A stretch of 64,000 bases of DNA from Candidatus Woesearchaeota archaeon (lineage in GTDB: Archaea; Nanobdellota; Nanobdellia; Woesearchaeales; GW2011-AR15). A model generated the notes under the pieces. The model was not told where the DNA came from and made no database searches. It worked only from the letters and a program-made list of their open reading frames with translations. Positions 1-64,000 of this stretch are shown one piece after another. The stretch's first letter is position 1; each line of letters starts with the position of its first letter. Both the position numbers and the translations under genes were made by a program. The stretch covers positions 1-64,000 of the forward strand of contig JAFGJW010000015.1 in NCBI GenBank assembly GCA_016928835.1, in the 5' to 3' direction.

Positions 1-2892
1 ACCATACCCAGTTATAAGCACTATCTGATTTCTGCATGCGGGGGGTGAACATAGTTGTAGATTCTCTAGGTTAGTGTCTCTATCTGGTATAGATAAATCG
101 TGTTTTACACATTCTAGTCTGTAAATCTCTCCTTTATTATCAACACCTCTACTGCGACTAGCATATTCACCTAAGTAGCTATCACCACAAAAATAGTATG
201 CAAAATAACGCGAATTAAAGAGTAATGTTCCTAGCAATACCTCTTGAGGTTCAAGAATGTGGTAAAATGTCTCTCTTTCGCATTGACCTTCCAGTGAGTT
301 AAAAGAAGTTTCAACTAATTGCCAGTCATATCCTAGAGGAGGAGCATATTCAATATCTCCTCCTCCGGGGGGAGTATTAGGTGTCCCCCCACAACCTGCT
401 TCATCTGAAGTAAATTCATTATTGCAACAGTAAAGCAGACTTGGCAAGGGCCATCCATCTGGATTAAATTCATTTATATAGTAACTTAATGCTGAATCCC
501 CACAAGTGCAATCTTCTGAACCTTGTTTGATAACATATAATAGTTCTCCTCCAATCCTATCTGTTTCAACTCTATCTCTTAAATTCTCATCTGTTCCCTG
601 AGGACATGTTCCTCCCAGTTCAACTGGCTCAGCAAACATTTCATAGCATCTTGGATCAGAAGCAGGTGTTCTTCCCCAGTTGTAGCTACCCGCATCAACA
701 CCACCCATATAATATTGGCATTTTTTACATTCCATTTCTCCTTCATCAGATCTAACATAAGCATAGTGATTCTTTAAAAGCGAATCAGGATCACAGCAAC
801 TGCATCCTCCTTCTCCGCAGCATGAACTCCATTCTTCATTAAGTTGCCTCCATGTGCCTTCATAACAATACCAACAATCATCTCCACCCCTGTCACTATA
901 TGTCCCTGGAGTGTCACAAGTTGAATCTCCGCCACCTGGGCTGCCTGGGCTGCCTGCTCCGCCAGTTTCTCCCTGTCTCCTTACTCTCATTTGTTCACAG
1001 GTATCTGTATCAAACTCACCATCTGCAATCTTGTAACCATTATAAACTACTTTGTACGCACCACTGGTTGTCCTGCATACCTCTCTTACACATTCGCAAT
1101 CGCCGCCTTGCTCCATGCAATTCCCACTGCTGTCCCTGACCCACGCATCATCTTCAAGCCAGCAGTGAGGCTGTCCATTCTGCCTCGCACAATCACCAAC
1201 TAACCCCAGAGCCGACATTGTGGGGCATTCTGTATCTGCTCCTGCGCCTGTGCATACATAACCAGCAGGATCTGAACCAAAATAATCAGGGCCCTCTGCA
1301 TCATAGCTCAAACAGACCCTTCCCTCGCCGCACCATCTTCCGGCGTTGTCTCCACTACATGCCAAGCCAGGTGACACCCCCTCAGGATTAGCTGCACTGT
1401 CCAAAGAAAATCCGGTGCCCTCTATACTAATATCTGCCCAGATTCTTGCAGTGCCAATGTTATTATCTGTACTATCTTCTGTATTGAGAACATGCACAGC
1501 AATATAGTTAAGGTAGCTATCATCAAAGAGTTCATTGCCCTGGAGGATATCTGCTAAAGTCAGTGTAATCTGGTTATTATTAACCTGTTTTGTTGCCTTT
1601 TCAAGGACTATGCCGTTGCTGTCAACATAACCTGCTTCAACAAGATCTATGATATTATCAGCTGTGATAGTAATGTGTCCTGAATTTTGATCAATGCATG
1701 AGCCTGGCGCAAATGAGAAAGTAAGCATGCCCATGCCGCCGACAGCCTGGTAACTTGAATAAACCCACTTGCCGTCTTCCTGATAGCATCCCAAATGCTC
1801 AAGATCACTGCCCTCATAAAAAAAGAGCAAATTTCCCTCCCTATGATGATTATACCCTGTGTTCTGCCTCTCCTGTAGGCCTTGCCCTGATTCAAGCCTT
1901 CCGTTAACAAGACTCCAGCCAAGGCTAGCCCTATCATCTAGGCTTGCACCAGGCAGGAAGCAATCTTCCAGGAACAGATAGTTTGTGAATATTTTTGAAC
2001 TTGCATCTGTGCATGATCCTAATGCGACTTTTGAAAAATGCGTCAGTTCTCCTGTGGCTACATTATTGCCTGAATCAATGACAGTTGGTACGCCATACCA
2101 CACACCCTTGTCGCCATAAGTCATTACACTTAGACTATTCTCGTCCCTTCCATCTAAAAGACTATCATAATAATGAACACTGAATTGCACAGGATCAGGG
2201 CCTTCAAAATGCAGGCCGCTAGGCTCAAGAACATAGACTAGATTCCCCAAAACAATTTCATTACCTAAGCCATCCTCTCTTTTATCAACTGGAGTAAGAC
2301 TTATCTCCACTGCCTCGAACTGCTGGCCAGAACTATCTGTAATCCTAGTGCCTTCTGGTATAGTAAGTGTTGCCCTGCCGTCTGGCGAAGGGACAACAAT
2401 AGCATGATCTGTGTAGCCGTACTCATCAAGAAACACCCCAGTAGCAATTGTCCTTCTGGCCCTGTAATAAAATGTCAAAAGCTCTTTTTTATTATTTTCC
2501 AATGAGATAGTGATTGGATAACGGACACTGACGGTAACATAATCATCTGAATAACTAAGATCAACCTCAATACCAGAAGTATCTTTCTCAATCTCATATC
2601 CCTGCTCTTCAAAAAGACTTAGATCAACACATTCGTCAAGGTGCTGTTTAACATACTGCTCAGCACCGCTGAAACCAGCTGAACCTATGCCTTCATTCAA
2701 CTTCTCTTTTATGCAGTCATCAACAAAATAGCTAATTTTCTCGCCTGCTAGAGTGAGCATTAATCGCTCTGCTTTCCTCTCTGTCACCTGTTCCTTATCC
2801 CTCCTAACCTTGAATGAGATTAATATAACTATTCCAATTAAAAGAACCAAGCCAATAATTATGAACAATGCGATTTGTGATTTCTTCCCCAT
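1..2892 (-). CDS. Large Cys-rich pilin-like membrane-anchored surface protein (3' end outside window)
   Basis: I translated this frame by hand: it is open from an ATG at 2892 to the left edge, at least 964 residues, with its C-terminus outside the window. Residues 1-5 (MGKKS) precede one hydrophobic helix at about 6-28 and then a basic stretch, the layout of archaeal type-IV-pilin-like or signal-anchor proteins. Residues 30-100 (VDDCIKEKLNEGIG and following) resemble a family common in DPANN genomes. The middle is beta-rich. From about residue 500 it becomes very rich in Cys (CWYCYEG, CSCC, CKKCQYY), Gly and Pro, suggesting disulfide-bonded extracellular modules. It is the last gene of the pilin-like operon, behind the HicBA cassette, and has its own TATA box and a Shine-Dalgarno at about 2901-2907. 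Function unknown; surface adhesion or attachment is inference. Confidence 0.8.
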   Translation of the reverse strand, partial: MGKKSQIALFIIIGLVLLIGIVILISFKVRRDKEQVTERKAERLMLTLAGEKISYFVDDCIKEKLNEGIGSAGFSGAEQYVKQHLDECVDLSLFEEQGYEIEKDTSGIEVDLSYSDDYVTVSVRYPITISLENNKKELLTFYYRARRTIATGVFLDEYGYTDHAIVVPSPDGRATLTIPEGTRITDSSGQQFEAVEISLTPVDKREDGLGNEIVLGNLVYVLEPSGLHFEGPDPVQFSVHYYDSLLDGRDENSLSVMTYGDKGVWYGVPTVIDSGNNVATGELTHFSKVALGSCTDASSKIFTNYLFLEDCFLPGASLDDRASLGWSLVNGRLESGQGLQERQNTGYNHHREGNLLFFYEGSDLEHLGCYQEDGKWVYSSYQAVGGMGMLTFSFAPGSCIDQNSGHITITADNIIDLVEAGYVDSNGIVLEKATKQVNNNQITLTLADILQGNELFDDSYLNYIAVHVLNTEDSTDNNIGTARIWADISIEGTGFSLDSAANPEGVSPGLACSGDNAGRWCGEGRVCLSYDAEGPDYFGSDPAGYVCTGAGADTECPTMSALGLVGDCARQNGQPHCWLEDDAWVRDSSGNCMEQGGDCECVREVCRTTSGAYKVVYNGYKIADGEFDTDTCEQMRVRRQGETGGAGSPGSPGGGDSTCDTPGTYSDRGGDDCWYCYEGTWRQLNEEWSSCCGEGGCSCCDPDSLLKNHYAYVRSDEGEMECKKCQYYMGGVDAGSYNWGRTPASDPRCYEMFAEPVELGGTCPQGTDENLRDRVETDRIGGELLYVIKQGSEDCTCGDSALSYYINEFNPDGWPLPSLLYCCNNEFTSDEAGCGGTPNTPPGGGDIEYAPPLGYDWQLVETSFNSLEGQCERETFYHILEPQEVLLGTLLFNSRYFAYYFCGDSYLGEYASRSRGVDNKGEIYRLECVKHDLSIPDRDTNLENLQLCSPPACRNQIVLITGYG

Positions 2893-2933
2893 AAGAAACT
2901 TCTCCCTTTTTTAATAATCTAGTAACATTCAGC

Positions 2934-2942
2934 TATATAAAT
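2934..2942 (-). promoter_or_regulatory. TATA box of the large Cys-rich protein gene
   Basis: Read on the minus strand this is an AT-rich box (ATTTATATA) about 45 bases upstream of the ATG at 2892, preceded by a purine-rich stretch as expected for BRE. It lets the gene be transcribed independently of the upstream operon. Confidence 0.55.
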
Positions 2943-2977
2943 CTTTTGTGGGAGCACAATAAAAGGACTCAAAATAA

Positions 2978-3060
2978 TTATTTACAGATATCTAATCTAA
3001 CAATTATTGGAGGGGTTGAAGGGATAGGCTGTATGCCGGGCGCCTCTTTTCTATCTCATA
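2978..3060 (-). pseudogene. Duplicated, decayed 3' end of the pilin-like gene at 3669-4124
   Basis: On the minus strand this stretch can be read as KEAPGIQPIPSTPPIIVRL followed by DICK and a stop, nearly the same as the C-terminus of the 151-residue protein encoded at 3669-4124 (PGVQPIPSVPP...). An in-frame TGA lies a few codons upstream and similarity fades beyond about 3060, so it is not a gene. It sits on the far side of the HicBA cassette from the intact gene, exactly 691 bases away, with the two stop codons in register. The tail was either duplicated or displaced when HicBA arrived. Confidence 0.75.
2988..3050. repeat. 63-bp direct repeat, left copy
   Basis: Aligned by eye, 60 of 63 bases match 3679-3741 with no gaps. 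Together the copies bracket hicBA. The three differences change Val to Thr and Val to Ile in the encoded tail. Confidence 0.9.
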
Positions 3061-3108
3061 ATAGCCAGAATAAGTTAAATGATACGCCTCTGTGCAACAG
3101 AGAATTAC

Positions 3109-3345
3109 TTAATCTTTTTTTACATATTTCATAAATTCCTCTCTTGTTATTCCTACATCTTTTTTTATAATTTTATTCAAAAGTCCAGGCCCAATTTCCT
3201 CACCAGAATGATGCGGTATGGTGGTTCTTCTTCCATCTGGATGTTTATAGACCATGTGGCTTCCTGTTGTATGACTATAGACAAAACCAAATTTTTCAAC
3301 TGTTTTAGCTAATTCCCTGCCCGTAAGTTTTGGCAATTTTGCCAA
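3109..3345 (-). CDS. hicA: HicA-type mRNA interferase toxin
   Basis: A 78-residue protein with the HicA/YcfA fold signature. The catalytic His lies in the segment GSHMVYKHPDGR, followed by TIPHH and the helix GPGLLNKIIKKDVGI. HicA toxins are double-stranded-RNA-binding-fold ribonucleases that cut mRNA and are neutralised by HicB. Length is normal for the family (60-90). It starts four bases after the hicB stop, so the antitoxin is made first. The pair is inserted into the pilin-like operon and flanked by the 63-bp direct repeat, which suggests it arrived as a small mobile module. Confidence 0.9.
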   Translation of the reverse strand: MAKLPKLTGRELAKTVEKFGFVYSHTTGSHMVYKHPDGRRTTIPHHSGEEIGPGLLNKIIKKDVGITREEFMKYVKKD

Positions 3346-3349
3346 GAAT

Positions 3350-3559
3350 TCACACCTCTATCTGCTGTACACCAACAAACGTTTCAAAGAGTTTAGGCTT
3401 TTCATCTGATTCAAGATACGCTTGAATTGCTTCCTTAGTTCTTTCCAAAAGTTGGTTCATGTCCCTTGCTTGCGTATGACAGCCAGGTAATTCAACTACT
3501 TCAGAAACCAACCAACCTTCTTCATCTCTCTCTATAATAACAGTGTATTTTTGTGCCAT
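3350..3559 (-). CDS. hicB: HicB-type antitoxin
   Basis: A 69-residue protein with the HicB partial RNase-H-like fold: an N-terminal strand (KYTVIIERDEEGW), the family motif VVELPGCHTQARDMNQ, and a helix of the type LLERTKEAIQAYLE. No ribbon-helix-helix or HTH DNA-binding domain follows, so any autorepression would have to come from another feature. It precedes hicA by four bases, giving a hicBA order. The ATG at 3559 is about 25 bases downstream of a clear TATA box, so the transcript is probably leaderless or nearly so. Confidence 0.9.
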   Translation of the reverse strand: MAQKYTVIIERDEEGWLVSEVVELPGCHTQARDMNQLLERTKEAIQAYLESDEKPKLFETFVGVQQIEV

Positions 3560-3581
3560 AGAACAATTTAATCTAAAAGTC

Positions 3582-3591
3582 TATATAAATA
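3582..3591 (-). promoter_or_regulatory. TATA box of hicBA
   Basis: Minus-strand TATTTATATA about 25 bases from the hicB ATG. It lies within the inserted segment between the repeat copies, so the cassette carries its own promoter. Confidence 0.6.
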
Positions 3592-3668
3592 TTACTATAG
3601 AATACTCAGTGTTCTCAATATGATATCCAAAACATATCACAGTCAAAAAATAATTTTCAACAAAACAA

Positions 3669-4124
3669 TCACTTGCAAATATCTAATCTAACAATTATTG
3701 GAGGGACTGAAGGGATAGGCTGTACGCCGGGCGCCTCTTTTTCCTTTGTCTCATCACAATCTAGGTATTGTATTCTAATAAGTTCATCACTGCCTTGTTT
3801 AGCTGTAAAAAGATACGGCTTATTCCATTTTTCCAAAGTCACAGCAAACAGGTTCCCTAGATACGCTTCTGCATATTCCTTGGAACTGGGGGAGCACAAG
3901 GAATCCAAGTTGGCACTATCTTTGATGATTTCAGACATTGTGACCCCGCAGTCTGTCTTAACCTCGAGCATCACATTGAGCATATTTTGGGCTATCTTAG
4001 TTGTTGCATAACTTTCCTGGATATTCACATTTCTTTGTGACCTCAACCCAAGGAACAAAAACAAGCCCAGTGTCAATACTACCACCACCATTGCTATGCC
4101 AAATAATTCCATTTGTGATTTCAT
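3669..4124 (-). CDS. Pilin-like single-helix membrane protein, 151 aa
   Basis: The N-terminus MKSQMELFGIAMVVV leads straight into a hydrophobic helix (about 7-27), with no long charged region before it, as in archaeal pilin-like proteins. The rest is a small extracytoplasmic domain with paired Cys (TDCGVTM, DSLCSPS, YLDCDE) and a Pro-rich tail. The start overlaps the upstream gene by four bases (ATGA), so translation is coupled. The last 25 codons are duplicated at 2978-3060, beyond HicBA. No function can be assigned. The conserved operon order suggests it is a minor subunit of a surface assembly. Confidence 0.8.
   Translation of the reverse strand: MKSQMELFGIAMVVVVLTLGLFLFLGLRSQRNVNIQESYATTKIAQNMLNVMLEVKTDCGVTMSEIIKDSANLDSLCSPSSKEYAEAYLGNLFAVTLEKWNKPYLFTAKQGSDELIRIQYLDCDETKEKEAPGVQPIPSVPPIIVRLDICK
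3679..3741. repeat. 63-bp direct repeat, right copy
   Basis: This is the intact copy and encodes the C-terminus of the 151-residue pilin-like protein. It matches 2988-3050 at 60 of 63 bases. The offset is 691 bases, which is the apparent size of the HicBA insertion plus one repeat. Confidence 0.9.
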
Positions 4125-4621
4125 TTGTAGATGCTTAAATTAATTATCCCAAAAGTTTTTTCATTATTAATAGGGTCATAGATAACTACTGGCTGCTCAA
4201 CTTTTCTTATGGCACTATAATCCTCTTTTGCATTATCATATATAACCCACAGAGCCCCATAGCTATTAACAGCAGGACTGGGATCAAATTCTACCACCTC
4301 TGCTTTCATATAACCAAAGAGAGAATTGTAAAACAGCTTGTTGGCCTGGTAGATATTTCCAAATTTTTCAATCTTGACTGTATCATAGCAATTGCTATTA
4401 ATTACACCGTCGTTGCTGCACTGCAGTTCAGGAAAAAAACTGAGAACTTGGCTCTGCTTCACTAATTCTAGATTCTCAAATTCAACCTGCTTCTCTCTTG
4501 CTGTTGATTTCTGGTGGGCGATGAAAAATATTATGCCCAGGCTGATAATAAAAAAGAATATAAGCAATACAATAGTTGTCTCCATTGTGTGAAGCTGGCC
4601 CTTTCTATTATCTTTTTTCAT
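4121..4621 (-). CDS. Pilin-like single-helix membrane protein, 166 aa
   Basis: Begins MKKDNRKGQLHTMETTIVLL. A short basic segment ending in KGQ is followed by one hydrophobic helix (about 13-35), close to the class III signal peptide pattern of archaeal pilins (basic stretch, Gly, then Gln or Glu before the helix). The remainder is a mixed domain with two Cys (LQCSNDG, NSNCYD) that could form a disulfide. It overlaps the downstream gene by four bases and begins one base after the stop of the upstream gene. Whether a prepilin peptidase cleaves it cannot be told from sequence alone; no peptidase gene is in the window. Confidence 0.78.
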   Translation of the reverse strand: MKKDNRKGQLHTMETTIVLLIFFFIISLGIIFFIAHQKSTAREKQVEFENLELVKQSQVLSFFPELQCSNDGVINSNCYDTVKIEKFGNIYQANKLFYNSLFGYMKAEVVEFDPSPAVNSYGALWVIYDNAKEDYSAIRKVEQPVVIYDPINNEKTFGIINLSIYK

Positions 4622-4622
4622 T

Positions 4623-5636
4623 TTAATAAATCTGCGGGCAGGATAATTGCTGCAAATCTTTATTTAAATCCTTTAGTCCGTTATTTCCAAAAGCATGATC
4701 ATAAAGAATGCCGAGACTTGAATCAGCAACTTGATTTGCTAAGATATTTTTGATGTCATGCAATTTTGTTATTGTATTAAGATAGTTGCATGTGCTGCCT
4801 GCATCCAGAACTTCTGTTCTTTGTATAAGTATGTCTGTAATAATATCTGACCTTGCAAGTGCTTTCTTAATATTGCACTCATAGGTTTCTTTGCTCTCTG
4901 AGTAAATTGCTCCAAACAAGGAAGCCTTACCCAGATACACAGATTCTCCGTCTAAAATAAACGAATCGCCTTGCTTATAATAGAACTCCACCTTACCATA
5001 TCCTCCTGGAAAAAATAATTTGTCTTTTTCAGGCGTGATTTTTATAGCAGCAATCTCATTATCATTAACCTTCAAATTATTATTAACCTCAGGCACGGTA
5101 TCAGTAAAAAAGATAAAGACAAGCTTGTAATAATTCTGGTTTTCATAATCGTCTAAATTACTCACAATCACTTTATTCATATTATCAGGCAGAACATCAT
5201 ATAACTTATTTGCCAGAGTTGAATCATCTTTAATAATAACATACTGGACCTGGGAACTTGTAAAGAAAATAAATACATTAGTCTTATAAGGGATTTCCCA
5301 ATAGGTGCTGTATGAAACAAGATCCCCCTTGATAAGGTTTGGCCCAAAAATAACCCTGTTCTGCAATGACTTTCCTTCATATTCTGATTTTTTTATAGTA
5401 AAGAAATTGCAATCCATCTCCAGCTCTGCTGGCAGTGTCAATTTATGCTCGCTTTCATCTGTTGCTTCAATCCCTGTAAAGATCTCATCTAAGTAAGTAA
5501 GCAATTCATAATTGAGACTCTCAGAGCTTCCTCTAAATATTCTGGTGCTCAGAACAATAAAGAAACCTAGTATAATTGCTCCTGCAAATAAAACAAATAC
5601 CCAGTTAAACTGAAGCTCAACTGTGCCTTTTTTCAT
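4623..5636 (-). CDS. Pilin-like membrane protein, 337 aa
   Basis: Starts MKKGTVELQFNWVFVLFAG, a signature N-terminus (KKGxxELQFNW before a hydrophobic helix at about 11-31) that I associate with a lineage-specific DPANN protein family. A long extracytoplasmic mixed alpha/beta region follows, with Cys near residues 73, 256, 285 and the C-terminus. It is in the middle of the operon: start overlapping the preceding gene by four bases, stop one base before the next ATG. The function is unknown. The position suggests it is the largest of the short pilin-like subunits. Confidence 0.78.
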   Translation of the reverse strand: MKKGTVELQFNWVFVLFAGAIILGFFIVLSTRIFRGSSESLNYELLTYLDEIFTGIEATDESEHKLTLPAELEMDCNFFTIKKSEYEGKSLQNRVIFGPNLIKGDLVSYSTYWEIPYKTNVFIFFTSSQVQYVIIKDDSTLANKLYDVLPDNMNKVIVSNLDDYENQNYYKLVFIFFTDTVPEVNNNLKVNDNEIAAIKITPEKDKLFFPGGYGKVEFYYKQGDSFILDGESVYLGKASLFGAIYSESKETYECNIKKALARSDIITDILIQRTEVLDAGSTCNYLNTITKLHDIKNILANQVADSSLGILYDHAFGNNGLKDLNKDLQQLSCPQIY

Positions 5637-6106
5637 GAATCATCAGATAGTCTAGCTTTATTGCCAATCCCCTCAACCCTTACCTTAATGCCATTGTTGT
5701 TTTTAATACATAAAAACCCGTCTCCAACCTCAAGAGTGTCAATAAAAAAGGAATCAGCTATTGTGTTTGTGATCAAAAAGATGTTTTCTCTTGTGCCTGA
5801 ATCCACACTGTCCTTTATCAAAGGATAATTCTCAATTTCGCCTGTGGCAACAATAAAATCAGAGTTTACAAAACACACTTCGCTGAACTCTGACGGCAGA
5901 TTCAACTTAACCTTTTCAACTGAGCCGTATTCAAATGCCCTCGTCTCAATTAGGCTTGCTAAACTCATCTTAAAATCATTAATGCTCTTTTGATAAGCTG
6001 TCCTACGAAGGGAATCAATAACCTTGAATCCAACCAGCAGGGTTATTGATATGATTATTGCAGCAAAAATATAAATAAATACCTGGGAAGATATCTGTGA
6101 TTTCAT
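5633..6106 (-). CDS. Pilin-like single-helix membrane protein, 157 aa
   Basis: N-terminus MKSQISSQVFIYIFAAIII, then a hydrophobic helix at about 8-28, then a polar region with two Cys (SEVCFVN, DGFLCIKN). The helix begins within the first ten residues, as in mature pilins and pseudopilins. ATGA overlaps on both sides couple it to its neighbours. It is the second gene of the operon. No enzymatic motif is visible. Confidence 0.78.
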   Translation of the reverse strand: MKSQISSQVFIYIFAAIIISITLLVGFKVIDSLRRTAYQKSINDFKMSLASLIETRAFEYGSVEKVKLNLPSEFSEVCFVNSDFIVATGEIENYPLIKDSVDSGTRENIFLITNTIADSFFIDTLEVGDGFLCIKNNNGIKVRVEGIGNKARLSDDS

Positions 6107-8280
6107 TTTCTAATCAGCTTGTCAATGTCCTTTGAATCTTTGTTTTTTCCAATATCATCAATTTTCTTGCCCTTAAAAAATTTTTTCAAACGCGATAACT
6201 TCCAGAAAGGCTGATCTGAGATTTCATCTAGCTTCCTAAATTCATCTTCTGCACCAGCATCTTCAACCATAGGCATTTGCTTTGTTTCCTCCTGAAGCCC
6301 TAACCTATCAAATGAACTGAACACATCTTCTCTTTGTTTTCTCTTTAAAGATTTTCTTTTCTCAATAATTGCTTTCTGTAATTGCTCAGGGCTTTTTTTC
6401 TTGGCATCGCTGCTCTTTACCTCCTTAGAAGACAATATTTCTCTCTGTAATGCTGGTTTAGATGATGGCATAAATTGCTTGGCCTTGGCAGCTGGCTTTG
6501 CTGCTGGTTTCTTCATAATAAGATATGCGACTCCACCAAGCAAAGAGATTGTACCAAATGTCAAAAGCACATAACTTAAGGTATGGTCATCTTCCAGCTC
6601 TTTTATTTCTCCCACAGTTGTTGTAGTAAGTCTATACCTGTAGGTTGTTGTTGTCTGGTTTGGCTGTGCACAATCTGAATCCATATAAGAGGAGCAATCC
6701 GGGTCGCAAATTCCATCGCTTTGACTATTACAGCAGTTGTCATAACTTGATAAGCACTGAGCCTTCTCATATTTTATGAACTTTGAGCCAGGAACAATAT
6801 TCCCGTCATTATCCTCAACCTCATAGCAGAACAGAGCATCCTTAGTAATAGTCATCGGGTAAAAAGGATTATATGCACATCCACCGCAATCTGTCGCATT
6901 ATAAACGAGGCAATACCTTTTTGCAGTGCATTGCCCATCATAATCAATACATTCTAAATCGATCTTTGTGCCTGAAAAAGTAACATTAGTCATAACTCTG
7001 GGCAAGGGAGGAGTTTTTCTTCTGCAATTTGTATTATTTTCACCATAAACAAAGGTTCCATTGCTTTTCACCTCCGGCCCGATATTGCCTGCTCTGTCTA
7101 TTGCCCTTACCACCCAGAAATACTCTCTATCATATATTAAATCAAGACCCTTTTCCTTCTCTCTGTTGTCCCCATGCTTCCAATCAACAATCACATTGCC
7201 AGAAGAATCGACTATTTTGTATTCATACTTCAAAATGCCTCCCTCATCCTCTGCGTCAAATTCAGCGCTGAGCTCATCATTCTCGCACACATAGCTGTCT
7301 GTCTCTATAACAAGATTTCTTGGCTCAGTAAGGTCAACAGTAAAGGTAATTTGTGAAAAACCGTCCATGCCGCCGAGTGCATAAACGCATTTCACAGGTA
7401 TTGAGTGTTCCTTCTCTTCAAGATTCGCTACTTCCATTGAATGCTTTTTTTCATTTATCTGGGGGAATTGGTTTGCATAATTTTCTCCATAATAACATGT
7501 AGCATCCTTGTTTGTATCAACCCTCAGTTTTGTGCTTGTATTACTGAGATAACCTGAAGGAGCAAGAAATATTATCTTGTTAGGTGTGCTCAGGTTAACA
7601 GAAAAAGATACTGAAGCATAGGAAGAGATATTTTCTGCACGATTCATACACGCAGCATAATAGCTGTAGGAATTTCCGTCATGGATTGAAGGTATTGTGC
7701 TCTGGGTCAAGGTAACATTATTAACATATCCAAAGATATTCTCATCAAAACCATTAAACTTGTAGCGCATTGTGCTGTAGGTTGACCTCTCTGGATCATA
7801 TTTGCACTTTGTTTTATCACCTGTTACAACAACCAGGGTGGCCTCTATCTTCTCAATGACAAGCTCTGGTACAGTGTATGCATCTGAAATGACTGGCGCA
7901 GTTGAGTCAACCATCAAAGTAAAATTGGCCGGATTGTCTTCATTGACCTGGCCCTGTGTTGTATTGCACTTAATATATATTGTTTTTTCATAATTATCAG
8001 TGCCCTGTAAATCCGGGAAATCGTCTATTTGATGGACATAACCATTCTGCATCCTTGTAAAGAAATTGCTGTGCGAATGTATGTCCCCGTAAGCTATGTC
8101 AGGAGAATTGCTGTACTTGCATAAGACACAGCTAACATTGGTCTGAATCTTTAAATCAAAAATATCTTTATTATCCACCCCAAAACTTGGACTAACAAGA
8201 CTAATGCCGATATCTGCTGCCTGGGCAGCGCAGAAACAAGACAACAACACCAGCATTGTGACAGCAAGTACTTTCCTCAA
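6103..8280 (-). CDS. Secreted, C-terminally anchored surface protein with Cys-rich domain
   Basis: A 725-residue protein starting with TTG, preceded by a good Shine-Dalgarno (AAGGTGAG). It has a Sec signal peptide (about 1-21, ending CAAQAA), several Ig/fibronectin-like beta domains (repeated SVNLSTPN, TVDLTEPR, MVDSTAPV linkers, about 100-400), a Cys-rich segment (about 430-545, with CDPDC and CGGC), a Thr-rich stalk, one transmembrane helix (about 566-587) and a basic Lys-rich cytoplasmic tail. The linkers are typical of proteins built from repeated Ig-like modules. It leads the pilin-like operon, so it may be the organising or adhesive component. Exact function unknown. Confidence 0.8.
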   Translation of the reverse strand: MRKVLAVTMLVLLSCFCAAQAADIGISLVSPSFGVDNKDIFDLKIQTNVSCVLCKYSNSPDIAYGDIHSHSNFFTRMQNGYVHQIDDFPDLQGTDNYEKTIYIKCNTTQGQVNEDNPANFTLMVDSTAPVISDAYTVPELVIEKIEATLVVVTGDKTKCKYDPERSTYSTMRYKFNGFDENIFGYVNNVTLTQSTIPSIHDGNSYSYYAACMNRAENISSYASVSFSVNLSTPNKIIFLAPSGYLSNTSTKLRVDTNKDATCYYGENYANQFPQINEKKHSMEVANLEEKEHSIPVKCVYALGGMDGFSQITFTVDLTEPRNLVIETDSYVCENDELSAEFDAEDEGGILKYEYKIVDSSGNVIVDWKHGDNREKEKGLDLIYDREYFWVVRAIDRAGNIGPEVKSNGTFVYGENNTNCRRKTPPLPRVMTNVTFSGTKIDLECIDYDGQCTAKRYCLVYNATDCGGCAYNPFYPMTITKDALFCYEVEDNDGNIVPGSKFIKYEKAQCLSSYDNCCNSQSDGICDPDCSSYMDSDCAQPNQTTTTYRYRLTTTTVGEIKELEDDHTLSYVLLTFGTISLLGGVAYLIMKKPAAKPAAKAKQFMPSSKPALQREILSSKEVKSSDAKKKSPEQLQKAIIEKRKSLKRKQREDVFSSFDRLGLQEETKQMPMVEDAGAEDEFRKLDEISDQPFWKLSRLKKFFKGKKIDDIGKNKDSKDIDKLIRK

Positions 8281-8322
8281 AAAATCTCACCTTCTTTTTA
8301 ACTATAGAAATACAATACATGG

Positions 8323-8332
8323 TTTATATAAT
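8323..8332 (-). promoter_or_regulatory. TATA box of the pilin-like operon
   Basis: Minus-strand ATTATATAAA about 45 bases upstream of the TTG start at 8280, between secD and the operon. It separates the operon from secFD transcription. Confidence 0.55.
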
Positions 8333-8349
8333 TTTCTAAGAAAAACAAT

Positions 8350-9954
8350 CTACTCCTCCAGCAATATCTCAATCATCTGCGCGAATGCTGGTCTTGTGAT
8401 AAAAACGCCATTAGTCAATCCAATGATTGTCGTAATCGCAAACCCTTTTAATAAACCGGCACCTGCAAACAATAACGGAATCATAGAAGCAGTTGTCGCG
8501 GCATATGCAGCCACCACTATAAAGAACGCCCTCTTTATCTTCTCTCTCCAGTTCAGATATTCATACTCTTTCTCCTTTCTAAGTGTTTCATCGGTTATAA
8601 CAATCTGATCGTCGACTCCTGTACCGATTGCCACGATTATTCCTGCTATACCAGCAATATCAAGGTTCTGTCTTAGAAATGCAGCTACCCCCAGTATCAA
8701 TAATATCTCTGATGTAATAACAATTATTATTGGAAGAGCAATCTTGACTCTGCGATACCTGATCAAAACAATAGTTGTAACACCAATAATCGACAGGATG
8801 CTTATTAAAAGAGCATTTGAAAGGAACTCCCTTCCAAGAGATGGCGAGATGGAATCCGTCTTTATAATATCAAGTTTAACTGGCAGGCTTCCTGTAACTA
8901 GAATCGTCTGCAGTCTTTTCATATTTTTCTGAGAGTTAAGTATGGCTTCATTTCTTGTCTGACCAACGCCAGAGCCAGAGATTGCGATTTCTGTAGCCTC
9001 CTGACCTTTCAAATCAGCAGAGATTCTTAAGGTATCGACAAGTGCATCATCAAGGAACAAGTCGATATTCTGGGACAGGTAAGCCTCATTGCCCTCATAC
9101 AGCACTTCAAGACCAGAAGTAATATCTGCCTGCCTTTCTGCTGCTTCCTTGCTTAAGCTTATAGAAAATCTAAATCTGCATGCAGAACCTCCCTGAACTT
9201 GTCTGCACCCGTACATTGGGTCAATTCCTGCACATTGTGCTGTCCTGCAGACATAAGTAATATCCTCTCCTCCCCTAAACACAGTCTCGTTGCCAATCTT
9301 TGCCTCAAATTTGCCCTGCTTTGCCAGCAATTCCTTTACTTCCTCTTTATTTGCGCCTGCAATCTCAACAATGATAAACTGGTTTCCTGATAGATCATAG
9401 GCTGTTCTGATAATAACATCACTCAGTCCATATAAATTGAGCCGCTCATTCATATTGGCAACCAAGGCGTCTAAATCAGCAGGAGAGAGCTTCTCTTCTG
9501 GCTTAAGTACAACTCTTGTTCCTCCCTGCAGATCAAGCCCGAGCCGTATGTTTGTCTTGGGTGCATCATAAACGCTAATGCCTAGATCATCTGATTTATT
9601 TGCTCCAAGTTTAACTGGGTAATGTTTAACCTGGTTTAAAAAAAGGAAACTGTTCTTTTCTGTGGTAAGAGTCACAGTTATATTTGGAGAAAGCAGCTTT
9701 GCAATCTTGTAATACTCCTCCTGGCTTGGGACAGGAATATTGTTTATTGCCACTATCCTCTCTCTGCTCATAGGGGGATCATTTGGGTTAGGGCTTTGTA
9801 TTCCTGCCAAATAGGCAGAGCTATTAAGTTCTACATTTCTTATTGCGACACCTTTGCTCCACGGGTTTGGGTTAATGGCAAAGAGCATTAATATAAAGAA
9901 TATGATATATATCCATATCCTAAGATTGTTGAAGATTTTCCTAAGCTTTGACAT
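8350..9954 (-). CDS. secD: Protein-export membrane protein SecD
   Basis: A 534-residue RND-type subunit that works with SecF to support protein export through SecYEG using ion flow. The first helix lies near residues 13-27, followed by a large extracytoplasmic P1 region containing the family motif LGLDLQGGTRVVLKPE. Five further helices follow, with the conserved GTGVDDQIVITDE in helix 4. The C-terminus has the expected GxxTNGVFITRPAFA pattern. Length is normal for archaeal SecD. Its start overlaps the 3' end of secF by 14 bases. The secF-secD order is the one seen in haloarchaea and is the reverse of bacteria. Confidence 0.95.
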   Translation of the reverse strand: MSKLRKIFNNLRIWIYIIFFILMLFAINPNPWSKGVAIRNVELNSSAYLAGIQSPNPNDPPMSRERIVAINNIPVPSQEEYYKIAKLLSPNITVTLTTEKNSFLFLNQVKHYPVKLGANKSDDLGISVYDAPKTNIRLGLDLQGGTRVVLKPEEKLSPADLDALVANMNERLNLYGLSDVIIRTAYDLSGNQFIIVEIAGANKEEVKELLAKQGKFEAKIGNETVFRGGEDITYVCRTAQCAGIDPMYGCRQVQGGSACRFRFSISLSKEAAERQADITSGLEVLYEGNEAYLSQNIDLFLDDALVDTLRISADLKGQEATEIAISGSGVGQTRNEAILNSQKNMKRLQTILVTGSLPVKLDIIKTDSISPSLGREFLSNALLISILSIIGVTTIVLIRYRRVKIALPIIIVITSEILLILGVAAFLRQNLDIAGIAGIIVAIGTGVDDQIVITDETLRKEKEYEYLNWREKIKRAFFIVVAAYAATTASMIPLLFAGAGLLKGFAITTIIGLTNGVFITRPAFAQMIEILLEE

Positions 9955-11017
9955 TTTTCCTCTCTAGATACAACCTTAGCAATGACACATTTGCGATCCA
10001 TGTTGTGATAAGGTCCATTGCAAGACCTATGACAAGTATGAGCATAATCTGCTTCAGAGTAGTATTGTTAGATAAGAGCCAAGATACAAAAGTAGCAACG
10101 AGGCCAGCAGCACTCATTGTCAGTCCTGTCTTCATTGCCTGAAATAAACCTGAGTCAAGATTCTCCCCTTTTAACACCTTGGTTGAGAGCAGAATGCTCG
10201 TGTCAATAGAGTATCCAATAAGCATTAGGAATGCTGCTATCCCCCCGCTAGTCAATTTCATACCCAAAGCAGTAATAATAGCCAGGGAGATAAATATGTC
10301 CAAAAAAGCCGAGATTAGGGCAGCAAGTGTCGGGATATTGTATTTGATATAGATATACAAACTAGTTGCCACAATTAATATTGTTGTAAGAGTGAAAAAA
10401 AGCTCGTTTTTTGAAAAGAGTAGAACAAAGAAATTTAGAAAAGCCAAAAAGATGACAAGCCATTTGATAATTCTATTATCTGCAAAGTAAAAAAAGAAGA
10501 CTGCTCCCATAAATAGGAAGGCAACAACCAGTGCTTTGAACATTTCCTGGAAAAAACTTCTTCCAAGAGAAGAGCCCATTGTCTCCACGCTATAATCTGT
10601 CTCTGATATTTTTCCGAGCTTCTCTTCCATAGCAGAGATAATCTCATCTTTACCAATATCAGATGCCTCAATCATAAGTCCTTCTTGGTTCTCGCCGATT
10701 TGGAGGAGCCGAATATTAACTGAACCAGGCTTGAATTTACTAAGCAGGAACTGCTCAAGTTGGGCAGTATCTGTATTTTCTGGAAGACTAATTGTAATTG
10801 AGATCCCTCCTTTCAAAGACACATCTCTGTTAATAAGTTCTCCTGTGTTAAGATAGTTAACTACTAAAACAAGTGTTGAGAGAACAAACAAAATCAGAGG
10901 CACAATAAGTAATTGTCTATAGTTTTTGAGGTATAGCTTCCTAATCGTGGAGAGAGATAACAATTTGAGAGGCTCTTTTTTCATAACTGTTTTAGCCTTC
11001 CCCTTCTTCTTGGACAT
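9941..11017 (-). CDS. secF: Protein-export membrane protein SecF
   Basis: A 358-residue partner of SecD. A long basic N-terminal segment precedes helix 1 (about 38-56), then the extracytoplasmic domain with the D1-like motif DVSLKGGISITI, and five more helices including GYSIDTSILLSTKVLKG, the D4 motif that lines the ion path. It is the first gene of the secFD operon. A TATA box (about 11039-11048, minus strand) lies about 25 bases upstream of the ATG. The divergent antiporter gene shares this 110-base promoter region. Confidence 0.95.
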   Translation of the reverse strand: MSKKKGKAKTVMKKEPLKLLSLSTIRKLYLKNYRQLLIVPLILFVLSTLVLVVNYLNTGELINRDVSLKGGISITISLPENTDTAQLEQFLLSKFKPGSVNIRLLQIGENQEGLMIEASDIGKDEIISAMEEKLGKISETDYSVETMGSSLGRSFFQEMFKALVVAFLFMGAVFFFYFADNRIIKWLVIFLAFLNFFVLLFSKNELFFTLTTILIVATSLYIYIKYNIPTLAALISAFLDIFISLAIITALGMKLTSGGIAAFLMLIGYSIDTSILLSTKVLKGENLDSGLFQAMKTGLTMSAAGLVATFVSWLLSNNTTLKQIMLILVIGLAMDLITTWIANVSLLRLYLERKNVKA

Positions 11018-11088
11018 AGAAAGTTGAGAAACTGTGATTATTTATAAGGTTTTCTTATCGACTTATAGTCAGGCCAACAAAAGAAACC

Positions 11089-11097
11089 TTTATAAAG
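11089..11097 (+). promoter_or_regulatory. TATA box of the antiporter-like gene
   Basis: TTTATAAAG about 31 bases before the ATG at 11128, after a purine-rich AAGAAACC that could serve as BRE. The spacing implies a very short leader. Confidence 0.5.
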
Positions 11098-11127
11098 AAA
11101 ACAGCATTAAGAAGAGCTTATCAGAAA

Positions 11128-12348
11128 ATGGAACCTTTAGTCTTTTTAACCAATTTGACTGTACTTTTATTGATAGGTTTAATATGCGGCGTTGTATCCA
11201 GAAAATTAAAAATACCTAACATGTTGCTTTTGATTCTATCAGGGATATTTCTTAGCAATATGACTATTAACAGCCAGCCAATTGTCCAGTTATCGCAGGG
11301 TTTTTTGCTAAGCACAAGTATATTAACATTAGTTATGCTTGTTTTTGACGGCAGCAGCAGGTTTAAGCTAAAGGAGCTTGACACTTATTCAGAACTTGCT
11401 GTAAAGACCGTTGTAGTCTTTCTTGTGCTTAACCTGCTCATACTAAGTACTGCTGTTTATTTCCTTTTCAATCTCCAAAATCCTCTCATTGCACTGTTAT
11501 TTGCAGCTGTAATGTCTGGAACTGACCCTGGCAGTGTATTAACCCTTTTTAAGACAAAATCAAACAGGATAGTTGAGATACTTAAATTTGAATCTGTAAT
11601 TAATACACCAATCATAGTGCTTATCCCTTTCCTGATACTGGATTTGATTAAGCTAGAGGTCAATATAGTTTCAGAGTTTCTGGATAGGATTGTCCCTTTC
11701 CTACAACAGATTATCACCGGCGTAGGCACAGGTATTGTGGTAGGCATTGTTGTTTTCAAGTTCATGAAGAAAGTCTATTCAAAACAGCTCTCACCTTTAA
11801 CAATGATCACTGCTGCATTACTGACATACATACTCGCAGAGCAGCTTGGTGGCAATGGTGTCTTGGCAGTAACTGTTCTCGGGGTGTTTTTCGGAAATAT
11901 ATATGTTAAAGAGAAAGAATCTCTGCAAGAATTCTCATCCATGCTTTCTAACTCATTGGAGATTCTTGTTTTTATCCTCGTCGGGTTTATCCTATCAATA
12001 TCAGTGGAGCCCATGTTTATTCTGAAATCAATACTTCTCTTTGTAATCATGATTGCAATTAGATTTATAGCCATGCAGATTGTTTATCTAGAAGATCACA
12101 TGAATTTTAAGGAGAGGCTATTCATGGCTGTAAACTGCACAAAAGGTATTGCTGTTGCAGTTGTAGCATTCATGCTCAGTAAAAGTGTAATTAAATATAG
12201 GGGGGAAATGACAGATTTAATCTTGATTTCAGGAATGTCTGAGGTGATAAGTCTCATGGTTCTATTTATAATCTATAGTATAATCCTTTCCTCAATTTTC
12301 GTTAGATTTTCTAAAAAATTCATAAGGATTAAAGTAGAAGAAGAGTAA
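11128..12348 (+). CDS. CPA-family cation:proton antiporter-like protein
   Basis: A 406-residue protein with about 11-13 hydrophobic helices, matching the Na+/H+ exchanger domain of the CPA1/NhaP type. The unwound-helix motif TDP is at residues 132-134, as in NhaP. The ion-binding helix reads FESVINTP: Glu155 and Asn159 are in place, but residue 160 is Thr where NhaP-type antiporters have the essential Asp. There is no C-terminal TrkA or CNMP regulatory domain. Monocistronic, divergent from secFD. It either has altered ion coupling or belongs to a subfamily with a different proton carrier. The family call is firm, the transport activity is not. Confidence 0.8.
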   Translation: MEPLVFLTNLTVLLLIGLICGVVSRKLKIPNMLLLILSGIFLSNMTINSQPIVQLSQGFLLSTSILTLVMLVFDGSSRFKLKELDTYSELAVKTVVVFLVLNLLILSTAVYFLFNLQNPLIALLFAAVMSGTDPGSVLTLFKTKSNRIVEILKFESVINTPIIVLIPFLILDLIKLEVNIVSEFLDRIVPFLQQIITGVGTGIVVGIVVFKFMKKVYSKQLSPLTMITAALLTYILAEQLGGNGVLAVTVLGVFFGNIYVKEKESLQEFSSMLSNSLEILVFILVGFILSISVEPMFILKSILLFVIMIAIRFIAMQIVYLEDHMNFKERLFMAVNCTKGIAVAVVAFMLSKSVIKYRGEMTDLILISGMSEVISLMVLFIIYSIILSSIFVRFSKKFIRIKVEEE

Positions 12349-12445
12349 TTTACCCCTTCCCTGTGATTAATTTCTTCTAAAGCACAGTAACATTTATAAA
12401 TCTGATTTATATTAAATAACCTAACAGATTAAGGGGGTGTTTTTT

Positions 12446-12820
12446 GTGGCTAAAAAGAAACATGAATCAAGTCTAATGACAAAAGTGGGGCCTTGGGCAT
12501 TTATATTCGGTCTGTTTGTCGCCATACTGACTGCAAGTTTTGTCAGGCCAAGTCCAGGACTATTATGGTTCCTAGCAGCACTGGGCGCTATTGTAGGACT
12601 AATGAATATTACTGATAAAGAAATAAGGACATACCTGATAGCAACAATAGCATTTTTAATATCCTCTTCAAGCCTGGTAACAGTAATAGAAGGAATCCCT
12701 GTTTTCGGAGCAACAATGGCCAGCTATGTAAGGCCGTTCATGACAAATGTTGTTGTGTTTATTGCGCCGGGAGCAGCAATTGTTGCATTGAAAGCATTAT
12801 ATGCTATATCAAAAGATTAA
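12446..12820 (+). CDS. Small four-helix membrane protein
   Basis: I place the start at the GTG at 12446 (MAKKKHESSL..., 124 residues) because GGGGGTG lies seven bases upstream and acts as the ribosome site; an upstream in-frame GTG at 12437 overlaps that site. The chain has a short basic N-terminus and about four hydrophobic segments with little else, ending in SKD. A TATA-like ATTTATAAATC lies at about 12390-12402. No known domain is recognised. Similar short membrane proteins occur in DPANN genomes, but I cannot name a role. Confidence 0.7.
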   Translation: MAKKKHESSLMTKVGPWAFIFGLFVAILTASFVRPSPGLLWFLAALGAIVGLMNITDKEIRTYLIATIAFLISSSSLVTVIEGIPVFGATMASYVRPFMTNVVVFIAPGAAIVALKALYAISKD

Positions 12821-12827
12821 TTTTCTA

Positions 12828-12956
12828 TTATTTCTTTAATATTTCTTTATTTGAATTAATTAATCCTGTGTATCCGCAGTCATTGCACCTATAGTAACCG
12901 TCTCCTATAGCTTCAATATCAGTTGACTGGCATCTTGGGCAAAATATTGTTCTCAT
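12828..12956 (-). CDS. Small zinc-ribbon protein, 42 aa
   Basis: Begins at the internal ATG at 12956 (MRTIFCPRCQSTDIE). Residues before it in the longer open frame are hydrophobic and lie over the likely promoter. Two CxxC knuckles (CPRC and CNDC, 17 residues apart) form a classic zinc ribbon like the N-terminus of TFIIB or RPB9. With only the ribbon present it may bind nucleic acid or protein; no specific role can be given. It converges with the membrane protein gene, seven bases apart. Confidence 0.65.
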   Translation of the reverse strand: MRTIFCPRCQSTDIEAIGDGYYRCNDCGYTGLINSNKEILKK

Positions 12957-13023
12957 AAATTCAATTAAGGCAAAAGAGAATAAAAATGTTTTGAAATTTT
13001 GTAGAAATTTCAAGATTAGTAAA

Positions 13024-13737
13024 TTAGCTCAGCCTAAAATAAACCCTTCTATTACTCTTGCCTTTGTTCTCTGCCTTCAAAAACTCTATTCTGCCGACTT
13101 CTTTCAATGATTTTACATGGCAGCCGCCGTCTGCCTGGTAGTCAAAGCCCTTAATGTCAACAACTCTCAGCTCTTCTACTGCTGGAGGCAGTGCATTAGC
13201 CAGTTTCACCATGTTCGGGTCCTGCAAAGCCTCTTCCCTAGGCAGATAGTAAACTTCAACAGGCAGATCTTTTTTGATAAGCTCATTTGATTTTTTAATC
13301 ATCTCATCTATTAACTGCCTGTCAAAATTCTCTAATGAGAAGTCAATCCTGCCTTTTTCTGTAGTCAACTGATTGCCCGTTATTAAAGCACCTAACTCTT
13401 TTGCAAAATACCCGCTTAATATATGCGCTGCTGTATGGTATCTCATAAGCAAATATCTCCTGCCCCAGTCTAAAACACAATGTACCTCCTCTCCTTCATG
13501 CAACCCGTCTCCATCAACTTCATGGCTTATTGCCCCTGAAAATTTTCCGACAAAAATAACATTAAACACACAATTATCTGATTTCCTAATTAGCTTTCCA
13601 GTGTCCCATTCAACTCCACCAGAACTAGGATAAAAGATATTCCTGTCAAGAACAATATGCTTGCCTTTAGAAACTGACTTGATTTTTGCATCGCATTCTC
13701 TTTGATAACTATCCTGCATATATAGGGTATTTTCCAT
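13024..13737 (-). CDS. alaX: Alanyl-tRNA editing protein AlaX
   Basis: A 237-residue trans-editing hydrolase that removes Ser or Gly wrongly attached to tRNA-Ala. The true start is the ATG at 13737 (MENTLYMQDSYQRECDA), which matches the usual AlaX-M N-terminus and follows a GGTGAG site; the open frame continues 30 codons upstream. The zinc site is made by the motif YHTAAH and the later GGCHVK. The segment IFYPSSGGVEWDTG is the glycine-rich motif of AlaRS second-additional domains. Length fits AlaX-M. The promoter region is shared with the divergent small zinc-ribbon gene. Confidence 0.92.
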   Translation of the reverse strand: MENTLYMQDSYQRECDAKIKSVSKGKHIVLDRNIFYPSSGGVEWDTGKLIRKSDNCVFNVIFVGKFSGAISHEVDGDGLHEGEEVHCVLDWGRRYLLMRYHTAAHILSGYFAKELGALITGNQLTTEKGRIDFSLENFDRQLIDEMIKKSNELIKKDLPVEVYYLPREEALQDPNMVKLANALPPAVEELRVVDIKGFDYQADGGCHVKSLKEVGRIEFLKAENKGKSNRRVYFRLS

Positions 13738-13839
13738 TCTTAGCTCACCACAAAAACAAAAATCAAAGCGGTTTTTTATAGGTTTGGGTTCAAAAGCGCA
13801 ATATTTATATTTATATGCATCTTCCACAAACAGCTTGAA

Positions 13840-13995
13840 ATGGATGATTTTTCATATCAAGAAGTCAAGGTAGTATGCTCTAACTGTGGTAAAGAGCTCA
13901 AAATTATTACTTATGGCGGGTTTGACACAGCAGATTATTTATGCCCAAAGTGCAGTGTTGGGGAAGCCTATTTTGAAGAAGAATCAGATATCTAG
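13840..13995 (+). CDS. Small zinc-ribbon protein, 51 aa
   Basis: A 51-codon frame read directly from the sequence: MDDFSYQEVKVVCSNCGKEL, then a short linker and CPKCSVGEAYFEEE. The CSNCG/CPKC pair is a two-knuckle zinc ribbon, with a Gly after the first knuckle as in rubredoxin-like ribbons. A TATA-like box (about 13801-13815) lies 25-35 bases upstream. Its stop codon is immediately followed by the stop of the convergent gene, with no base between them. Function unknown. Confidence 0.7.
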   Translation: MDDFSYQEVKVVCSNCGKELKIITYGGFDTADYLCPKCSVGEAYFEEESDI

Positions 13996-14268
13996 TTATC
14001 TCTTTTTTATATAGCCGGGGGTTGACTCATAAATTATTTTTTCTCTTATCAACTGCTCCAGCAATTTCTCAACATCCTCCTCTCTAAATCCTGCAGCAAC
14101 TGCTTCTATCATTATCTGCTCTTTCTGAACAATATTTCGGGGGCCGGCAGTCAGTCTGTTGATAATAGAAAGAAGCTCTATTTTATTATCAAGCCTTTGT
14201 TCTTTTTTCAAAGCTTTCTGTAAAAACCGCTGATATTTAATAAGCTCGTCAAAATCAAGTCTGGTCAT
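13996..14268 (-). CDS. Winged-helix protein resembling the C-terminal domain of MCM
   Basis: A 90-residue protein. An N-terminal helical segment (about 1-40) precedes a winged-helix unit (about 45-90) ending LIREKIIYESTPGYIKKR. The pattern of a recognition helix followed by I-Y-E-x-x-P-G-Y-I-K-K resembles the C-terminal winged helix of archaeal MCM helicases. There is no ATPase domain, so it is a stand-alone module, not a truncated helicase in any obvious way. A DNA-binding or replication-accessory role is inference from that resemblance alone. Confidence 0.55.
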   Translation of the reverse strand: MTRLDFDELIKYQRFLQKALKKEQRLDNKIELLSIINRLTAGPRNIVQKEQIMIEAVAAGFREEDVEKLLEQLIREKIIYESTPGYIKKR

Positions 14269-14342
14269 ATAATAAGTATATGGCAGGGAGATATTTAAAT
14301 ATTATGGAAAAGAATTTAAATTAAGTCAGATATAAGAAGACA

Positions 14343-15452
14343 ATGGACTTCTTGATTCAATTGAGTGAGAGCCACAGACTCTTAAGCAGAAGAGTAAAAG
14401 TTGCTCTGAAGGGGTTTCATTCTTACAAAGGAAATCCACAAGAAATCTGTAAGCAGATTATTGAAGAATGTTGGAATGGAAAATATTTTCAGACCAGTTT
14501 AGGCAATTTCACTGAATTTTGGACCAGGGACTTTGGATATTGCTGCAAAGCATTATTAAATCTAGGATATAAAGAGGAGGTACTGCAAACGCTTGACTAT
14601 GCTCTCCATATTTTTAGAAAATATGACAGAATAACAACTACAATAAATCCTCATGAGAAGCCACTTGACATATTTACCTACTCTCCTGACTCACTGCCAA
14701 TATTATTAATGACACTAAGACTCAGCAAAGCAAGTGCATTGGTTTCCAAGTATAAAAAATTCCTGGAAAGTGAAGTTAAAAAATACATAGGACTAGTCAT
14801 TAATAAAGAAACAAAGCTGGTAAAGGACAAAAAAGCTTTTTCTTCAATAAAAGACAATGCAATAAGATCCTCCTCTATGTATAATAACTGCATGATTGCA
14901 TTGTTAAGCAAAGAGCTTGATAATATCAATATTAAAAACCCGTTAAAAAAGATAGATTATGAGAAATTAATAACTGGAATGTTTTGGACAGGAGATTATT
15001 TTCTGGATGACCTTTCCGAGCACAGATATATTGCTGGAGATGCCAATGTATTTCCTTTCTGGACTGGAGCAATAAAATCAAAAGAAAAATTGATGAAATG
15101 TATAAGGAAAATCCAAGAAGCTGAGTTAGATTCTCCTTTTCCACTTAAGTACACTAAAGTAAAAGAGGGAAAATACCTATTAATCCCTGAGCTATTTACT
15201 CCAAACTACGAAGGCAACAGCATATGGATGCACTTAGGATTAATTTATATTGAACAGGTCATGGAAATAGATAAAAAACAAGCAGAAAAATATATTAAAG
15301 AATATCAAGAACTAATAAAAAAATACAAAACCTTTTTAGAAGTCTTCAATCCAGATGAAACACCATATAAATCACTAATATATATGGCAGATGAAGGGAT
15401 GTTGTGGGCAAGTATTTATCTTTATTTGTATAAAATGTTGGTCAACAATTAA
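14343..15452 (+). CDS. Glycoside-hydrolase-like (alpha/alpha)6-barrel protein
   Basis: A 369-residue, mostly helical protein. Motifs of six-hairpin glycosidases are visible: NFTEFWTRDFGYCCKALLNLG (about 55-75, the WxRD motif), SPDSLP, and GDANVFPFWTGA (about 233-244), as in invertase/trehalase and amylo-1,6-glucosidase relatives. No signal peptide, so it acts in the cytoplasm. Its 3' end overlaps the convergent GT4 gene by four bases. It may turn over the glucan or oligosaccharide made by the neighbouring transferases. Substrate unknown; catalytic acids cannot be assigned with confidence. Confidence 0.6.
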   Translation: MDFLIQLSESHRLLSRRVKVALKGFHSYKGNPQEICKQIIEECWNGKYFQTSLGNFTEFWTRDFGYCCKALLNLGYKEEVLQTLDYALHIFRKYDRITTTINPHEKPLDIFTYSPDSLPILLMTLRLSKASALVSKYKKFLESEVKKYIGLVINKETKLVKDKKAFSSIKDNAIRSSSMYNNCMIALLSKELDNINIKNPLKKIDYEKLITGMFWTGDYFLDDLSEHRYIAGDANVFPFWTGAIKSKEKLMKCIRKIQEAELDSPFPLKYTKVKEGKYLLIPELFTPNYEGNSIWMHLGLIYIEQVMEIDKKQAEKYIKEYQELIKKYKTFLEVFNPDETPYKSLIYMADEGMLWASIYLYLYKMLVNN

Positions 15453-16762
15453 TTCTTTTTCTTGAACAAATTTACATATCTTCTCCTAAACTTAATAAAT
15501 CTCTTTTCCAGTTTTTGATACTGAAGCCTTTCATCAATTCTTTTTCTTAATTTCTTGTATCTGTATTTTATAGATTTAGTTTTTTTAATCTTCTTTCTCT
15601 TATTCAAAATATTAGTATATGTTCTTGTTAACTGATTGATTGTTGTTTCCAAAGAATGCTCTCTAATAAGCTTCAATGAATTGAAGCCCATCTGTTCTCG
15701 CAAATTTTTATCTTTTATCATCTCAATAATATTTTTTGCTATATCAACAGGATCATCTGGAGTGCATAAAAACCCATTTACCTTATCTGCAATCAGTTCG
15801 GCCATACCCAGTTTTTTTACTCCAACCAGCGGCAAACCAAACGCCATGGCCTCCATAACACTCACTGGCTGATTTTCAGTTTTGCTTGCACTGATGAAAA
15901 TATCACAGGCTTTGATAATCCCTGAGTTTATTAGCTTCTCATGCTGAATTCTGCCGGTTAATACTACATTATTATCAAGCTGATACTCCTTTATCCTTGA
16001 TTTTAATTTTCTGAAATAGGGCCCATCTCCAATTATAACCAGCTTTGTTTGTGGAAAAGAGAGTAACACAACCCTAAAGGCCTCTATTAAAACATCAATG
16101 CTTTTTTCAACAGAGATTCTGCCGAAATATAGTAAATTAATCTCTCCTAAGCCGTATTTTCCTTTAATATTCTTTCCAACTGAATTTGACTGAATTTCTG
16201 ATAAATCTATCCCATTAGAGATAATTTTTACTTGCTTTTTTAGTCCGTGTTCTATAGCCCCTGCTTTCATTGAATTAGACGGACATATAACCAAGTCAGA
16301 TCTATTATGAAAGATAACAGAATAAGACCATACCATCTTCTGGGCAATCCTTGATTTATCCAGTCTTAAATGTTTTAAATATCCTGGATCACCAAAAAAG
16401 GTATGAATTGTACTGATTATAGGAGTACGGAACACTTTTGCACAAATCTGGCCCTCCCAGCCGACCCCCCCTTCGGTCTGCGAATGGATTATCTCTGGTT
16501 TGAATTTTTGGATATAACCTATAGATTTGATAGCTGTTGGAAAGGTCAAGTCAAGCCCTCTATAAAAAGGCAGCGCATATGTCATTGGCAACCCAACTAT
16601 TTCCATATTTTTTTTATTTGATTGTTTCAGGTCTTTGTAACCTGGACAGAATAGAAGAACATCATGCCCCTTTTCAGTAAGCGCTCTAGCCTGATTGTCA
16701 ACAGCTGTAGTAACACCGCAGGTATACGGATAATAAGAGTCAGTAAAGATAGCAATCCTCAT
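15449..16762 (-). CDS. GT4-family glycosyltransferase with basic C-terminal tail
   Basis: A 437-residue GT-B enzyme. The start is the ATG at 16762 (MRIAIFTDSYYPYTCGVTTA); the upstream in-frame codons are not family-like. The N-terminal acceptor domain carries the HSQTEGGVGW segment. The donor-binding domain has the GRISVEKS hinge, VIIGDGP, and ISASKTENQPVSVMEAMAFGLPLVG, the EX7E motif of GT4. A Lys/Arg-rich tail of about 60 residues probably attaches to the membrane, as in archaeal and bacterial glycolipid synthases. It starts the block running to the alpha/beta-hydrolase and GT2. Donor and acceptor unknown; a diacyl- or archaeol-lipid glucosyltransferase is possible. Confidence 0.85.
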   Translation of the reverse strand: MRIAIFTDSYYPYTCGVTTAVDNQARALTEKGHDVLLFCPGYKDLKQSNKKNMEIVGLPMTYALPFYRGLDLTFPTAIKSIGYIQKFKPEIIHSQTEGGVGWEGQICAKVFRTPIISTIHTFFGDPGYLKHLRLDKSRIAQKMVWSYSVIFHNRSDLVICPSNSMKAGAIEHGLKKQVKIISNGIDLSEIQSNSVGKNIKGKYGLGEINLLYFGRISVEKSIDVLIEAFRVVLLSFPQTKLVIIGDGPYFRKLKSRIKEYQLDNNVVLTGRIQHEKLINSGIIKACDIFISASKTENQPVSVMEAMAFGLPLVGVKKLGMAELIADKVNGFLCTPDDPVDIAKNIIEMIKDKNLREQMGFNSLKLIREHSLETTINQLTRTYTNILNKRKKIKKTKSIKYRYKKLRKRIDERLQYQKLEKRFIKFRRRYVNLFKKKN

Positions 16763-16822
16763 TAAAATCAGAAAAAACAAAGGCAATTAAATAGTTTCTT
16801 ATTTTAAAATACAGAAGTTACA

Positions 16823-17659
16823 TTATTTATCTGTGTTCTCCAAAGGCCCTATGAAGTCACTAATAATAGTGATTATTTTCTCTGGGGAGTTAATTACAGG
16901 GATGTGGTTGTCATCAATTACTTTAAGTTGTGAACCCTCAATTAGCTCATTAATCTTGTAGGCAATACCTACTGGGAAGTATATATCCTTTTTTCCATGG
17001 ATGATAAGTGTTGGAACTCTAATTTTCTGTAATATGTTTGTAAAATCAAGAGATATTGCTTCTTTAAATAAGGGTAAATAGGTTCTGAAAGAGGTGACTC
17101 TTATGTCATTGTAGAGTCTATTTGGGTTTAAATCATGGGTTCCTTTAAACTGTTTATAATCAAGATGAACAATATTTTTTTCAAAATGGAGGGGATATAG
17201 CAGAAGAGAAACGAAAGAATAATAATAATAAAAAAGGTTATTGGCAATAAATCTAGATTTATTACGAACAAAGCTATAATTGGTGTTGATTAGGATATTT
17301 TTATGAACTATTTGTGGGCAGCTATAACAAAATTTCTGAACAACCATGCCACCATAACAATGCCCTATCAATATAATATCTTTTATTTTATTTTTTTCCA
17401 GTATCACTTTCAGGTCCTTTACAATAAAATTAATAGAATACCTCTCTCTTGATTCTGGTTTCTCTGATAAACCATGGCCCCTCATATCCATTAATAAAAC
17501 TGGATTTCCTTTTTTAGTAAAATAATCAGAAATTGGTTGCCACGCAGAAGAGCTTCCGGACAATCCATGAATAAATACCAAGCAAGGCCCTTTGCCATTA
17601 GAATACTTGTACCAAATTTTTGTGTTGTCGAAAGATGTAAAGATAGTGCATTTATTCAT
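16823..17659 (-). CDS. Alpha/beta-hydrolase with a Cys in the nucleophile elbow
   Basis: A 278-residue alpha/beta-hydrolase. I prefer the ATG at 17659 (MNKCTIFTSFDNTKI), which overlaps the upstream GT2 stop by eight bases. Visible features are the oxyanion FIHGLSGSS, MDMRGHGLSEKP, the nucleophile elbow IGHCYGG, GKKDIYFP for the acid and DDNHIPVINSPE for the His. The elbow has Cys101 where most family members have Ser, as in dienelactone hydrolase and PHA synthase. Cytoplasmic, no signal peptide. Its place between two glycosyltransferases suggests a lipid- or ester-related step; the substrate is unknown. Confidence 0.8.
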   Translation of the reverse strand: MNKCTIFTSFDNTKIWYKYSNGKGPCLVFIHGLSGSSSAWQPISDYFTKKGNPVLLMDMRGHGLSEKPESRERYSINFIVKDLKVILEKNKIKDIILIGHCYGGMVVQKFCYSCPQIVHKNILINTNYSFVRNKSRFIANNLFYYYYSFVSLLLYPLHFEKNIVHLDYKQFKGTHDLNPNRLYNDIRVTSFRTYLPLFKEAISLDFTNILQKIRVPTLIIHGKKDIYFPVGIAYKINELIEGSQLKVIDDNHIPVINSPEKIITIISDFIGPLENTDK

Positions 17660-18350
17660 GTTTTCCGAACTCGTATTCAAATATGTCTTTCTTAATCTCT
17701 TTATTAAATAACCGATAGATCTCAGAATAAATGTATTTTATCACCAACCCTAATCTTCCCTCCTTACTTAACCTTCTTATAGAAAATAGGATATACGGTT
17801 TTAAAAGATAGGAAAATTTTCCTTTTCTGCTTGCTCTTATTACATAGTCATGATCCTCTCCAAGTTTTATCTTATGATTAAATCCATCAATGTCATCATG
17901 AATTTTTTTTCTAGCAAAAATACACATTCCTGACGCATGGGGCCATATTTGCTGAAGCAAATAAAAATAAATATTCATAAAAAAACAAAGGAGATTATCA
18001 AAAATATTTCTGTTTTCTGGCCGTAGATATACAGAAGCTATATCAAAGTTTTTCCTTCTCTGTTGAGATAGCAAAACCCTAAGGAACTCTGACGGGAGGA
18101 TTGTATCTGCATCCAAAAATAGTAGAAATTCTCCTCTAGCATTTTTTGCTCCTTCGTTTCTTGCTTTTGCCGGCAACCCACCATCAATAACTCTGCACCC
18201 GTACTTCTTTGCAATAAGCCTTGTTTTGTCTTTGGAAAAATTGTCTGACACAATGATTTCGTAATCTTTAAATGATTGGTTTTTTATTGAAGTGAGCAGT
18301 ATGGGCAGGTATTTTTCTTCATTTAATGTAGGAATGATTATAGACAGCAT
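17652..18350 (-). CDS. GT2-family glycosyltransferase
   Basis: A 232-residue GT-A enzyme: MLSIIIPTLNEEKYLP at the start, IVSDNFSKDKT, the donor-metal motif LFLDADTILP near residue 93, and GEDHDYVIRA as the acceptor acid. It has no clear full set of membrane helices, only one hydrophobic stretch near 125-145, so it is probably peripheral. It overlaps the hydrolase gene by eight bases, so the two are co-translated. Members of this family transfer sugars to dolichol-phosphate or lipids. Donor unknown. Confidence 0.85.
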   Translation of the reverse strand: MLSIIIPTLNEEKYLPILLTSIKNQSFKDYEIIVSDNFSKDKTRLIAKKYGCRVIDGGLPAKARNEGAKNARGEFLLFLDADTILPSEFLRVLLSQQRRKNFDIASVYLRPENRNIFDNLLCFFMNIYFYLLQQIWPHASGMCIFARKKIHDDIDGFNHKIKLGEDHDYVIRASRKGKFSYLLKPYILFSIRRLSKEGRLGLVIKYIYSEIYRLFNKEIKKDIFEYEFGKHE

Positions 18351-18381
18351 CAGATTTTATTAGACAAGAGAGTTAATAAAT

Positions 18382-20715
18382 TTATTTCTTTTTCTTCTTG
18401 TTCCTTGTCTTTGGCTTATTTGCTTTTTTTGTCTCTGGTATTTCTGTATTGTTATTAGCAGGGTCATGCTCGATAATCAATCTAAGAAGAAGTACAGTTA
18501 AAACAACTAAGAATGCGAAGAAGAAGTATTTTGCATAATCAATTGCCATGTCATGCATATTAAATTCTTTTGTATCAAGTATATGCAAATAAAAAGCTGG
18601 GGAGTATGCTCTAGCTAGGTTCTCATCCTGGGCAGTAAATATAGCCTCTCTGATTCCATACCAATTTTTTTCAGGAACAAATGTTACAAGGTCCTGCTGC
18701 AGAATTACATTAATGTCTTCAAGTTCCGATACAGAATAGGATAGTTTGTCTGAATCCGGGTCAGAGAAGTAGTCTGATAGATTCAAGGAATAAGTTTGAT
18801 CCTCCTGCCAGGGGATATAGAATTCTGATTCACAGAGCTCTTCTGGAAGGAAATTTGCACAGATGTGCTGTTCTTGATTCACCGTTTCTTTGTATTCTAT
18901 GCCAAGTCTATTTTTAAAATTACTGAAACATATTAAGACATTAGTAAGTAACAGAATCACTATAATAATACATCCAATAAGGGTTTTTCTGGTCTTCTTT
19001 CTGTCTTCAACATATGACAACAATCTAATTAGTGAAATCACAAAGAGCACCATAAGCAGAATGAAGACAACTATGCATTTATTTTTTGAGATGAAGTTTA
19101 AAAAATCAAACTCAAACACAGTGATATTCACTTTTTTTCTATAAGAGACTTGTTGAGTGTTTATTTCAAATTCAATAGGATATATCCCCGGCTTAACTTC
19201 TTCGGGCACAGAGAATACCAAAGGGATAACGCCTTGCTCTCCTGGGCTTAAAAAAAATTCATCCTTTTCCAGCTCTACCCATTGAACATCATACTGATCA
19301 ACAGAATATTGTGCATCTTTTATTCCATTATTTGTAATTTCCAAATTTTTCTTCACCAGGTCATAACCAACAGTTATCTGCTTAGGAGAGACTTCAGGAG
19401 AGTAACAGGCATCGAGCGGAAGGACCTGGACCTTGTTTGCAAATTGTCTTGATACTTCTTGCTCAGGTATTTCTAAGTTAATAACAAGATTGTATGTTCC
19501 CTCTGGGATTGACTCGCTTACAAATACTAAAAGTTCTGCTTCCTCGCCAGGCTCAATCATAGCTTCTGTATCTGACAAAACAAAATACTGCTCAGGCCCA
19601 ATAATCTCAAAACTCAAATTTTCTGAAAAGATACCTTCATTCTTTGCCATAAGAACCAGGGCACCGTCACCAGTACAAATTTTATCATTTTGAACCTCCA
19701 CAGTATACTCATAGCAATTAATAATCTCCACATATATATCTTTAACAACAGGTTCTCCAAATAGGGGTTTGATCTCCAAGTTGATCTTGTATTCTCCTGG
19801 TTCCAGCTCCTGAGGCTGCAAACGCAGACGTATGCCTTTTTGTTCATTGGGCCCTAAAGTTAGGTTATATCTATCAAGAGAAACCCAATCTATATCTATT
19901 AAGAAGGAATATTGGTTCTGCATAGGAGCAGAATTTTCTATTAAAATCTCTGTTTCTATATCAACATTATTGCAGACTTTATATCTATCATATGTATACA
20001 CTGTAAAATTATAGTTTGGTATCAAATCAAGCATCAAAGGAATCTCTGTGGTAAGTTCAGTGTATGTGGTCTTAATATTAAGAACTGGCAATATTTGTCC
20101 GCTGACACCGCAATCAGGCCTTAGACCAATATTCATAACTTTGCTCTGTTTTGGCTCAATAAAAACATATTCTGGGAAGTACGCATTGCCAGTAAAGCCC
20201 TCAAGTGATAGGTAATATATCTCATCAAAATTTCCTGTGTTATACAACTTAACAGACAGATTTCCCTCTGTACATGCTAGAAAACTTTTTTCAGTAACAA
20301 TCGGCTCAACAACAAGATTATTACATAGTTCCCCAATAACATTCTGCGTGTATACTCTCGGCTGACCATATCCAGGCATTATACTCAATTCTGCCTTTAT
20401 CTCTCCTGCATAATCACAGGGGATATTGACTAAATGAGAAAGAGTTGCTATCTTTCCTGGCTCCAATGAAATAACTGACGGGTAAATTCTCGAGAACTCT
20501 CCAGAAGAAACAAAAGTGTATGTGTTTGGTGTATTGCCTTTGTTTTCAATTATCAGTTCTGCGACAGCCACTTCGCATGAGCACGCCTTAAAATTAGGCT
20601 CATAGTATACTTCATAATCATAATTGGGTTGATAGATATCAAAGATAATTTCAGAACAAACAAAGGGAATTAGTAAAAACAATACATATACATATAGAAT
20701 TTTTTTCCTGTTCAT
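18382..20715 (-). CDS. Membrane-anchored surface protein with repeated Ig-like domains
   Basis: A 777-residue protein with a Sec signal peptide (about 1-20) and six or so beta-sandwich repeats, each with an ENKGNTPN, YNTGNFDEI or ENSAPMQN type strand. This is the CARDB/NEW3-like pattern of archaeal cell-surface proteins, with a paired-Cys rhythm. A first helical hairpin lies at about 540-600 (FILLMVLFVISLI, IIIVILLLTNVLI), then a cadherin-like segment (DYFSDPDSDKLSYSVSE), a final transmembrane helix near 735-755 and a Lys-rich cytoplasmic tail. It is read just before or together with the S-layer-like gene upstream (41-base gap). Structural or adhesive role inferred. Confidence 0.75.
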   Translation of the reverse strand: MNRKKILYVYVLFLLIPFVCSEIIFDIYQPNYDYEVYYEPNFKACSCEVAVAELIIENKGNTPNTYTFVSSGEFSRIYPSVISLEPGKIATLSHLVNIPCDYAGEIKAELSIMPGYGQPRVYTQNVIGELCNNLVVEPIVTEKSFLACTEGNLSVKLYNTGNFDEIYYLSLEGFTGNAYFPEYVFIEPKQSKVMNIGLRPDCGVSGQILPVLNIKTTYTELTTEIPLMLDLIPNYNFTVYTYDRYKVCNNVDIETEILIENSAPMQNQYSFLIDIDWVSLDRYNLTLGPNEQKGIRLRLQPQELEPGEYKINLEIKPLFGEPVVKDIYVEIINCYEYTVEVQNDKICTGDGALVLMAKNEGIFSENLSFEIIGPEQYFVLSDTEAMIEPGEEAELLVFVSESIPEGTYNLVINLEIPEQEVSRQFANKVQVLPLDACYSPEVSPKQITVGYDLVKKNLEITNNGIKDAQYSVDQYDVQWVELEKDEFFLSPGEQGVIPLVFSVPEEVKPGIYPIEFEINTQQVSYRKKVNITVFEFDFLNFISKNKCIVVFILLMVLFVISLIRLLSYVEDRKKTRKTLIGCIIIVILLLTNVLICFSNFKNRLGIEYKETVNQEQHICANFLPEELCESEFYIPWQEDQTYSLNLSDYFSDPDSDKLSYSVSELEDINVILQQDLVTFVPEKNWYGIREAIFTAQDENLARAYSPAFYLHILDTKEFNMHDMAIDYAKYFFFAFLVVLTVLLLRLIIEHDPANNNTEIPETKKANKPKTRNKKKKK

Positions 20716-20756
20716 TAATGAACACCGAAATCCCCCAATAAAAAAGATAAAAAAAA

Positions 20757-22085
20757 TTAATAATAGGTTTGGCCTGTGAGTTCTTCTGACTCCTCTTCTT
20801 TTGTTCCCCTAAGCTTATTAAAGCCAATAATTAAACCGAGCAGCACCAATAAAACAACAAGAACCACTAAACCAATCTCTAATCCCTGCTTGATTCTCTC
20901 CCAATCTGTTTCTGCTGGTGCTTCTCCAGCAACAATATTTGCAGTCAGAGGAACTTCTTTAGACTCCGAAGCTGACTCAACTTTAACAAGGAATATTTTT
21001 TCTCCTTCTGATGCATCTGCATTTGCAGTTACATACACATAGGCAGTCTTTGTTGATTTTCCATCAACAACAATAACGCTACTTGGGTCTATCCTGTATG
21101 TGCCCCATGCATCTACACCCGATATTGTCAGCACATAAGATTTCGCTGTGCTTCCAGTGTTGCTGATCATAATTGGATAAACAGCTCCACTTGTACCTAC
21201 AACAACATCCTGCTTGCCTGGAACAGTTACAATTGTCTTTTCATCACCAGGCAGAACTGCCCCTCCTGTCTCGCAAGTCTCATCCTCAAGGATCTCAATC
21301 GTGGTCTCTTTTGAAACTTCCTCATAACCATCATCATACTCCACTGTAGCTCTTACAACATATGTCCCAGGTTCTGTACACATGGGAATTCTTAGGTAGA
21401 GATCATCTTCAGGCTTTGTTGAATCGTCTGGGTCAAGCTCATCAATAAATTCTGTCGCCTCTAGATCAAGCTCTGGTATTGAAACAGTCACAACAACTCC
21501 TTCCTCTTCTCTATCACCCATATTCTTCACATATACCTTAGCGAGTAGGCCTCTGCCAGACAATACTTCCTGTGAAGGATCTAATGTAAATCTTTTTATA
21601 ACAACATAATGCTTTTGTGCCTCGATATCAAGGTTATAATCTCTTACCCAGGTAGATGAACTTCTGTCTGAGATAATAACTCTAATCTTCAGCTCACCTG
21701 TACCAATATCATCGGGTATGGTTAATTGCAGCTCCTTTTGATATGATCTGTTTGCCTTTACATCAAACGAAGAAGTAATATCGCTAACATCCTCATATAT
21801 CCTGTCTCCGTGCTCATATCCCAAGATAAGTGCTTGAATTTGGACGTCTTCTGCATCTTGTTTTGAAACGAATTCAACTGAAACTTCCACTTCGTCTCCT
21901 CTTTCAAATGATTTATATATTGTCCTATCCGGATAAACTAACCTACCATCTATTTCCACCCAGCAGTCAATTATATCAAGCTCTGGTGTGTTTGCTGGAT
22001 CACCATAGCAATCTGAGCACTCATAAGCTAGAGCACCACTTAACATTAGTATAGCCATTAAAAACCCAAAAATTATCTTTTTCAT
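20757..22085 (-). CDS. Putative S-layer / major surface protein
   Basis: A 442-residue acidic protein with a signal peptide (about 1-20, ending GALAY), a CSDCYGDP motif, three beta-sandwich domains (CARDB-like, containing VKNMGDREEEGV and ISNTGSTAKSYV), a C-terminal transmembrane helix (about 400-422) and a short cytoplasmic tail ELTGQTYY. The low Cys count, high Asp/Glu/Thr and very strong expression signals (TATA at 22140-22148, Shine-Dalgarno GCGGAGGTA at 22091-22099) suggest an abundant wall protein. Homologues are often labelled putative S-layer in DPANN genomes; the assignment is by resemblance, not by a recognised S-layer domain. Confidence 0.7.
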   Translation of the reverse strand: MKKIIFGFLMAILMLSGALAYECSDCYGDPANTPELDIIDCWVEIDGRLVYPDRTIYKSFERGDEVEVSVEFVSKQDAEDVQIQALILGYEHGDRIYEDVSDITSSFDVKANRSYQKELQLTIPDDIGTGELKIRVIISDRSSSTWVRDYNLDIEAQKHYVVIKRFTLDPSQEVLSGRGLLAKVYVKNMGDREEEGVVVTVSIPELDLEATEFIDELDPDDSTKPEDDLYLRIPMCTEPGTYVVRATVEYDDGYEEVSKETTIEILEDETCETGGAVLPGDEKTIVTVPGKQDVVVGTSGAVYPIMISNTGSTAKSYVLTISGVDAWGTYRIDPSSVIVVDGKSTKTAYVYVTANADASEGEKIFLVKVESASESKEVPLTANIVAGEAPAETDWERIKQGLEIGLVVLVVLLVLLGLIIGFNKLRGTKEEESEELTGQTYY

Positions 22086-22139
22086 TTTATTACCTCCGCA
22101 ATAAGTTTAAACCCCCTTTTAAAGCAATACTTGTAGCTA

Positions 22140-22148
22140 ATATTTAAA
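22140..22148 (-). promoter_or_regulatory. Strong promoter of the S-layer-like gene
   Basis: Minus-strand TTTAAATAT preceded by CGAAACC, a textbook BRE plus TATA pair. It sits about 55 bases upstream of the ATG, leaving a leader that carries the GCGGAGGTA ribosome site. Confidence 0.65.
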
Positions 22149-22205
22149 GGTTTCGCTTTATTAGTATACACTAGTGAATACAATTTATTACTATTCTAAA
22201 GTACT

Positions 22206-22222
22206 ATTTAAATATTTATATA
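22206..22222 (+). promoter_or_regulatory. AT-rich promoter of the reductase gene
   Basis: TATTTAAATATTTATATAG on the plus strand, about 75-90 bases upstream of the ATG at 22297. The rest of this 211-base divergent region is AT-rich with no other gene. Confidence 0.45.
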
Positions 22223-22296
22223 GTAAAGAAAACAAAAATTCTAAAAACCAATACAAAATAAATACAATAATATATGATAAACAATAGAGTAATAAA

Positions 22297-23385
22297 ATGA
22301 ATATATCAATAATCGGTGCTGGGCCAGTAGGCAATTATGCTGCATACCTTTTATCCAGGAAAGGCCTCCAAGCAGAGGTATATGAAGAACATTCTGAGAT
22401 TGGCAGACCTGTTCAGTGTACCGGCATTTTAAGTAGTAAATTCAAAGAGATTATTAAACCAAAAAAAGAATTTGTAATTAACAAAACAAACAAGGCAAGA
22501 ATATATGCGCCAAATAACAAATTTGTAGAATTAAGGCTAAGAACCAATTACATTCTTGATCGAACAAAATTTGATTCTCACTTGGCAAAAGAAGCAGAGA
22601 AAAACGCTGCAAAGATAAATCTTAATACCAAATTTTTAGATTTCAGAAAAAGAAACAAATATTACAAATTAAAAATAAAACATAATGATAATATAAGGCA
22701 GATAAACACAGATTATTTAATTGGGGCAGATGGCCCTGTTTCTCAAGTTGCCAAATCTGCAGGAGTATTTGATAAGAGAAAGTTTTTACAAGGCATGCAG
22801 GTAAGAGCCAACTATCAAAATGATAATGCTGTGGAATTTTTTCCGTATGTAGGAACTTATGCTTGGATTGTACCAGAGAATAAAGAGATAGCCAGGATTG
22901 GCCTTGCCTCGTATAGTAATACAAAAAGTATCTTTGAGAAGTTTACAATGGAAAAAATCAATAAAAAAGACATTATTGACAAGCAGGGCGGCTTGATACC
23001 AATGTACAATCCACATTTAAGAACACAAAAAGAGAATATTTACTTAGTTGGAGACGCTGCAACACAAGTAAAGGCAACAACAGGTGGCGGCATAATACCT
23101 GGGCTAATAGCTGCTAAGTGTGTTGCCAATGCAATTATTGAAGATATGGATTATCACAGATCATGGAAAAGAGAACTCGGACTCGAGTTATATGGCCATT
23201 TAGCAATAAGGAAAATGATGGACAAGTTCAAGTATGAAGATTGGAACAAACTAATTGATGAATTCGACAATGAGAAATTGAGAGAAATCTTACAAAATAA
23301 TCCACGAGACAATATTCTTAGCCTTGGGTTTAAAAGTATTCTACATAAACCAAGCATGCTTCGCTATATGAAATTTTTTTTTTGA
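22297..23385 (+). CDS. Geranylgeranyl-reductase-family FAD oxidoreductase
   Basis: A 362-residue flavoprotein. The N-terminal GAGPVGNYAAYLLSRKG is the FAD-binding Rossmann loop, followed by the VQCTGILS motif typical of the family (Cys near residue 42), LIGADGP, and GDAATQVKATTGGGIIPG, the second FAD motif with its Gly-rich loop. The family saturates prenyl chains of archaeal lipids and dolichols, using reduced flavin. It is followed directly by aglB, so a role in preparing the saturated dolichol carrier for N-glycosylation is as likely as membrane-lipid reduction. Archaeal genomes often hold several paralogues, so the substrate stays open. Confidence 0.85.
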   Translation: MNISIIGAGPVGNYAAYLLSRKGLQAEVYEEHSEIGRPVQCTGILSSKFKEIIKPKKEFVINKTNKARIYAPNNKFVELRLRTNYILDRTKFDSHLAKEAEKNAAKINLNTKFLDFRKRNKYYKLKIKHNDNIRQINTDYLIGADGPVSQVAKSAGVFDKRKFLQGMQVRANYQNDNAVEFFPYVGTYAWIVPENKEIARIGLASYSNTKSIFEKFTMEKINKKDIIDKQGGLIPMYNPHLRTQKENIYLVGDAATQVKATTGGGIIPGLIAAKCVANAIIEDMDYHRSWKRELGLELYGHLAIRKMMDKFKYEDWNKLIDEFDNEKLREILQNNPRDNILSLGFKSILHKPSMLRYMKFFF

Positions 23386-23444
23386 TATTAAGCACAATAT
23401 TTAAATACATCTCAGCTTTTTTCTAGAACTCATGAGGGGTTTCA

Positions 23445-26312
23445 ATGGATGACGATATTTCTATAGATTTTGGCAAAATAGTCTCCTTATTTAAAGGAAA
23501 AAAAGACAAAAAGAGTAAAAAGAAGAAGGCAGCCAAAGTTCAAAAGAGTAACGAAGATGATGACCTTTCTTTTGATTGGAATAAAGTTCTTCCCTTCGTT
23601 AAAAAATATTCTGTGTACTTGTTATTGTTAATCCCAATTATCTTTAGTTTTTATCTGAGGACAGTACCAAATAGGTTGCCGATTACTGAGGATTTTGCGC
23701 GCTCTTCTATATATAACCAGATAAGGGACAACATAGGAAATGAGATTAACAAACAATATCCTTATCTTCCGGCCGACAATAAGCAGGCATTAATAGATGA
23801 AAACTTTAATCAGATATTTGAGAGCCAAAGAGAAGGGATAGAACAGGCTGTAAAACAAAATGCTGATATCATCAAGTCACATTTTAAAGATGACAAAGGA
23901 TATACCTATCTTGGAGATATAGACTCATATTTCTGGTTAAGATATGCAGAGAATATTTATGATCATGGTTACATGGGAGATGAAAAGAGAGATGGGGTGG
24001 AGTATGACAATCATATGCTCGCGCCTCTTGGGATGAATGTTCCTTCCAATTTTTATCCGTATTTTGAAGCTTTCCTTTATACTGTACTCATTATTTTCAA
24101 TCCGGGAATCACATTTATGCAGACAGCTTTCTATGCTCCTCTTGCATTATCAATAATAGCAATTATTGCAGCCTTCCTAATAGGCAAAAAAATTGCAGGA
24201 AATCTAGGCGGCTTTTTTGCTGGCATGATGACAGCAGTGCATCCAACTATATTAAGCAGGTCTTTAGGCTCTGATAATGATATAGTAAATATTGTATTTC
24301 CACTTCTAGTCTTACTCTTCTTTCTTATAGCCCTTGAAGCAAAGTCAAGAATAAAGAAATTTATTTTTATCTCTATATCAGGCATATTTGTAGGAATCTA
24401 CAGTTTTGCGTGGAGCGGCTATTGGCATGTGTTCTACTTTCTAATAGGCACCCTTGGCTTGTACTTTATTTACTTAATAGTCTATGATTATAAAGAGACG
24501 CTTAAAAACCCTTTATCTGCCCTTAGAAAGGAAGAATCTGTAAACCTGATCATAATGGGGTTTCTATTTATATTGTCCTCAACCATTATGCTGGTGCTAC
24601 TCCACGGCGCCTCTGAGTTCACTAACCTTCCTTACAAGCCAATCAAAATCATCCGACTTAAAGAAGCTGCTCACGCCGAACAGCTCTGGCCCAATGTGTA
24701 TACAACAGTTGCTGAATTAAATGAAGCTGCCTTGCCAGATATTATCAACAGCATTGGAGGAGAGATATTTTTCCTGCTTGCCCTAATTGGAATTATTCTA
24801 ACACTTATTGATACTGAAAAAGACCTTACTTTTGGACTTGGTTATACTGCCTTTTCTGTTGTATTTTTCGCACTCTTAATAAATGCAGGGCAAAGTATCA
24901 GACTTTTGTTTTTCTTAGTATTAATGTCTTTGCCGATATTTTTGGGCGTATTTATGTCCATTATAAAGAGGTATAAGGTTGATATTAAGTATGCTCTGGT
25001 GTTATATATGTGGTTTGCCGCAACAATTTATGCATCAACAAAAGGAATCAGGTTTGCACTTCTGACAGTGCCGGCATTTATTGTTGCACTTTCCCTTTTT
25101 ATTGGCAAAGCCTATAAAATCGTTAACAAGATGCTCTCACAATCACTTAATATAGGGGAGCTAACCTCGAAAGTAGTAATTATTTTGGTGCTCTTACTAA
25201 TATTAGTACAACCAACAAGATCTGGTTATCAGACTGCAAAGTCATATATGCCGCATGTTAATGATGCCTGGGTTAGTTCGCTCCAGAAGATTAAAACAAA
25301 TTCTAGTCAGGATGCAATAATTAATTCTTGGTGGGATTTTGGACACTGGTTTAAGTATTTGGCTGACAGAGCAGTTACTTTTGACGGCGCATCACAAAAT
25401 ATGCCAAACGCTCACTGGATCGGAAAAGCTCTTCTGAGTGATGATGAAGAGCAGGCCATGGATATTTTGAGAATGCTTGATTGTGGTAGCAATAGTGCAT
25501 TTGAAATATTAAATACTGAGCAACATGATACACTTCAATCTGTAAGTATTATCTACAAGATTATTTCTATGCGTCGGGCAGATGCCAAAAAAGAGCTTCT
25601 TAAGTATGTACCAGAAAAAACAGCAGAGAGGATATTAGAGAAGACCCATTGCAAACCACCAGAAGACTATTTCATTACAAGTGAGGACATGGTTGGTAAA
25701 TCAGGAGTATGGGCTCATTTTGGTTCATGGAGCTTTGAAAGAGCACGGATATATTACTATTACACAGAAAAAAGTCAGACAGAGTTTGTAGATGCACTTG
25801 TAACTGAATTCTCCTATTCAACAGATGATGCTCAAAGAACCTACTATGAATTACAGTCTTTGCAAACAGATAGAGAAGTCAATGATTGGATTGCTCCTTG
25901 GCCTAGCTACGGAGGACAAATTGGGTGCTCTGTTAATGAAGATTTACTGCAATGTAATATGCGGGTTGCAGACAACCAATATATGCCTCTCACTGTAAAT
26001 CTCACCACAATGGAAGTCTATGTGAATGCCCAGGATAAAAAGATTTATCCTAACTCCGTTGGTTACTTAAAAGGGGAAGAATATGTGGTAAAAGAATATA
26101 ATGAAGATCTATTGGGCTACTCATTTGTACTAATAAATGAATCTAACAGCTACAAAGTAATATTAATGGCCCCTGAACTTGTTGGAAGCATGTTTACAAG
26201 GCTTTTCTTTTTAGAAGGAACAGGGCTTGATCACTTTGAGAAGTTCAATGATGTGACAGATATATCTGGTCAGAGAATAATTACCTGGAAGATAAATTGG
26301 GAAGGCATATAA
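23445..26312 (+). CDS. aglB: AglB / STT3-type oligosaccharyltransferase
   Basis: A 955-residue GT-C enzyme that moves glycan from dolichol (di)phosphate to Asn of exported proteins. An unusual acidic then Lys-rich cytoplasmic N-terminus (1-60) precedes about 13 helices. The first metal motif is in LGDIDSYFWLR (about 156-166), the second in RSLGSDNDIVN (about 270-280), and the peptide-binding motif is WWDFGHW (629-635), a variant of WWDYG. A beta-rich C-terminal globular domain completes it. It starts the island with a TATA box (about 23399-23407) and the site GAGGGGT. Its stop overlaps the next start (TAATG). Confidence 0.95.
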   Translation: MDDDISIDFGKIVSLFKGKKDKKSKKKKAAKVQKSNEDDDLSFDWNKVLPFVKKYSVYLLLLIPIIFSFYLRTVPNRLPITEDFARSSIYNQIRDNIGNEINKQYPYLPADNKQALIDENFNQIFESQREGIEQAVKQNADIIKSHFKDDKGYTYLGDIDSYFWLRYAENIYDHGYMGDEKRDGVEYDNHMLAPLGMNVPSNFYPYFEAFLYTVLIIFNPGITFMQTAFYAPLALSIIAIIAAFLIGKKIAGNLGGFFAGMMTAVHPTILSRSLGSDNDIVNIVFPLLVLLFFLIALEAKSRIKKFIFISISGIFVGIYSFAWSGYWHVFYFLIGTLGLYFIYLIVYDYKETLKNPLSALRKEESVNLIIMGFLFILSSTIMLVLLHGASEFTNLPYKPIKIIRLKEAAHAEQLWPNVYTTVAELNEAALPDIINSIGGEIFFLLALIGIILTLIDTEKDLTFGLGYTAFSVVFFALLINAGQSIRLLFFLVLMSLPIFLGVFMSIIKRYKVDIKYALVLYMWFAATIYASTKGIRFALLTVPAFIVALSLFIGKAYKIVNKMLSQSLNIGELTSKVVIILVLLLILVQPTRSGYQTAKSYMPHVNDAWVSSLQKIKTNSSQDAIINSWWDFGHWFKYLADRAVTFDGASQNMPNAHWIGKALLSDDEEQAMDILRMLDCGSNSAFEILNTEQHDTLQSVSIIYKIISMRRADAKKELLKYVPEKTAERILEKTHCKPPEDYFITSEDMVGKSGVWAHFGSWSFERARIYYYYTEKSQTEFVDALVTEFSYSTDDAQRTYYELQSLQTDREVNDWIAPWPSYGGQIGCSVNEDLLQCNMRVADNQYMPLTVNLTTMEVYVNAQDKKIYPNSVGYLKGEEYVVKEYNEDLLGYSFVLINESNSYKVILMAPELVGSMFTRLFFLEGTGLDHFEKFNDVTDISGQRIITWKINWEGI

Positions 26313-26674
26313 TGCTTGGAAATAATAAAATTGGGATTTTTATTATGTTGTTTTGCACCATACTAACTTCGCTTGGCCAATTATTCTTAAAAATTGGTGT
26401 GGATAGATTCACTGCAAATATTGTTGAAATAATTACCAACTATTGGTTTTGGGGAGGGATACTGTTCTATGGCGCTGGCGCAATCCTCTTAATAATTGCA
26501 CTCAGATATGGAGAGCTGTCTTTGCTCTATCCAGTTGTATCATTGAGTTTTGTGTGGGTCACCTTGCTATCTGCTAAGTTTCTGAATGAAACAATTAGTG
26601 CCCTGAATATCTATGGTATTGTTATCATTTTGGGGGGCGTAAGTTTAATAGGGATAGGTGCAAAAAATGTTTAA
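26312..26674 (+). CDS. Four-helix EamA/SMR-type transporter, first of pair
   Basis: A 120-residue protein starting at the ATG at 26312 (MLGNNKIGIF), which overlaps the aglB stop by one base. Four hydrophobic helices; the family motif is in ALRYGELSLLYPVVSLSFVWV, as in EmrE-like and ArnE/ArnF proteins. One EamA repeat makes half a transporter, so it probably dimerises, most likely with the product of the next gene, which overlaps it by eight bases. In bacteria ArnE/ArnF flip a lipid-linked sugar. Here the position after aglB suggests flipping of a dolichol-linked sugar, which is inference. Confidence 0.8.
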   Translation: MLGNNKIGIFIMLFCTILTSLGQLFLKIGVDRFTANIVEIITNYWFWGGILFYGAGAILLIIALRYGELSLLYPVVSLSFVWVTLLSAKFLNETISALNIYGIVIILGGVSLIGIGAKNV

Positions 26675-27008
26675 TGGGTTTGCTTTTATATTGGTAATAG
26701 TAGCCACACTTATTGGAGCATTTGGTTCTCTCTTTCTTAAAAAAGGGTCTAAGAATTTATCTTTTAATTTGATAAGTCTAATAAAGAACAAGGACTTGGT
26801 TATGGGTGTAGCTCTTTATGTCATCTCCTCAGTATTCTATATATTTGCCCTAAACTACGGAGAATTATCAATGTTATACCCTCTAACCTCGCTCGCATAT
26901 GTGTGGGTTTCCCTTATCTCAATAAGATTTCTAAACGAAAAAATGAACAGGATTAAATGGATTGGCATTATCCTAATCATAATTGGCGTATTTTTAGTAG
27001 CAAGGTGA
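26667..27008 (+). CDS. Four-helix EamA/SMR-type transporter, second of pair
   Basis: A 113-residue protein starting at the ATG at 26667 (MFNGFAFILV), overlapping the previous gene by eight bases. It has four helices and the paired motif ALNYGELSMLYPLTSLAYVWV, clearly paralogous to the previous protein but not identical. Two different half-transporters encoded together usually form a heterodimer with fixed opposite orientation. The Glu in YGEL takes the place of the SMR Glu14 region only loosely, so drug export is not implied. It ends six bases before the epimerase gene. Confidence 0.8.
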   Translation: MFNGFAFILVIVATLIGAFGSLFLKKGSKNLSFNLISLIKNKDLVMGVALYVISSVFYIFALNYGELSMLYPLTSLAYVWVSLISIRFLNEKMNRIKWIGIILIIIGVFLVAR

Positions 27009-27014
27009 TTTTAG

Positions 27015-27974
27015 TTGGACAAAATTATTATAACCGGGGGGGCGGGGTTTATTGGGAGCCATGTCTGTGAGCGACTTCTTGATGAAGGAAGATATGTGGT
27101 ATGTGTTGATGACTTCAATGATTATTATAGGCCAGAAATCAAAGAGAGAAATATCAAGAATTGTTTAAAAAGTAATAGATTCTCCTTGCACAGATTAGAT
27201 ATAAGAGATGAAAACAAATTAGATACAGTATTTAAGAAAGAGAAAATAGATAAGATAATCCACCTGGCGGCAAGAGCAGGAGTAAGGGCCTCACTAAAAG
27301 AGCCACAGCTGTATTTCAGTGTAAATATTGGAGGAACTTTGAATTTATTGGATATGGCAAGGAGACATAAAATAAGTCAATTCATATTCTCCTCTTCGTC
27401 AAGCGTTTACGGCACCAATAAAAAAATCCCTTTTTCAGAGGAAGACAAGGCAGGCAACCAGGTAAGTCCTTATGCAGTATCAAAGAAAGTTGCAGAGTTA
27501 TTATGCCACTCATACAGCAAGATATACAAACTTCGGGTTATCTGTTTAAGACTTTTTACAGTATATGGACCAAGAGGAAGGCCTGACATGGCCCCTTATA
27601 AATTCACAGAAAAGATACTAAACCAGCAAGCAATAGAGATGTATGGTAACGGCTCATCCCAAAGAGATTACACTTATGTCGGGGACATTGTAGAAGGCAT
27701 TGTAAAAACATTAAGTTGTGAGAGAGAGTTTGAAATAATAAACCTGGGCAACTCTGAGCCAGTCAAGTTAATAGAATTTATCAACATAATTGAAGATTTA
27801 CTCGGTAAAAAAGCAGATATTATTCAGAAACCAATGCCAAGAGGAGATGTACCCATTACTTATGCTGATAATAGCAAAGCCAGCAAGATTCTAAATTGGA
27901 GACCCAAAACAGACATTATGGAAGGAATGAAAAGATTCATTGCTTGGTACAGACTTGAAAGCAAAAGCGGTTAA
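27015..27974 (+). CDS. NAD-dependent UDP-sugar epimerase (UDP-glucuronate 4-epimerase-like)
   Basis: A 319-residue extended short-chain dehydrogenase. It starts with TTG preceded by GGTG. Motifs: GGAGFIGSHV (NAD loop), DDFNDYYRPEIK, LAARAGVR, catalytic SSSSVYG and YAVSKK (Ser/Tyr/Lys), and YGPRGRPDMAPYKF. The FNDYY and GRPDMA segments are those of UDP-glucuronate 4-epimerases rather than GalE. The product would be UDP-galacturonate or a related uronic acid, a common component of archaeal N-glycans. Cytoplasmic. The position within the glycosylation island supports this. Confidence 0.85.
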   Translation: MDKIIITGGAGFIGSHVCERLLDEGRYVVCVDDFNDYYRPEIKERNIKNCLKSNRFSLHRLDIRDENKLDTVFKKEKIDKIIHLAARAGVRASLKEPQLYFSVNIGGTLNLLDMARRHKISQFIFSSSSSVYGTNKKIPFSEEDKAGNQVSPYAVSKKVAELLCHSYSKIYKLRVICLRLFTVYGPRGRPDMAPYKFTEKILNQQAIEMYGNGSSQRDYTYVGDIVEGIVKTLSCEREFEIINLGNSEPVKLIEFINIIEDLLGKKADIIQKPMPRGDVPITYADNSKASKILNWRPKTDIMEGMKRFIAWYRLESKSG

Positions 27975-28012
27975 CATAAAAATATAAATACTTTTAAGAG
28001 CTTCTCAATACC

Positions 28013-29512
28013 ATGGGGTACAAAAAACAGGACATATTTGTTATTATGGTTTTTGTATTGGCTGTGTGTGCCAGAACATATGTTGCATTACAAACTGATT
28101 ACTTTAATGATGACCAGTCATATTTTGCTCTCAGGCAGATAGAGCACATTAAGGAAAAAGGAACACCTCTTTTCAAGGATTTGCTTAATCAAAGGGAATA
28201 TTATAGTCTACCAACATTGTATTATCTCTTGACTGGTTTTTCCTTTCTGTTACCTATGAATATAGTTGCAAAAATCATCTTAAATATACTTGCATCCTCC
28301 TCCAGTATTATTATCTACTTGATTTCTCTAAAATTAACTAGGAACAGAACTGCTTCTATCTTGAGCTCTATACTATCTGCTTTCTTCCCGCTCTATATTG
28401 GCGAGACAACAAATAACATCACGATTTATTCAGTTGCAATACCGCTCCTTCTTCTAAGTCTGCTTTTTTTCTATAAGATAGACAGCCAGAACCACACCCC
28501 CTATGGTTTCTTAACCTCTCTTATTTTACTAATTATATTCAGCCAGATAAGCTTCCTCTTTATTTTTGGACTGCTTTGTTATAGTCTACTCTGCTACATT
28601 GAGAAAATCAGGCAGTCAAAAGAAGAGATAGAAATAATCTTCTTTGGTTTCTTTTTCTTCTTATGGACAAATTTTATTGTATATAAGAAGGCATTTCAGG
28701 TTCATGGCATAAGGATGATATGGCAAAATATACCAAGTGGCCTGTTACAACACTTTTTTTTCAAAATTGGTATTCTAGAGGCGTTATATTCAGTTGGTGT
28801 CCTTCCTATAATTCTAGGCATCTTCGTTGTGTACCAATACCTCTTTAAAAAGAAGAGCCAACAGATGTATGTAATAATTGGATTGCTAATTGGCACATTT
28901 ATTTTATTTTGGTTCAGATTTGTTTCGGTAATCCTTGCGCTAATTATCATGGGCAATTGTCTGATTATACTCTCTTCTCAGGCATTTAAGGACATTATGT
29001 TGTATATTAATAAAACAAAAATCTCTTCTTACAAAAATATCCTCCTTGGGATTATCTTCACTATCTGTCTTCTTACATCAATATTGCCCAGTATATGGTA
29101 TGGCTTGAGTTCTCTTGGGGATGTGCCGAATAATGTGGAGATAGACGCGTATAAATGGATAAAAAATACAACAGATAATACTGCTATTGTACTTACCCCG
29201 TTTGATAAAGGTATTTTGGTAAATTATTTTGCAGAAAGACCAAATGTAATAGATTACAATTTTCTTTCATTCTCTGATGCCAATTTACGTTTTAATGATA
29301 CTGAAACAATGTATTCCACTCAGTATAAGATCAGCGCCCTTTCTCTATTAAATAAATACTCCATTGAATATATTTACCTTGACCAAGATATCAGGGAACA
29401 ATATAATATTTCAGCAATTAAATATATTGATGACAATTGTTTTGATCAGGTTTATTCCAAAGAGAGTGTAAAAGTGTACAGAGTATTATGTAAACAGCTA
29501 ACCACAAAATGA
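28013..29512 (+). CDS. GT-C membrane glycosyltransferase-like protein (first)
   Basis: A 499-residue protein with about 11 hydrophobic helices. The first extracytoplasmic loop holds DYFNDDQSYFALRQIEH, matching the acidic metal motif and following residues of STT3/GT39-type enzymes. A soluble C-terminal domain of about 130 residues (DAYKWIKNTTDNTAIVLTPF) resembles that of dolichol-phosphate-sugar transferases. It has its own TATA box (about 27982-27990) and overlaps the next gene by four bases. Such enzymes use lipid-linked sugar to extend glycans outside the cell. Donor unknown. Confidence 0.75.
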   Translation: MGYKKQDIFVIMVFVLAVCARTYVALQTDYFNDDQSYFALRQIEHIKEKGTPLFKDLLNQREYYSLPTLYYLLTGFSFLLPMNIVAKIILNILASSSSIIIYLISLKLTRNRTASILSSILSAFFPLYIGETTNNITIYSVAIPLLLLSLLFFYKIDSQNHTPYGFLTSLILLIIFSQISFLFIFGLLCYSLLCYIEKIRQSKEEIEIIFFGFFFFLWTNFIVYKKAFQVHGIRMIWQNIPSGLLQHFFFKIGILEALYSVGVLPIILGIFVVYQYLFKKKSQQMYVIIGLLIGTFILFWFRFVSVILALIIMGNCLIILSSQAFKDIMLYINKTKISSYKNILLGIIFTICLLTSILPSIWYGLSSLGDVPNNVEIDAYKWIKNTTDNTAIVLTPFDKGILVNYFAERPNVIDYNFLSFSDANLRFNDTETMYSTQYKISALSLLNKYSIEYIYLDQDIREQYNISAIKYIDDNCFDQVYSKESVKVYRVLCKQLTTK

Positions 29513-30903
29513 AATTGAGGCAAGAAGCAAAACTGATAATATTAATGCTACTTTGTAGTTCTATTCTCCTAATTCCGCACGTTGTTAGAAAAATATCAAA
29601 CCCAAACCCCATTGGACTCGACACATATTACCATTTAAGATCAATAGAGTCTTTCAAGCAACACGGAATACAAAGGGAAGATAACCTTATTTTTGGTTCA
29701 AGGCCTTATAAGATTAATATTATTGATTTAGTTATGTCCCTTATGCCAAACACAAGTTTCTTAGTAGAGTTCCTGCCTTTTTTCCTAGGAACTCTGTCAG
29801 TATTCTTATTGTATCTTATTCTGCGGGAAGTAGAGATAGAGTCAAATACTGTGTTTTCTATTATAGTCGTACTAATTGCATCTCCGATATTTATCTACTC
29901 TTTTACAGTATTTAGTGAAATCCCTTTTTTGGTGTTTCTATTGTTCCTGGCAACCTATCTTCTCCTTAAGAATAGATACATTGTTTCTACATTGATATTA
30001 TGTGTTTTACTAATTTTGAATATCCAGATAATTCCATTCATTGCATTATTACTGGCGTTGTACTATAAGTTTGAAAGAGGGAAGACAAACTGGCGTTTAC
30101 TTGTGGCCGCAGTAATTATGGTGGCCCTTGTTGTTTCAACAAGGTTGAATTCAGTTAGTGAGTTATTTAGTGATCTCTCTCTAAAGAGATTTATCGCAGA
30201 TTTTGGTTCTGAACTTGGTTTTGGGATTTTTGGTTTGTGTTTGTCAAGTATAGGATTACTCTATTCGTGGAAAAACAAAAAGGAATATTACATAATATAT
30301 CTCACCCTCTTAATCTTTACCCCAATAGTGCTTGTAATCCATGAATTCATTATATTCTTAGAGTTATTGTTAGCATATTTTGCAGGCATAGCTCTGGCAA
30401 AAATTTATAACAGAAAATGGGGGGTGTCAATATTAAAAACCTATTCAATTCTCCTAATTGTCTGTGGTTTAATGTTCTCTTCTATCTCATTTATTGATAG
30501 AGAAATTAATTTTCCGCCCTATAAAGAGGAGATATTAAGTTTGAATTGGCTCAAATCTAACTCAACCAAAGACGATGTAGTTTTGTCCCATTACAAATAC
30601 GGATACTTGATTCAGTCAGTTTCAGAGAGAAGTGTGGTCGCAGACAAGATCTACTTTCTAACCTCAAAGCAGAAAACAAGGATAAACGATGTTAACCTAA
30701 TCTTCAATAGCAGACACTTAGAAGACGCACAAAATCTACTTAATAAATATAATATCTCATATATCTGGATAAATGGCGCCATGAAGCAGGGTGAAGTATG
30801 GAGAAGAGATGACGAAGGCATTCTATTTTTACTCAGCAACAGCGAAAAGTTTAAAAGAGTATATGAATATCATGGAGTCGAGATATGGAGCTATGAAAAA
30901 TGA
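29509..30903 (+). CDS. GT-C membrane glycosyltransferase-like protein (second)
   Basis: A 464-residue protein with about 10 helices. The loop after helix 1 has PIGLDTYYHLRSIESFKQHG, an STT3-like arrangement with a single Asp, not the DxD pair. The C-terminal soluble part (LNWLKSNSTKDDVVLSHYKYG) is shared in layout with the preceding gene, so the two are probably diverged duplicates. Four-base overlaps on each side (ATGA) tie it to the first GT-C and to the processive GT2. Role inferred as glycan extension. Confidence 0.72.
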   Translation: MKLRQEAKLIILMLLCSSILLIPHVVRKISNPNPIGLDTYYHLRSIESFKQHGIQREDNLIFGSRPYKINIIDLVMSLMPNTSFLVEFLPFFLGTLSVFLLYLILREVEIESNTVFSIIVVLIASPIFIYSFTVFSEIPFLVFLLFLATYLLLKNRYIVSTLILCVLLILNIQIIPFIALLLALYYKFERGKTNWRLLVAAVIMVALVVSTRLNSVSELFSDLSLKRFIADFGSELGFGIFGLCLSSIGLLYSWKNKKEYYIIYLTLLIFTPIVLVIHEFIIFLELLLAYFAGIALAKIYNRKWGVSILKTYSILLIVCGLMFSSISFIDREINFPPYKEEILSLNWLKSNSTKDDVVLSHYKYGYLIQSVSERSVVADKIYFLTSKQKTRINDVNLIFNSRHLEDAQNLLNKYNISYIWINGAMKQGEVWRRDDEGILFLLSNSEKFKRVYEYHGVEIWSYEK

Positions 30904-32135
30904 ATTTTGGTGATATCCTCATCTATAGTGTGTGCTATTTTGGTTTATTTACTGCTTTTTTTTCACTATTTACTATATATGAGAATAAACATCGCATAAA
31001 AAATCCTAAAGCTAAAGCTCAACCAGGCGTTAGTATCATTATACCTGCATTTAATGAAGAGAAAAATATTGAGAAAACAATAAAATCATTATTAGCTTTG
31101 GATTATCCTAAAGAAAAGATACAGATTATTGTGATTGATGATGGATCAACTGACTCAACTTATAATATGGCAAAAAAATACTCTAAAAGGGGTGTCGAGG
31201 TATATAAGACGACTAATCAAGGAAAAGCATCAGCATTAAACTTTGGATTAAAAAAAGCTGTACACCCTATAGTCGGAGCGCTTGATGCTGACTCTTTTGC
31301 AGACAAGAACGCAATTAAAAGAATGGTCGGCTATTTCAATGATAAAAAGGTTATGGCTGTGACAGCATCACTACGGGTGTATAAGCCAAAAACCTTCCTA
31401 GAGAGAATCCAGATGATTGAATATATGATAGGGATATTTTTGCGCAAGGTATTCGCGTTTCTTGGAAGTATCCATGTTACTCCAGGCCCTTTAAGTCTTT
31501 ATAGAAAATCATTTTTTAAGAAATATGGCGGCTATGACGAAGCAAATTTAACTGAGGATATCGAGATTGCTCTAAGAATCCAAAAAAAAGGTTATGAAAT
31601 TGAGAATTCTGTTGATGCTGATGTTTATACTATCGCACCATACAGATTCAAACCTCTGTTTAACCAAAGACTTAGATGGTACCTTGGATTTCTTGAAAAT
31701 GTATTTAATTATCGTGAACTTCTAAACCCAAGATTTGGTAACCTTGGTTTGATTATATTGCCCGCATCATTTATCTCAGTTTTGTTGGTTATAAGCGTAT
31801 TGTTTTATTTACTATTTATCACATTAAAAGACATACTAAAAAGTCTGCTGAATTTTATTAATGTCGGATTCGACTTGATGAAAATATTTAAAATAAATTT
31901 TGACTTGTTTTATTTGAACCTTGGAGGCGTTTTTCTACTAACCTTAGTTAGTCTAATAATGGGTATAGCAATTATTATGCTAGCAAAGAGATTATCAAAG
32001 AAGAAAGAGAGTATAAAATCACATTTTATTGTATATACGGTTGTATATTGGATTCTATTTGGTGTCTGGTGGATAGGCGCTTTGTTTTTAAAAATTACTG
32101 GGTTAAGGTTAAGATGGGGAGAGAAAAAATTATAA
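30900..32135 (+). CDS. Processive-type membrane GT2 (cellulose/hyaluronan synthase-like)
   Basis: A 411-residue enzyme. An N-terminal helix is followed by the GT-A domain: SIIIPAFNEEKN, VIDDGSTDST, GALDADSFAD, NLTEDIEIALR (TED) and QRLRWYLG (the QxxRW motif), all the residues of processive beta-glycan synthases. Four or so C-terminal helices would form the export channel. Linear polysaccharides such as cellulose, hyaluronan or poly-GlcNAc are made by this family; which one cannot be told. UDP-GlcNAc from the GlmMSU block in this window would be available. It overlaps the thioredoxin-like gene by 22 bases. Confidence 0.85.
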   Translation: MNFGDILIYSVCYFGLFTAFFSLFTIYENKHRIKNPKAKAQPGVSIIIPAFNEEKNIEKTIKSLLALDYPKEKIQIIVIDDGSTDSTYNMAKKYSKRGVEVYKTTNQGKASALNFGLKKAVHPIVGALDADSFADKNAIKRMVGYFNDKKVMAVTASLRVYKPKTFLERIQMIEYMIGIFLRKVFAFLGSIHVTPGPLSLYRKSFFKKYGGYDEANLTEDIEIALRIQKKGYEIENSVDADVYTIAPYRFKPLFNQRLRWYLGFLENVFNYRELLNPRFGNLGLIILPASFISVLLVISVLFYLLFITLKDILKSLLNFINVGFDLMKIFKINFDLFYLNLGGVFLLTLVSLIMGIAIIMLAKRLSKKKESIKSHFIVYTVVYWILFGVWWIGALFLKITGLRLRWGEKKL

Positions 32136-32770
32136 GAAATAAGAAGGAAATAGACCTAATAAAGTTGGTAGCAGTCTTTTCTTTGTCAACCCTCATATTT
32201 ATGATAGGCGTCTTGGTTGGCAACTATATCAGTTCTAAAAAACTTGACAACATTAACATTCTTGAGCAAGATCTAAGAACAGAGACAATGGCGATTGAGA
32301 CACAATTTATGCTCCTTTCTGAAGAACCTTGTTCAGCAATTGACTCAACAACATTAACAGAAGAACTGTATAAAATCAGTGAAAGGCTTGATTATATGGA
32401 AAGCAAATTAGGCGAGGATGACCCTGATGTGCTGAGATTAAAAGAATATTATTCTATATTACAGCTCAGGCATTGGTTGTTAATAAAAAGGATAAACAGA
32501 GAGTGCAGAACCGAGTTTAATCTCATCAATTATTTTTACTCTAATAAGGGAGACTGCCCGAAATGCGAACAACAGGGATTTATTTTGACATATATAAGAA
32601 AAAGATATGATAATGTGAGGGTTTATGCGTATGACATTAATATAGATAATGTCGCGCTGAATACTTTTAAAGAGATTTACAATGTGACAACAGCGCCCAC
32701 AGTAATTATCAGTGACAAGGTATATGAAAGATTTGTAACAAAAGCCGAGATTGAGGAAGAAATTGAATAA
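32114..32770 (+). CDS. Membrane-anchored thioredoxin-fold protein
   Basis: A 218-residue protein. I place the start at the ATG at 32114 (MGREKIIRNKKEID), which overlaps the GT2 3' end by 22 bases; the longer frame is a shadow of the GT2. One helix (about 18-39) anchors a helical region (about 40-125) and a C-terminal thioredoxin fold. The active site is GDCPKCEQQG (Cys148 and Cys151), and the cis-Pro is in TTAPTVII. By topology the domain lies outside the cell, so it could oxidise or reduce Cys of the Cys-rich surface proteins encoded nearby. Redox direction unknown. Confidence 0.75.
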   Translation: MGREKIIRNKKEIDLIKLVAVFSLSTLIFMIGVLVGNYISSKKLDNINILEQDLRTETMAIETQFMLLSEEPCSAIDSTTLTEELYKISERLDYMESKLGEDDPDVLRLKEYYSILQLRHWLLIKRINRECRTEFNLINYFYSNKGDCPKCEQQGFILTYIRKRYDNVRVYAYDINIDNVALNTFKEIYNVTTAPTVIISDKVYERFVTKAEIEEEIE

Positions 32771-32803
32771 ATTATTTAAGTTGGATATATATTTTTGTTT
32801 CTG

Positions 32804-35560
32804 ATGAAAAAAATATGGGGTTTGCTGATTTGTGTTGTGGCATGCCTGCTTATTTTAAATTTTTTATGCCCCGCTCTGCAATGGGATGAAAATGCGTATC
32901 TTGGGAATGCAAGAGGACATTTCTCAAAAGCAAATTACACTGAAGATTTTAGATTTCCCTTACTTGAGCATATTATTGCCTCGGTGTGGATAATTAGTGG
33001 AGAAAGCATTTTTATTGCAAGGTTGGTCACGATTTTTTTCACATTGGGTAGTATATATCTTTTTTATTTAATCTCTTTATCATATTTCAAGAGGCCCCTA
33101 CTTCCAACAATTTTTTTTTCGTTTTGTTCTTTGCTGCTTGAATTTGGATTTAGGGTTTATACTGACGTCCCATGCATGTTTTTTATTCTTGCTGCTTTTT
33201 ATTGTATATGTAAAAAAAAATATTTCCTATCTGGACTAATGTCCTCACTCGCTTTTTTGATGAGGTTCCCGAGCGCTCTTTTCTCTGTTTCTACACTAAC
33301 CTATATTATATTCAAGAACAAAAAAAATAAAAAGGGAATTAAAAGAATAACTTTTTTTGCACTGGGCAGTATAATCCCTATTCTACCGTGGGTAGCTTAT
33401 AATTTTATTAGATATAATAACCCCCTGTGGGATTTTTTAGTGACATTAGAAATTATTAATGAGTACTCCTGTGCCCAGCCGATATTACTCCAAATGAAAA
33501 ATCTCCTATTTATATTGAATGTTCTGTTCCCTTTCTTTGTTCTTGGCCTTGCCTTTCTAATGAAGGAGATTAAAAAAAAAGAGCACTTTCTGATTGCGGT
33601 TTATTTGGGGATTTTCTTTATATATTACTTGTTCTTTGTTAATATGAAACTCTCGCGGTATTATATAATGGCTGCGCCCTTCCTATACCTAGTTAGCTTT
33701 ATTGGCATTGCCAAATTACGTAAAAAAAAGTTTTTTGCCTTGTTGGTAATCACGATATTCATTATTTACCTATCCGTCTCTGTAGGGCACTTAATAGGAA
33801 TATGCAAACAAGGGGCATGTGAAAAAAACTCTGCACTGAGTCAGAGTATTGATTATTTGAAAGAAAGGGCTGAAGATAAATTTGTTATCAGTAATATGTG
33901 GCCATGGTACGGGTATATTGATAATGCAAAAGTGAGCTCATTATGGATCGAGGATATAGATTTACTAATTGAGATACATAATCCCAAATACTTTGCTATG
34001 TTAGAAGGAGCGGATCTGCCATTTAATCAATCAAGTTTTGAAAAAAGCACGGGCATAGTCCTCGAAAAAATCTTCTTTGGGAAATGCGGAGACAAGGTTT
34101 ACCTCTATAGTATTAAGCCGGAATTCAGATTTAAAGAGGTTTTGATAAATTCTGGAGTAAATATCTCTACCTATTCAAAAGAACTAGTAGAACAACTATA
34201 TAACAACATTTCTGATTTTGCTAAAGGAGACATATTATTGATTTTAGGGAGACTGACAGGTAATTACTCAATGATCTGTAGTGCAGAAGAATATTATGAA
34301 AAGGCTCTGACTTTAAATCCAGAAGAACAGGCACTAATATATGAATCAATAGCATCTCTAATATGCGATATAAATGATACATATTACCTATTACAGGCGT
34401 CAAAAATCTGGAAAGAGCTTGGCAATAGGTTCAGGGCCGAATTAATTTACAAGATGACCATGGAAAAAAAAATAGAATTTTTATATGACATTAAAGACGC
34501 AGAGGCAGAAAGTTACAAAGAAAAAACAATGGAAGAGAATAAAGGACAATACAAAGAAGTGTTAATCGGCAACACTACAATTGTTATAGACAAAGATGAA
34601 GTAATTGTCGCGCAGGCTGAACGCGTTTCAAGAGACTGGCTAAGTTCCCAAATATTTGATCCCTACAACGAGAATATTTTGACAGTTTTCTCTGAAAAAT
34701 ATTTTTACAACGAAACTGAACTGCTTGCTGAAGTTGGTTGGCATGAAGGCGCAAGAATTAAAGAGATAGAGGAAAGCGGTGTTGGCCATATTATTGCTGC
34801 AGGAACATTGGCAAAGAGAGACGAGCAGACGGGAAGATGGTATGCACCAAATGAAGATGGAATCTTTATGTTCGAAGTTCCAGAAGATAAGATCTATTAT
34901 CCCACAACTAGATTTTTAAGAGATGACCTGGTAATGATAATTGACACACACGGGATAAATATGCTTGTTGAACAAGCAGTTCGATATAATGCCAGTATAG
35001 TCATTGGATGCTGCGACCATCCTGGCAAGATTAAAGCTGTTGAATACCTCTCGGAGAAGGGCATTAAAAGTATCTGCTTCACCGATAGATTCCTACCAGA
35101 ATTAATAGGAAAAAATGTTACTGCAATTGGAAGCCCGCCCATGGAGAGAGTAGAGGACAAGATAATCTTGGGACTAAGACCTATCTCCATAAAAGAAGGG
35201 GAAAAGATAGTTGTTATGAACTCTACCACCGACACATATGGCTTACAGTATTATGACACACCCACAAGATATTTCAGAAAAATAGCAAATTATCTATTTC
35301 TGGACCTGCACTTTGTTACAATAAATAATTTCAACCAAATGGATAAGATAATTCAAAAAGCTGAACAAGCAAATGCTAGCATTATTGCAATAAGGGTATT
35401 TAATTCAGAGGATTATACTTGTGTTAAAAAATGGTTAATGGACGATAGTTCTCATAAAGCAATTCTGTTCCATTCAGCTTCCTACCCCTATGGAGATAAG
35501 TTACTGACAGAATTTCCTAGCCAGACGAGTTTTGGTGATATAAATCCAATTTTTAGGTAA
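32804..35560 (+). CDS. GT-C membrane protein fused to helical-repeat and unknown C-terminal domains
   Basis: A 918-residue protein starting at the ATG at 32804, with a TATA box (GATATATAT) close upstream, so it is probably leaderless. Residues 1-340 form about ten helices with LQWDENAYLGNARGHF after helix 1 and RVYTDVPCMFF, an ArnT/PMT-like GT-C layout. Residues about 430-570 look like a TPR-type helical array (AEEYYEKALTLNPEEQ). Residues about 585-918 form an alpha/beta domain with DTHGINMLVEQAV, IGCCDHPGKIKAVEYLSEKG and FTDRFLPELIG, which I do not recognise. The last gene of the island. The fusion suggests a glycosyltransferase guided by, or processing, another surface substrate. Confidence 0.7.
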   Translation: MKKIWGLLICVVACLLILNFLCPALQWDENAYLGNARGHFSKANYTEDFRFPLLEHIIASVWIISGESIFIARLVTIFFTLGSIYLFYLISLSYFKRPLLPTIFFSFCSLLLEFGFRVYTDVPCMFFILAAFYCICKKKYFLSGLMSSLAFLMRFPSALFSVSTLTYIIFKNKKNKKGIKRITFFALGSIIPILPWVAYNFIRYNNPLWDFLVTLEIINEYSCAQPILLQMKNLLFILNVLFPFFVLGLAFLMKEIKKKEHFLIAVYLGIFFIYYLFFVNMKLSRYYIMAAPFLYLVSFIGIAKLRKKKFFALLVITIFIIYLSVSVGHLIGICKQGACEKNSALSQSIDYLKERAEDKFVISNMWPWYGYIDNAKVSSLWIEDIDLLIEIHNPKYFAMLEGADLPFNQSSFEKSTGIVLEKIFFGKCGDKVYLYSIKPEFRFKEVLINSGVNISTYSKELVEQLYNNISDFAKGDILLILGRLTGNYSMICSAEEYYEKALTLNPEEQALIYESIASLICDINDTYYLLQASKIWKELGNRFRAELIYKMTMEKKIEFLYDIKDAEAESYKEKTMEENKGQYKEVLIGNTTIVIDKDEVIVAQAERVSRDWLSSQIFDPYNENILTVFSEKYFYNETELLAEVGWHEGARIKEIEESGVGHIIAAGTLAKRDEQTGRWYAPNEDGIFMFEVPEDKIYYPTTRFLRDDLVMIIDTHGINMLVEQAVRYNASIVIGCCDHPGKIKAVEYLSEKGIKSICFTDRFLPELIGKNVTAIGSPPMERVEDKIILGLRPISIKEGEKIVVMNSTTDTYGLQYYDTPTRYFRKIANYLFLDLHFVTINNFNQMDKIIQKAEQANASIIAIRVFNSEDYTCVKKWLMDDSSHKAILFHSASYPYGDKLLTEFPSQTSFGDINPIFR

Positions 35561-35611
35561 AGTTTAAATAGATATATATTTTAGTCTAGTGCATAAAAAG
35601 GGGGCATAAAT

Positions 35612-38600
35612 TTGAAAAAATTATTTTGTTCAGTTACAATTTTATTGCTTTGTACCGTTGTTCTTTCCAGTGGAACAATCGATGTAAATTTAAATCAGCC
35701 TCAAAATAACTCTTTTCTGAATTATAATACAACGCTTTCATTTATCTTCAATGTAACAGGCAACTATTCACAGTACAACTGTAGCATTTATACAAATATG
35801 ACCGGCAGTTTCATTAATCATTCACTAAATGAGGCTGTACAGAATAATACTTATACTGAATTTATATTAGACGATTTCCAAGATGCTGGATTCATTTGGA
35901 ATGTTTTTTGCCAAAATGAAACTGAGAGCAACTGGAGCATTGCCAATTATACTTTTGTTGTTGATACAATTCTTCCAGTCCCCAGCAACAACCAATCTTA
36001 TCCTCCTTCTCCTGTTGTATACAACTCTTCAGAGACCTATCAGTTTAATACAACCTGGGATGACCTATATTTATCTACAGTTGTTATATCGCATAATTTT
36101 ACAGGCTCCTTGATACAGTATAATATATCAGGTAATGACAGCAACTCTGTGTTCTACTACAATTATCCCAGCATTGCTGCAGGCAGCTATATTTGGAGAA
36201 TGGCTGCTAATGACAGCGCTGGAAATACAAATGAGAGTCAGAATTTCACTTTCTGGGTAGAAAGAGAGAATTCTTCAATCAATTTAACACTCAACAGCTC
36301 AATGACAAATTTCTCTATTAACGAGAGTAACTCAGTTAATATTACTGCTAGCTTATTAGCAGGAGACCAATATCTCGCAGTATACTGTAACGGAAGTCTG
36401 ATAAATAACGGTACCGGTGTTCTTGAAAACATTACTGTCTTTGATGTACCTGGCACATATAATATAACTGCGACATATTACCTAAGCCAGAATTTTACTA
36501 TGTCAAACATCACCCTTTGGGTTGAGGTAAACGACACTCTGCCAGATATTTACAACTTGGCAAATGCCTCAGTGAATTATTCTGAGTATAGGGTTACCTG
36601 GAACACTACGCAGATAACTAATTGTACAATTAACTATGGGACAGCAACTGAAATATACTCTGATTCTGTCAGAAATTCTTCTCTTATGATGGTGCATAAT
36701 GTTAGCCTTACAAACCTTGTGATGAACACAACATATTACTATAAAGTGTATTGTACAGATTATAATAGCAATACAATAAACACAGCAGAGTACAATTTCA
36801 CAACAGAGTATTCTGATATAATTAGTCCAAATTGGTCGTATAGTGTATCTTATCCTGATTCTGGCCAAACATATAATTCATCACAGATATACCAATTCAA
36901 TATTTCATGGAACGATAACATTAATCTAAGCAGAGTATGGATAGTCCATAATTTTACTAGTATCTTAACAGATTATGACATGACAGGGAATGTGAGCAAT
37001 ACATATTACTACAATTATACGCTGCCTGCAGGCATATTTATATGGGCAATGTATGCTAATGACACTTCTGGAAACTTGAATCATACCGGGAATTACAGTT
37101 ACACAGTCAACAGAGCAAGTTCAAATGTAAGTCTGTTTTTAAATGGAACTTCTGCTGATTATTCAATTAATCAAACCCACACAGTTAACATTACTGCAAT
37201 TAGATTAGTTGGAGAGGGCAATCTAACTTTATTGATTAACAACACGGTGTATAATAACACAAATACAAATATAACAAACATAAAGCAATTTGATAATAAA
37301 GGATCATATTATATTACTGTGTTGCATAATATTACACAGAATTACACATTATCTTCCCAAACATTTGTCTTGCTTGTAAATGACAGCATCCCTCCCAACA
37401 TTACTATTGGCTCTCCTCTTAATGACAGTGTGTATTCAACATTAAATTTAACCATTACAACAAATGAATTATGTACATGTTATTATAAATTGGATGAAGG
37501 AACATACAATGCATTGAGCTCATCAGATTCTCTAACTCACACATATACAATTTCTCCTTCCGAAGGGGCCCATAACATTACTTTCAATTGCACAGATGGA
37601 CATTTCTATTCATCAGCAATAGCTGGAAATATTACTTTTGATCAGACACCTCCAGAAATAAATATCACCTATCCGGGGCAGTCTGTTGCTTTTGAATCAC
37701 TGGAATTTGATTTAAATTATTCTATTTATGACACGTACTTAGATAAGAGTTGGTGTGAGGTTAACTATAATACAACAAAAATTGCCTTAAATTCTAGTAT
37801 AAATAACCAAACTATACTTGTTAGATACCCTGGTAAGCAAATAGTCATAGTTTATGCAAATGACACTGCTGGCAATATTTACTCTATCACACGTTCCTTT
37901 TATATTAACAGCACATTGAATATAAGCAGATGGGCTGAAGAGTTGAATGCCGCATTAGCTGATCTTGGCAGTGTTGAAGTCTTTAATATGTCAGGGCAAA
38001 ATTTGTCTCAGGAGATCTCTATTTATCAAGACCTCACGTTTGAATTAAATTTCACAGAGATTATTGTTAACATAATCAATTTTTCAGCCTATGATACGGT
38101 ATGGAATTCTCTGTTCCAGGGTTTTGATGATAATACAGAATTTGTATCAACTATACAAACAAACCTAGGAACATATCCAACAGATTATGTTTATATTACA
38201 AATTTTTCTAAATTCTATAATTACAGCGATACATATTATGCAAAAATTAGATTACCAAACAATCGCTCTAATTATGATTATATCTACTATTGTGATGATG
38301 ATGAATTGGAAAGCTGTGATGCCATTACTTCAATTGATTGCAGCGACTATGGTGAATCAAGCAGCATTGGGTGCTATAATAATACAGGAGACTATGTCTA
38401 TGTTTATGTTCCCCATCTAAGCGCTGTTTTTGGTGACAATGATACTGTTGCTCCTGAAATCACAATCACTTCACCAGAAAACAATACTATATTAAACTCA
38501 AGTTATGTGCTTTTGGGTTTTAGCACAAATGAATATGCCACATGCTGGTATACCATAGACTTTGGGACTTTGGACAATTTGGGTAATGATAACTCATTCA

Positions 38601-39967
38601 GTCTATATCTGAATATGACCCAAAATAATCCCTATAATATTTCAATTTATTGTAATGACTCGCATCAAAATCCGCACAATAAGACTATCAATATTACAGT
38701 AAGTGATAATGTATTAAACTCATTTAGTGTATCCAGCTCAAGCACTACAACAGGAATTACATTGAGTTGGACAACGGACGAGCCCACAAATTATTCAGCA
38801 ACATTGGATAGTTCTACCCAAAGCAGTGCCTCAAAAACATTGTCTCATAGCATTACCTTCGCAAATCTTAGTGAGGGCACTGAGTACACATACAATATTT
38901 ACTCTTGTGATAATGTTGGGAATTGTATCAATGTGCCAGGCGAGGCCACAACCGACACCGAATCTGATGATGATTCTACACCTACAACCGGAAGAACCGG
39001 AACAGGAGGGCCGCCGCAATCAACAAAAATCACGGCAATCTGGCAGGATCTAAGTGCTGGTGAGCATACTATGTTTGTGTCTAGTGACAATATTGCCATA
39101 ATCCAGGTTGTATTTAGCATAATTAATCCAATTGAGGGATCTGTGAGCTTAACAGTCGAAGCTGTAAATTCTATCCCTGATTTTATGCAGGCTCTGCCAA
39201 GTACAAGGTACCAATATACGCGGATTTCTAGGCAGGGGATTACTGACGAAGAGGTATCTAGCATTGTACTTAAATTTAAAGTCTCGAAATCGTGGGCCAC
39301 GAATTATTCAATAGATCCTTTCTCCATAACATTATATAGGTACAACAACGGCTGGAATAGGCTTGAGACTGCATTAACAACAAGCGACTCTAAATATTAT
39401 TATTATGAATCTTCAACTCCTGGCTTCAGCTATTTTGGAATAGGAGGAGAAGAGCAAGAGCAAACCTCTCAACCATCTGGTCCTCCAGCAGAAGAGGATG
39501 TGGCTCCAATTACCGGAGAGGTCACTCAGGAAACAACAGATACAGGCTCTGGTGAACAGGATAATCAGGACGAAAAGAAAGAGGTAAGCCCCCTTAACTT
39601 CATCTTCCCAATTTCTTTACTACTTGTGGTATCTGTAATAATAGTTTTTCTGATCTACCAGCACAGATACTCTGTTGTGACAGACCCGGAACTTGTTGAT
39701 CTGAGAAAATACGTTCAAAAATGCGAAGAAGAGGGACTTCCGTTTGACAAAATAAGAGCTACATTAACAAAAGCCGGCTGGAAGCCAACAATAGTTGACT
39801 TAGTGCTCCACGATGTCCATCTGCCCCATGATGAGATGGAAAAACTAGTAAGATATATCCATTATTCAATTAACCAAAAAATCAGCGAAAACCAGATCAA
39901 GGAGAACCTAAAAAGGGCAGGCTGGCAGGAAGAGATTATTAGTGAAGCATTTGGGTATGTAAAATAA
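35612..39967 (+). CDS. Giant sequon-rich surface protein with PGF-pre-PGF-like domain
   Basis: A 1451-residue protein starting with TTG after GGGGG. A Sec signal peptide (1-20) is followed by a long array of Ig/fibronectin-like repeats (about 25-1100) packed with Asn-x-Ser/Thr sites: eight lie between residues 32 and 80. A fibronectin-type segment (TLSHSITFANLSEGTEYTYN) precedes a domain at about 1140-1275 that matches the archaeal PGF-pre-PGF pattern (KVSKSWATNYSIDPFSITLY, STPGFSYFGIGG). A transmembrane helix lies near 1327-1350. The cytoplasmic tail (about 1351-1451) has two copies of a KAGW helical motif. It is the natural AglB substrate of this region. Confidence 0.85.
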   Translation: MKKLFCSVTILLLCTVVLSSGTIDVNLNQPQNNSFLNYNTTLSFIFNVTGNYSQYNCSIYTNMTGSFINHSLNEAVQNNTYTEFILDDFQDAGFIWNVFCQNETESNWSIANYTFVVDTILPVPSNNQSYPPSPVVYNSSETYQFNTTWDDLYLSTVVISHNFTGSLIQYNISGNDSNSVFYYNYPSIAAGSYIWRMAANDSAGNTNESQNFTFWVERENSSINLTLNSSMTNFSINESNSVNITASLLAGDQYLAVYCNGSLINNGTGVLENITVFDVPGTYNITATYYLSQNFTMSNITLWVEVNDTLPDIYNLANASVNYSEYRVTWNTTQITNCTINYGTATEIYSDSVRNSSLMMVHNVSLTNLVMNTTYYYKVYCTDYNSNTINTAEYNFTTEYSDIISPNWSYSVSYPDSGQTYNSSQIYQFNISWNDNINLSRVWIVHNFTSILTDYDMTGNVSNTYYYNYTLPAGIFIWAMYANDTSGNLNHTGNYSYTVNRASSNVSLFLNGTSADYSINQTHTVNITAIRLVGEGNLTLLINNTVYNNTNTNITNIKQFDNKGSYYITVLHNITQNYTLSSQTFVLLVNDSIPPNITIGSPLNDSVYSTLNLTITTNELCTCYYKLDEGTYNALSSSDSLTHTYTISPSEGAHNITFNCTDGHFYSSAIAGNITFDQTPPEINITYPGQSVAFESLEFDLNYSIYDTYLDKSWCEVNYNTTKIALNSSINNQTILVRYPGKQIVIVYANDTAGNIYSITRSFYINSTLNISRWAEELNAALADLGSVEVFNMSGQNLSQEISIYQDLTFELNFTEIIVNIINFSAYDTVWNSLFQGFDDNTEFVSTIQTNLGTYPTDYVYITNFSKFYNYSDTYYAKIRLPNNRSNYDYIYYCDDDELESCDAITSIDCSDYGESSSIGCYNNTGDYVYVYVPHLSAVFGDNDTVAPEITITSPENNTILNSSYVLLGFSTNEYATCWYTIDFGTLDNLGNDNSFSLYLNMTQNNPYNISIYCNDSHQNPHNKTINITVSDNVLNSFSVSSSSTTTGITLSWTTDEPTNYSATLDSSTQSSASKTLSHSITFANLSEGTEYTYNIYSCDNVGNCINVPGEATTDTESDDDSTPTTGRTGTGGPPQSTKITAIWQDLSAGEHTMFVSSDNIAIIQVVFSIINPIEGSVSLTVEAVNSIPDFMQALPSTRYQYTRISRQGITDEEVSSIVLKFKVSKSWATNYSIDPFSITLYRYNNGWNRLETALTTSDSKYYYYESSTPGFSYFGIGGEEQEQTSQPSGPPAEEDVAPITGEVTQETTDTGSGEQDNQDEKKEVSPLNFIFPISLLLVVSVIIVFLIYQHRYSVVTDPELVDLRKYVQKCEEEGLPFDKIRATLTKAGWKPTIVDLVLHDVHLPHDEMEKLVRYIHYSINQKISENQIKENLKRAGWQEEIISEAFGYVK

Positions 39968-40411
39968 TTATTTTAGATTTATCATATCGCCAATAGTAAG
40001 GCTTTCCTTCTTCGCAGTTACACCCAATCTTGAAATCTCTTTTTGTTCTATAAGTGAAACACTTAATCGTTTTTCTAGCTTTCTTGCAAGGGAAATAGAC
40101 GGCGTATACGCACCTGACTCGATTTTATGGATGATAGACTCTTTCTCTGCAAGCTTTTTAGCCAACTCCTCCTGTTTAAGCCCCAATTCAGCCCTCTTTT
40201 TCCGAATTATTTCAGGAAAGTCAGGCCTGATAATCTGGACTATCTCTGTTTTCGGAATAGTAACCTTTTTTACTAGCTTTCTTGGTTTTAGTTTTGGTTT
40301 CCTAATTATTTTTCCAAAAGAAGAACAATCCTTACACAATGCTAATTCAGAACCTTCTATTTCTACAAAATATAGTGGGCCTGATTTGCCGCACATCTCA
40401 CAGTTTGACAT
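39968..40411 (-). CDS. MBF1-type zinc-ribbon/HTH transcription factor
   Basis: A 147-residue protein starting at the ATG at 40411 (MSNCEMCGKSGP), preceded by GAGGTGG. The N-terminal zinc ribbon has CEMCG and CKDCS knuckles. A basic linker rich in Lys and Pro leads to a Cro/HTH_3 domain (IIRKKRAELGLKQEELAKKLAEKESIIHKIESG, about 70-105). This is the layout of archaeal multiprotein bridging factor 1, which binds TBP-associated complexes in eukaryotes and the ribosome in archaea. It starts one base after the methyltransferase stop, so the two are co-expressed. Confidence 0.88.
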   Translation of the reverse strand: MSNCEMCGKSGPLYFVEIEGSELALCKDCSSFGKIIRKPKLKPRKLVKKVTIPKTEIVQIIRPDFPEIIRKKRAELGLKQEELAKKLAEKESIIHKIESGAYTPSISLARKLEKRLSVSLIEQKEISRLGVTAKKESLTIGDMINLK

Positions 40412-40412
40412 G

Positions 40413-41600
40413 TTAACCACCTCTAACAAAATGCAATATGTTTAGCTCCAATTTCCCAGTAAACACACTTCTTTTATTAATCAGTTTAAAATTATGCTTT
40501 AATGCTGCATCTGTTATATTAGACGGATTTCTTGTTAATAACACTATTCTGCCTTTCTCCTCCAAAACAAAATCAGCCTGATAGAAAAGCTCATTAATAG
40601 TCTTCTGAATTTCTCTATTGTTGCGGTACTTTGCTTCATATGGCGGGTCTGTTACAATCAAATTAACGCTCCTGCGATTAAATTTTGTATCAAGCCATTC
40701 TACATCAACTTTGCTCAATTGAATAAGGTTATGAACGCCAGCAATTTTGGCATTTTTCTGCGCTGCTTTTAGATTTCTCAGCTGATTGTCATATCCATAT
40801 ATACTATATTTCTCTTTTTTTATTTTTATGTCTTTTTTTCCTTTCTTACCTCTTTTGAAGGCGCCCTCTAACTTCTGGAGTGGAAGATGTGTAAAGATAA
40901 GTTTATTTTTTCTGTAATAGTTAAGAGGGACATTGCCTGCGTAAATAGCTGCCTCAATGGGAATGATTCCTGTACCCATAAAGGGGTCAATTAGTGTTTT
41001 GTCTTTTTTGAATTCTGCCATACGGAGCAAACTATATGCAAGTGTTCCTTTTAAAGAATCTCTGTAGATAAATATCTTGTAATCCCTTTTGCTCAAATCA
41101 ATACCAGAGAAATCTATCCCAAAATAAAAATCACAGTCACAAATATATGCAAGGAAAACAACATCCGGGTCCTTGTTTGATATATCCTGTCTATAGCCTG
41201 TTTCATTCTTAATATGTTTCAAAAGCTCTTTAGTAATCTCTGCCGCAATATCAACGCTAGAGAAATCATGTGTCCCTTCCCGGATACAGTCCACTTTTAT
41301 TTTTGTATCTTGCCTTAGCCAGTTTTTAAAACTAAGACTCGGCAGTATATCTTTGATTTTCCTCATACTCCCTTCCAAAGATTTGTCTATCTTTACTTTG
41401 TTCAGTAAAGCAAAGACTCGAAACACAGATTGTGCTTTATAAGTCAGGAAGGCCAAATCGCAATAATTCTTAAACTCAAATGTGACTATTGTGTTCTCTT
41501 GTTTTACATTCTTTGCACTAATCAACTCCTTTATTTCCGCAGCTGAAATATCTTCAGTGCCCCTATGAGTTATAACCGCGCCATGAGGAATAAAAACCAC
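40413..41600 (-). CDS. THUMP-domain RNA methyltransferase (Trm14/Trm11-like)
   Basis: A 395-residue protein with an N-terminal ferredoxin-like plus THUMP region (about 1-165, with REGTHDFSSVDIAAEITKE) that binds the tRNA acceptor end. The Rossmann methyltransferase domain carries TLIDPFMGTGIIPIEAA (SAM loop), IYGYDNQLRNLKAA and the catalytic VTDPPYEAKY. The D-P-P-Y motif marks N2-guanine methylation as in Trm11/Trm14, at tRNA G10 or G6. The GTG at 41600 gives the longest family-like N-terminus, but the true start is uncertain. It is followed at once by the MBF1 gene. Confidence 0.85.
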   Translation of the reverse strand: MVFIPHGAVITHRGTEDISAAEIKELISAKNVKQENTIVTFEFKNYCDLAFLTYKAQSVFRVFALLNKVKIDKSLEGSMRKIKDILPSLSFKNWLRQDTKIKVDCIREGTHDFSSVDIAAEITKELLKHIKNETGYRQDISNKDPDVVFLAYICDCDFYFGIDFSGIDLSKRDYKIFIYRDSLKGTLAYSLLRMAEFKKDKTLIDPFMGTGIIPIEAAIYAGNVPLNYYRKNKLIFTHLPLQKLEGAFKRGKKGKKDIKIKKEKYSIYGYDNQLRNLKAAQKNAKIAGVHNLIQLSKVDVEWLDTKFNRRSVNLIVTDPPYEAKYRNNREIQKTINELFYQADFVLEEKGRIVLLTRNPSNITDAALKHNFKLINKRSVFTGKLELNILHFVRGG

Positions 41601-41653
41601 CCCTAAGTTACAGAAAAAGAATTATGCTTTTAAGAATTGCTTATTTGCCTATT

Positions 41654-44089
41654 CTAACCTATAATCTTAGCTGTGTCCGCTACTTTATCTCCTTCATTGA
41701 GTTTCATTAATCTAACTCCTTGTGTATTTCTTCCTATCACTGAAATAAATTTTGAACTTGTTCTTATCACCTGTCCGGCTACGCTGATAAGCATCAATTC
41801 ATCTTCATCTGTAACAGTCTTAACTGAAATAACCTCACCATTTCTCTTATTTGTCTTAATATTAATAACCCCTTTTCCACCCCTATTAATTAACCTGTAC
41901 TCATCAATTTCAGTTCGTTTTCCATATCCATTCTCAGTTACAGTAAGCAGTGTTTTTTTCGCATCTGCAACAACCATTCCAACTACTTCATCGTTCTGTC
42001 TAAGTCTAATACCTTTGACGCCCATTGAATATCTTCCAACAGACCTTACATCTTTTTCCTTAAATCGAACTGCCATTCCTCTCTTTGTTGCTATGATAAG
42101 CTGCTCATCTCCGCTTGTCTTGACCACATCAACCACATCGTCTCCTTGGTTCAGATTTATTGCCCAAATACCTCCTCTCCTAGGCCGTGAATATGCTTTT
42201 AGATTTGTTTTTTTAACCAACCCTTTTTTTGTGGCAAAGACAAGATAATTTTCTTTATCAAATTCTTTTACAGGAATGACTGCTGAAATCCTCTCTTCTT
42301 TTTCAACTTGTAGGAGGTTGACTATTGGCTTACCCTTTGAATAGCGCGAGCTTTCTGGTATTTTATAAACTTTAAGCCAAAAAACCCTTCCCTTATCTGT
42401 GAAAACAAGAAGATATGAATGGGTATTAGCAATAAAAAGATGCTCGACAAAATCCTGTTCTTTTGTCTCTGCGCCTATTACTCCTTTTCCGCCCCGGTAT
42501 TGTTGTTTATATGTTGTTACAGGCATTCTTTTGACATACCCTGTGTGGCTCATGGTCACAACAACGTCTTCTTCTTGTATTAGATCCTCAATTTCGAGCT
42601 CATCATCCTCGCTGAAATCAATTATTTCTGTTCTCCTGTTATCTCCATATTTTTTATTTATCTCACGTAATTCTTCAATAATGATATTCAATATCTTTTC
42701 TCTACTTGCAAGAATGGACTTAAGCTCCTGGATTTGCTTTTGGAGTTCCTCATACTCTGTTTTTATCTTCTCCTGCTCAAGTGAAGCCAATTTTTGGAGT
42801 TTCATTTCCAGAATGGCTTTAGCTTGAATGTCTGTAAGTTCATAACCCTCCATGAGCACTTTCTGGGCTTCCTGAACATCAATTGATTTTCTTATCTTCT
42901 TAATAACCTCATCAAGATTATTCAGTGCTACAATCAGCCCCTCTAATATGTGGGCTCTTTCTTCTGCTTTCTTAAGTGTATATTGGGTTCTTCTAGTAAC
43001 AATAACAATCCTGTGATCAATAAAGCCCCGCACAATCTGCTTTAAATTCAATGTTTTGGGGACATTATTAATAAGGGCAAGGAACCTTACACCAATCACA
43101 GACTCTAATCTTGAATGCTTATATAATTGATTGATAACAATCTCAGGCACAGTGCCTTTTTTTAGTTCGAGAACAATTCTCATACCCCTTTTGTCAGATT
43201 CATCTCTCAGCGCAGATATAGAATCTATTATTTTATGTTTTATCAGGTCAGCGATTTGTTCCAGAAGCTGAGATTTATTAACCATATAGGGTATTTCTGT
43301 GATAATAAGCATTAATTTTCCTTTCTTTTCCTCAGTTTTTATCTTTGCCCGTATCTTAATTTTACCTCTGCCTGACTGGTATGCTCTTAAAATTCCTTTT
43401 CTTCCGCATAAAAGCCCACCTGTAGGAAAATCCGGGCCGCGGATTATTTGGGTGAGTTCATTAAGTGTAATCTCTGGCTGTTTTATTGTCTGGATTATGG
43501 CTTCGCAAACCTCACACATGTTATGTGGAGGAATATTTGTGGCCATCCCAACTGCAATTCCAGAAGAACCGTTGACAAGAATATTTGGAACTTTGCTTGG
43601 AAGAACAACTGGCTCCTGAGACGTGTTGTCAAAATTCGGCTGAAATTCGACAGTCTCTTTATCCAAATCTTCTAAGATATCTTCTGCTAATGGCGTTAGC
43701 CTAGCTTCAGTATATCTCATGGATGCTGCAGAATCACCATCAATGCTTCCAAAATTGCCCTGGCCTTGGACAAGAGGGTATCTAAGAGAGAATGGTTGGG
43801 CCATTCTTACAAGAGAGTCATACAGGGCAAGATCCCCATGTGGGTGTGCCTCTGCCATTGTTCTTCCAACAATAAATGCTGACTTTCTGAATGGCTTGTT
43901 ATGGGTAAGCCCAACTTTGTTCATTATATGGAGTATTCTCCTGTGAACTGGTTTTAGACCGTCTCTCAGGTCAGGCAGAGCTCTACTGACTATAACGCTC
44001 ATAGAATACTCCATGAAATTGGTTTTCATCTCTTGCTCTATAAGGGCCGGAACAATATTTTCTTTAGTTTCCTGAGTTTTATCGTCCAT
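41654..44089 (-). CDS. gyrA: DNA gyrase subunit A
   Basis: An 811-residue bacterial-type gyrase A. The winged-helix domain ends with the catalytic Tyr126 in SMRYTEARLTPLAEDILED. The tower and coiled coil (about 340-500) lead to the C-terminal beta-pinwheel with its GyrA box as QYRGGKG (first residue Q, second Y in place of R). In the quinolone-contact helix, HPHGDLALYD puts Leu87 where E. coli has Ser83 and retains Asp91 where E. coli has Asp87. A TATA box and AGAGGAGAA precede the ATG. GyrB is not in this window. Gyrase in archaea is thought to derive from bacteria by transfer. Confidence 0.96.
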   Translation of the reverse strand: MDDKTQETKENIVPALIEQEMKTNFMEYSMSVIVSRALPDLRDGLKPVHRRILHIMNKVGLTHNKPFRKSAFIVGRTMAEAHPHGDLALYDSLVRMAQPFSLRYPLVQGQGNFGSIDGDSAASMRYTEARLTPLAEDILEDLDKETVEFQPNFDNTSQEPVVLPSKVPNILVNGSSGIAVGMATNIPPHNMCEVCEAIIQTIKQPEITLNELTQIIRGPDFPTGGLLCGRKGILRAYQSGRGKIKIRAKIKTEEKKGKLMLIITEIPYMVNKSQLLEQIADLIKHKIIDSISALRDESDKRGMRIVLELKKGTVPEIVINQLYKHSRLESVIGVRFLALINNVPKTLNLKQIVRGFIDHRIVIVTRRTQYTLKKAEERAHILEGLIVALNNLDEVIKKIRKSIDVQEAQKVLMEGYELTDIQAKAILEMKLQKLASLEQEKIKTEYEELQKQIQELKSILASREKILNIIIEELREINKKYGDNRRTEIIDFSEDDELEIEDLIQEEDVVVTMSHTGYVKRMPVTTYKQQYRGGKGVIGAETKEQDFVEHLFIANTHSYLLVFTDKGRVFWLKVYKIPESSRYSKGKPIVNLLQVEKEERISAVIPVKEFDKENYLVFATKKGLVKKTNLKAYSRPRRGGIWAINLNQGDDVVDVVKTSGDEQLIIATKRGMAVRFKEKDVRSVGRYSMGVKGIRLRQNDEVVGMVVADAKKTLLTVTENGYGKRTEIDEYRLINRGGKGVINIKTNKRNGEVISVKTVTDEDELMLISVAGQVIRTSSKFISVIGRNTQGVRLMKLNEGDKVADTAKIIG

Positions 44090-44202
44090 TTTTCTAAGAA
44101 TTCTCCTCTATAAAATAGAAACAAGTTTTATTTAAAAAGATTTGGGTTAAAAATTCATAAAAAGCAATGTTTTTAGGGAAAAAACAACTTGGTGTGAACA
44201 AG

Positions 44203-44343
44203 TCAAATTCTTTTTACAATATTCTTTTTTACACTTATTGAAAAATTACAATAAACACACTTCTTAGTTTTCTTATTCAGATTTGTTGTCCTAGGCATGT
44301 ACTTCATAGTATGCTTACATTGAGGGCATCTGAGCAAGAACAT
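44203..44343 (-). CDS. Small zinc-ribbon protein, 46 aa
   Basis: A 46-codon frame found by reading the gap between the gyrA promoter and the membrane protein gene: MFLLRCPQCKHTMKYMPRTT, a Lys/Asn-rich linker, CVYCNFSISVKKN. The CPQC and CVYC knuckles form a zinc ribbon. Its ATG lies one base after the TAA of the upstream gene, so it is the second cistron. The basic C-terminus suggests binding to nucleic acid. No specific role known to me. Confidence 0.7.
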   Translation of the reverse strand: MFLLRCPQCKHTMKYMPRTTNLNKKTKKCVYCNFSISVKKNIVKRI

Positions 44344-44344
44344 T

Positions 44345-45250
44345 TTATTTGATGTCAAACTCTTCTCTAAGTTCATTTATATGTTTCTGAAAGTCTTTCA
44401 ACTGTCCGTCATTAATCTCAGTATAATTCCGGCTTGACTTGGTCTCAGCTTCATAAACAATTTCTTTATCTTCAGCTGGCTCAACTTTAACTTCTGATTT
44501 TGCTTCTTCTTTAGGTTTTGATCGCTCAATTTTTTTAGCTCTTGGCTTTGGCTTTAAAAAGAGCAGATTAACCATAAAGATATTGAAAATCATTGAAAAT
44601 AGTATATTTATTATACCCAATGCTTCGACTTCCATCTGACTAAACAAAGAGAGATTCATAACTCTACCTAGGATATAAAATATTGTGCCAATAGCTACAG
44701 GTATTAACATATACAATGGAACAAGGTTTGCAAAACTTATTGCTGCAAAAGACAAGAAGGCGTTTATGTATGAAGGAGACAATCCGACAATGACTTTAAC
44801 AAATTCGTCCCCTGTTGAGCCGGCAGTGAATAATGAGACAAAAACCATTCCTACAAGATAAAGCAGGAAAAAGAATAATTCGAGCAAATAAGACTGCGGA
44901 CTCTGCCTAACTTCTTTTACTGCTTCCTGAATGATTTTTTCTTCCTGTTCTGGCGTAGTGTCTTTTTTTACGTTTTTTATCTCTTTCTGTGAAGATATCT
45001 GTGAAAAAAATGACTTAATAGAATTCTTCACCCCTGAAGCCATGTCCTTTGCAACCTTATCAGAAGGCTCTTCTACTTTAAGGCCGGCACCCTCTCTTTT
45101 AAATTCATCAAAACACTCATCTATTATATTTTTCTGGTGGCCTGCATCAAGAAGTACTTGTTCTATTTTTTCAAGAGGCACCCCTTTTTGCTCTTCAGCC
45201 AGTATGTAGTCTATGAGCTGTTTTTTCATGTATTCATGGAAAGTATCCAT
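44345..45250 (-). CDS. Four-helix membrane protein with cytoplasmic KAGW-type helical module
   Basis: A 301-residue protein. The N-terminal module (about 8-50, QLIDYILAEEQKGVPLEKIEQVLLDAGH) repeats the helical pattern of the cytoplasmic tail of the 1451-residue surface protein. A polar linker follows, then four hydrophobic helices (about 125-230) and a Lys/Glu-rich tail with a final coiled coil. Both ends are probably cytoplasmic. It is followed one base later by the 46-residue zinc ribbon. The shared module may be a dimerisation or scaffolding unit. Function unknown. Confidence 0.7.
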   Translation of the reverse strand: MDTFHEYMKKQLIDYILAEEQKGVPLEKIEQVLLDAGHQKNIIDECFDEFKREGAGLKVEEPSDKVAKDMASGVKNSIKSFFSQISSQKEIKNVKKDTTPEQEEKIIQEAVKEVRQSPQSYLLELFFFLLYLVGMVFVSLFTAGSTGDEFVKVIVGLSPSYINAFLSFAAISFANLVPLYMLIPVAIGTIFYILGRVMNLSLFSQMEVEALGIINILFSMIFNIFMVNLLFLKPKPRAKKIERSKPKEEAKSEVKVEPAEDKEIVYEAETKSSRNYTEINDGQLKDFQKHINELREEFDIK

Positions 45251-45349
45251 ATGGTAAGATTAGAACAGTCATAGTTTATAAGTTTTATGGAACAGCACTA
45301 TTGCTGTTTAAAGAAGAGTTATCTCTCTCTAATTAAAAATTATTAGGGT

Positions 45350-46168
45350 TTATGTGTTTTGGGAATCATCCTCTCCTGGTTCTGGAGTGTACTCTTCATT
45401 TTCTTGAGGCTTTGTCAGTTGCATCCCCTTTTTATCCTCTTTTGATTCATGCTTAGTGTCCTTGTCTATATTAATATTGAATTCTTTTTCAATTTCTTCT
45501 TCAATCTTTTTTTCATCTATATCAAGATTTTCTTTTTCAGTTTTCCCTGCTTGGACTGTTTCTGTTTTTTTCTCTTCCTCAAGACCTGCTGCAGGGGATA
45601 CTGATTCGCTAAGTTGTTTGTCTTTGTTGTCATTAATCTGGCCTTGTTTAGTATCAACCTCCTTTTCTTCTCCTTTATCGAACTGGTCAAACAATTTTCT
45701 CAGATCTTGTTTTCCGTCTACCTCAAAATAATTAAAGAATTTTTGTGTTAGTTTAAGGAGATAACTTCTTCCCAGCTTTTCTTTTATAAGGAAACCAAGC
45801 TCTTCTAGCTCAGTTATATGTTCATATGCTTTATTGTGTCTTATATCTACAACTTTGCTCTGCAAGACTGGAGCTCTCCAGGCAATTACTGCTAAAGTTT
45901 CAAGTATTGTCTTCGGTAGCTCTGTATCTGCCACAATCTTTCTGACAAGTGGAAGATACTTTTCTCGTACTGTTAGCTTCCACCCATTTTTTTCTTCGAC
46001 AATCATTAAAGGAGAATTTCTATCTTCGTACTCCTTTCTTAGTTTCTCTATACCCTGTTTTATTATTCTCTTATCACTAAGACCCATTAACTGCATCAGT
46101 GTGTCAATATCCATGAATCTTCCGGAAGAAAATAATACTGCTTCAATCTGGCTCTTATAATCCATCAT
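45350..46168 (-). CDS. scpB: Chromosome segregation protein ScpB
   Basis: A 272-residue protein. Residues 1-165 are the ScpB double winged helix: YKSQIEAVLFSSGRFMDIDTL, TVREKYLPLVRKI, and PKTILETLAVIAWRAPVLQSKVVDIRHNKAYEHI, then LEELGFLIKEKLGRSYLLKLTQKFFNYF. ScpB binds the kleisin ScpA and SMC. From about 170 onward the chain is low-complexity, rich in Glu, Lys and Asp, ending GEDDSQNT; this acidic tail of about 100 residues is longer than in bacteria. It overlaps the upstream 195-residue gene by four bases. ScpA and SMC are not in this window. Confidence 0.9.
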   Translation of the reverse strand: MMDYKSQIEAVLFSSGRFMDIDTLMQLMGLSDKRIIKQGIEKLRKEYEDRNSPLMIVEEKNGWKLTVREKYLPLVRKIVADTELPKTILETLAVIAWRAPVLQSKVVDIRHNKAYEHITELEELGFLIKEKLGRSYLLKLTQKFFNYFEVDGKQDLRKLFDQFDKGEEKEVDTKQGQINDNKDKQLSESVSPAAGLEEEKKTETVQAGKTEKENLDIDEKKIEEEIEKEFNINIDKDTKHESKEDKKGMQLTKPQENEEYTPEPGEDDSQNT

Positions 46169-46752
46169 TTTTTCACATATTTGTCTTTATCCTGCACAAT
46201 CTTGCCTTCTTTAATTAGGATACCAAGTACTTTGCTGACGTCTTTCTCTGGAACACCTGTTATTTTTCCTATTTCAGCAATTGTTATGGGTTTCTCAAGA
46301 ATGTAGAAGATGAAATTTCTCAGCAGTATTGAGGTATTTTGAATGAGATATATGTTTTTTTGTTTAATCTCCTGTGCGCCGATATTAACAGCATGAAGTC
46401 TTGCTTGCATATCATTAAGGAAATCTGAGAGGTCATTACTTTCATATATCAGCTGCTCTGGTGCCAGTATTTCAATACTTGAGGGCATGTAGTCAAAGCA
46501 AAAAGAAACTAAAGCACTTGCATTTTTAGTTAATAGTTCCAATTCAGCGAATATTGTAAATAGATCCTCATGAGGTTTGGGTTTAGCAACTTCTTTTCTA
46601 ATAAGCTTAATTTCCTTATCCTCTTCAATTTTTTTAAGATAATTTTGCAAAGTCTTTTCAATATGCTCTGCTGGCTTTCCTAATACCTCTATTATCGTCC
46701 TAAAATGTATATCCCCTTCGCTTATTTTTTGCTTTAGCTCACGTTCATTCAT
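46165..46752 (-). CDS. Unknown helical protein with C-terminal winged helix, coupled to ScpB
   Basis: A 195-residue protein, mostly helical. The central part (LFTIFAELELLTKNASALVS, ending LNDMQARLHAVN) is not the kleisin pattern of ScpA. The C-terminus (ITIAEIGKITGVPEKDVSKVLGILIKEGKIVQ, about 155-187) is a clear winged helix. The four-base overlap with scpB argues for a linked function in chromosome organisation. It might replace or regulate ScpA, but I do not recognise the family and this is inference. Confidence 0.65.
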   Translation of the reverse strand: MNERELKQKISEGDIHFRTIIEVLGKPAEHIEKTLQNYLKKIEEDKEIKLIRKEVAKPKPHEDLFTIFAELELLTKNASALVSFCFDYMPSSIEILAPEQLIYESNDLSDFLNDMQARLHAVNIGAQEIKQKNIYLIQNTSILLRNFIFYILEKPITIAEIGKITGVPEKDVSKVLGILIKEGKIVQDKDKYVKK

Positions 46753-46777
46753 AGAGTGTTACTAAATTGGAGGGGAT

Positions 46778-49162
46778 TTAAATTATTTTCGATTGAAATT
46801 TCAGTTTTAGTAAGGCGATTGTGACAAGGATAAATAGAATACAGATAAGAGGTAAAATCAGAGCTTTTGCTTTTTGTGAAGAAGATACAAACAGAATTTC
46901 ATTTCCAACAGCAGCTCCTGAGATCTGAATTTGACCATTGCCTGCAGTGTCTTGCATATTGGGTTGTTGGTATTCAATATTATCTTCTATTATCATGGAT
47001 TCTGAATCATTCATATAGATTATTAGTTCTTCCACATCAAGGAGATTCTCTCCTTCTAATAGTTTTAGAAAAAAAAGATTTTTACCTGGAGCAATCTTAG
47101 CACTAAATTTTACATTGTTTTCTGTAACATTGGTCTGTTTTGTTTCCAGGTAAGAATCAATTACAGCCCGAAGTCCTTCTCGATAATTGTCTACGCTTGC
47201 ATAAAGATTAATTTCTGGGGAATATTTTTTGCTTCTTGTGTAAAAATTGCGTATTCTGGGAAGTTTATTAGATTGAGACTGCTGATGTACGTCAGTAAAT
47301 GTTACTAGCCTTGTAATCTCTTTTTCAGTTTTTTGATCATCTTTAAGAATTTTGATTTTAACACTGTATTCACCTGGAGAGACATTTAATAGTGTGTTGC
47401 AAAGTTCAATTATTTTATTTTCTCCAGATTTAAGACTTATACTAACCTTGTTTTGTTCTCTCTCACCAGAATAACACTTTGGTCCTCTGTAGACATAACT
47501 CCAGATAGAGTAGTCATGTTTTTTGCTATCCTCATTATTGATATTAATTTTCAACTTAACAACCTCATCTACACCATAAGTGTCCACAAAATCCATAAGT
47601 TCAAATTCCTCAATACTTTTTTCCTGTTCTGAAGTGGAAGCAGGCTTTGTGCTCTTTTTGCATAAGGATGAGGTTATACCTTCTATCCTCATATATTCCC
47701 AGTCTGACTCCTCCAACCCCTCAATGATAACCTTATATTTTCCGTCTTCATAGTTTTCATTACAATTTGGTTTAATAAGTATTGGAATTGTAATAACATA
47801 TTCCATGAAATCAGTATAGAGATTGTAGTAAGTGACATAACTGACTTTTGTATCCTTTTCAACCCATGCCCTGACCGAATTTTTTGTTGTATTCCCTTTA
47901 TAGATCCGGACCTTGACTCTGATGGTCTCTCCAAACTTAGCTTTATTATCCTCGCCAAGGTAGATTTCTTCTATGTCAATTTCCGAGCCTGATTGTTTAA
48001 ATCCTTTAATTACAAGTATCTTTTCCTGGTAATTATCCTCCTTGTTTGTATCATTGCAGGCTACAAAGGTTAGATTTGATCTGAGTATAAGAACTTGGTC
48101 TGGCCCATTAATGCTTGGAGTAAATGATTTTTTATTGGTGTTTTTAGTTATATACTTCTCCTTAACAATATAATCAAAAAGGTCTGTTACCCAGTATTCT
48201 ATTGAATAGGGAAAGGTTTCATTATTTAGTATATTATAAAAAGATATCTTCTCTCCTTCATTATATATTAGTTTTTCTGTCTCAAGAAACAATGAGATAT
48301 CGCATGATATGCCAAGCGTGTCAACAACGGTAATATTTTTACACTCTTTATTATTATTTAGGTTTGTATCATTTGCAGAAGAAGATATGATTTCTCCGCA
48401 AACAGTATAATTTCCTGACTCATTAAATAAGAAAGAGCCGGTATTTGAAGTGGTATAATAGTTAACAGAGATATTAAATAAATCTTCTTTATATAACTTG
48501 TTTATATTTGTAATATTATAATAGACATAAACCGAGATGGCATCTTGTTGTCCTGAGACATGCTCAGTATTGGTAAGTTTGAAGATTCCATTCTGCTCTA
48601 CACCGATTATCAAAAATTCATCAAGCCACACTTTAAGTTCAATATCTTTGTGGTCCTCCTCGTTGTTTAATATATTTATCACTTCTTGATTTTTTTTTCC
48701 GGGCGTAGCCGCGGCCTCAATCCATGAGTCATTAATTAAGGCCAATGAATTGCCTTTTTTTGTCGATTGGTTGTATTCAAAGAAGAGGATATTGTCTCTG
48801 CCAGAGGATATGTTTATTGTGTCTCCTTCATTACCAAGCCCGTTCCCTATTGAATTATCATCTACACATAACCATACTATGTTGGGCATGTCAACAGAAC
48901 CATAAAGAGTTGAATCCTGATCCACTATTAAAATCCAAGCTGCATTAGTAATATCTTGTGGAAAGCAGAAATCAAGTTGGTCTTGATAATAATTATCTGT
49001 AATAGTTAAGTCGAAGAAGTCTTGTGGCGTAATATTAAATAGTTCAAGTTCAATCCATTCGTTATTGTCGTCAGGATTGTACATAATTTCACTAAGTGAG
49101 AAAGACGCATAAGTTAAGGGTATAATGATAAGAAATGATAAAAAATAACCTTTATTTACCAT
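46778..49162 (-). CDS. Lamin-tail-domain surface protein with C-terminal anchor
   Basis: A 794-residue protein starting at the ATG at 49162 (MVNKGYFLSFLIII), about 28 bases from a TATA box (TTTATATAT), so probably leaderless. The signal peptide ends near TYA. The lamin-tail (LTD) domain at about 20-160 shows SEIMYNPDDNNEWIELELFN and the later GNSLALINDSWIEA. Several Ig-like domains with many Asn sequons follow. The C-terminal helix (about 765-785) anchors it with a short basic tail. LTD domains occur in secreted archaeal and bacterial proteins, often with nucleases or adhesins. No nuclease motif is seen here. Confidence 0.8.
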   Translation of the reverse strand: MVNKGYFLSFLIIIPLTYASFSLSEIMYNPDDNNEWIELELFNITPQDFFDLTITDNYYQDQLDFCFPQDITNAAWILIVDQDSTLYGSVDMPNIVWLCVDDNSIGNGLGNEGDTINISSGRDNILFFEYNQSTKKGNSLALINDSWIEAAATPGKKNQEVINILNNEEDHKDIELKVWLDEFLIIGVEQNGIFKLTNTEHVSGQQDAISVYVYYNITNINKLYKEDLFNISVNYYTTSNTGSFLFNESGNYTVCGEIISSSANDTNLNNNKECKNITVVDTLGISCDISLFLETEKLIYNEGEKISFYNILNNETFPYSIEYWVTDLFDYIVKEKYITKNTNKKSFTPSINGPDQVLILRSNLTFVACNDTNKEDNYQEKILVIKGFKQSGSEIDIEEIYLGEDNKAKFGETIRVKVRIYKGNTTKNSVRAWVEKDTKVSYVTYYNLYTDFMEYVITIPILIKPNCNENYEDGKYKVIIEGLEESDWEYMRIEGITSSLCKKSTKPASTSEQEKSIEEFELMDFVDTYGVDEVVKLKININNEDSKKHDYSIWSYVYRGPKCYSGEREQNKVSISLKSGENKIIELCNTLLNVSPGEYSVKIKILKDDQKTEKEITRLVTFTDVHQQSQSNKLPRIRNFYTRSKKYSPEINLYASVDNYREGLRAVIDSYLETKQTNVTENNVKFSAKIAPGKNLFFLKLLEGENLLDVEELIIYMNDSESMIIEDNIEYQQPNMQDTAGNGQIQISGAAVGNEILFVSSSQKAKALILPLICILFILVTIALLKLKFQSKII

Positions 49163-49403
49163 TTTTTTAAAAATAACAACAAAGATATATAAATTTTTTG
49201 GAAAAATCAATCAAATAATAGAAGAGGGATAAATAAATATTTGATGGTTGTCTTTTATTCTCTTTTAACACTAGTTATATAGGAAAATCTTTTTTTAGGG
49301 TTTGCTCATGTTTGTCTATTATAAATTTTAATTAAGTTACTTCTGAACAGTTATACAAAAAGTTTTAATAACTTATAACTACTTATCATTTCAGGGTGAA
49401 TAT

Positions 49404-50426
49404 ATGGGGTTTTTAGACAAGCTTAGCAAAAAGCCAGATAAGTCGCCATTTTCTGACAGTCCGCTGCCCCCCCCGCCAACATTTAAGCCTTTCAAATCCG
49501 GTGTGAGTGATAGTAAGCCAAATAAGCAGATGCCAAAACCACCAGCCCCAAAGACAGATACTAAAAGCCAAGAGATACATGAACAAGCATCTATGGCTCC
49601 TTTGTCGGTGCCGGTACCCAAACAACCTGAACAATCAGAGACACAACAAAAAGTTGAAGACTCAACCCAAAAGCCTGAGCAACAACCGTATCAGACTCTG
49701 CCTCTTCCAGAGGGTTTACCAAAAGATGTGCATGAACCTGCAGTTACCCCCCCAAAAGAGCCTAAACCTATTCCAAAATCTATTCCCCCCACATTATCAC
49801 ATACTGAACCAGAACACAAACAAATCACAACTCAACCTGTTTCCAAACCTACTGGTTCTGAGTTCTTAAGAAAACCATCAGCAATGCATGAGCTTAGGTA
49901 CAATGAACCCAGCCCACATCTTCCTCCCGCTTCATTAACAACACTCAAAAAACCAGCTGACAATCTACAACACATAAAATTTCATCAGCCGACACCACAT
50001 GTCCCAAGTGCTCCTAACATTCCAAAGAGCCTCCCTTCATTCCCATTACATGCAAAACCTTCTCAGATAAAAACTCCGACAGAAGATGTCCCTTCTCCTC
50101 CACCAAACCTTAGAAGTGAGATTTCACCTCTTGAGCTTGGTGAACTGGAAGAGAAATATCTTGGAAAGTCACTTCTGCCATTGGATGAAGAGATTGAAGT
50201 TAGAAAACACCTAAAAAAACCGCTTTATGTCAGGACAGATGACTATAGGAGGATATTGGAAAATTTCCTGTATATAAAAGACACTTTAAAAGAATCAGAA
50301 GAGAGGATATACAGACTTGAAAATCTGAAAAAAAATGCTGATCTTGAGTATAAATATTATAAAAATTCAGTAGAGGACATTCAAAGAAAACTAATCTATA
50401 TTGACAGGACAATATTTCAAAGTTGA
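49404..50426 (+). CDS. Pro-rich protein with C-terminal coiled coil (first of three)
   Basis: A 340-residue cytoplasmic protein with no signal peptide. Residues 1-230 are low-complexity, rich in Pro, Lys, Gln and Ser (PPPPTFKPFKSG, and similar), likely disordered. Residues about 235-340 are helical: VRTDDYRRILENFLYIKDTLKESEERIYRLENLKKNADLEYKYY and an ending VEDIQRKLIYIDRTIFQS. This ending is nearly shared with the next gene (VEFIDRTLFEPKY), so the C-terminal domains are paralogous. Its stop lies just before the site TTGAGGAG of the next gene. Function unknown; a filament or scaffold element is possible. Confidence 0.7.
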   Translation: MGFLDKLSKKPDKSPFSDSPLPPPPTFKPFKSGVSDSKPNKQMPKPPAPKTDTKSQEIHEQASMAPLSVPVPKQPEQSETQQKVEDSTQKPEQQPYQTLPLPEGLPKDVHEPAVTPPKEPKPIPKSIPPTLSHTEPEHKQITTQPVSKPTGSEFLRKPSAMHELRYNEPSPHLPPASLTTLKKPADNLQHIKFHQPTPHVPSAPNIPKSLPSFPLHAKPSQIKTPTEDVPSPPPNLRSEISPLELGELEEKYLGKSLLPLDEEIEVRKHLKKPLYVRTDDYRRILENFLYIKDTLKESEERIYRLENLKKNADLEYKYYKNSVEDIQRKLIYIDRTIFQS

Positions 50427-50436
50427 GGAGATTAAA

Positions 50437-50661
50437 ATGCAGGAAGCAAATGTTTTTGTAAAACTTGATGAATATAAGGACATACTAGATATTATAGAAC
50501 TAATAAATGAAAAGGTTAAAGAAGCAAGGACAGTACTTGGTAAGATTAATGACTTGAAGAATCAGGAAGATAGTGAACTAGAGATGTGGAAGACTGCCCT
50601 TGATAATGTTGATAGAAAAGTAGAGTTTATCGACAGAACCTTATTTGAGCCCAAATATTGA
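50437..50661 (+). CDS. Small coiled-coil protein (second of three)
   Basis: A 74-residue protein from the ATG at 50437 (MQEANVFVKLDEYKDIL), after the site TTGAGGAG. The chain is a single helical hairpin: LDEYKDILDIIELINEKVKEARTVLGKINDLKNQ and a second helix ending NVDRKVEFIDRTLFEPKY. It is a short paralogue of the C-terminal domain of the preceding protein, with the same Y-x-x-I-L and I-D-R-T-L/I-F landmarks. Probably forms a hetero-oligomer with it. Function unknown. Confidence 0.65.
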   Translation: MQEANVFVKLDEYKDILDIIELINEKVKEARTVLGKINDLKNQEDSELEMWKTALDNVDRKVEFIDRTLFEPKY

Positions 50662-50662
50662 A

Positions 50663-51010
50663 ATGGACGCAGAACATTTTGTTGGAATTGACAATCCGAT
50701 GGATGTAAGAAGGAATATCTTAGAGTCATCTCGAGAAATAATCCAGACTCTGCAGAAATTCGATAAGCTAAAAGAGATAAGAGAGGAAAAGCTTAAAACA
50801 CTGCATCAGTTAAGGACGGTTATCAGAGAGTTAAATCTGTTGTTTTCAAAACTAAAGGCAGAGCTGCCAAGCACTCATTTGAGGGCCCTTGCTCCTGAAG
50901 AGGTGTCTTTACCTTCATTAAAAGACGCCCCAAAAATTGAAAAAAGCGAACTTGAAGAGCTTGAATCCCAGCTAATGGATATAGAGAGAGAGCTTACGAG
51001 ACTAAGTTAA
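50663..51010 (+). CDS. Coiled-coil protein (third of three)
   Basis: A 115-residue protein. I chose the ATG at 50663 (MDAEHFVGIDNPMDVRR), one base after the preceding stop; an upstream TTG at 50645 is in frame but overlaps the previous gene. Residues 15-75 form a long heptad-type helix (REIIQTLQKFDKLKEIREEKLKTLHQLRTVIRELNLLFSKLKAELP), followed by a Pro-containing linker and a second coiled coil (ELEELESQLMDIERELTRLS). It closes the three-gene coiled-coil operon. A structural role is inferred. Confidence 0.65.
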   Translation: MDAEHFVGIDNPMDVRRNILESSREIIQTLQKFDKLKEIREEKLKTLHQLRTVIRELNLLFSKLKAELPSTHLRALAPEEVSLPSLKDAPKIEKSELEELESQLMDIERELTRLS

Positions 51011-51020
51011 GTTTAAATAT
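51011..51020 (+). promoter_or_regulatory. TATA box of the tRNA-Leu(CAA) gene
   Basis: GTTTAAATAT, about 26-35 bases before the tRNA 5' end and directly after the stop of the coiled-coil gene. Confidence 0.55.
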
Positions 51021-51045
51021 TATATTGGTTTTCTAGAAATTGAAA

Positions 51046-51331
51046 GCGGGCGTGCCGGAGAACTCACTGAAGTTCGTTCTCCTACAAACTTCATTTGTCC
51101 GGAGTGGCCAATTGAAAGTCGGAGATTTTCAAAGCACTAAGGAATCAAAGATTCCTGGTGTCTAAAAAACCGGAAGTTTTTTAGGACGTCTGAAAACTCC
51201 GTTTTCGGACCAAACGGGATAGACTCAAGGCATTTGAGTGCTGAGTGTTGCAATCCTGCAATTCAATGAAGAGTCAATGTAAGTCATCTATTGGCTTAGT
51301 GCCTACGCAGGTTCAAGTCCTGTCGCCCGCA
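51046..51331 (+). tRNA. tRNA-Leu (anticodon CAA) with three apparent introns
   Basis: The gene spans 286 bases but folds to an 84-base class II tRNA when three segments are removed. The acceptor stem is GCGGGCG/CGCCCGC with discriminator A; the T-arm is GCAGG TTCAAGT CCTGT; the variable arm is TGGCTTAGTGCCTAC; the anticodon arm is ATAGA CTCAAGA TCTAT. Intron 1 (44 bases, about 51055-51098; boundary ambiguous within the repeated CCGGAG) is in the D-stem. Intron 2 (102 bases, about 51111-51212; slides by up to four bases) is in the D-loop. Intron 3 (56 bases, 51230-51285) is at the canonical position 37/38. The mature D-arm would be CCG GAGTGGCCAAA CGG. Splice junctions and bulge-helix-bulge folds were not modelled. 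Confidence 0.85.
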
Positions 51332-51341
51332 TTATTCTTAT

Positions 51342-51354
51342 TAAATATTTAAAA
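51342..51354 (+). promoter_or_regulatory. TATA box of the tRNA-Leu(CAG) gene
   Basis: TAAATATTTAAAA, about 28-39 bases before the tRNA 5' end, in the 49-base gap between the two tRNA-Leu genes. Confidence 0.55.
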
Positions 51355-51380
51355 ATAGCAACTAATTCCTAAGTAATTAT

Positions 51381-51504
51381 GCGGAGTTGGCGGAGTGGCC
51401 AAACGTGGCAGCTTCAGGCAGCGGAAAACTTCATTTCCTAGGTTTTCTTGTTGGAAACAGCTGTTCCCTTAGTGGGTGCGCAGGTTCGAATCCTGCACTC
51501 CGCA
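51381..51504 (+). tRNA. tRNA-Leu (anticodon CAG) with one canonical intron
   Basis: A 124-base gene. Acceptor GCGGAGT/ACTCCGC with discriminator A, D-arm GCG GAGTGGCCAAA CGT, anticodon stem GCAGC/GCTGT, loop TTCAGG then A, variable arm TCCCTTAGTGGGTGC, and T-arm GCAGG TTCGAAT CCTGC. Removing a 40-base intron at 51419-51458, between positions 37 and 38, leaves 84 bases. Anticodon CAG reads CUG leucine codons. It lies 49 bases after tRNA-Leu(CAA) and shares the D-loop GAGTGGCCAAA, consistent with a tandem duplication of a leucine tRNA. Confidence 0.92.
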
Positions 51505-51591
51505 TTTTTCCACTCGACACACTGGACACAGTCACGTGAGCTATTTAAAGGTCATTTCTATCTATATTTTTCAGCTAAGGAGGTAATAGAA

Positions 51592-52062
51592 ATGCAACCA
51601 AAATTCGTTGAGAAAGAAGACATAAAAATAGTTGGGATGGTGTGCAATACCACAATGAAAAATGAGAAACACAAACAAGATTGTCAAGAACTCTGGAGAG
51701 AATTTATGCCAAAAATGATTCAAATAAAGAACAAGGTAAATAAAGATGTGGCTTATGGTATTTGCATTGAAGATAAAAAAGATCCAGATGATTTCATATA
51801 TGTTGCTGGTGTTGAAGTCGAATCTTTTAAAGATATTCCTAAGGGCATGATAATAAAAACAATTCCTGCATCAAAATATGCAATATTTACACATAAAGGC
51901 ATAGTGGACCAGATTGGAAAAAGTTGGAACTATATCTTTTCTGAATGGTTGCCAAAGTCAGGTATTGAACTAAATAAAAATGGGCTGTACTTTGAATATT
52001 ATGACAGGAGATACAGAGAAGGTGCCAGTAGTGAAACTGATATTTACATACCAATAAGATAA
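51592..52062 (+). CDS. GyrI-like small-molecule-binding domain protein
   Basis: A 156-residue protein from the ATG at 51592 (MQPKFVEKEDIKIVG), after AAGGAGGTAATAG; the longer upstream frame runs into the tRNA gene. The fold is that of the AraC effector-binding/GyrI family: FVEKEDIKIVGMVCNT, VAYGICIEDKKDPDDFIYVAGVEVESFKDIPKGMIIKTIPASKYAIFTHKG, and an ending YFEYYDRRYREGASSETDIYIPIR with the acidic residue that often binds cationic ligands. No HTH is attached. In E. coli GyrI can inhibit gyrase, but most stand-alone members bind small molecules or hydrolyse them. Ligand unknown. Confidence 0.85.
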   Translation: MQPKFVEKEDIKIVGMVCNTTMKNEKHKQDCQELWREFMPKMIQIKNKVNKDVAYGICIEDKKDPDDFIYVAGVEVESFKDIPKGMIIKTIPASKYAIFTHKGIVDQIGKSWNYIFSEWLPKSGIELNKNGLYFEYYDRRYREGASSETDIYIPIR

Positions 52063-52063
52063 G

Positions 52064-52072
52064 TTTATATAT
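52064..52072 (+). promoter_or_regulatory. TATA box of the DUF5752 gene
   Basis: TTTATATAT about 45-53 bases before the ATG at 52117, just after the GyrI-like stop. Confidence 0.5.
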
Positions 52073-52116
52073 TTGTTATGCTCCTCTTAAGTATAATGTT
52101 AAAAAGAGGTGCAAAA

Positions 52117-52392
52117 ATGAAAGCCGCGCCCAAAGGACAGGAATTTGTCTTCTCAGACGGCACAGTAGTACCAACAATAGGCAGACTTGTAAAACATATA
52201 AAAGATATCTCTCCTGAGCAATATGCTGCTCATGTAAATGAGCAAAAAAACGATATCTACAATTGGGTATACTACTGTATTAATAAAGACCTGGCTGAAA
52301 AAATCAAAGGCAACATCGCGCAAAGAGAGATGGTGGAAAAATTAACTGGCCACCATTGGCATAACAAGCATAAAAAGAGATACAAATACTAA
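52117..52392 (+). CDS. DUF5752-family protein
   Basis: A 91-residue cytoplasmic protein from the ATG at 52117 (MKAAPKGQEFVFSDGT), six bases after AGAGGTG. It shows the family pattern of a short beta-turn (FVFSDGTVVPTIGRL), then HIKDISPEQYAAHVNEQKNDIYNWVYYCINKDLAEKI. The family often sits with glycogen- or stress-related genes and has no known activity. A His/Lys-rich tail (GHHWHNKHKKRYKY) is unusual and might bind metal or nucleic acid. Family name from memory of its pattern. Confidence 0.7.
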   Translation: MKAAPKGQEFVFSDGTVVPTIGRLVKHIKDISPEQYAAHVNEQKNDIYNWVYYCINKDLAEKIKGNIAQREMVEKLTGHHWHNKHKKRYKY

Positions 52393-52403
52393 TTATCTCT
52401 CTT

Positions 52404-52787
52404 TTAAAACAGATAATTCAGAATATCCCTTTGAGTAATCAGTCCGACGAGCTCATCTTCTTTTTTTACAGGCAGTTTTGAGAGATTAACATTTATCATC
52501 ATATCTTTTGCTTGCTGGATATCATCATTATGGCCAACAGTTACTAAAGGTGATCTCATAAAATCCTTTGCTGTAAGTTGTGGAAACTTTTCTCTTGCTG
52601 TTAAGAGCCCTTGAAGTATTTCTATTTCTGTGATTATCCCCTGCGGGAGCCCATTATTCATCACAATGATTGCATCAGCATTATTGCGATGCAATAAATC
52701 AAGCACTTCAAGAAAATTTGCGTTAATGTTTTGGTATAACATAACGCCGCTCATAACGCTTTCGACTGTCCGGAGCACTTCTGTCAT
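52404..52787 (-). CDS. Tandem CBS-domain protein
   Basis: A 127-residue protein made of two CBS domains: VESVMSGVMLYQNINANFLEVLDLLHRNNADAIIVMNNGLPQGIITEIEIL and AKDFMRSPLVTVGHNDDIQQAKDMMINVNLSKLPVKKEDELVGLITQRDILNYLF. CBS pairs usually bind adenosine nucleotides or SAM and regulate partners. No fused enzyme is present, so it is a stand-alone sensor. A minus-strand TATA box (about 52808-52818) lies 21-31 bases upstream, so the transcript is leaderless. Confidence 0.92.
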   Translation of the reverse strand: MTEVLRTVESVMSGVMLYQNINANFLEVLDLLHRNNADAIIVMNNGLPQGIITEIEILQGLLTAREKFPQLTAKDFMRSPLVTVGHNDDIQQAKDMMINVNLSKLPVKKEDELVGLITQRDILNYLF

Positions 52788-52830
52788 AATACTATAATTA
52801 TTTTAATAATATATAAACTTATTCCAATAA

Positions 52831-52840
52831 GTTTTATATA
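52831..52840 (+). promoter_or_regulatory. TATA box of the RNase J operon
   Basis: GTTTTATATA about 25-34 bases before the ATG at 52865, implying a leaderless transcript. It abuts the divergent promoter of the CBS gene. Confidence 0.55.
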
Positions 52841-52864
52841 GGAAGAGACTATTCAAAGAATAAA

Positions 52865-54199
52865 ATGATAGAAATATGCACTGTTGGAGGATTTAATGAA
52901 GTCGGCAAGAATATGACTGCCATTAAATACAAAGAGGATGTTGTTCTTTTGGACATGGGTCTAGAGGTGGAGAAATATATCTCTGCACAAGATGAAGACG
53001 AAAATGGGCTCATTGATGTTAAGGAGCTGCTAAATCAGGGCGCTATACCAGACGAATCATTTATTAAGGATTGGAAGAAGCAAATAGTGGCAATTATACC
53101 AACCCATGCGCACCTTGATCATGTTGGTGCAATACCTTACATGGCACACAAATATGATTGCCCAATTATCGGTACCCCATACACAATTGAGGTATTGAAA
53201 GCTATAATTAAAGATAGAGAAGTCAAATTGAGGAACAGATTAATTACTCTTGGGAACAATGAGCACCACAAACTAACGTCAAATATTAAGATTGAATTCA
53301 TTAACACAACCCATTCCACACCGGACACGGTGATGGTGGCAGTCCACACGCCAGAGGGCGTAGTAATATATGCCAATGATTTTAAATTTGACAATTTCCC
53401 TGTGCTCGGAGAGAAGCCGAATTATCAGCGTCTTCAAGAACTTGGCAGGACAAACAAGGTAAGATTGTTAATCCTGGACTCCTTATATAGTGGGTTCGAA
53501 AGAAAAACTCCATCTGAAAGTATTGCCAAGGAAATGCTTAGGGACGTTATGCTTGGCATACCAAATAAAGATAAGGCTGTGATACTAACCACTTTCTCCA
53601 GTCACATTGCCAGACTTAAATCTATTGCGGAATTTGGCCAGAAAATGAACCGTAAAATAGTATTCTTGGGTAGAAGTTTGGCAAAGTATACCTATGCTGC
53701 AGAGGCGATTGGCTTAGTAAAGTTCTCAAACAAGATAGACATTTGCGGTTATAGTAGCCAGATTAAGAAAAAATTAAGAGAGATTGAGAAGCAGGGGAGA
53801 GACAAATATTTGATTGTTGCTACCGGACACCAAGGTGAACCAAATGCAGTCTTATCCAGGATAGCTAACAACAAACTGAAATTCCGATTGTTCCCAGAAG
53901 ACCACGTTATATTTTCCTGTTGTGTAATTCCCAATCCAATTAACATAGCTAACAGAGACATTCTTGAAAACAATTTGAAAAGCATGAAAGTAAGAATTTT
54001 CAAAGACATCCACCAGTCCGGCCATGCTTCAAGAGAAGACCATAGAGATTTTATTAACATGGTGAAGCCAGAGCAGATAATACCAGCTCACGGTGATATT
54101 TCAAAAACTAGCAACTTGATAAGTCTAGGGAGAGACATGGGTTATGAGCTTGGGAAGACGATACACCTAATGCAGGACGGACAGAGATTGAAAATATGA
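52865..54199 (+). CDS. rnj: Ribonuclease J (beta-CASP metallo-beta-lactamase)
   Basis: A 444-residue archaeal RNase J, a 5'-to-3' exoribonuclease. The metallo-beta-lactamase motif is THAHLDH at 80-86, with TTHSTPD and a later ANDFKFD. The beta-CASP domain shows ILTTFSSHIARLKSI, VATGHQGEPNAVLSRI and SGHASREDHRDF, then the closing PAHGD motif. Length is normal for aRNase J, and there is no C-terminal extension as in bacteria. It overlaps the glycosylase gene by four bases (ATGA). Confidence 0.95.
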   Translation: MIEICTVGGFNEVGKNMTAIKYKEDVVLLDMGLEVEKYISAQDEDENGLIDVKELLNQGAIPDESFIKDWKKQIVAIIPTHAHLDHVGAIPYMAHKYDCPIIGTPYTIEVLKAIIKDREVKLRNRLITLGNNEHHKLTSNIKIEFINTTHSTPDTVMVAVHTPEGVVIYANDFKFDNFPVLGEKPNYQRLQELGRTNKVRLLILDSLYSGFERKTPSESIAKEMLRDVMLGIPNKDKAVILTTFSSHIARLKSIAEFGQKMNRKIVFLGRSLAKYTYAAEAIGLVKFSNKIDICGYSSQIKKKLREIEKQGRDKYLIVATGHQGEPNAVLSRIANNKLKFRLFPEDHVIFSCCVIPNPINIANRDILENNLKSMKVRIFKDIHQSGHASREDHRDFINMVKPEQIIPAHGDISKTSNLISLGRDMGYELGKTIHLMQDGQRLKI

Positions 54200-54525
54200 G
54201 GATCTGGGACATAGCACCTTCTAAGTTATGCAGAAATCATTTGTTAGGAGAACACAGAGAACTGCATGCTGTCTGGAATATAATAACAAAAAATAAAAAA
54301 GGCTACTCAAATCATCCGGAAACAATAAGGTGGGGAGGAAAACTCAAGGCACTCTACAAAAGGCATCAGCTTCTTGTTGAGGAAATGGAGTGGAGAGGAT
54401 ATAAGCATAAGAGTGACTTGGATATAAAACTAGCAACGGGGAACAAAGAACAAAGTAGATATGTTAACTCTCCTGAGGAACAGCTTAGAATTTTAAGGAA
54501 AAAGGGCTGCGGATGCAATTTCTAG
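54196..54525 (+). CDS. Pyrimidine-dimer DNA glycosylase (T4 endonuclease V type)
   Basis: A 109-residue protein: MRIWDIAPSKLCRNHLLGEHRELHAVWNI, then GYSNHPETIRWGGKLKALYKRHQLLVEEMEWRGYKHKS. The GEHREL segment matches the catalytic-acid region of T4 DenV (AEYREL), and the basic helix after it suits DNA binding. DenV-type enzymes nick DNA at UV dimers. The initiator Met gives way to R rather than Thr2 of T4, whose alpha-amine is the nucleophile, so processing would expose Arg2. Four-base overlap with RNase J. The family call is good; activity on dimers is inferred. Confidence 0.82.
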   Translation: MRIWDIAPSKLCRNHLLGEHRELHAVWNIITKNKKGYSNHPETIRWGGKLKALYKRHQLLVEEMEWRGYKHKSDLDIKLATGNKEQSRYVNSPEEQLRILRKKGCGCNF

Positions 54526-54540
54526 GCAAGAACATAATAA

Positions 54541-54552
54541 AATTTATAAATA
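54541..54552 (+). promoter_or_regulatory. TATA box of the 5S rRNA gene
   Basis: AATTTATAAATA about 22-32 bases before the 5S 5' end. Confidence 0.6.
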
Positions 54553-54572
54553 GAATACAGTTCCATAGAGGC

Positions 54573-54688
54573 TAGGACGGCCACAGTGGTCGGGTTCCAC
54601 CTCTTCCCATTTCGAACAGAGAAGTTAAACCGATCGACGTATCCGGGTGTACTGTGCTCCGCACGGGAAATCGGATTCGCTGTCCATC
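54573..54688 (+). rRNA. rrf: 5S ribosomal RNA, unlinked
   Basis: About 116 bases. The ends pair as GGACGGC/GCTGTCC (helix I). Internal landmarks are CACAGTGGTCGGGTTCCACC, CCCATTTCGAACAGAGAAGTTAA (loop B/C region) and CCGATCGACGTATCCGGGTG. No 16S or 23S gene is nearby, so the gene is isolated, as in many DPANN genomes. Exact termini are uncertain by one or two bases. Its 3' end touches the stop codon of the convergent NEMF-like gene. Confidence 0.9.
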
Positions 54689-55792
54689 TTATAATTCTAA
54701 TACAATCTTTCCTTCCTTCTCATTAATTTCTTTTATACTTCTATGCTGCTTGATTTTTTCTTTAATTTCTTTCCATGAATATTTTTCCCTTGCTTTTTTC
54801 AATGCTGAAAGTATTTCCTCTATTTGTTTATAATTTTCATATATAGCTTCTCCTTTTTTCTGGCTCTCTTCATATGCTCTTTTTAGTCCTTCTATCTGGT
54901 TTTTCTGGTTTTGTATTATTGATTCTGCATTTTTGATTTGTTTCTCATATCTGCTTTCTTGTCTTTTCCTCTTTTCTGTTGTTGATTTTTTTGTCAGGAA
55001 AGAGTCCAGCGCATTATTAAAGGAATTAAAGCTTTTCTTTTCAATATCCTTGTATTTAAATAATTCAAAGGGAGTGATGTCAGTTTCTTTATATAATGTG
55101 GCCCTGATCTTTTCATTTTTTATCTTTTCAATACTTTCATATAATCTTCTAATTTCCAAACCAGATAATCTCTTTTTTTCCTTATTAATATCTGATACTG
55201 AAAGCAATTCCTCTGCATAAGTGCCGCCCAAACTTAAATCGACTGCCAGTGTCTTTACTATGGATTCTTTTTTAGAGTCCTTAATTATCTTCTTCAAGTC
55301 TTCTGCTGTAATTGTCAATAGATTATTCTCCTTTTTTGGGTATTCATATTTTATGCCCCCGCGTATTGTACGCTGTCCCCATTTGTGATAGTCGAGTGCA
55401 ACAACAATAGAGTAATCTTCCCTGCAAAGTATAATATTTCCTTTGCTAAATAACTCCACTATCAAAATATAATTTGTTTCCTTATGCTCAAAATAAAACT
55501 CGAGAATCCTTTCAAAATTGTTTTGTTGGACTTCTCTTAATCTAGATTTGCCTAAATACTTCCTAAGAACCATGCAGAACTTGCTTGGCTCTGGAAATTC
55601 ATCTTTGTTTTTTGTTAAAAAAATGAAATTTGGTAATAAAATCTTCAACAATTTTTTGCCTTCGGCAGGCATATGAAACTGCAATAAGAAAATGTTTTCC
55701 TTGTGATAGATCTTATCTAGCTTTCCGTTGACTAAGTTTCCGAATTCCTCTAGTAAAAAATGCAAGTCTAGTGCGCTAAGTTCTGATTTCAT
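54689..55792 (-). CDS. NEMF/RqcH-type protein lacking the C-terminal NFACT-R domain
   Basis: A 367-residue protein of the fibronectin-binding/NFACT-N family (Rqc2/NEMF/RqcH), which binds stalled 50S subunits and adds C-terminal Ala tails. Residues 1-270 are NFACT-N: LHFLLEEFGNLVNGKLDKIYHKEN, CMVLRKYLGKSRLREVQQNNFERILEF. The tRNA-contacting Asp-Arg of the family reads Glu-Arg here. Residues 270-345 are a coiled coil. The chain stops after EGKIVLEL, just where the NFACT-R domain normally begins, so it is about 200 residues shorter than typical. The stop is adjacent to the 5S rRNA 3' end. Confidence 0.85.
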   Translation of the reverse strand: MKSELSALDLHFLLEEFGNLVNGKLDKIYHKENIFLLQFHMPAEGKKLLKILLPNFIFLTKNKDEFPEPSKFCMVLRKYLGKSRLREVQQNNFERILEFYFEHKETNYILIVELFSKGNIILCREDYSIVVALDYHKWGQRTIRGGIKYEYPKKENNLLTITAEDLKKIIKDSKKESIVKTLAVDLSLGGTYAEELLSVSDINKEKKRLSGLEIRRLYESIEKIKNEKIRATLYKETDITPFELFKYKDIEKKSFNSFNNALDSFLTKKSTTEKRKRQESRYEKQIKNAESIIQNQKNQIEGLKRAYEESQKKGEAIYENYKQIEEILSALKKAREKYSWKEIKEKIKQHRSIKEINEKEGKIVLEL

Positions 55793-55854
55793 AGTATTGT
55801 AAAAGAAGTCTCATATTTAAGAATTTATCCAATTGATTTCCAGTAAACACAATA

Positions 55855-57108
55855 TTAAGACGGCTCCTCGGCAGGCAATATGTCATAAGGAACAATCAGC
55901 AGAAGATCTTTGGGATTTTCTTTATTTTGAAGAGCTAGAATGTGTTTATCAACAATCCATTGAAAGTAATAGTTTTTCTGCTTTTCAATAATCTTCTCGC
56001 TCTCAAGTTGATTCTTGATTCCTTGAGCAATCAGGCCGTAGCCTTCTGGTGTGAAATGAAAATAGCTCCTGTTGCGGTAGTCTGTTGCAATGAAATTCTC
56101 TTTTCTGAATATTTCATTTGAGCTAATAAAAGAAATCTTTTTAGAAATCAACATCTCCTTCAACTCACTGATTGCCCACAGCTCTGTTTCCGTATTCTGA
56201 TGATCATTGCCAGCTTCTATGATAAGGACAAGGAAATTGGTGCCTTGTTTTTCTGATGTTTGCTTAACTTCATCTAGCATTAAATCAAGTAGCTCTAAAC
56301 CATGCTGATAGGCACCTCTTTTTATCCCTGAGAGAGATCTTATCCTATAGATGATATGCTTGAAGAAATAGCTTTCAAGCTTTGGTTCTTCATATGATTC
56401 AAGTGTTTCGCCCGCAGTTGGCGGGGGTAGATTAAGGATTTTGAGTTTATCTACTTCTCTCACAAAGTTTGGTTTGTAAATACAAGGAACTGCCCGGGCA
56501 ATGTCATCAATGTAAATAGCCATAATAAAAACATCTGGTTCATATGTTAATATTTCATATTTCCAGCGCAAGTACATTGTGTCAATGCCTATGCCAGATA
56601 TCCCAAAATTAAGTACCTCTGAATTTGGAATCATCTCCTGGAGCAGAGCGCCATAGGTAAACATATAAGGCATTTTTGTACCCCATGTGAAAGAATCTCC
56701 CATAACAGCTATACGGAGCTTATTTGGGTCTTTTTCATACTTGTAGTCAACCAGCCCCAGCATATGTTGTGAATTAGTGTTAATATCATACAATAAACCA
56801 GCTGCTTGTGTGCCATTCGGAAGTGTTAGGTTAAAATATTTATTTATCGTAAGATTGGCAATGGGCCTTATGCCGCTGTAATTACAGTACTCCAAATATT
56901 CTTCTCCTCCTGGATGAGATACCCAAAGACTATTGTTTTTTGAAATTTCTCTAAAATATGTCCTGGTGCATATTTCTTCTTCTGAGGCTCCAGGCACTTT
57001 GTCTGTGAGACCATAGTATACTCTAAAGATAGTTTCAGCAATAATAAGCGATAAAACAATAGCTAGGATAAGCAATATTATGTTTTCTCTTCCAACTCTT
57101 TTTCTCAT
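55855..57108 (-). CDS. Membrane-anchored SGNH hydrolase
   Basis: A 417-residue protein with an N-terminal helix (about 10-27) and an extracytoplasmic SGNH domain: VMGDSFTWGTKMP (catalytic Ser in block I), GISGIGIDTMYLR (Gly/Asn block), MAIYIDDIAR, and SYFHFTPEGYGLIA with the Asp/His block V (His in FHFTPEG). The family includes esterases and O-acetyl transferases/deacylases acting on glycans. With the helix before it, the enzyme faces outward and could edit acyl groups on surface glycans. No operon partner is obvious. Confidence 0.85.
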   Translation of the reverse strand: MRKRVGRENIILLILAIVLSLIIAETIFRVYYGLTDKVPGASEEEICTRTYFREISKNNSLWVSHPGGEEYLEYCNYSGIRPIANLTINKYFNLTLPNGTQAAGLLYDINTNSQHMLGLVDYKYEKDPNKLRIAVMGDSFTWGTKMPYMFTYGALLQEMIPNSEVLNFGISGIGIDTMYLRWKYEILTYEPDVFIMAIYIDDIARAVPCIYKPNFVREVDKLKILNLPPPTAGETLESYEEPKLESYFFKHIIYRIRSLSGIKRGAYQHGLELLDLMLDEVKQTSEKQGTNFLVLIIEAGNDHQNTETELWAISELKEMLISKKISFISSNEIFRKENFIATDYRNRSYFHFTPEGYGLIAQGIKNQLESEKIIEKQKNYYFQWIVDKHILALQNKENPKDLLLIVPYDILPAEEPS

Positions 57109-57225
57109 TCAACTTGCTAAAGCAGGATAATATTTAATTATTTGGGTTGAGAGTGTCAACTTTTGAGAGATTGATGGAATTACAGCTCTTTAATTCTTAT
57201 CCATTGTATTGGGAGTAGCAAGAAT

Positions 57226-58971
57226 TTATTTTACAGTTACACTTTTAGCTAAATTTCTTGGTTTATCAATTGGTAATCCCTTTTCTAAAGCAATATAATA
57301 AGTTAATAACTGTCCAAATATTGCTGCAAGAATTCCGAATTTGCCGTCATTGCTAGTGTTTATTTTTATATCCCCATCGAACTCATTCGTTATTTTAATT
57401 ATCCTGGCCCCTCTTGCTTCTACTTCTTTTGTGTTAGAGAGCATATCATAATCTTTATTGCTTATCAAGCTTATAACAGGCGTTCCGTCCTCAATCAATG
57501 CAATTGTCCCGTGCTTTAACTCGCCGCCCATCATACCCTCTGCATGGATATAAGAGATTTCCTTGATTTTTAATGCAACCTCTCTTGCAACAGGGTAGCT
57601 TAAACCTCTGCCCAGAACATATATGTCTCTCTTTCTATGAATCTCTTTTGCCAATTTTGATATTTTTTCTTCACTTTTCAACATTCCATAGATTCTTTCT
57701 GGAAGGTTATCCAAATTAATTTTGAAACCAAATTCTTTAGCAATTGCCAACAACAGTGTAACCTGGTTAACAAAGGACTTTGTAGCTGCGACACAGATTT
57801 CCTGACCTGCCAAGATATTTAGTGATATTTTAGACATTCTCTGAATAGTTGAATAAGGCACATTCACAATTGAAGCAATCTTTCCATCTTTTTCTTTGAC
57901 ATATTTCAAAGCATCAATAACATCCATTGTTTCTCCTGACTGTGTGATTGCAATAACCAACGTATCTTTATCCACCGAAGCAAAATGCCTGAACTCAGAA
58001 GCGATTAATGTTTGTGCTTCTATTCCGCATTTATGCAGATAATAAACACCAAGCAAAGAGGCATGATAGCTTGTGCCTGCTGCAGTAAACACAATCTTTT
58101 TTGATTTTTTGATTAAATCAATAAATTTCTTGAAATGATCTTTTTGTTCTGTCTTCAATGAGAATAGTAATCTTTTTACAACAGCTGGCTCTTCCTTTAT
58201 CTCTTTAATCATATAATGCTTGTATTTCTTTTTTTCAGATTCTTCCTGCTCCCACTTGAATTCCTGAATGGTCTTTAATATTTCTTTACCTTCTTTATTA
58301 AAGAACCCATACTTCTCTTTTTCAACTATTGCGAACTCATCATTCTCGAAGAATATTGCTTTATTTGTTAAATCAGAAAATGCATAGATATCTGATGCCA
58401 GGATATTTTTATCATTACAAATACCTAATACAAGAGGAGAATCTCTTCTCAATGCGTAAATCCTGTCCTCATCCTTTTTCAAAATTAAGACAGCAAAAGT
58501 ACCTTTTATCTCTCGTAAAAAATCAACGCAAATCTCTCTCATAGACTTTGACGCAAGCTTTTCTTCAAAATAATGCGCAATAACCTCAGAATCAGTCTCG
58601 CTGGAAAATTTATGACCTTTTTTAACTAAATCCTGTTTTAATTCTTCAAAGTTATCGATTATACCATTATGTACAATAGTAATCATCTTGTCACAAGATT
58701 GATGCGGATGAGCATTATTGTCTGTCACACCGCCGCAAGTGGCCCAACGAGAATGGGCAAGACCAGCGTTCCCTATTAATTTTGGAAAATTTAGCTGCTT
58801 GTTTACTTCATCAACTTTTCCTGCTGCCTTTTTTACATCTATTGCTCCATTATCTAATGCGGCCATTCCTACAGAATCATAACCACGATATTCAAGCCTT
58901 TTTATGCCCTTTAACAGAATTCCACCAAGTTCATTTCGTTTTGAACCAATAATACCAAATATGCCGCACAT
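57226..58971 (-). CDS. glmS: Glucosamine-6-phosphate synthase (isomerising)
   Basis: A 581-residue enzyme from the ATG at 58971, with MCGIFGIIG and Cys2 as the glutaminase nucleophile; the ORF extends six codons upstream to a poorer start. It follows GCGGAGGAAG. N-terminal glutaminase domain (1-225: SRWATCGGVTDNNAHPHQS, NGIIDNFEEL), two SIS domains (about 270-570: TAAGTSYHASLLG, ITQSGETMDVIDAL, AEGMMGGELKHGTIALI) and the C-terminal LAKSVTVK. It makes glucosamine-6-phosphate from fructose-6-phosphate and glutamine. It sits with glmM and a glmU-like gene. Confidence 0.96.
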   Translation of the reverse strand: MCGIFGIIGSKRNELGGILLKGIKRLEYRGYDSVGMAALDNGAIDVKKAAGKVDEVNKQLNFPKLIGNAGLAHSRWATCGGVTDNNAHPHQSCDKMITIVHNGIIDNFEELKQDLVKKGHKFSSETDSEVIAHYFEEKLASKSMREICVDFLREIKGTFAVLILKKDEDRIYALRRDSPLVLGICNDKNILASDIYAFSDLTNKAIFFENDEFAIVEKEKYGFFNKEGKEILKTIQEFKWEQEESEKKKYKHYMIKEIKEEPAVVKRLLFSLKTEQKDHFKKFIDLIKKSKKIVFTAAGTSYHASLLGVYYLHKCGIEAQTLIASEFRHFASVDKDTLVIAITQSGETMDVIDALKYVKEKDGKIASIVNVPYSTIQRMSKISLNILAGQEICVAATKSFVNQVTLLLAIAKEFGFKINLDNLPERIYGMLKSEEKISKLAKEIHRKRDIYVLGRGLSYPVAREVALKIKEISYIHAEGMMGGELKHGTIALIEDGTPVISLISNKDYDMLSNTKEVEARGARIIKITNEFDGDIKINTSNDGKFGILAAIFGQLLTYYIALEKGLPIDKPRNLAKSVTVK

Positions 58972-59012
58972 AATTATCTTCCTCCGCATTTATTTAAAAG
59001 TATGCATACCAC

Positions 59013-60200
59013 CTACACCATGTCTTTTTTAACTACTTCACTGGGAGGGGTACTTTGATTGGGCCAGATCTTTCTCCCAGGATAAATGGAAGTATTAATG
59101 CCGGTATGAACATTGTCGCCAATAATTGCTCCGAGTTTTCTCCTGCCCGTATCAATAAGCTTTCCTTTGACCATTGATTTAATATTGCCATTATCATGCC
59201 TCAGATTGGCGGTTATAGTGCCTGCACCAAGGTTAACATCTGAGCCGATTACAGAATCGCCAACATAACTAAGATGAGGTATTTTTGAGTTATCCATAAT
59301 AATCGAGTTTTTTATCTCAACTGCCTGCCCTATATGACATCTTTCACCTATAGTTGTATTTCCTCTTATATAGCAGTTCGGACCAATTTTGCAGAAATCT
59401 CCTATAATAACATTCCCTTCGATATAAACACCGTTCAATAGCTCGCTCCCTTCTCCAAGCACCAAGTTGCCATCAATAGTCACATTAGTTCCAATCTTTC
59501 CGTAGAGCTCAGATTCAGTAATGTGGTGAAGTAGGTGGCTGTTAGCATCAAGAAGATCCCAGGGATAAACAATTGGCATCCAGTAGCTCATTACTTTTTC
59601 AAAAGACATCTCAGTGCCCTGATCTATTAATTCATTTATTAAAGAAGGCAGTTCGAATTCTGCTCTTTGTGATTTTGAGAGTTTTAGGTTAAAAATATCT
59701 GGTCCCAATACATACAATCCTGTGGCAGCCAAATTAGAAACTTGTTTAGTGGGCTTTTCCACTATCTCTTTCACAAGCTTACCATCTATTTTGCAGACCC
59801 CAAAATTTGATGGATTATCCACTTCCTTAACAAGGACACAATACTTTTTTTTAGCTGCTCTCTGTATATCCTCTGCACAATATAAATCATCTCCATTAAG
59901 CACTAGAAAGGTGCCTTTGACAATATGTTTTGTCAGACGGAGAGCCTGTGCAGTACCTTCTTGTTTCTTTTGCTCAACATATTTTACTTTCAATTTGTTG
60001 TATTTATTCCCAATTTTTTTGAATATCTGTTCTTTGAAGTATCCAACAACGATAATCACTTCGTCAACAATCCCATTTAGTTGCTCAAGGTTATGCTCTA
60101 ATAGGGTTTTACCAGCCACAGTGAGTAGTGGCTTTGGCCTTGTTAGAGTCAGTGGATAAGTTCTAGTTGATTTACCTGCTGCAAGTATTATTGCCTGCAT
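59013..60200 (-). CDS. GlmU-like bifunctional sugar-1-phosphate nucleotidyltransferase / acyltransferase
   Basis: A 395-residue protein from the ATG at 60200 (MQAIILAAGKSTRTYPLTLTRPKPLL), preceded by GGAGGTAAAA. Residues 1-230 form the nucleotidyltransferase with the LAAGxSTR motif and VLNGDDLY. From about 240 a left-handed beta-helix of hexapeptide repeats (EGNVIIGDFCKIGPNCYIRG) ends with NLGAGTITANLRHDNG and VHTGINTSIYPG. This is the archaeal bifunctional type (ST0452-like) that can form UDP-GlcNAc and acetylate GlcN-1-P. Its 5' end overlaps the IMPase 3' end by 29 bases. Confidence 0.9.
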   Translation of the reverse strand: MQAIILAAGKSTRTYPLTLTRPKPLLTVAGKTLLEHNLEQLNGIVDEVIIVVGYFKEQIFKKIGNKYNKLKVKYVEQKKQEGTAQALRLTKHIVKGTFLVLNGDDLYCAEDIQRAAKKKYCVLVKEVDNPSNFGVCKIDGKLVKEIVEKPTKQVSNLAATGLYVLGPDIFNLKLSKSQRAEFELPSLINELIDQGTEMSFEKVMSYWMPIVYPWDLLDANSHLLHHITESELYGKIGTNVTIDGNLVLGEGSELLNGVYIEGNVIIGDFCKIGPNCYIRGNTTIGERCHIGQAVEIKNSIIMDNSKIPHLSYVGDSVIGSDVNLGAGTITANLRHDNGNIKSMVKGKLIDTGRRKLGAIIGDNVHTGINTSIYPGRKIWPNQSTPPSEVVKKDMV

Positions 60201-60960
60201 TTTTACCTCCAATTATTTTTAACAGTCCCTCGTGGATATGGCTATTTGTGGCAACAATTTTTGTGTAGTCCAATTTTAATTTGTCTCCGTTGAAATCTGT
60301 AACTTGGCCACCTGCCTCTTTAACAATCAATATGCCGGCAGCCACATCCCACGGCCTAACACACAATTCCCAATATGCATCTAATCTACCACACGCAACA
60401 TAACACATATCCAGGGCAGCAGCTCCGTCCCTGCGGAGTCCTTGGACACAAACAGCAATCCTCTCAAATGCCATTAAATTGTTTTCTGGATTACTGTGCT
60501 TATTATATGGAAAGCCTGTAGCAATCATGCTATATTTAAGGCTCTTTGTTTCAGAAACAGTTATCTTTTTATTATTAAGAAAAGCTCCTTCTCCCTTTTG
60601 AGCATGAAAAAGCTCTTTGCTTAAAGGGTTATATACTATCCCAAGCATTATCTCATGCCTTTTTCTTAAAGCAACTGATATACAAAAAAAGGGATATCTA
60701 TGTGAGAAATTAGTTGTACCGTCCAGCGGATCAATTATCCAGGTATAATCGGAATTTTTATCAATAGGGCTGCTTTCCTCAGCCAAAATATTATGCTTTG
60801 GAAAGCTTGAATGAATAATTTCAATGATTTTCTCCTGAGACTCTCTGTCTGCTTCAGTTACAACATCAAATTCGCCTTTATACTCGATTTTTTCTAGTCT
60901 GCCAAAATATTTTAACACAATTTTGCCCGCTTCTCTTGCAGCACTGAGTGCAATATCCAT
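60172..60960 (-). CDS. Inositol-monophosphatase-family phosphatase
   Basis: A 262-residue protein from the ATG at 60960 (MDIALSAAREAGKIVLKYFG). The family metal motifs are DVVTEADRESQE, AEESSP, IIDPLDGTTNFSHRYPFF (first and second metals) and CVRPWDVAAGILIVKEAGG. In archaea such enzymes act on inositol-1-phosphate or fructose-1,6-bisphosphate. The location between glmM and glmU, overlapping the latter, suggests a sugar-phosphate step there, perhaps FBPase supplying fructose-6-phosphate to GlmS. That role is inference. Confidence 0.9.
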   Translation of the reverse strand: MDIALSAAREAGKIVLKYFGRLEKIEYKGEFDVVTEADRESQEKIIEIIHSSFPKHNILAEESSPIDKNSDYTWIIDPLDGTTNFSHRYPFFCISVALRKRHEIMLGIVYNPLSKELFHAQKGEGAFLNNKKITVSETKSLKYSMIATGFPYNKHSNPENNLMAFERIAVCVQGLRRDGAAALDMCYVACGRLDAYWELCVRPWDVAAGILIVKEAGGQVTDFNGDKLKLDYTKIVATNSHIHEGLLKIIGGKNAGNNTCSR

Positions 60961-60970
60961 AAAATTCAAA

Positions 60971-62320
60971 TTATACACCAATCTCTTTTTTAATAGACTC
61001 GGCTATTTTATTTGCCAGTTTCTTAATCAATATGTCATCTCGCCCCTCCAACATTACTCTTGCCATCATCTGCGTCCCCGAATAACGGACAATTATCCTG
61101 CCCTCCTTTCCCAGCTCTTTCTCTGCCTTGGAAAGAGCTTCCTGCACAGCTGGCAGTTGTTCAAAGGGAAGCTTTTTCTTGACACCTACATTGATTAATA
61201 CTTGCGGCAATGTATCCAAAACTTTGGCTAAAGCTGAAAGCTTTTTATTCTTATTCTGCATCAGCTTAAGAACCTGCAGTGCAGCAATTGTACCGTCTCC
61301 GGTTGTATTGTGGTCGAGGAATATAATGTGGCCTGATTGTTCTCCACCAAGATTGTAATGATTTTTACGCATTTCTTCTATAACATACCTGTCCCCGTTT
61401 TTAACTCGAATAACATTCATGCCCTGCTTCTGCATTAAAAAATCTATGGCAAGATTTGAGTATTCTGTCACAACAACAGCATTATTTGACAATTGATCTT
61501 TCTCACTTAGATTCAACGCACACATTGCCATGATCTGGTCTCCATCTAATATGTTGCCCTTTTCATCAACAAGTATGATCCTGTCTGCATCACCATCCAA
61601 AGCTATCCCAATATCTGCATTATGACCGAGAACAGCTGCCCTAACAATTTCTGGGTGCAGGGCCCCACATTCTTTATTGATATTTTGACCATCCGGTTTA
61701 TTATACATCACTATTAGCTCTGCACCAAGCTCAGCAAATATCTTCGGGCTGACCTTGTATGCTGCGCCGTTGGCACAATCTAGAGCAATTCTAATGCCTT
61801 TAAGAGACAAGTTATTTATGGAGCCCTTGGCAAATTCTATATATCTACCATCTGCATCATCAATCCTGTGTGCTCTGCCAATTTGGTCAGCTGGAACATT
61901 ATAGGTGTCTAAATTTTTGCCAAATATAAGTTGCTCTATTTTTTCTTCAGTACTGTCAGGCAGCTTAAAGCCTGCATTATCAAAGAATTTTATGCCGTTG
62001 TCTTCTGCTGGATTATGTGAAGCAGAGATCACAATTCCCGCATCTGCCGCAAATGATCTCGTTAAATGGGCGATAGCTGGTGTCGGCATAGGTCCTACAA
62101 GAAACACATCTGCTCCTGTAGAAGTAATTCCTGACGTTAATGCGTATTCTAGCATATACCCAGATAATCTCGTATCCTTTCCAATAAGGAAAACAGGCTT
62201 TTTCTTACCGTTTCTTAAAATAACAGAAGCTGCTTTGCCAAGTTTTAAAGCTAGGTCTGCGGTTATTGGGTATTTATTAGCTATGCCCCGTACTCCATCT
62301 GTCCCGAAAAGTTTTCTCAT
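60971..62320 (-). CDS. glmM: Phosphoglucosamine mutase
   Basis: A 449-residue alpha-D-phosphohexomutase. It starts MRKLFGTDGVRGIANKYPIT, a GlmM hallmark. The phospho-Ser is in VISASHNPAEDNG near residue 100, the metal loop is ALDGDADRIILVD, the sugar loop is GGEQSGHIIF and the phosphate loop is IVRYSGTQMMARVM. It converts glucosamine-6-P to glucosamine-1-P. It starts the minus-strand block followed by the IMPase (10-base gap), GlmU-like and GlmS genes. Length and motifs match the bacterial GlmM pattern closely. Confidence 0.95.
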   Translation of the reverse strand: MRKLFGTDGVRGIANKYPITADLALKLGKAASVILRNGKKKPVFLIGKDTRLSGYMLEYALTSGITSTGADVFLVGPMPTPAIAHLTRSFAADAGIVISASHNPAEDNGIKFFDNAGFKLPDSTEEKIEQLIFGKNLDTYNVPADQIGRAHRIDDADGRYIEFAKGSINNLSLKGIRIALDCANGAAYKVSPKIFAELGAELIVMYNKPDGQNINKECGALHPEIVRAAVLGHNADIGIALDGDADRIILVDEKGNILDGDQIMAMCALNLSEKDQLSNNAVVVTEYSNLAIDFLMQKQGMNVIRVKNGDRYVIEEMRKNHYNLGGEQSGHIIFLDHNTTGDGTIAALQVLKLMQNKNKKLSALAKVLDTLPQVLINVGVKKKLPFEQLPAVQEALSKAEKELGKEGRIIVRYSGTQMMARVMLEGRDDILIKKLANKIAESIKKEIGV

Positions 62321-62558
62321 GGTCTCACTCCTTTTGAAGTCTCCTTATTTAAATATTTAATTCAAAAAAGATTTATAACAAAATAAAATAAAGACACATA
62401 TAACAATAATAATCAATAATAGATTGCTATTTGCTGCTAGAAATAAAGAAAAAGAAATATTTACAATATAAAACGTAATTAAAATACTAAAAATTCTTTA
62501 AATTTCTTTAAATATTATAGAAAATTATATAAATATTATAATTTTTTTTATAATAAAG

Positions 62559-63485
62559 ATGGGACAATATTTAGTAAAGGAGAAGGAGGGGAAGTTGTAT
62601 TACAGCGACGCTATCATTGTAGAAGAGCCCTCTGCTTTGAAACTAATTGACCACCCCATCAGAGTCAAACTAATCGAGACTCTGGCTGAAAAGCCGATGT
62701 ATCCTGCCGAGTTGGCCAAAAAGCTCAAGATGCATGAACAAAAAGTATATTACCACATAAAACAACTACTAAATGCTGGCATTTTAGAAATTGTTGAAAG
62801 AGAAGAAATAAGAGGCACTATCGCTAAGATATTCAAACCCAAGTGCCTCAATTATGCAGTTAGTTTATCAAAAGAATGGCATCTGCTCCAAGAACTTTCA
62901 AAGAAAAAAGAAAGTGCCCTTCTAAGTTTTTTGCTACCTTTTATCCATGAATCAAAAATCAATTCCTTGTTTATAGTCGGCTCTCCAGACCCCCATGGTC
63001 CACACAAAGCCAGGGCAAGAGACGGCCACTATGCTATTGACTTAGCTTTATTTCTTGGACAGTTTTGCACCATGGACAATACTTTCCATACAAAACTTGA
63101 TGTGGATACTGATTTGAAAGAAGATACAAATTTTATTATAGTTGGTGGTCCGGTTACAAATGTTGCCTGTGCAAAAATAAACGACTTCCTTCCAGCCAAG
63201 TTCTCTGATAAAAAACCCTGGGGGATAATCTCAAAAATAAAGACTTATACTGATGATTCTATAGGCCTAATTGCGCGAATCCCTAATCCTTACAACTCAA
63301 ATTATAAGGTGCTCGTATTGGCCGGCATAAGATTCATAGGTACAAAAGCTGCTGTAATGGCTTTTACTAGTAACATGAAACTTGTGCTTAGCAGATTTAG
63401 TGATCAGAAAGAGTTTTGTGCTATTGTGCAGGGATTTGATCTGGACGGAGATGGAAAAATTGATAATATAGAAGTCTTAGAATGA
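62559..63485 (+). CDS. ArsR-type HTH regulator with C-terminal S-layer-like domain
   Basis: A 308-residue protein. After a short leader, residues 25-90 hold a winged HTH (LIDHPIRVKLIETLAEKPMYPAELAKKLKMHEQKVYYHIKQLLNAGILEIVEREE). The second half (about 130-308) contains VGSPDPHGPHKARARDGHYAIDLALFLGQF and IIVGGPVTNVACAKINDFLP, a glycine-rich GGPVTN motif seen in archaeal S-layer-associated domains, and an EF-hand-like FDLDGDGKID near the end. No transmembrane helix, so it is cytoplasmic. A TATA box (about 62524-62537) gives a leaderless start. It overlaps the next gene by four bases. Target genes unknown. Confidence 0.75.
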   Translation: MGQYLVKEKEGKLYYSDAIIVEEPSALKLIDHPIRVKLIETLAEKPMYPAELAKKLKMHEQKVYYHIKQLLNAGILEIVEREEIRGTIAKIFKPKCLNYAVSLSKEWHLLQELSKKKESALLSFLLPFIHESKINSLFIVGSPDPHGPHKARARDGHYAIDLALFLGQFCTMDNTFHTKLDVDTDLKEDTNFIIVGGPVTNVACAKINDFLPAKFSDKKPWGIISKIKTYTDDSIGLIARIPNPYNSNYKVLVLAGIRFIGTKAAVMAFTSNMKLVLSRFSDQKEFCAIVQGFDLDGDGKIDNIEVLE

Positions 63486-63916
63486 GAAAAAAAAGTGGAT
63501 TATTGTTAATATTTGCACTTGTTTTATTCAGCAGTTGCACATATAAACAGCAGGATAATATTCACCCAGTAATCAACGGACACAAAGAAGGCGTTGCACT
63601 TATGATAGCAACAGATAAAACACTCTATCACTCCAACGAATTAATTAATATAACCATATCTGCTATCTCAACACAGCCGCTGGATAATGCAACTTTCATA
63701 CTTAGAGGCATCTATTCAGGATACTGGAGACTTGATCAGACTTTCTTATTGACTTTAGAACCTGATAAGATGGAGAAAATAAATGTTTTGTACACAACAC
63801 CGGCCTGCAACAGGTGTTCTGGAATCAGTGAGGGCGCATATGACATTAATGCAGAACTTGTTAAAGATTCAATTGTCTTGGCAAATTATACCATCAGTGT
63901 TGAGATAAAACAATAG
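63482..63916 (+). CDS. Lipoprotein-like surface protein
   Basis: A 144-residue protein. The N-terminus MRKKSGLLLIFALVLFSSCTYKQ is a signal peptide ending in a lipobox-like FSSC, so Cys19 could carry a lipid. The rest is one beta-sandwich domain (ATDKTLYHSNELINITISAISTQ, FILRGIYSGYWRLDQTFLL) with a CNRC motif. It overlaps the HTH regulator gene by four bases (ATGA), so the two are co-translated. Function unknown. Confidence 0.75.
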   Translation: MRKKSGLLLIFALVLFSSCTYKQQDNIHPVINGHKEGVALMIATDKTLYHSNELINITISAISTQPLDNATFILRGIYSGYWRLDQTFLLTLEPDKMEKINVLYTTPACNRCSGISEGAYDINAELVKDSIVLANYTISVEIKQ

Positions 63917-64000
63917 GCTGCTAAAAACAGAAGATACCTTTGTATGCGCATATCCCCTTTATTCTTTACACAAAGAGTCTTGCAGCCAGTACATTTTTTG
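63917..64000 (-). pseudogene. Possible transposase zinc-ribbon remnant entering from the right
   Basis: Read on the minus strand from the window edge, a frame gives CTGCKTLCVKNKGDMRIQRY, with a C-x-x-C, a VKN and a QRY in the spacing of insertion-sequence transposase N-termini. The residues after QRY do not keep the second Cys pair, so it would be decayed or coincidental. Only 84 bases are visible, so the call is weak. Confidence 0.22.

Follow-up and report, generated by a model that had tools for sequence, protein, structure and literature searches.

A probable tRNA-Leu(CAA) gene with three bulge-helix-bulge introns, one of them guide-like, in a Woesearchaeota-type genome

Archaeal tRNA genes with several introns are known from the Thermoproteales, the Thaumarchaeota and the Asgard archaea (PMC8450103, PMC11291895). 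A first-pass annotation of the locus described here had noted that multiple non-canonical introns occur in the Thermoproteales, in agreement with published descriptions (PMC8450103, PMC4090602). For Woesearchaeota, no report of multi-intron tRNA genes was found in the searchable literature, subscription papers lying outside that search. Introns with relaxed bulge-helix-bulge (BHB) motifs are efficiently removed by (alpha beta)2 and epsilon2 endonucleases only (review PMC6379350; also PMC12397907). Cleavage of relaxed motifs has been linked mostly to a lysine-bearing loop, and specificity loops are stated to have co-evolved with intron diversity (PMC6379350, PMC12397907). A tRNA intron may also carry a function of its own, since the archaeal pre-tRNA-Trp intron directs, as a box C/D RNA, the formation of Cm34 and Um39 (cited in PMC7994747), and free C/D sRNAs of Pyrococcus have C34 of tRNA-Leu(CAA) as a predicted target (PMC7994747, PMC7668247).

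The window (the whole stretch of DNA analysed, 64,000 nt) very probably contains a three-intron tRNA-Leu(CAA) gene at positions 51046-51331 of the forward strand, on which all features given below also lie. Removal of 44, 102 and 56 nt leaves an 84-nt product that ARAGORN recognised as tRNA-Leu(CAA), with 7/7 acceptor pairs and with all tRNA pairs and invariant bases intact; the arithmetic of the first-pass annotation, which had proposed these same lengths, was right. The unspliced gene received no call from ARAGORN and no Rfam match on the raw window. Exon 1 (GCGGGCGTGCCGGAG, 51046-51060) supplies tRNA positions 1-15, as delimited by its BHB register and by uninterrupted orthologues, and is followed by intron 1 (44 nt, site 15/16, 51061-51104), assigned by register scoring and by the same intron at other loci. 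Exon 2 (TGGCCAA, 51105-51111) is the part of the D-loop with G18 and G19, on which the ARAGORN product, the BHB register and a blind solver agreed. Intron 2 (102 nt, site 21/22, 51112-51213) was placed by its BHB register and by shorter introns at the same site in relatives. Exon 3 (ACGGGATAGACTCAAG, 51214-51229) covers positions 22-37 with the anticodon CAA, as read from the ARAGORN product and the BHB register. Intron 3 (56 nt, 51230-51285) occupies the canonical 37/38 site, as judged from its BHB register and from homologous introns across the order, and exon 4 (51286-51331, from the ARAGORN product) comprises positions 38-73, i.e., the 3' arm of the anticodon, the variable arm, the T-arm, the acceptor strand and discriminator A. 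About 30 bp upstream of the tRNA 5' end, the sequence has a putative archaeal TATA element (TTTAAATA, 51012-51019), and similar A/T-rich elements precede many orthologues. A tRNA-Leu(CAG) gene (51381-51504) with one canonical 40-nt intron (51419-51458) lies 49 bp downstream. The host genome (1.53 Mb, 95% complete) was searched for a second, intact tRNA-Leu(CAA) gene, a check proposed with the original annotation, and none was found.

To locate the splice junctions, registers were scored for the BHB motif, defined as a helix of 4 bp that pairs the end of the exon with the end of the intron, bulges of 3 nt with the cut behind their second nucleotide, and an adjoining intronic helix. All three introns have two 3-nt bulges which, when cut after the second nucleotide, give the intact tRNA; the motif that had been anticipated at every junction, the D-arm included, is thus present at each. 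Because CCGGAG repeats flank intron 1, its position is ambiguous by sequence; of the eight registers scored, a single one forms a BHB (score 5.0, reached by 0.15% of random sites). Its helix H pairs CCGG of the exon with CCGG of the intron (4/4 pairs, self-complementary), with bulges AG|A and AG|U. Since this sole BHB-forming register lies at 15/16, intron 1 was assigned to the D-loop. The proposal of one intron each in the D-stem, the D-loop and the 37/38 site therefore stands for two D-arm introns and one canonical intron but not for the D-stem, where no register gives a BHB. Intron 2 scored 3.85 (about 1% of random sites were as good), its H helix being GGCC/GACC with 3/4 pairs and bulges AA|U and AA|A, and intron 3 scored 3.25 (about 2%), with H helix CTCA/TAAG, again 3/4 pairs, and bulges AG|G and UC|A. 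Two of the three H helices of the gene thus carry a C.A mismatch. An outer exon helix h, read from sequence, is provided by the anticodon stem at 37/38 and is absent at 15/16 and 21/22; because of this absence, the two D-loop introns are relaxed HBh' motifs. The reading of both as a single large D-arm intron was rejected, as G18-G19 and the D-loop exon sit between the two inserts.

The best answer of the blind solver was the same set of three introns, and one of 96 dinucleotide shuffles scored as high as the real gene. Since shuffles can match it, the solver score is insufficient as proof and remains an argument at the level of ~1%. The comparative evidence is decisive for the layout, structure by itself offering that ~1% argument. 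Two orthologues (L038 and L048) contain, without interruption, the sequence TGCCGGAGTGGCCAAACGGGATAGACTCAAG reconstructed here for the D-arm and the 5' anticodon arm, and 40 of 100 orthologous loci are free of interruption in the part tested. Other genomes, too, have BHB introns at 15/16 and 21/22, cut in the same geometry. In the 21/22 introns of relatives the H helix is kept via C20-G or U20-A, being mismatch-free in 9 of 14 genes and carrying one mismatch in the other 5. An extra intron at 30/31, with a mismatch-free BHB, is present in 26 of the 100 orthologues, and the relatives have the 21/22 and 30/31 sites in common.

These data bear on three other accounts of the locus. A different layout, with other registers or with the D-arm pieces removed in another manner, could appeal to the second-best answer of the solver, in which intron 2 is shifted in register (101 nt) at a nearly equal score, and to the possibility of reading intron 1 as 22 + 22 nt nested. 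However, the uninterrupted orthologues read GTGGCCAAACGGG, as the main layout predicts, while the alternative intron 2 register gives a D-loop unlike theirs; together with the recurrence of the 15/16 and 21/22 introns in the same cut geometry, this makes a different layout unlikely. The gene could also have decayed, through the insertion of palindromes, into a pseudogene that is spliced no more; the two mismatched H helices fit such decay, as does the resemblance of the intron 2 insertions to palindromes outside tRNAs and in unrelated genomes. We consider decay very unlikely, though, considering that the tRNA pairs and invariant bases are intact, the exons are identical to those of orthologues, the BHB motifs are clean, intron 3 is conserved over many genera and no other tRNA-Leu(CAA) was found. 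Finally, one or more of the inserts might be introns of the self-splicing (group I) or homing-endonuclease kind, given that Woesearchaeota rRNA is known to contain group I introns (PMC6125680) and that a LAGLIDADG ORF lies at another Leu locus in this genome. Inserts of 44-102 nt that contain no ORF, fit BHB motifs and match no Rfam family up to E = 1, the group I core included, render this account extremely improbable. The reading that we prefer, with a probability of about 0.8, is a functional tRNA-Leu(CAA) gene with three BHB introns, the third of them guide-like, its splicing and methylation being predicted from sequence. Against this reading, tRNA-Leu(UAA), itself a multi-intron gene, could decode UUG, in which case tRNA-Leu(CAA) need not be essential.

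Intron 1 may itself be composite. An inner 22-nt segment (51063-51084), probably a nested intron, has H helix GGAG/CTCC and bulges AA|C and UA|C. Without it, the outer intron is 22 nt long, its BHB is perfect and its intronic helix has 5 bp (ACAAA/TTTGT); the register score rises from 5.0 to 6.5. Five copies share this layout. Three are Leu loci of this genome, i.e., the present gene, tRNA-Leu(GAG) and a tRNA-Leu half-gene, and the layout is also found in G093 and G080, from two distant families. Among the copies the intronic helix varies while pairing is kept (ACAAA/TTTGT, ACACA/TGTGT, ACACG/TGTGT). G032 (L255) has a simpler 15/16 intron, in which a hairpin directly adjoins this CCGG helix, and so does tRNA-Leu(GAG) of G001 (L061), where there is one mismatch. 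An intron within an intron is thus a plausible reading that we hold in even balance, and under it the inner segment would probably be removed first, after which the outer BHB could form.

Separately, mini-hairpins that repeat the acceptor strand (e.g., GCGGGG...hairpin...CCCCGC), sometimes in tandem, flank some tRNA genes of the order. They were seen upstream of tRNA-Leu at L040, L043, L049, L202, L242, L272, L282 and L286 and downstream at L050. A spacer like TCACTNACGTTC is common to these flanking hairpins and also occurs within intron 1. As a general feature, the upstream acceptor-stem mini-hairpin was rejected, a strict test finding it at 3 of 77 loci (control, 0).

Intron 2 consists of four hairpins in series. 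The loop of the first (TTGAAAGTCGGAGATTTTCAA, 51112-51132), CGGAG, is complementary to the loop of the last, CTCCG (CTGAAAACTCCGTTTTCGG, 51190-51208), which adjoins the BHB strand GACC at 51208-51211. The same two hairpins, first and last, make up the entire 21/22 intron of G024 and, in G016, a T-loop intron; the middle two seem to have been inserted later. The hairpin TGAAARTCGGAGAYTTTCAA was considered as a mobile element specific to tRNA introns and discarded, exact matches having been found outside tRNAs in Methanolliviera, Chryseobacterium and clostridia. The Methanolliviera loci (L093, L113 and others) have dense palindromes in which the cores ATCGGAGAT or ATCTTCGAT recur, and the hairpin of these palindromes occurs in several bacteria too.

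Intron 3 differs from the other two in its conservation, with identity of 80-91% across several genera. A covariance model of it (R1) matched 186 of the 287 genomes of the order and, in a class-level draw, 61 of 187 genomes, other families of the class included. The first-pass annotation had treated it as a canonical intron, which is correct for the site but passed over a conserved kink-turn and a segment complementary to the anticodon. In alignments of 18 and then 100 orthologues, a hairpin is closed by a kink-turn made of box D' (nUGA), a 3-nt bulge and the GA of box C'. In the present gene these correspond to a box D'-like CTGA (51241-51244; alignments A1 and A2), a covarying hairpin that would form the C-stem of the kink-turn (51245-51264), in which 7/7 pairs change on both sides, and a 3-nt bulge followed by a box C'-like AUGAAGA with tandem G.A pairs to D' (51265-51272). 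The pair D'1-C'6 was C-G in 25 cases, U-A in 20, A-U in 15 and G-C in 8. The structure score in 100 orthologues was 0.358; shuffles gave 0.138 and slid structures no more than 0.097. Alignment A2 was fitted to the model and leans towards the structure, and A1, aligned by sequence only, gave the same result. We are therefore highly confident that intron 3 contains a conserved kink-turn of the box C'/D' type.

The segment TTTGAGT (51233-51239) lies just upstream of this kink-turn, and the fifth nucleotide before box D' faces C34. UUGAG, the complement of anticodon-loop bases 32-36, stands 2 nt before box D', and the pattern UUGAG + 2 nt + nnGA was found in 81 of 100 orthologues. Shuffled 5' segments gave 0.5 on average and 4 at most, and other exon 5-mers gave 0-2. 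The fixed 2-nt spacing (81/100) puts C34 at D'+5, the position methylated by box C/D guides. Since the target is invariant, guide-target pairing cannot covary. The guide is absent in the relatives G006 and G024, and the intron itself in G045 and G057. That intron 3 encodes a guide for Cm34 of its own tRNA seems the better-favoured interpretation of the sequence data, held with modest confidence. Such a guide would direct 2'-O-methylation of C34, acting either in cis on the unspliced transcript or, once excised, in trans. The kink-turn might instead be real and serve no methylation, binding L7Ae for another purpose such as folding or RNase P recruitment, while the role of UUGAG is confined to shaping the anticodon region of the pre-tRNA. 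For this there speak the single C'/D'-like pair of intron 3, versus the usual archaeal C/D plus C'/D' (no second conserved box C/D pair was seen by eye in the alignment), and the fact that UUGAG could mask the anticodon. Against it, the spacing to D' is held at 2 nt in 81 of 100, with exactly C34 at D'+5, and C34 of this tRNA is also the predicted target of the Pyrococcus sRNAs (PMC7994747, PMC7668247). We regard a kink-turn without guide function as a tenable minority reading and retain the Cm34 guide as the working interpretation.

Non-canonical introns are not peculiar to tRNA-Leu(CAA) and were found in many tRNA genes of the genome and of the order. In this genome, D-loop introns also interrupt Leu(GAG), Gly(TCC) and Lys(CTT), a serine-like gene (L082, G000 C8 near 146283) has three introns, and T-loop introns occur in about a dozen genes, mostly at 59/60, a helix UUCR/YGAA following base 57 in most of them. 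In the serine-like gene, one insert comes right after the 5' acceptor strand and the others lie in the anticodon and variable regions. The tRNA-Leu(UAA) gene (L081, G000 C8 near 45731) apparently has three inserts, in the D-loop, the anticodon loop and the T-arm, although the solver parse was unclean. At one further locus (L057, G000 C9:65300-67600; also L303), a LAGLIDADG homing-endonuclease ORF comes after a tRNA-Leu 5' half that contains intron 1. The 3' end of this ORF runs into a second, uninterrupted copy of the 5' half and the rest of a tRNA-Leu(UAG-like), which has further inserts in the anticodon region, the variable arm and the T-loop. The arrangement looks like a homing element that brings its own intact exon. 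Only nine Rfam matches were above cut-off in the whole genome; in genomes like this one, many tRNA genes escape the standard finders.

The first-pass annotation had argued that removal of D-arm introns needs a broad-specificity endonuclease and that the endonuclease type should be checked. Both D-arm motifs are indeed relaxed, but the enzyme found is not of a kind expected to be broad. The genome encodes one EndA of 191 aa, alpha-type, with one N-terminal and one catalytic domain; the single PF01974 match and the single PF02778 match fall in the same 191-aa ORF. A single PF01974 gene was likewise present in 39 of 40 genomes. No beta or second EndA subunit was detected by domain search of the genome, and a missed beta of the N. 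equitans type is unlikely, since this alpha subunit matches that beta at E = 1.2e-11, yet the genome yielded a single gene. The closest solved sequences are N. equitans alpha (PDB 3iey_A, E 1.7e-36) and M. jannaschii EndA. In Sulfolobus, Aeropyrum and Pyrobaculum the catalytic alpha subunit has ~10 extra residues in the N-terminal domain, and in PDB alignments, on which the loop conclusion rests (the S. tokodaii query being taken from an alignment), the crenarchaeal Lys-bearing loop insertion (CSL) is absent from this EndA and from 19 relatives; the ASL was compared through the 4fz2 alignment. This alpha enzyme either has a wider specificity than expected or receives help from another factor. 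The T-loop and 37/38 introns, which have an outer exon helix, could suit a narrow enzyme. One RtcB ligase is present in the genome. The EndA gene (L059, G000 C8:297500-301500) adjoins an RNase Z-like ORF and shares one base with an ORF of 299 aa that looks nuclease-like, possibly forming a tRNA-processing cluster.

Taken together, the primary transcript would be cut by EndA and its exons joined by RtcB. The 37/38 intron may be old and retained because of its kink-turn and anticodon-complementary guide, and the two D-loop introns may be young and sporadic, probably mobile insertions. The full proposal, an ancient, class-wide C'/D' guide at 37/38 for the tRNA's own C34, joined by younger, partly nested D-loop introns that are all removed by a loop-less, alpha-only endonuclease, is one that we put forward tentatively, at slightly less than even confidence. 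If true, it would run counter to the accepted rule by which an (alpha beta)2 or epsilon2 enzyme is required for relaxed BHB introns. Since the order pairs many relaxed introns with a single loop-less alpha gene, that rule can be put to the test with a single small protein. In turn, the intron of tRNA-Leu(CAA) would offer a concrete reason for intron retention, as an apparent guide RNA for modification of its own anticodon. The locus thus holds two testable surprises, a loop-less single alpha endonuclease and a conserved, guide-like canonical intron.

Among described systems, the Thermoproteales are similar in having as many as three introns in a gene, BHB motifs and sites in the D- and T-loops (20/21 and 59/60, for example), and in needing to remove close introns stepwise (PMC8450103, tRNAscan-SE 2.0; PMC4090602). 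However, they possess (alpha beta)2 endonucleases with the crenarchaeal loop, whereas here a Woesearchaeota-type genome has one loop-less alpha gene. The N. equitans alpha subunit is closest to this EndA, but N. equitans has a beta subunit as well, and none was found here. In the Asgard Atabeyarchaeia and Freyarchaeia, most tRNA genes are likewise interrupted, many by several non-canonical introns (PMC11291895); they belong to a different phylum, and the accessible part of the report describes no intron-borne guide. The archaeal pre-tRNA-Trp intron resembles intron 3 in its 37/38 site, its C/D-type elements and its anticodon-complementary guide for C34, yet here the host is tRNA-Leu(CAA), one kink-turn pair is recognised and the guide lies at the D' position. 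The free-standing C/D sRNA of Pyrococcus shares the same predicted target nucleotide but is encoded by a separate gene (PMC7994747), whereas the corresponding guide-like element of tRNA-Leu(CAA) lies within an intron.
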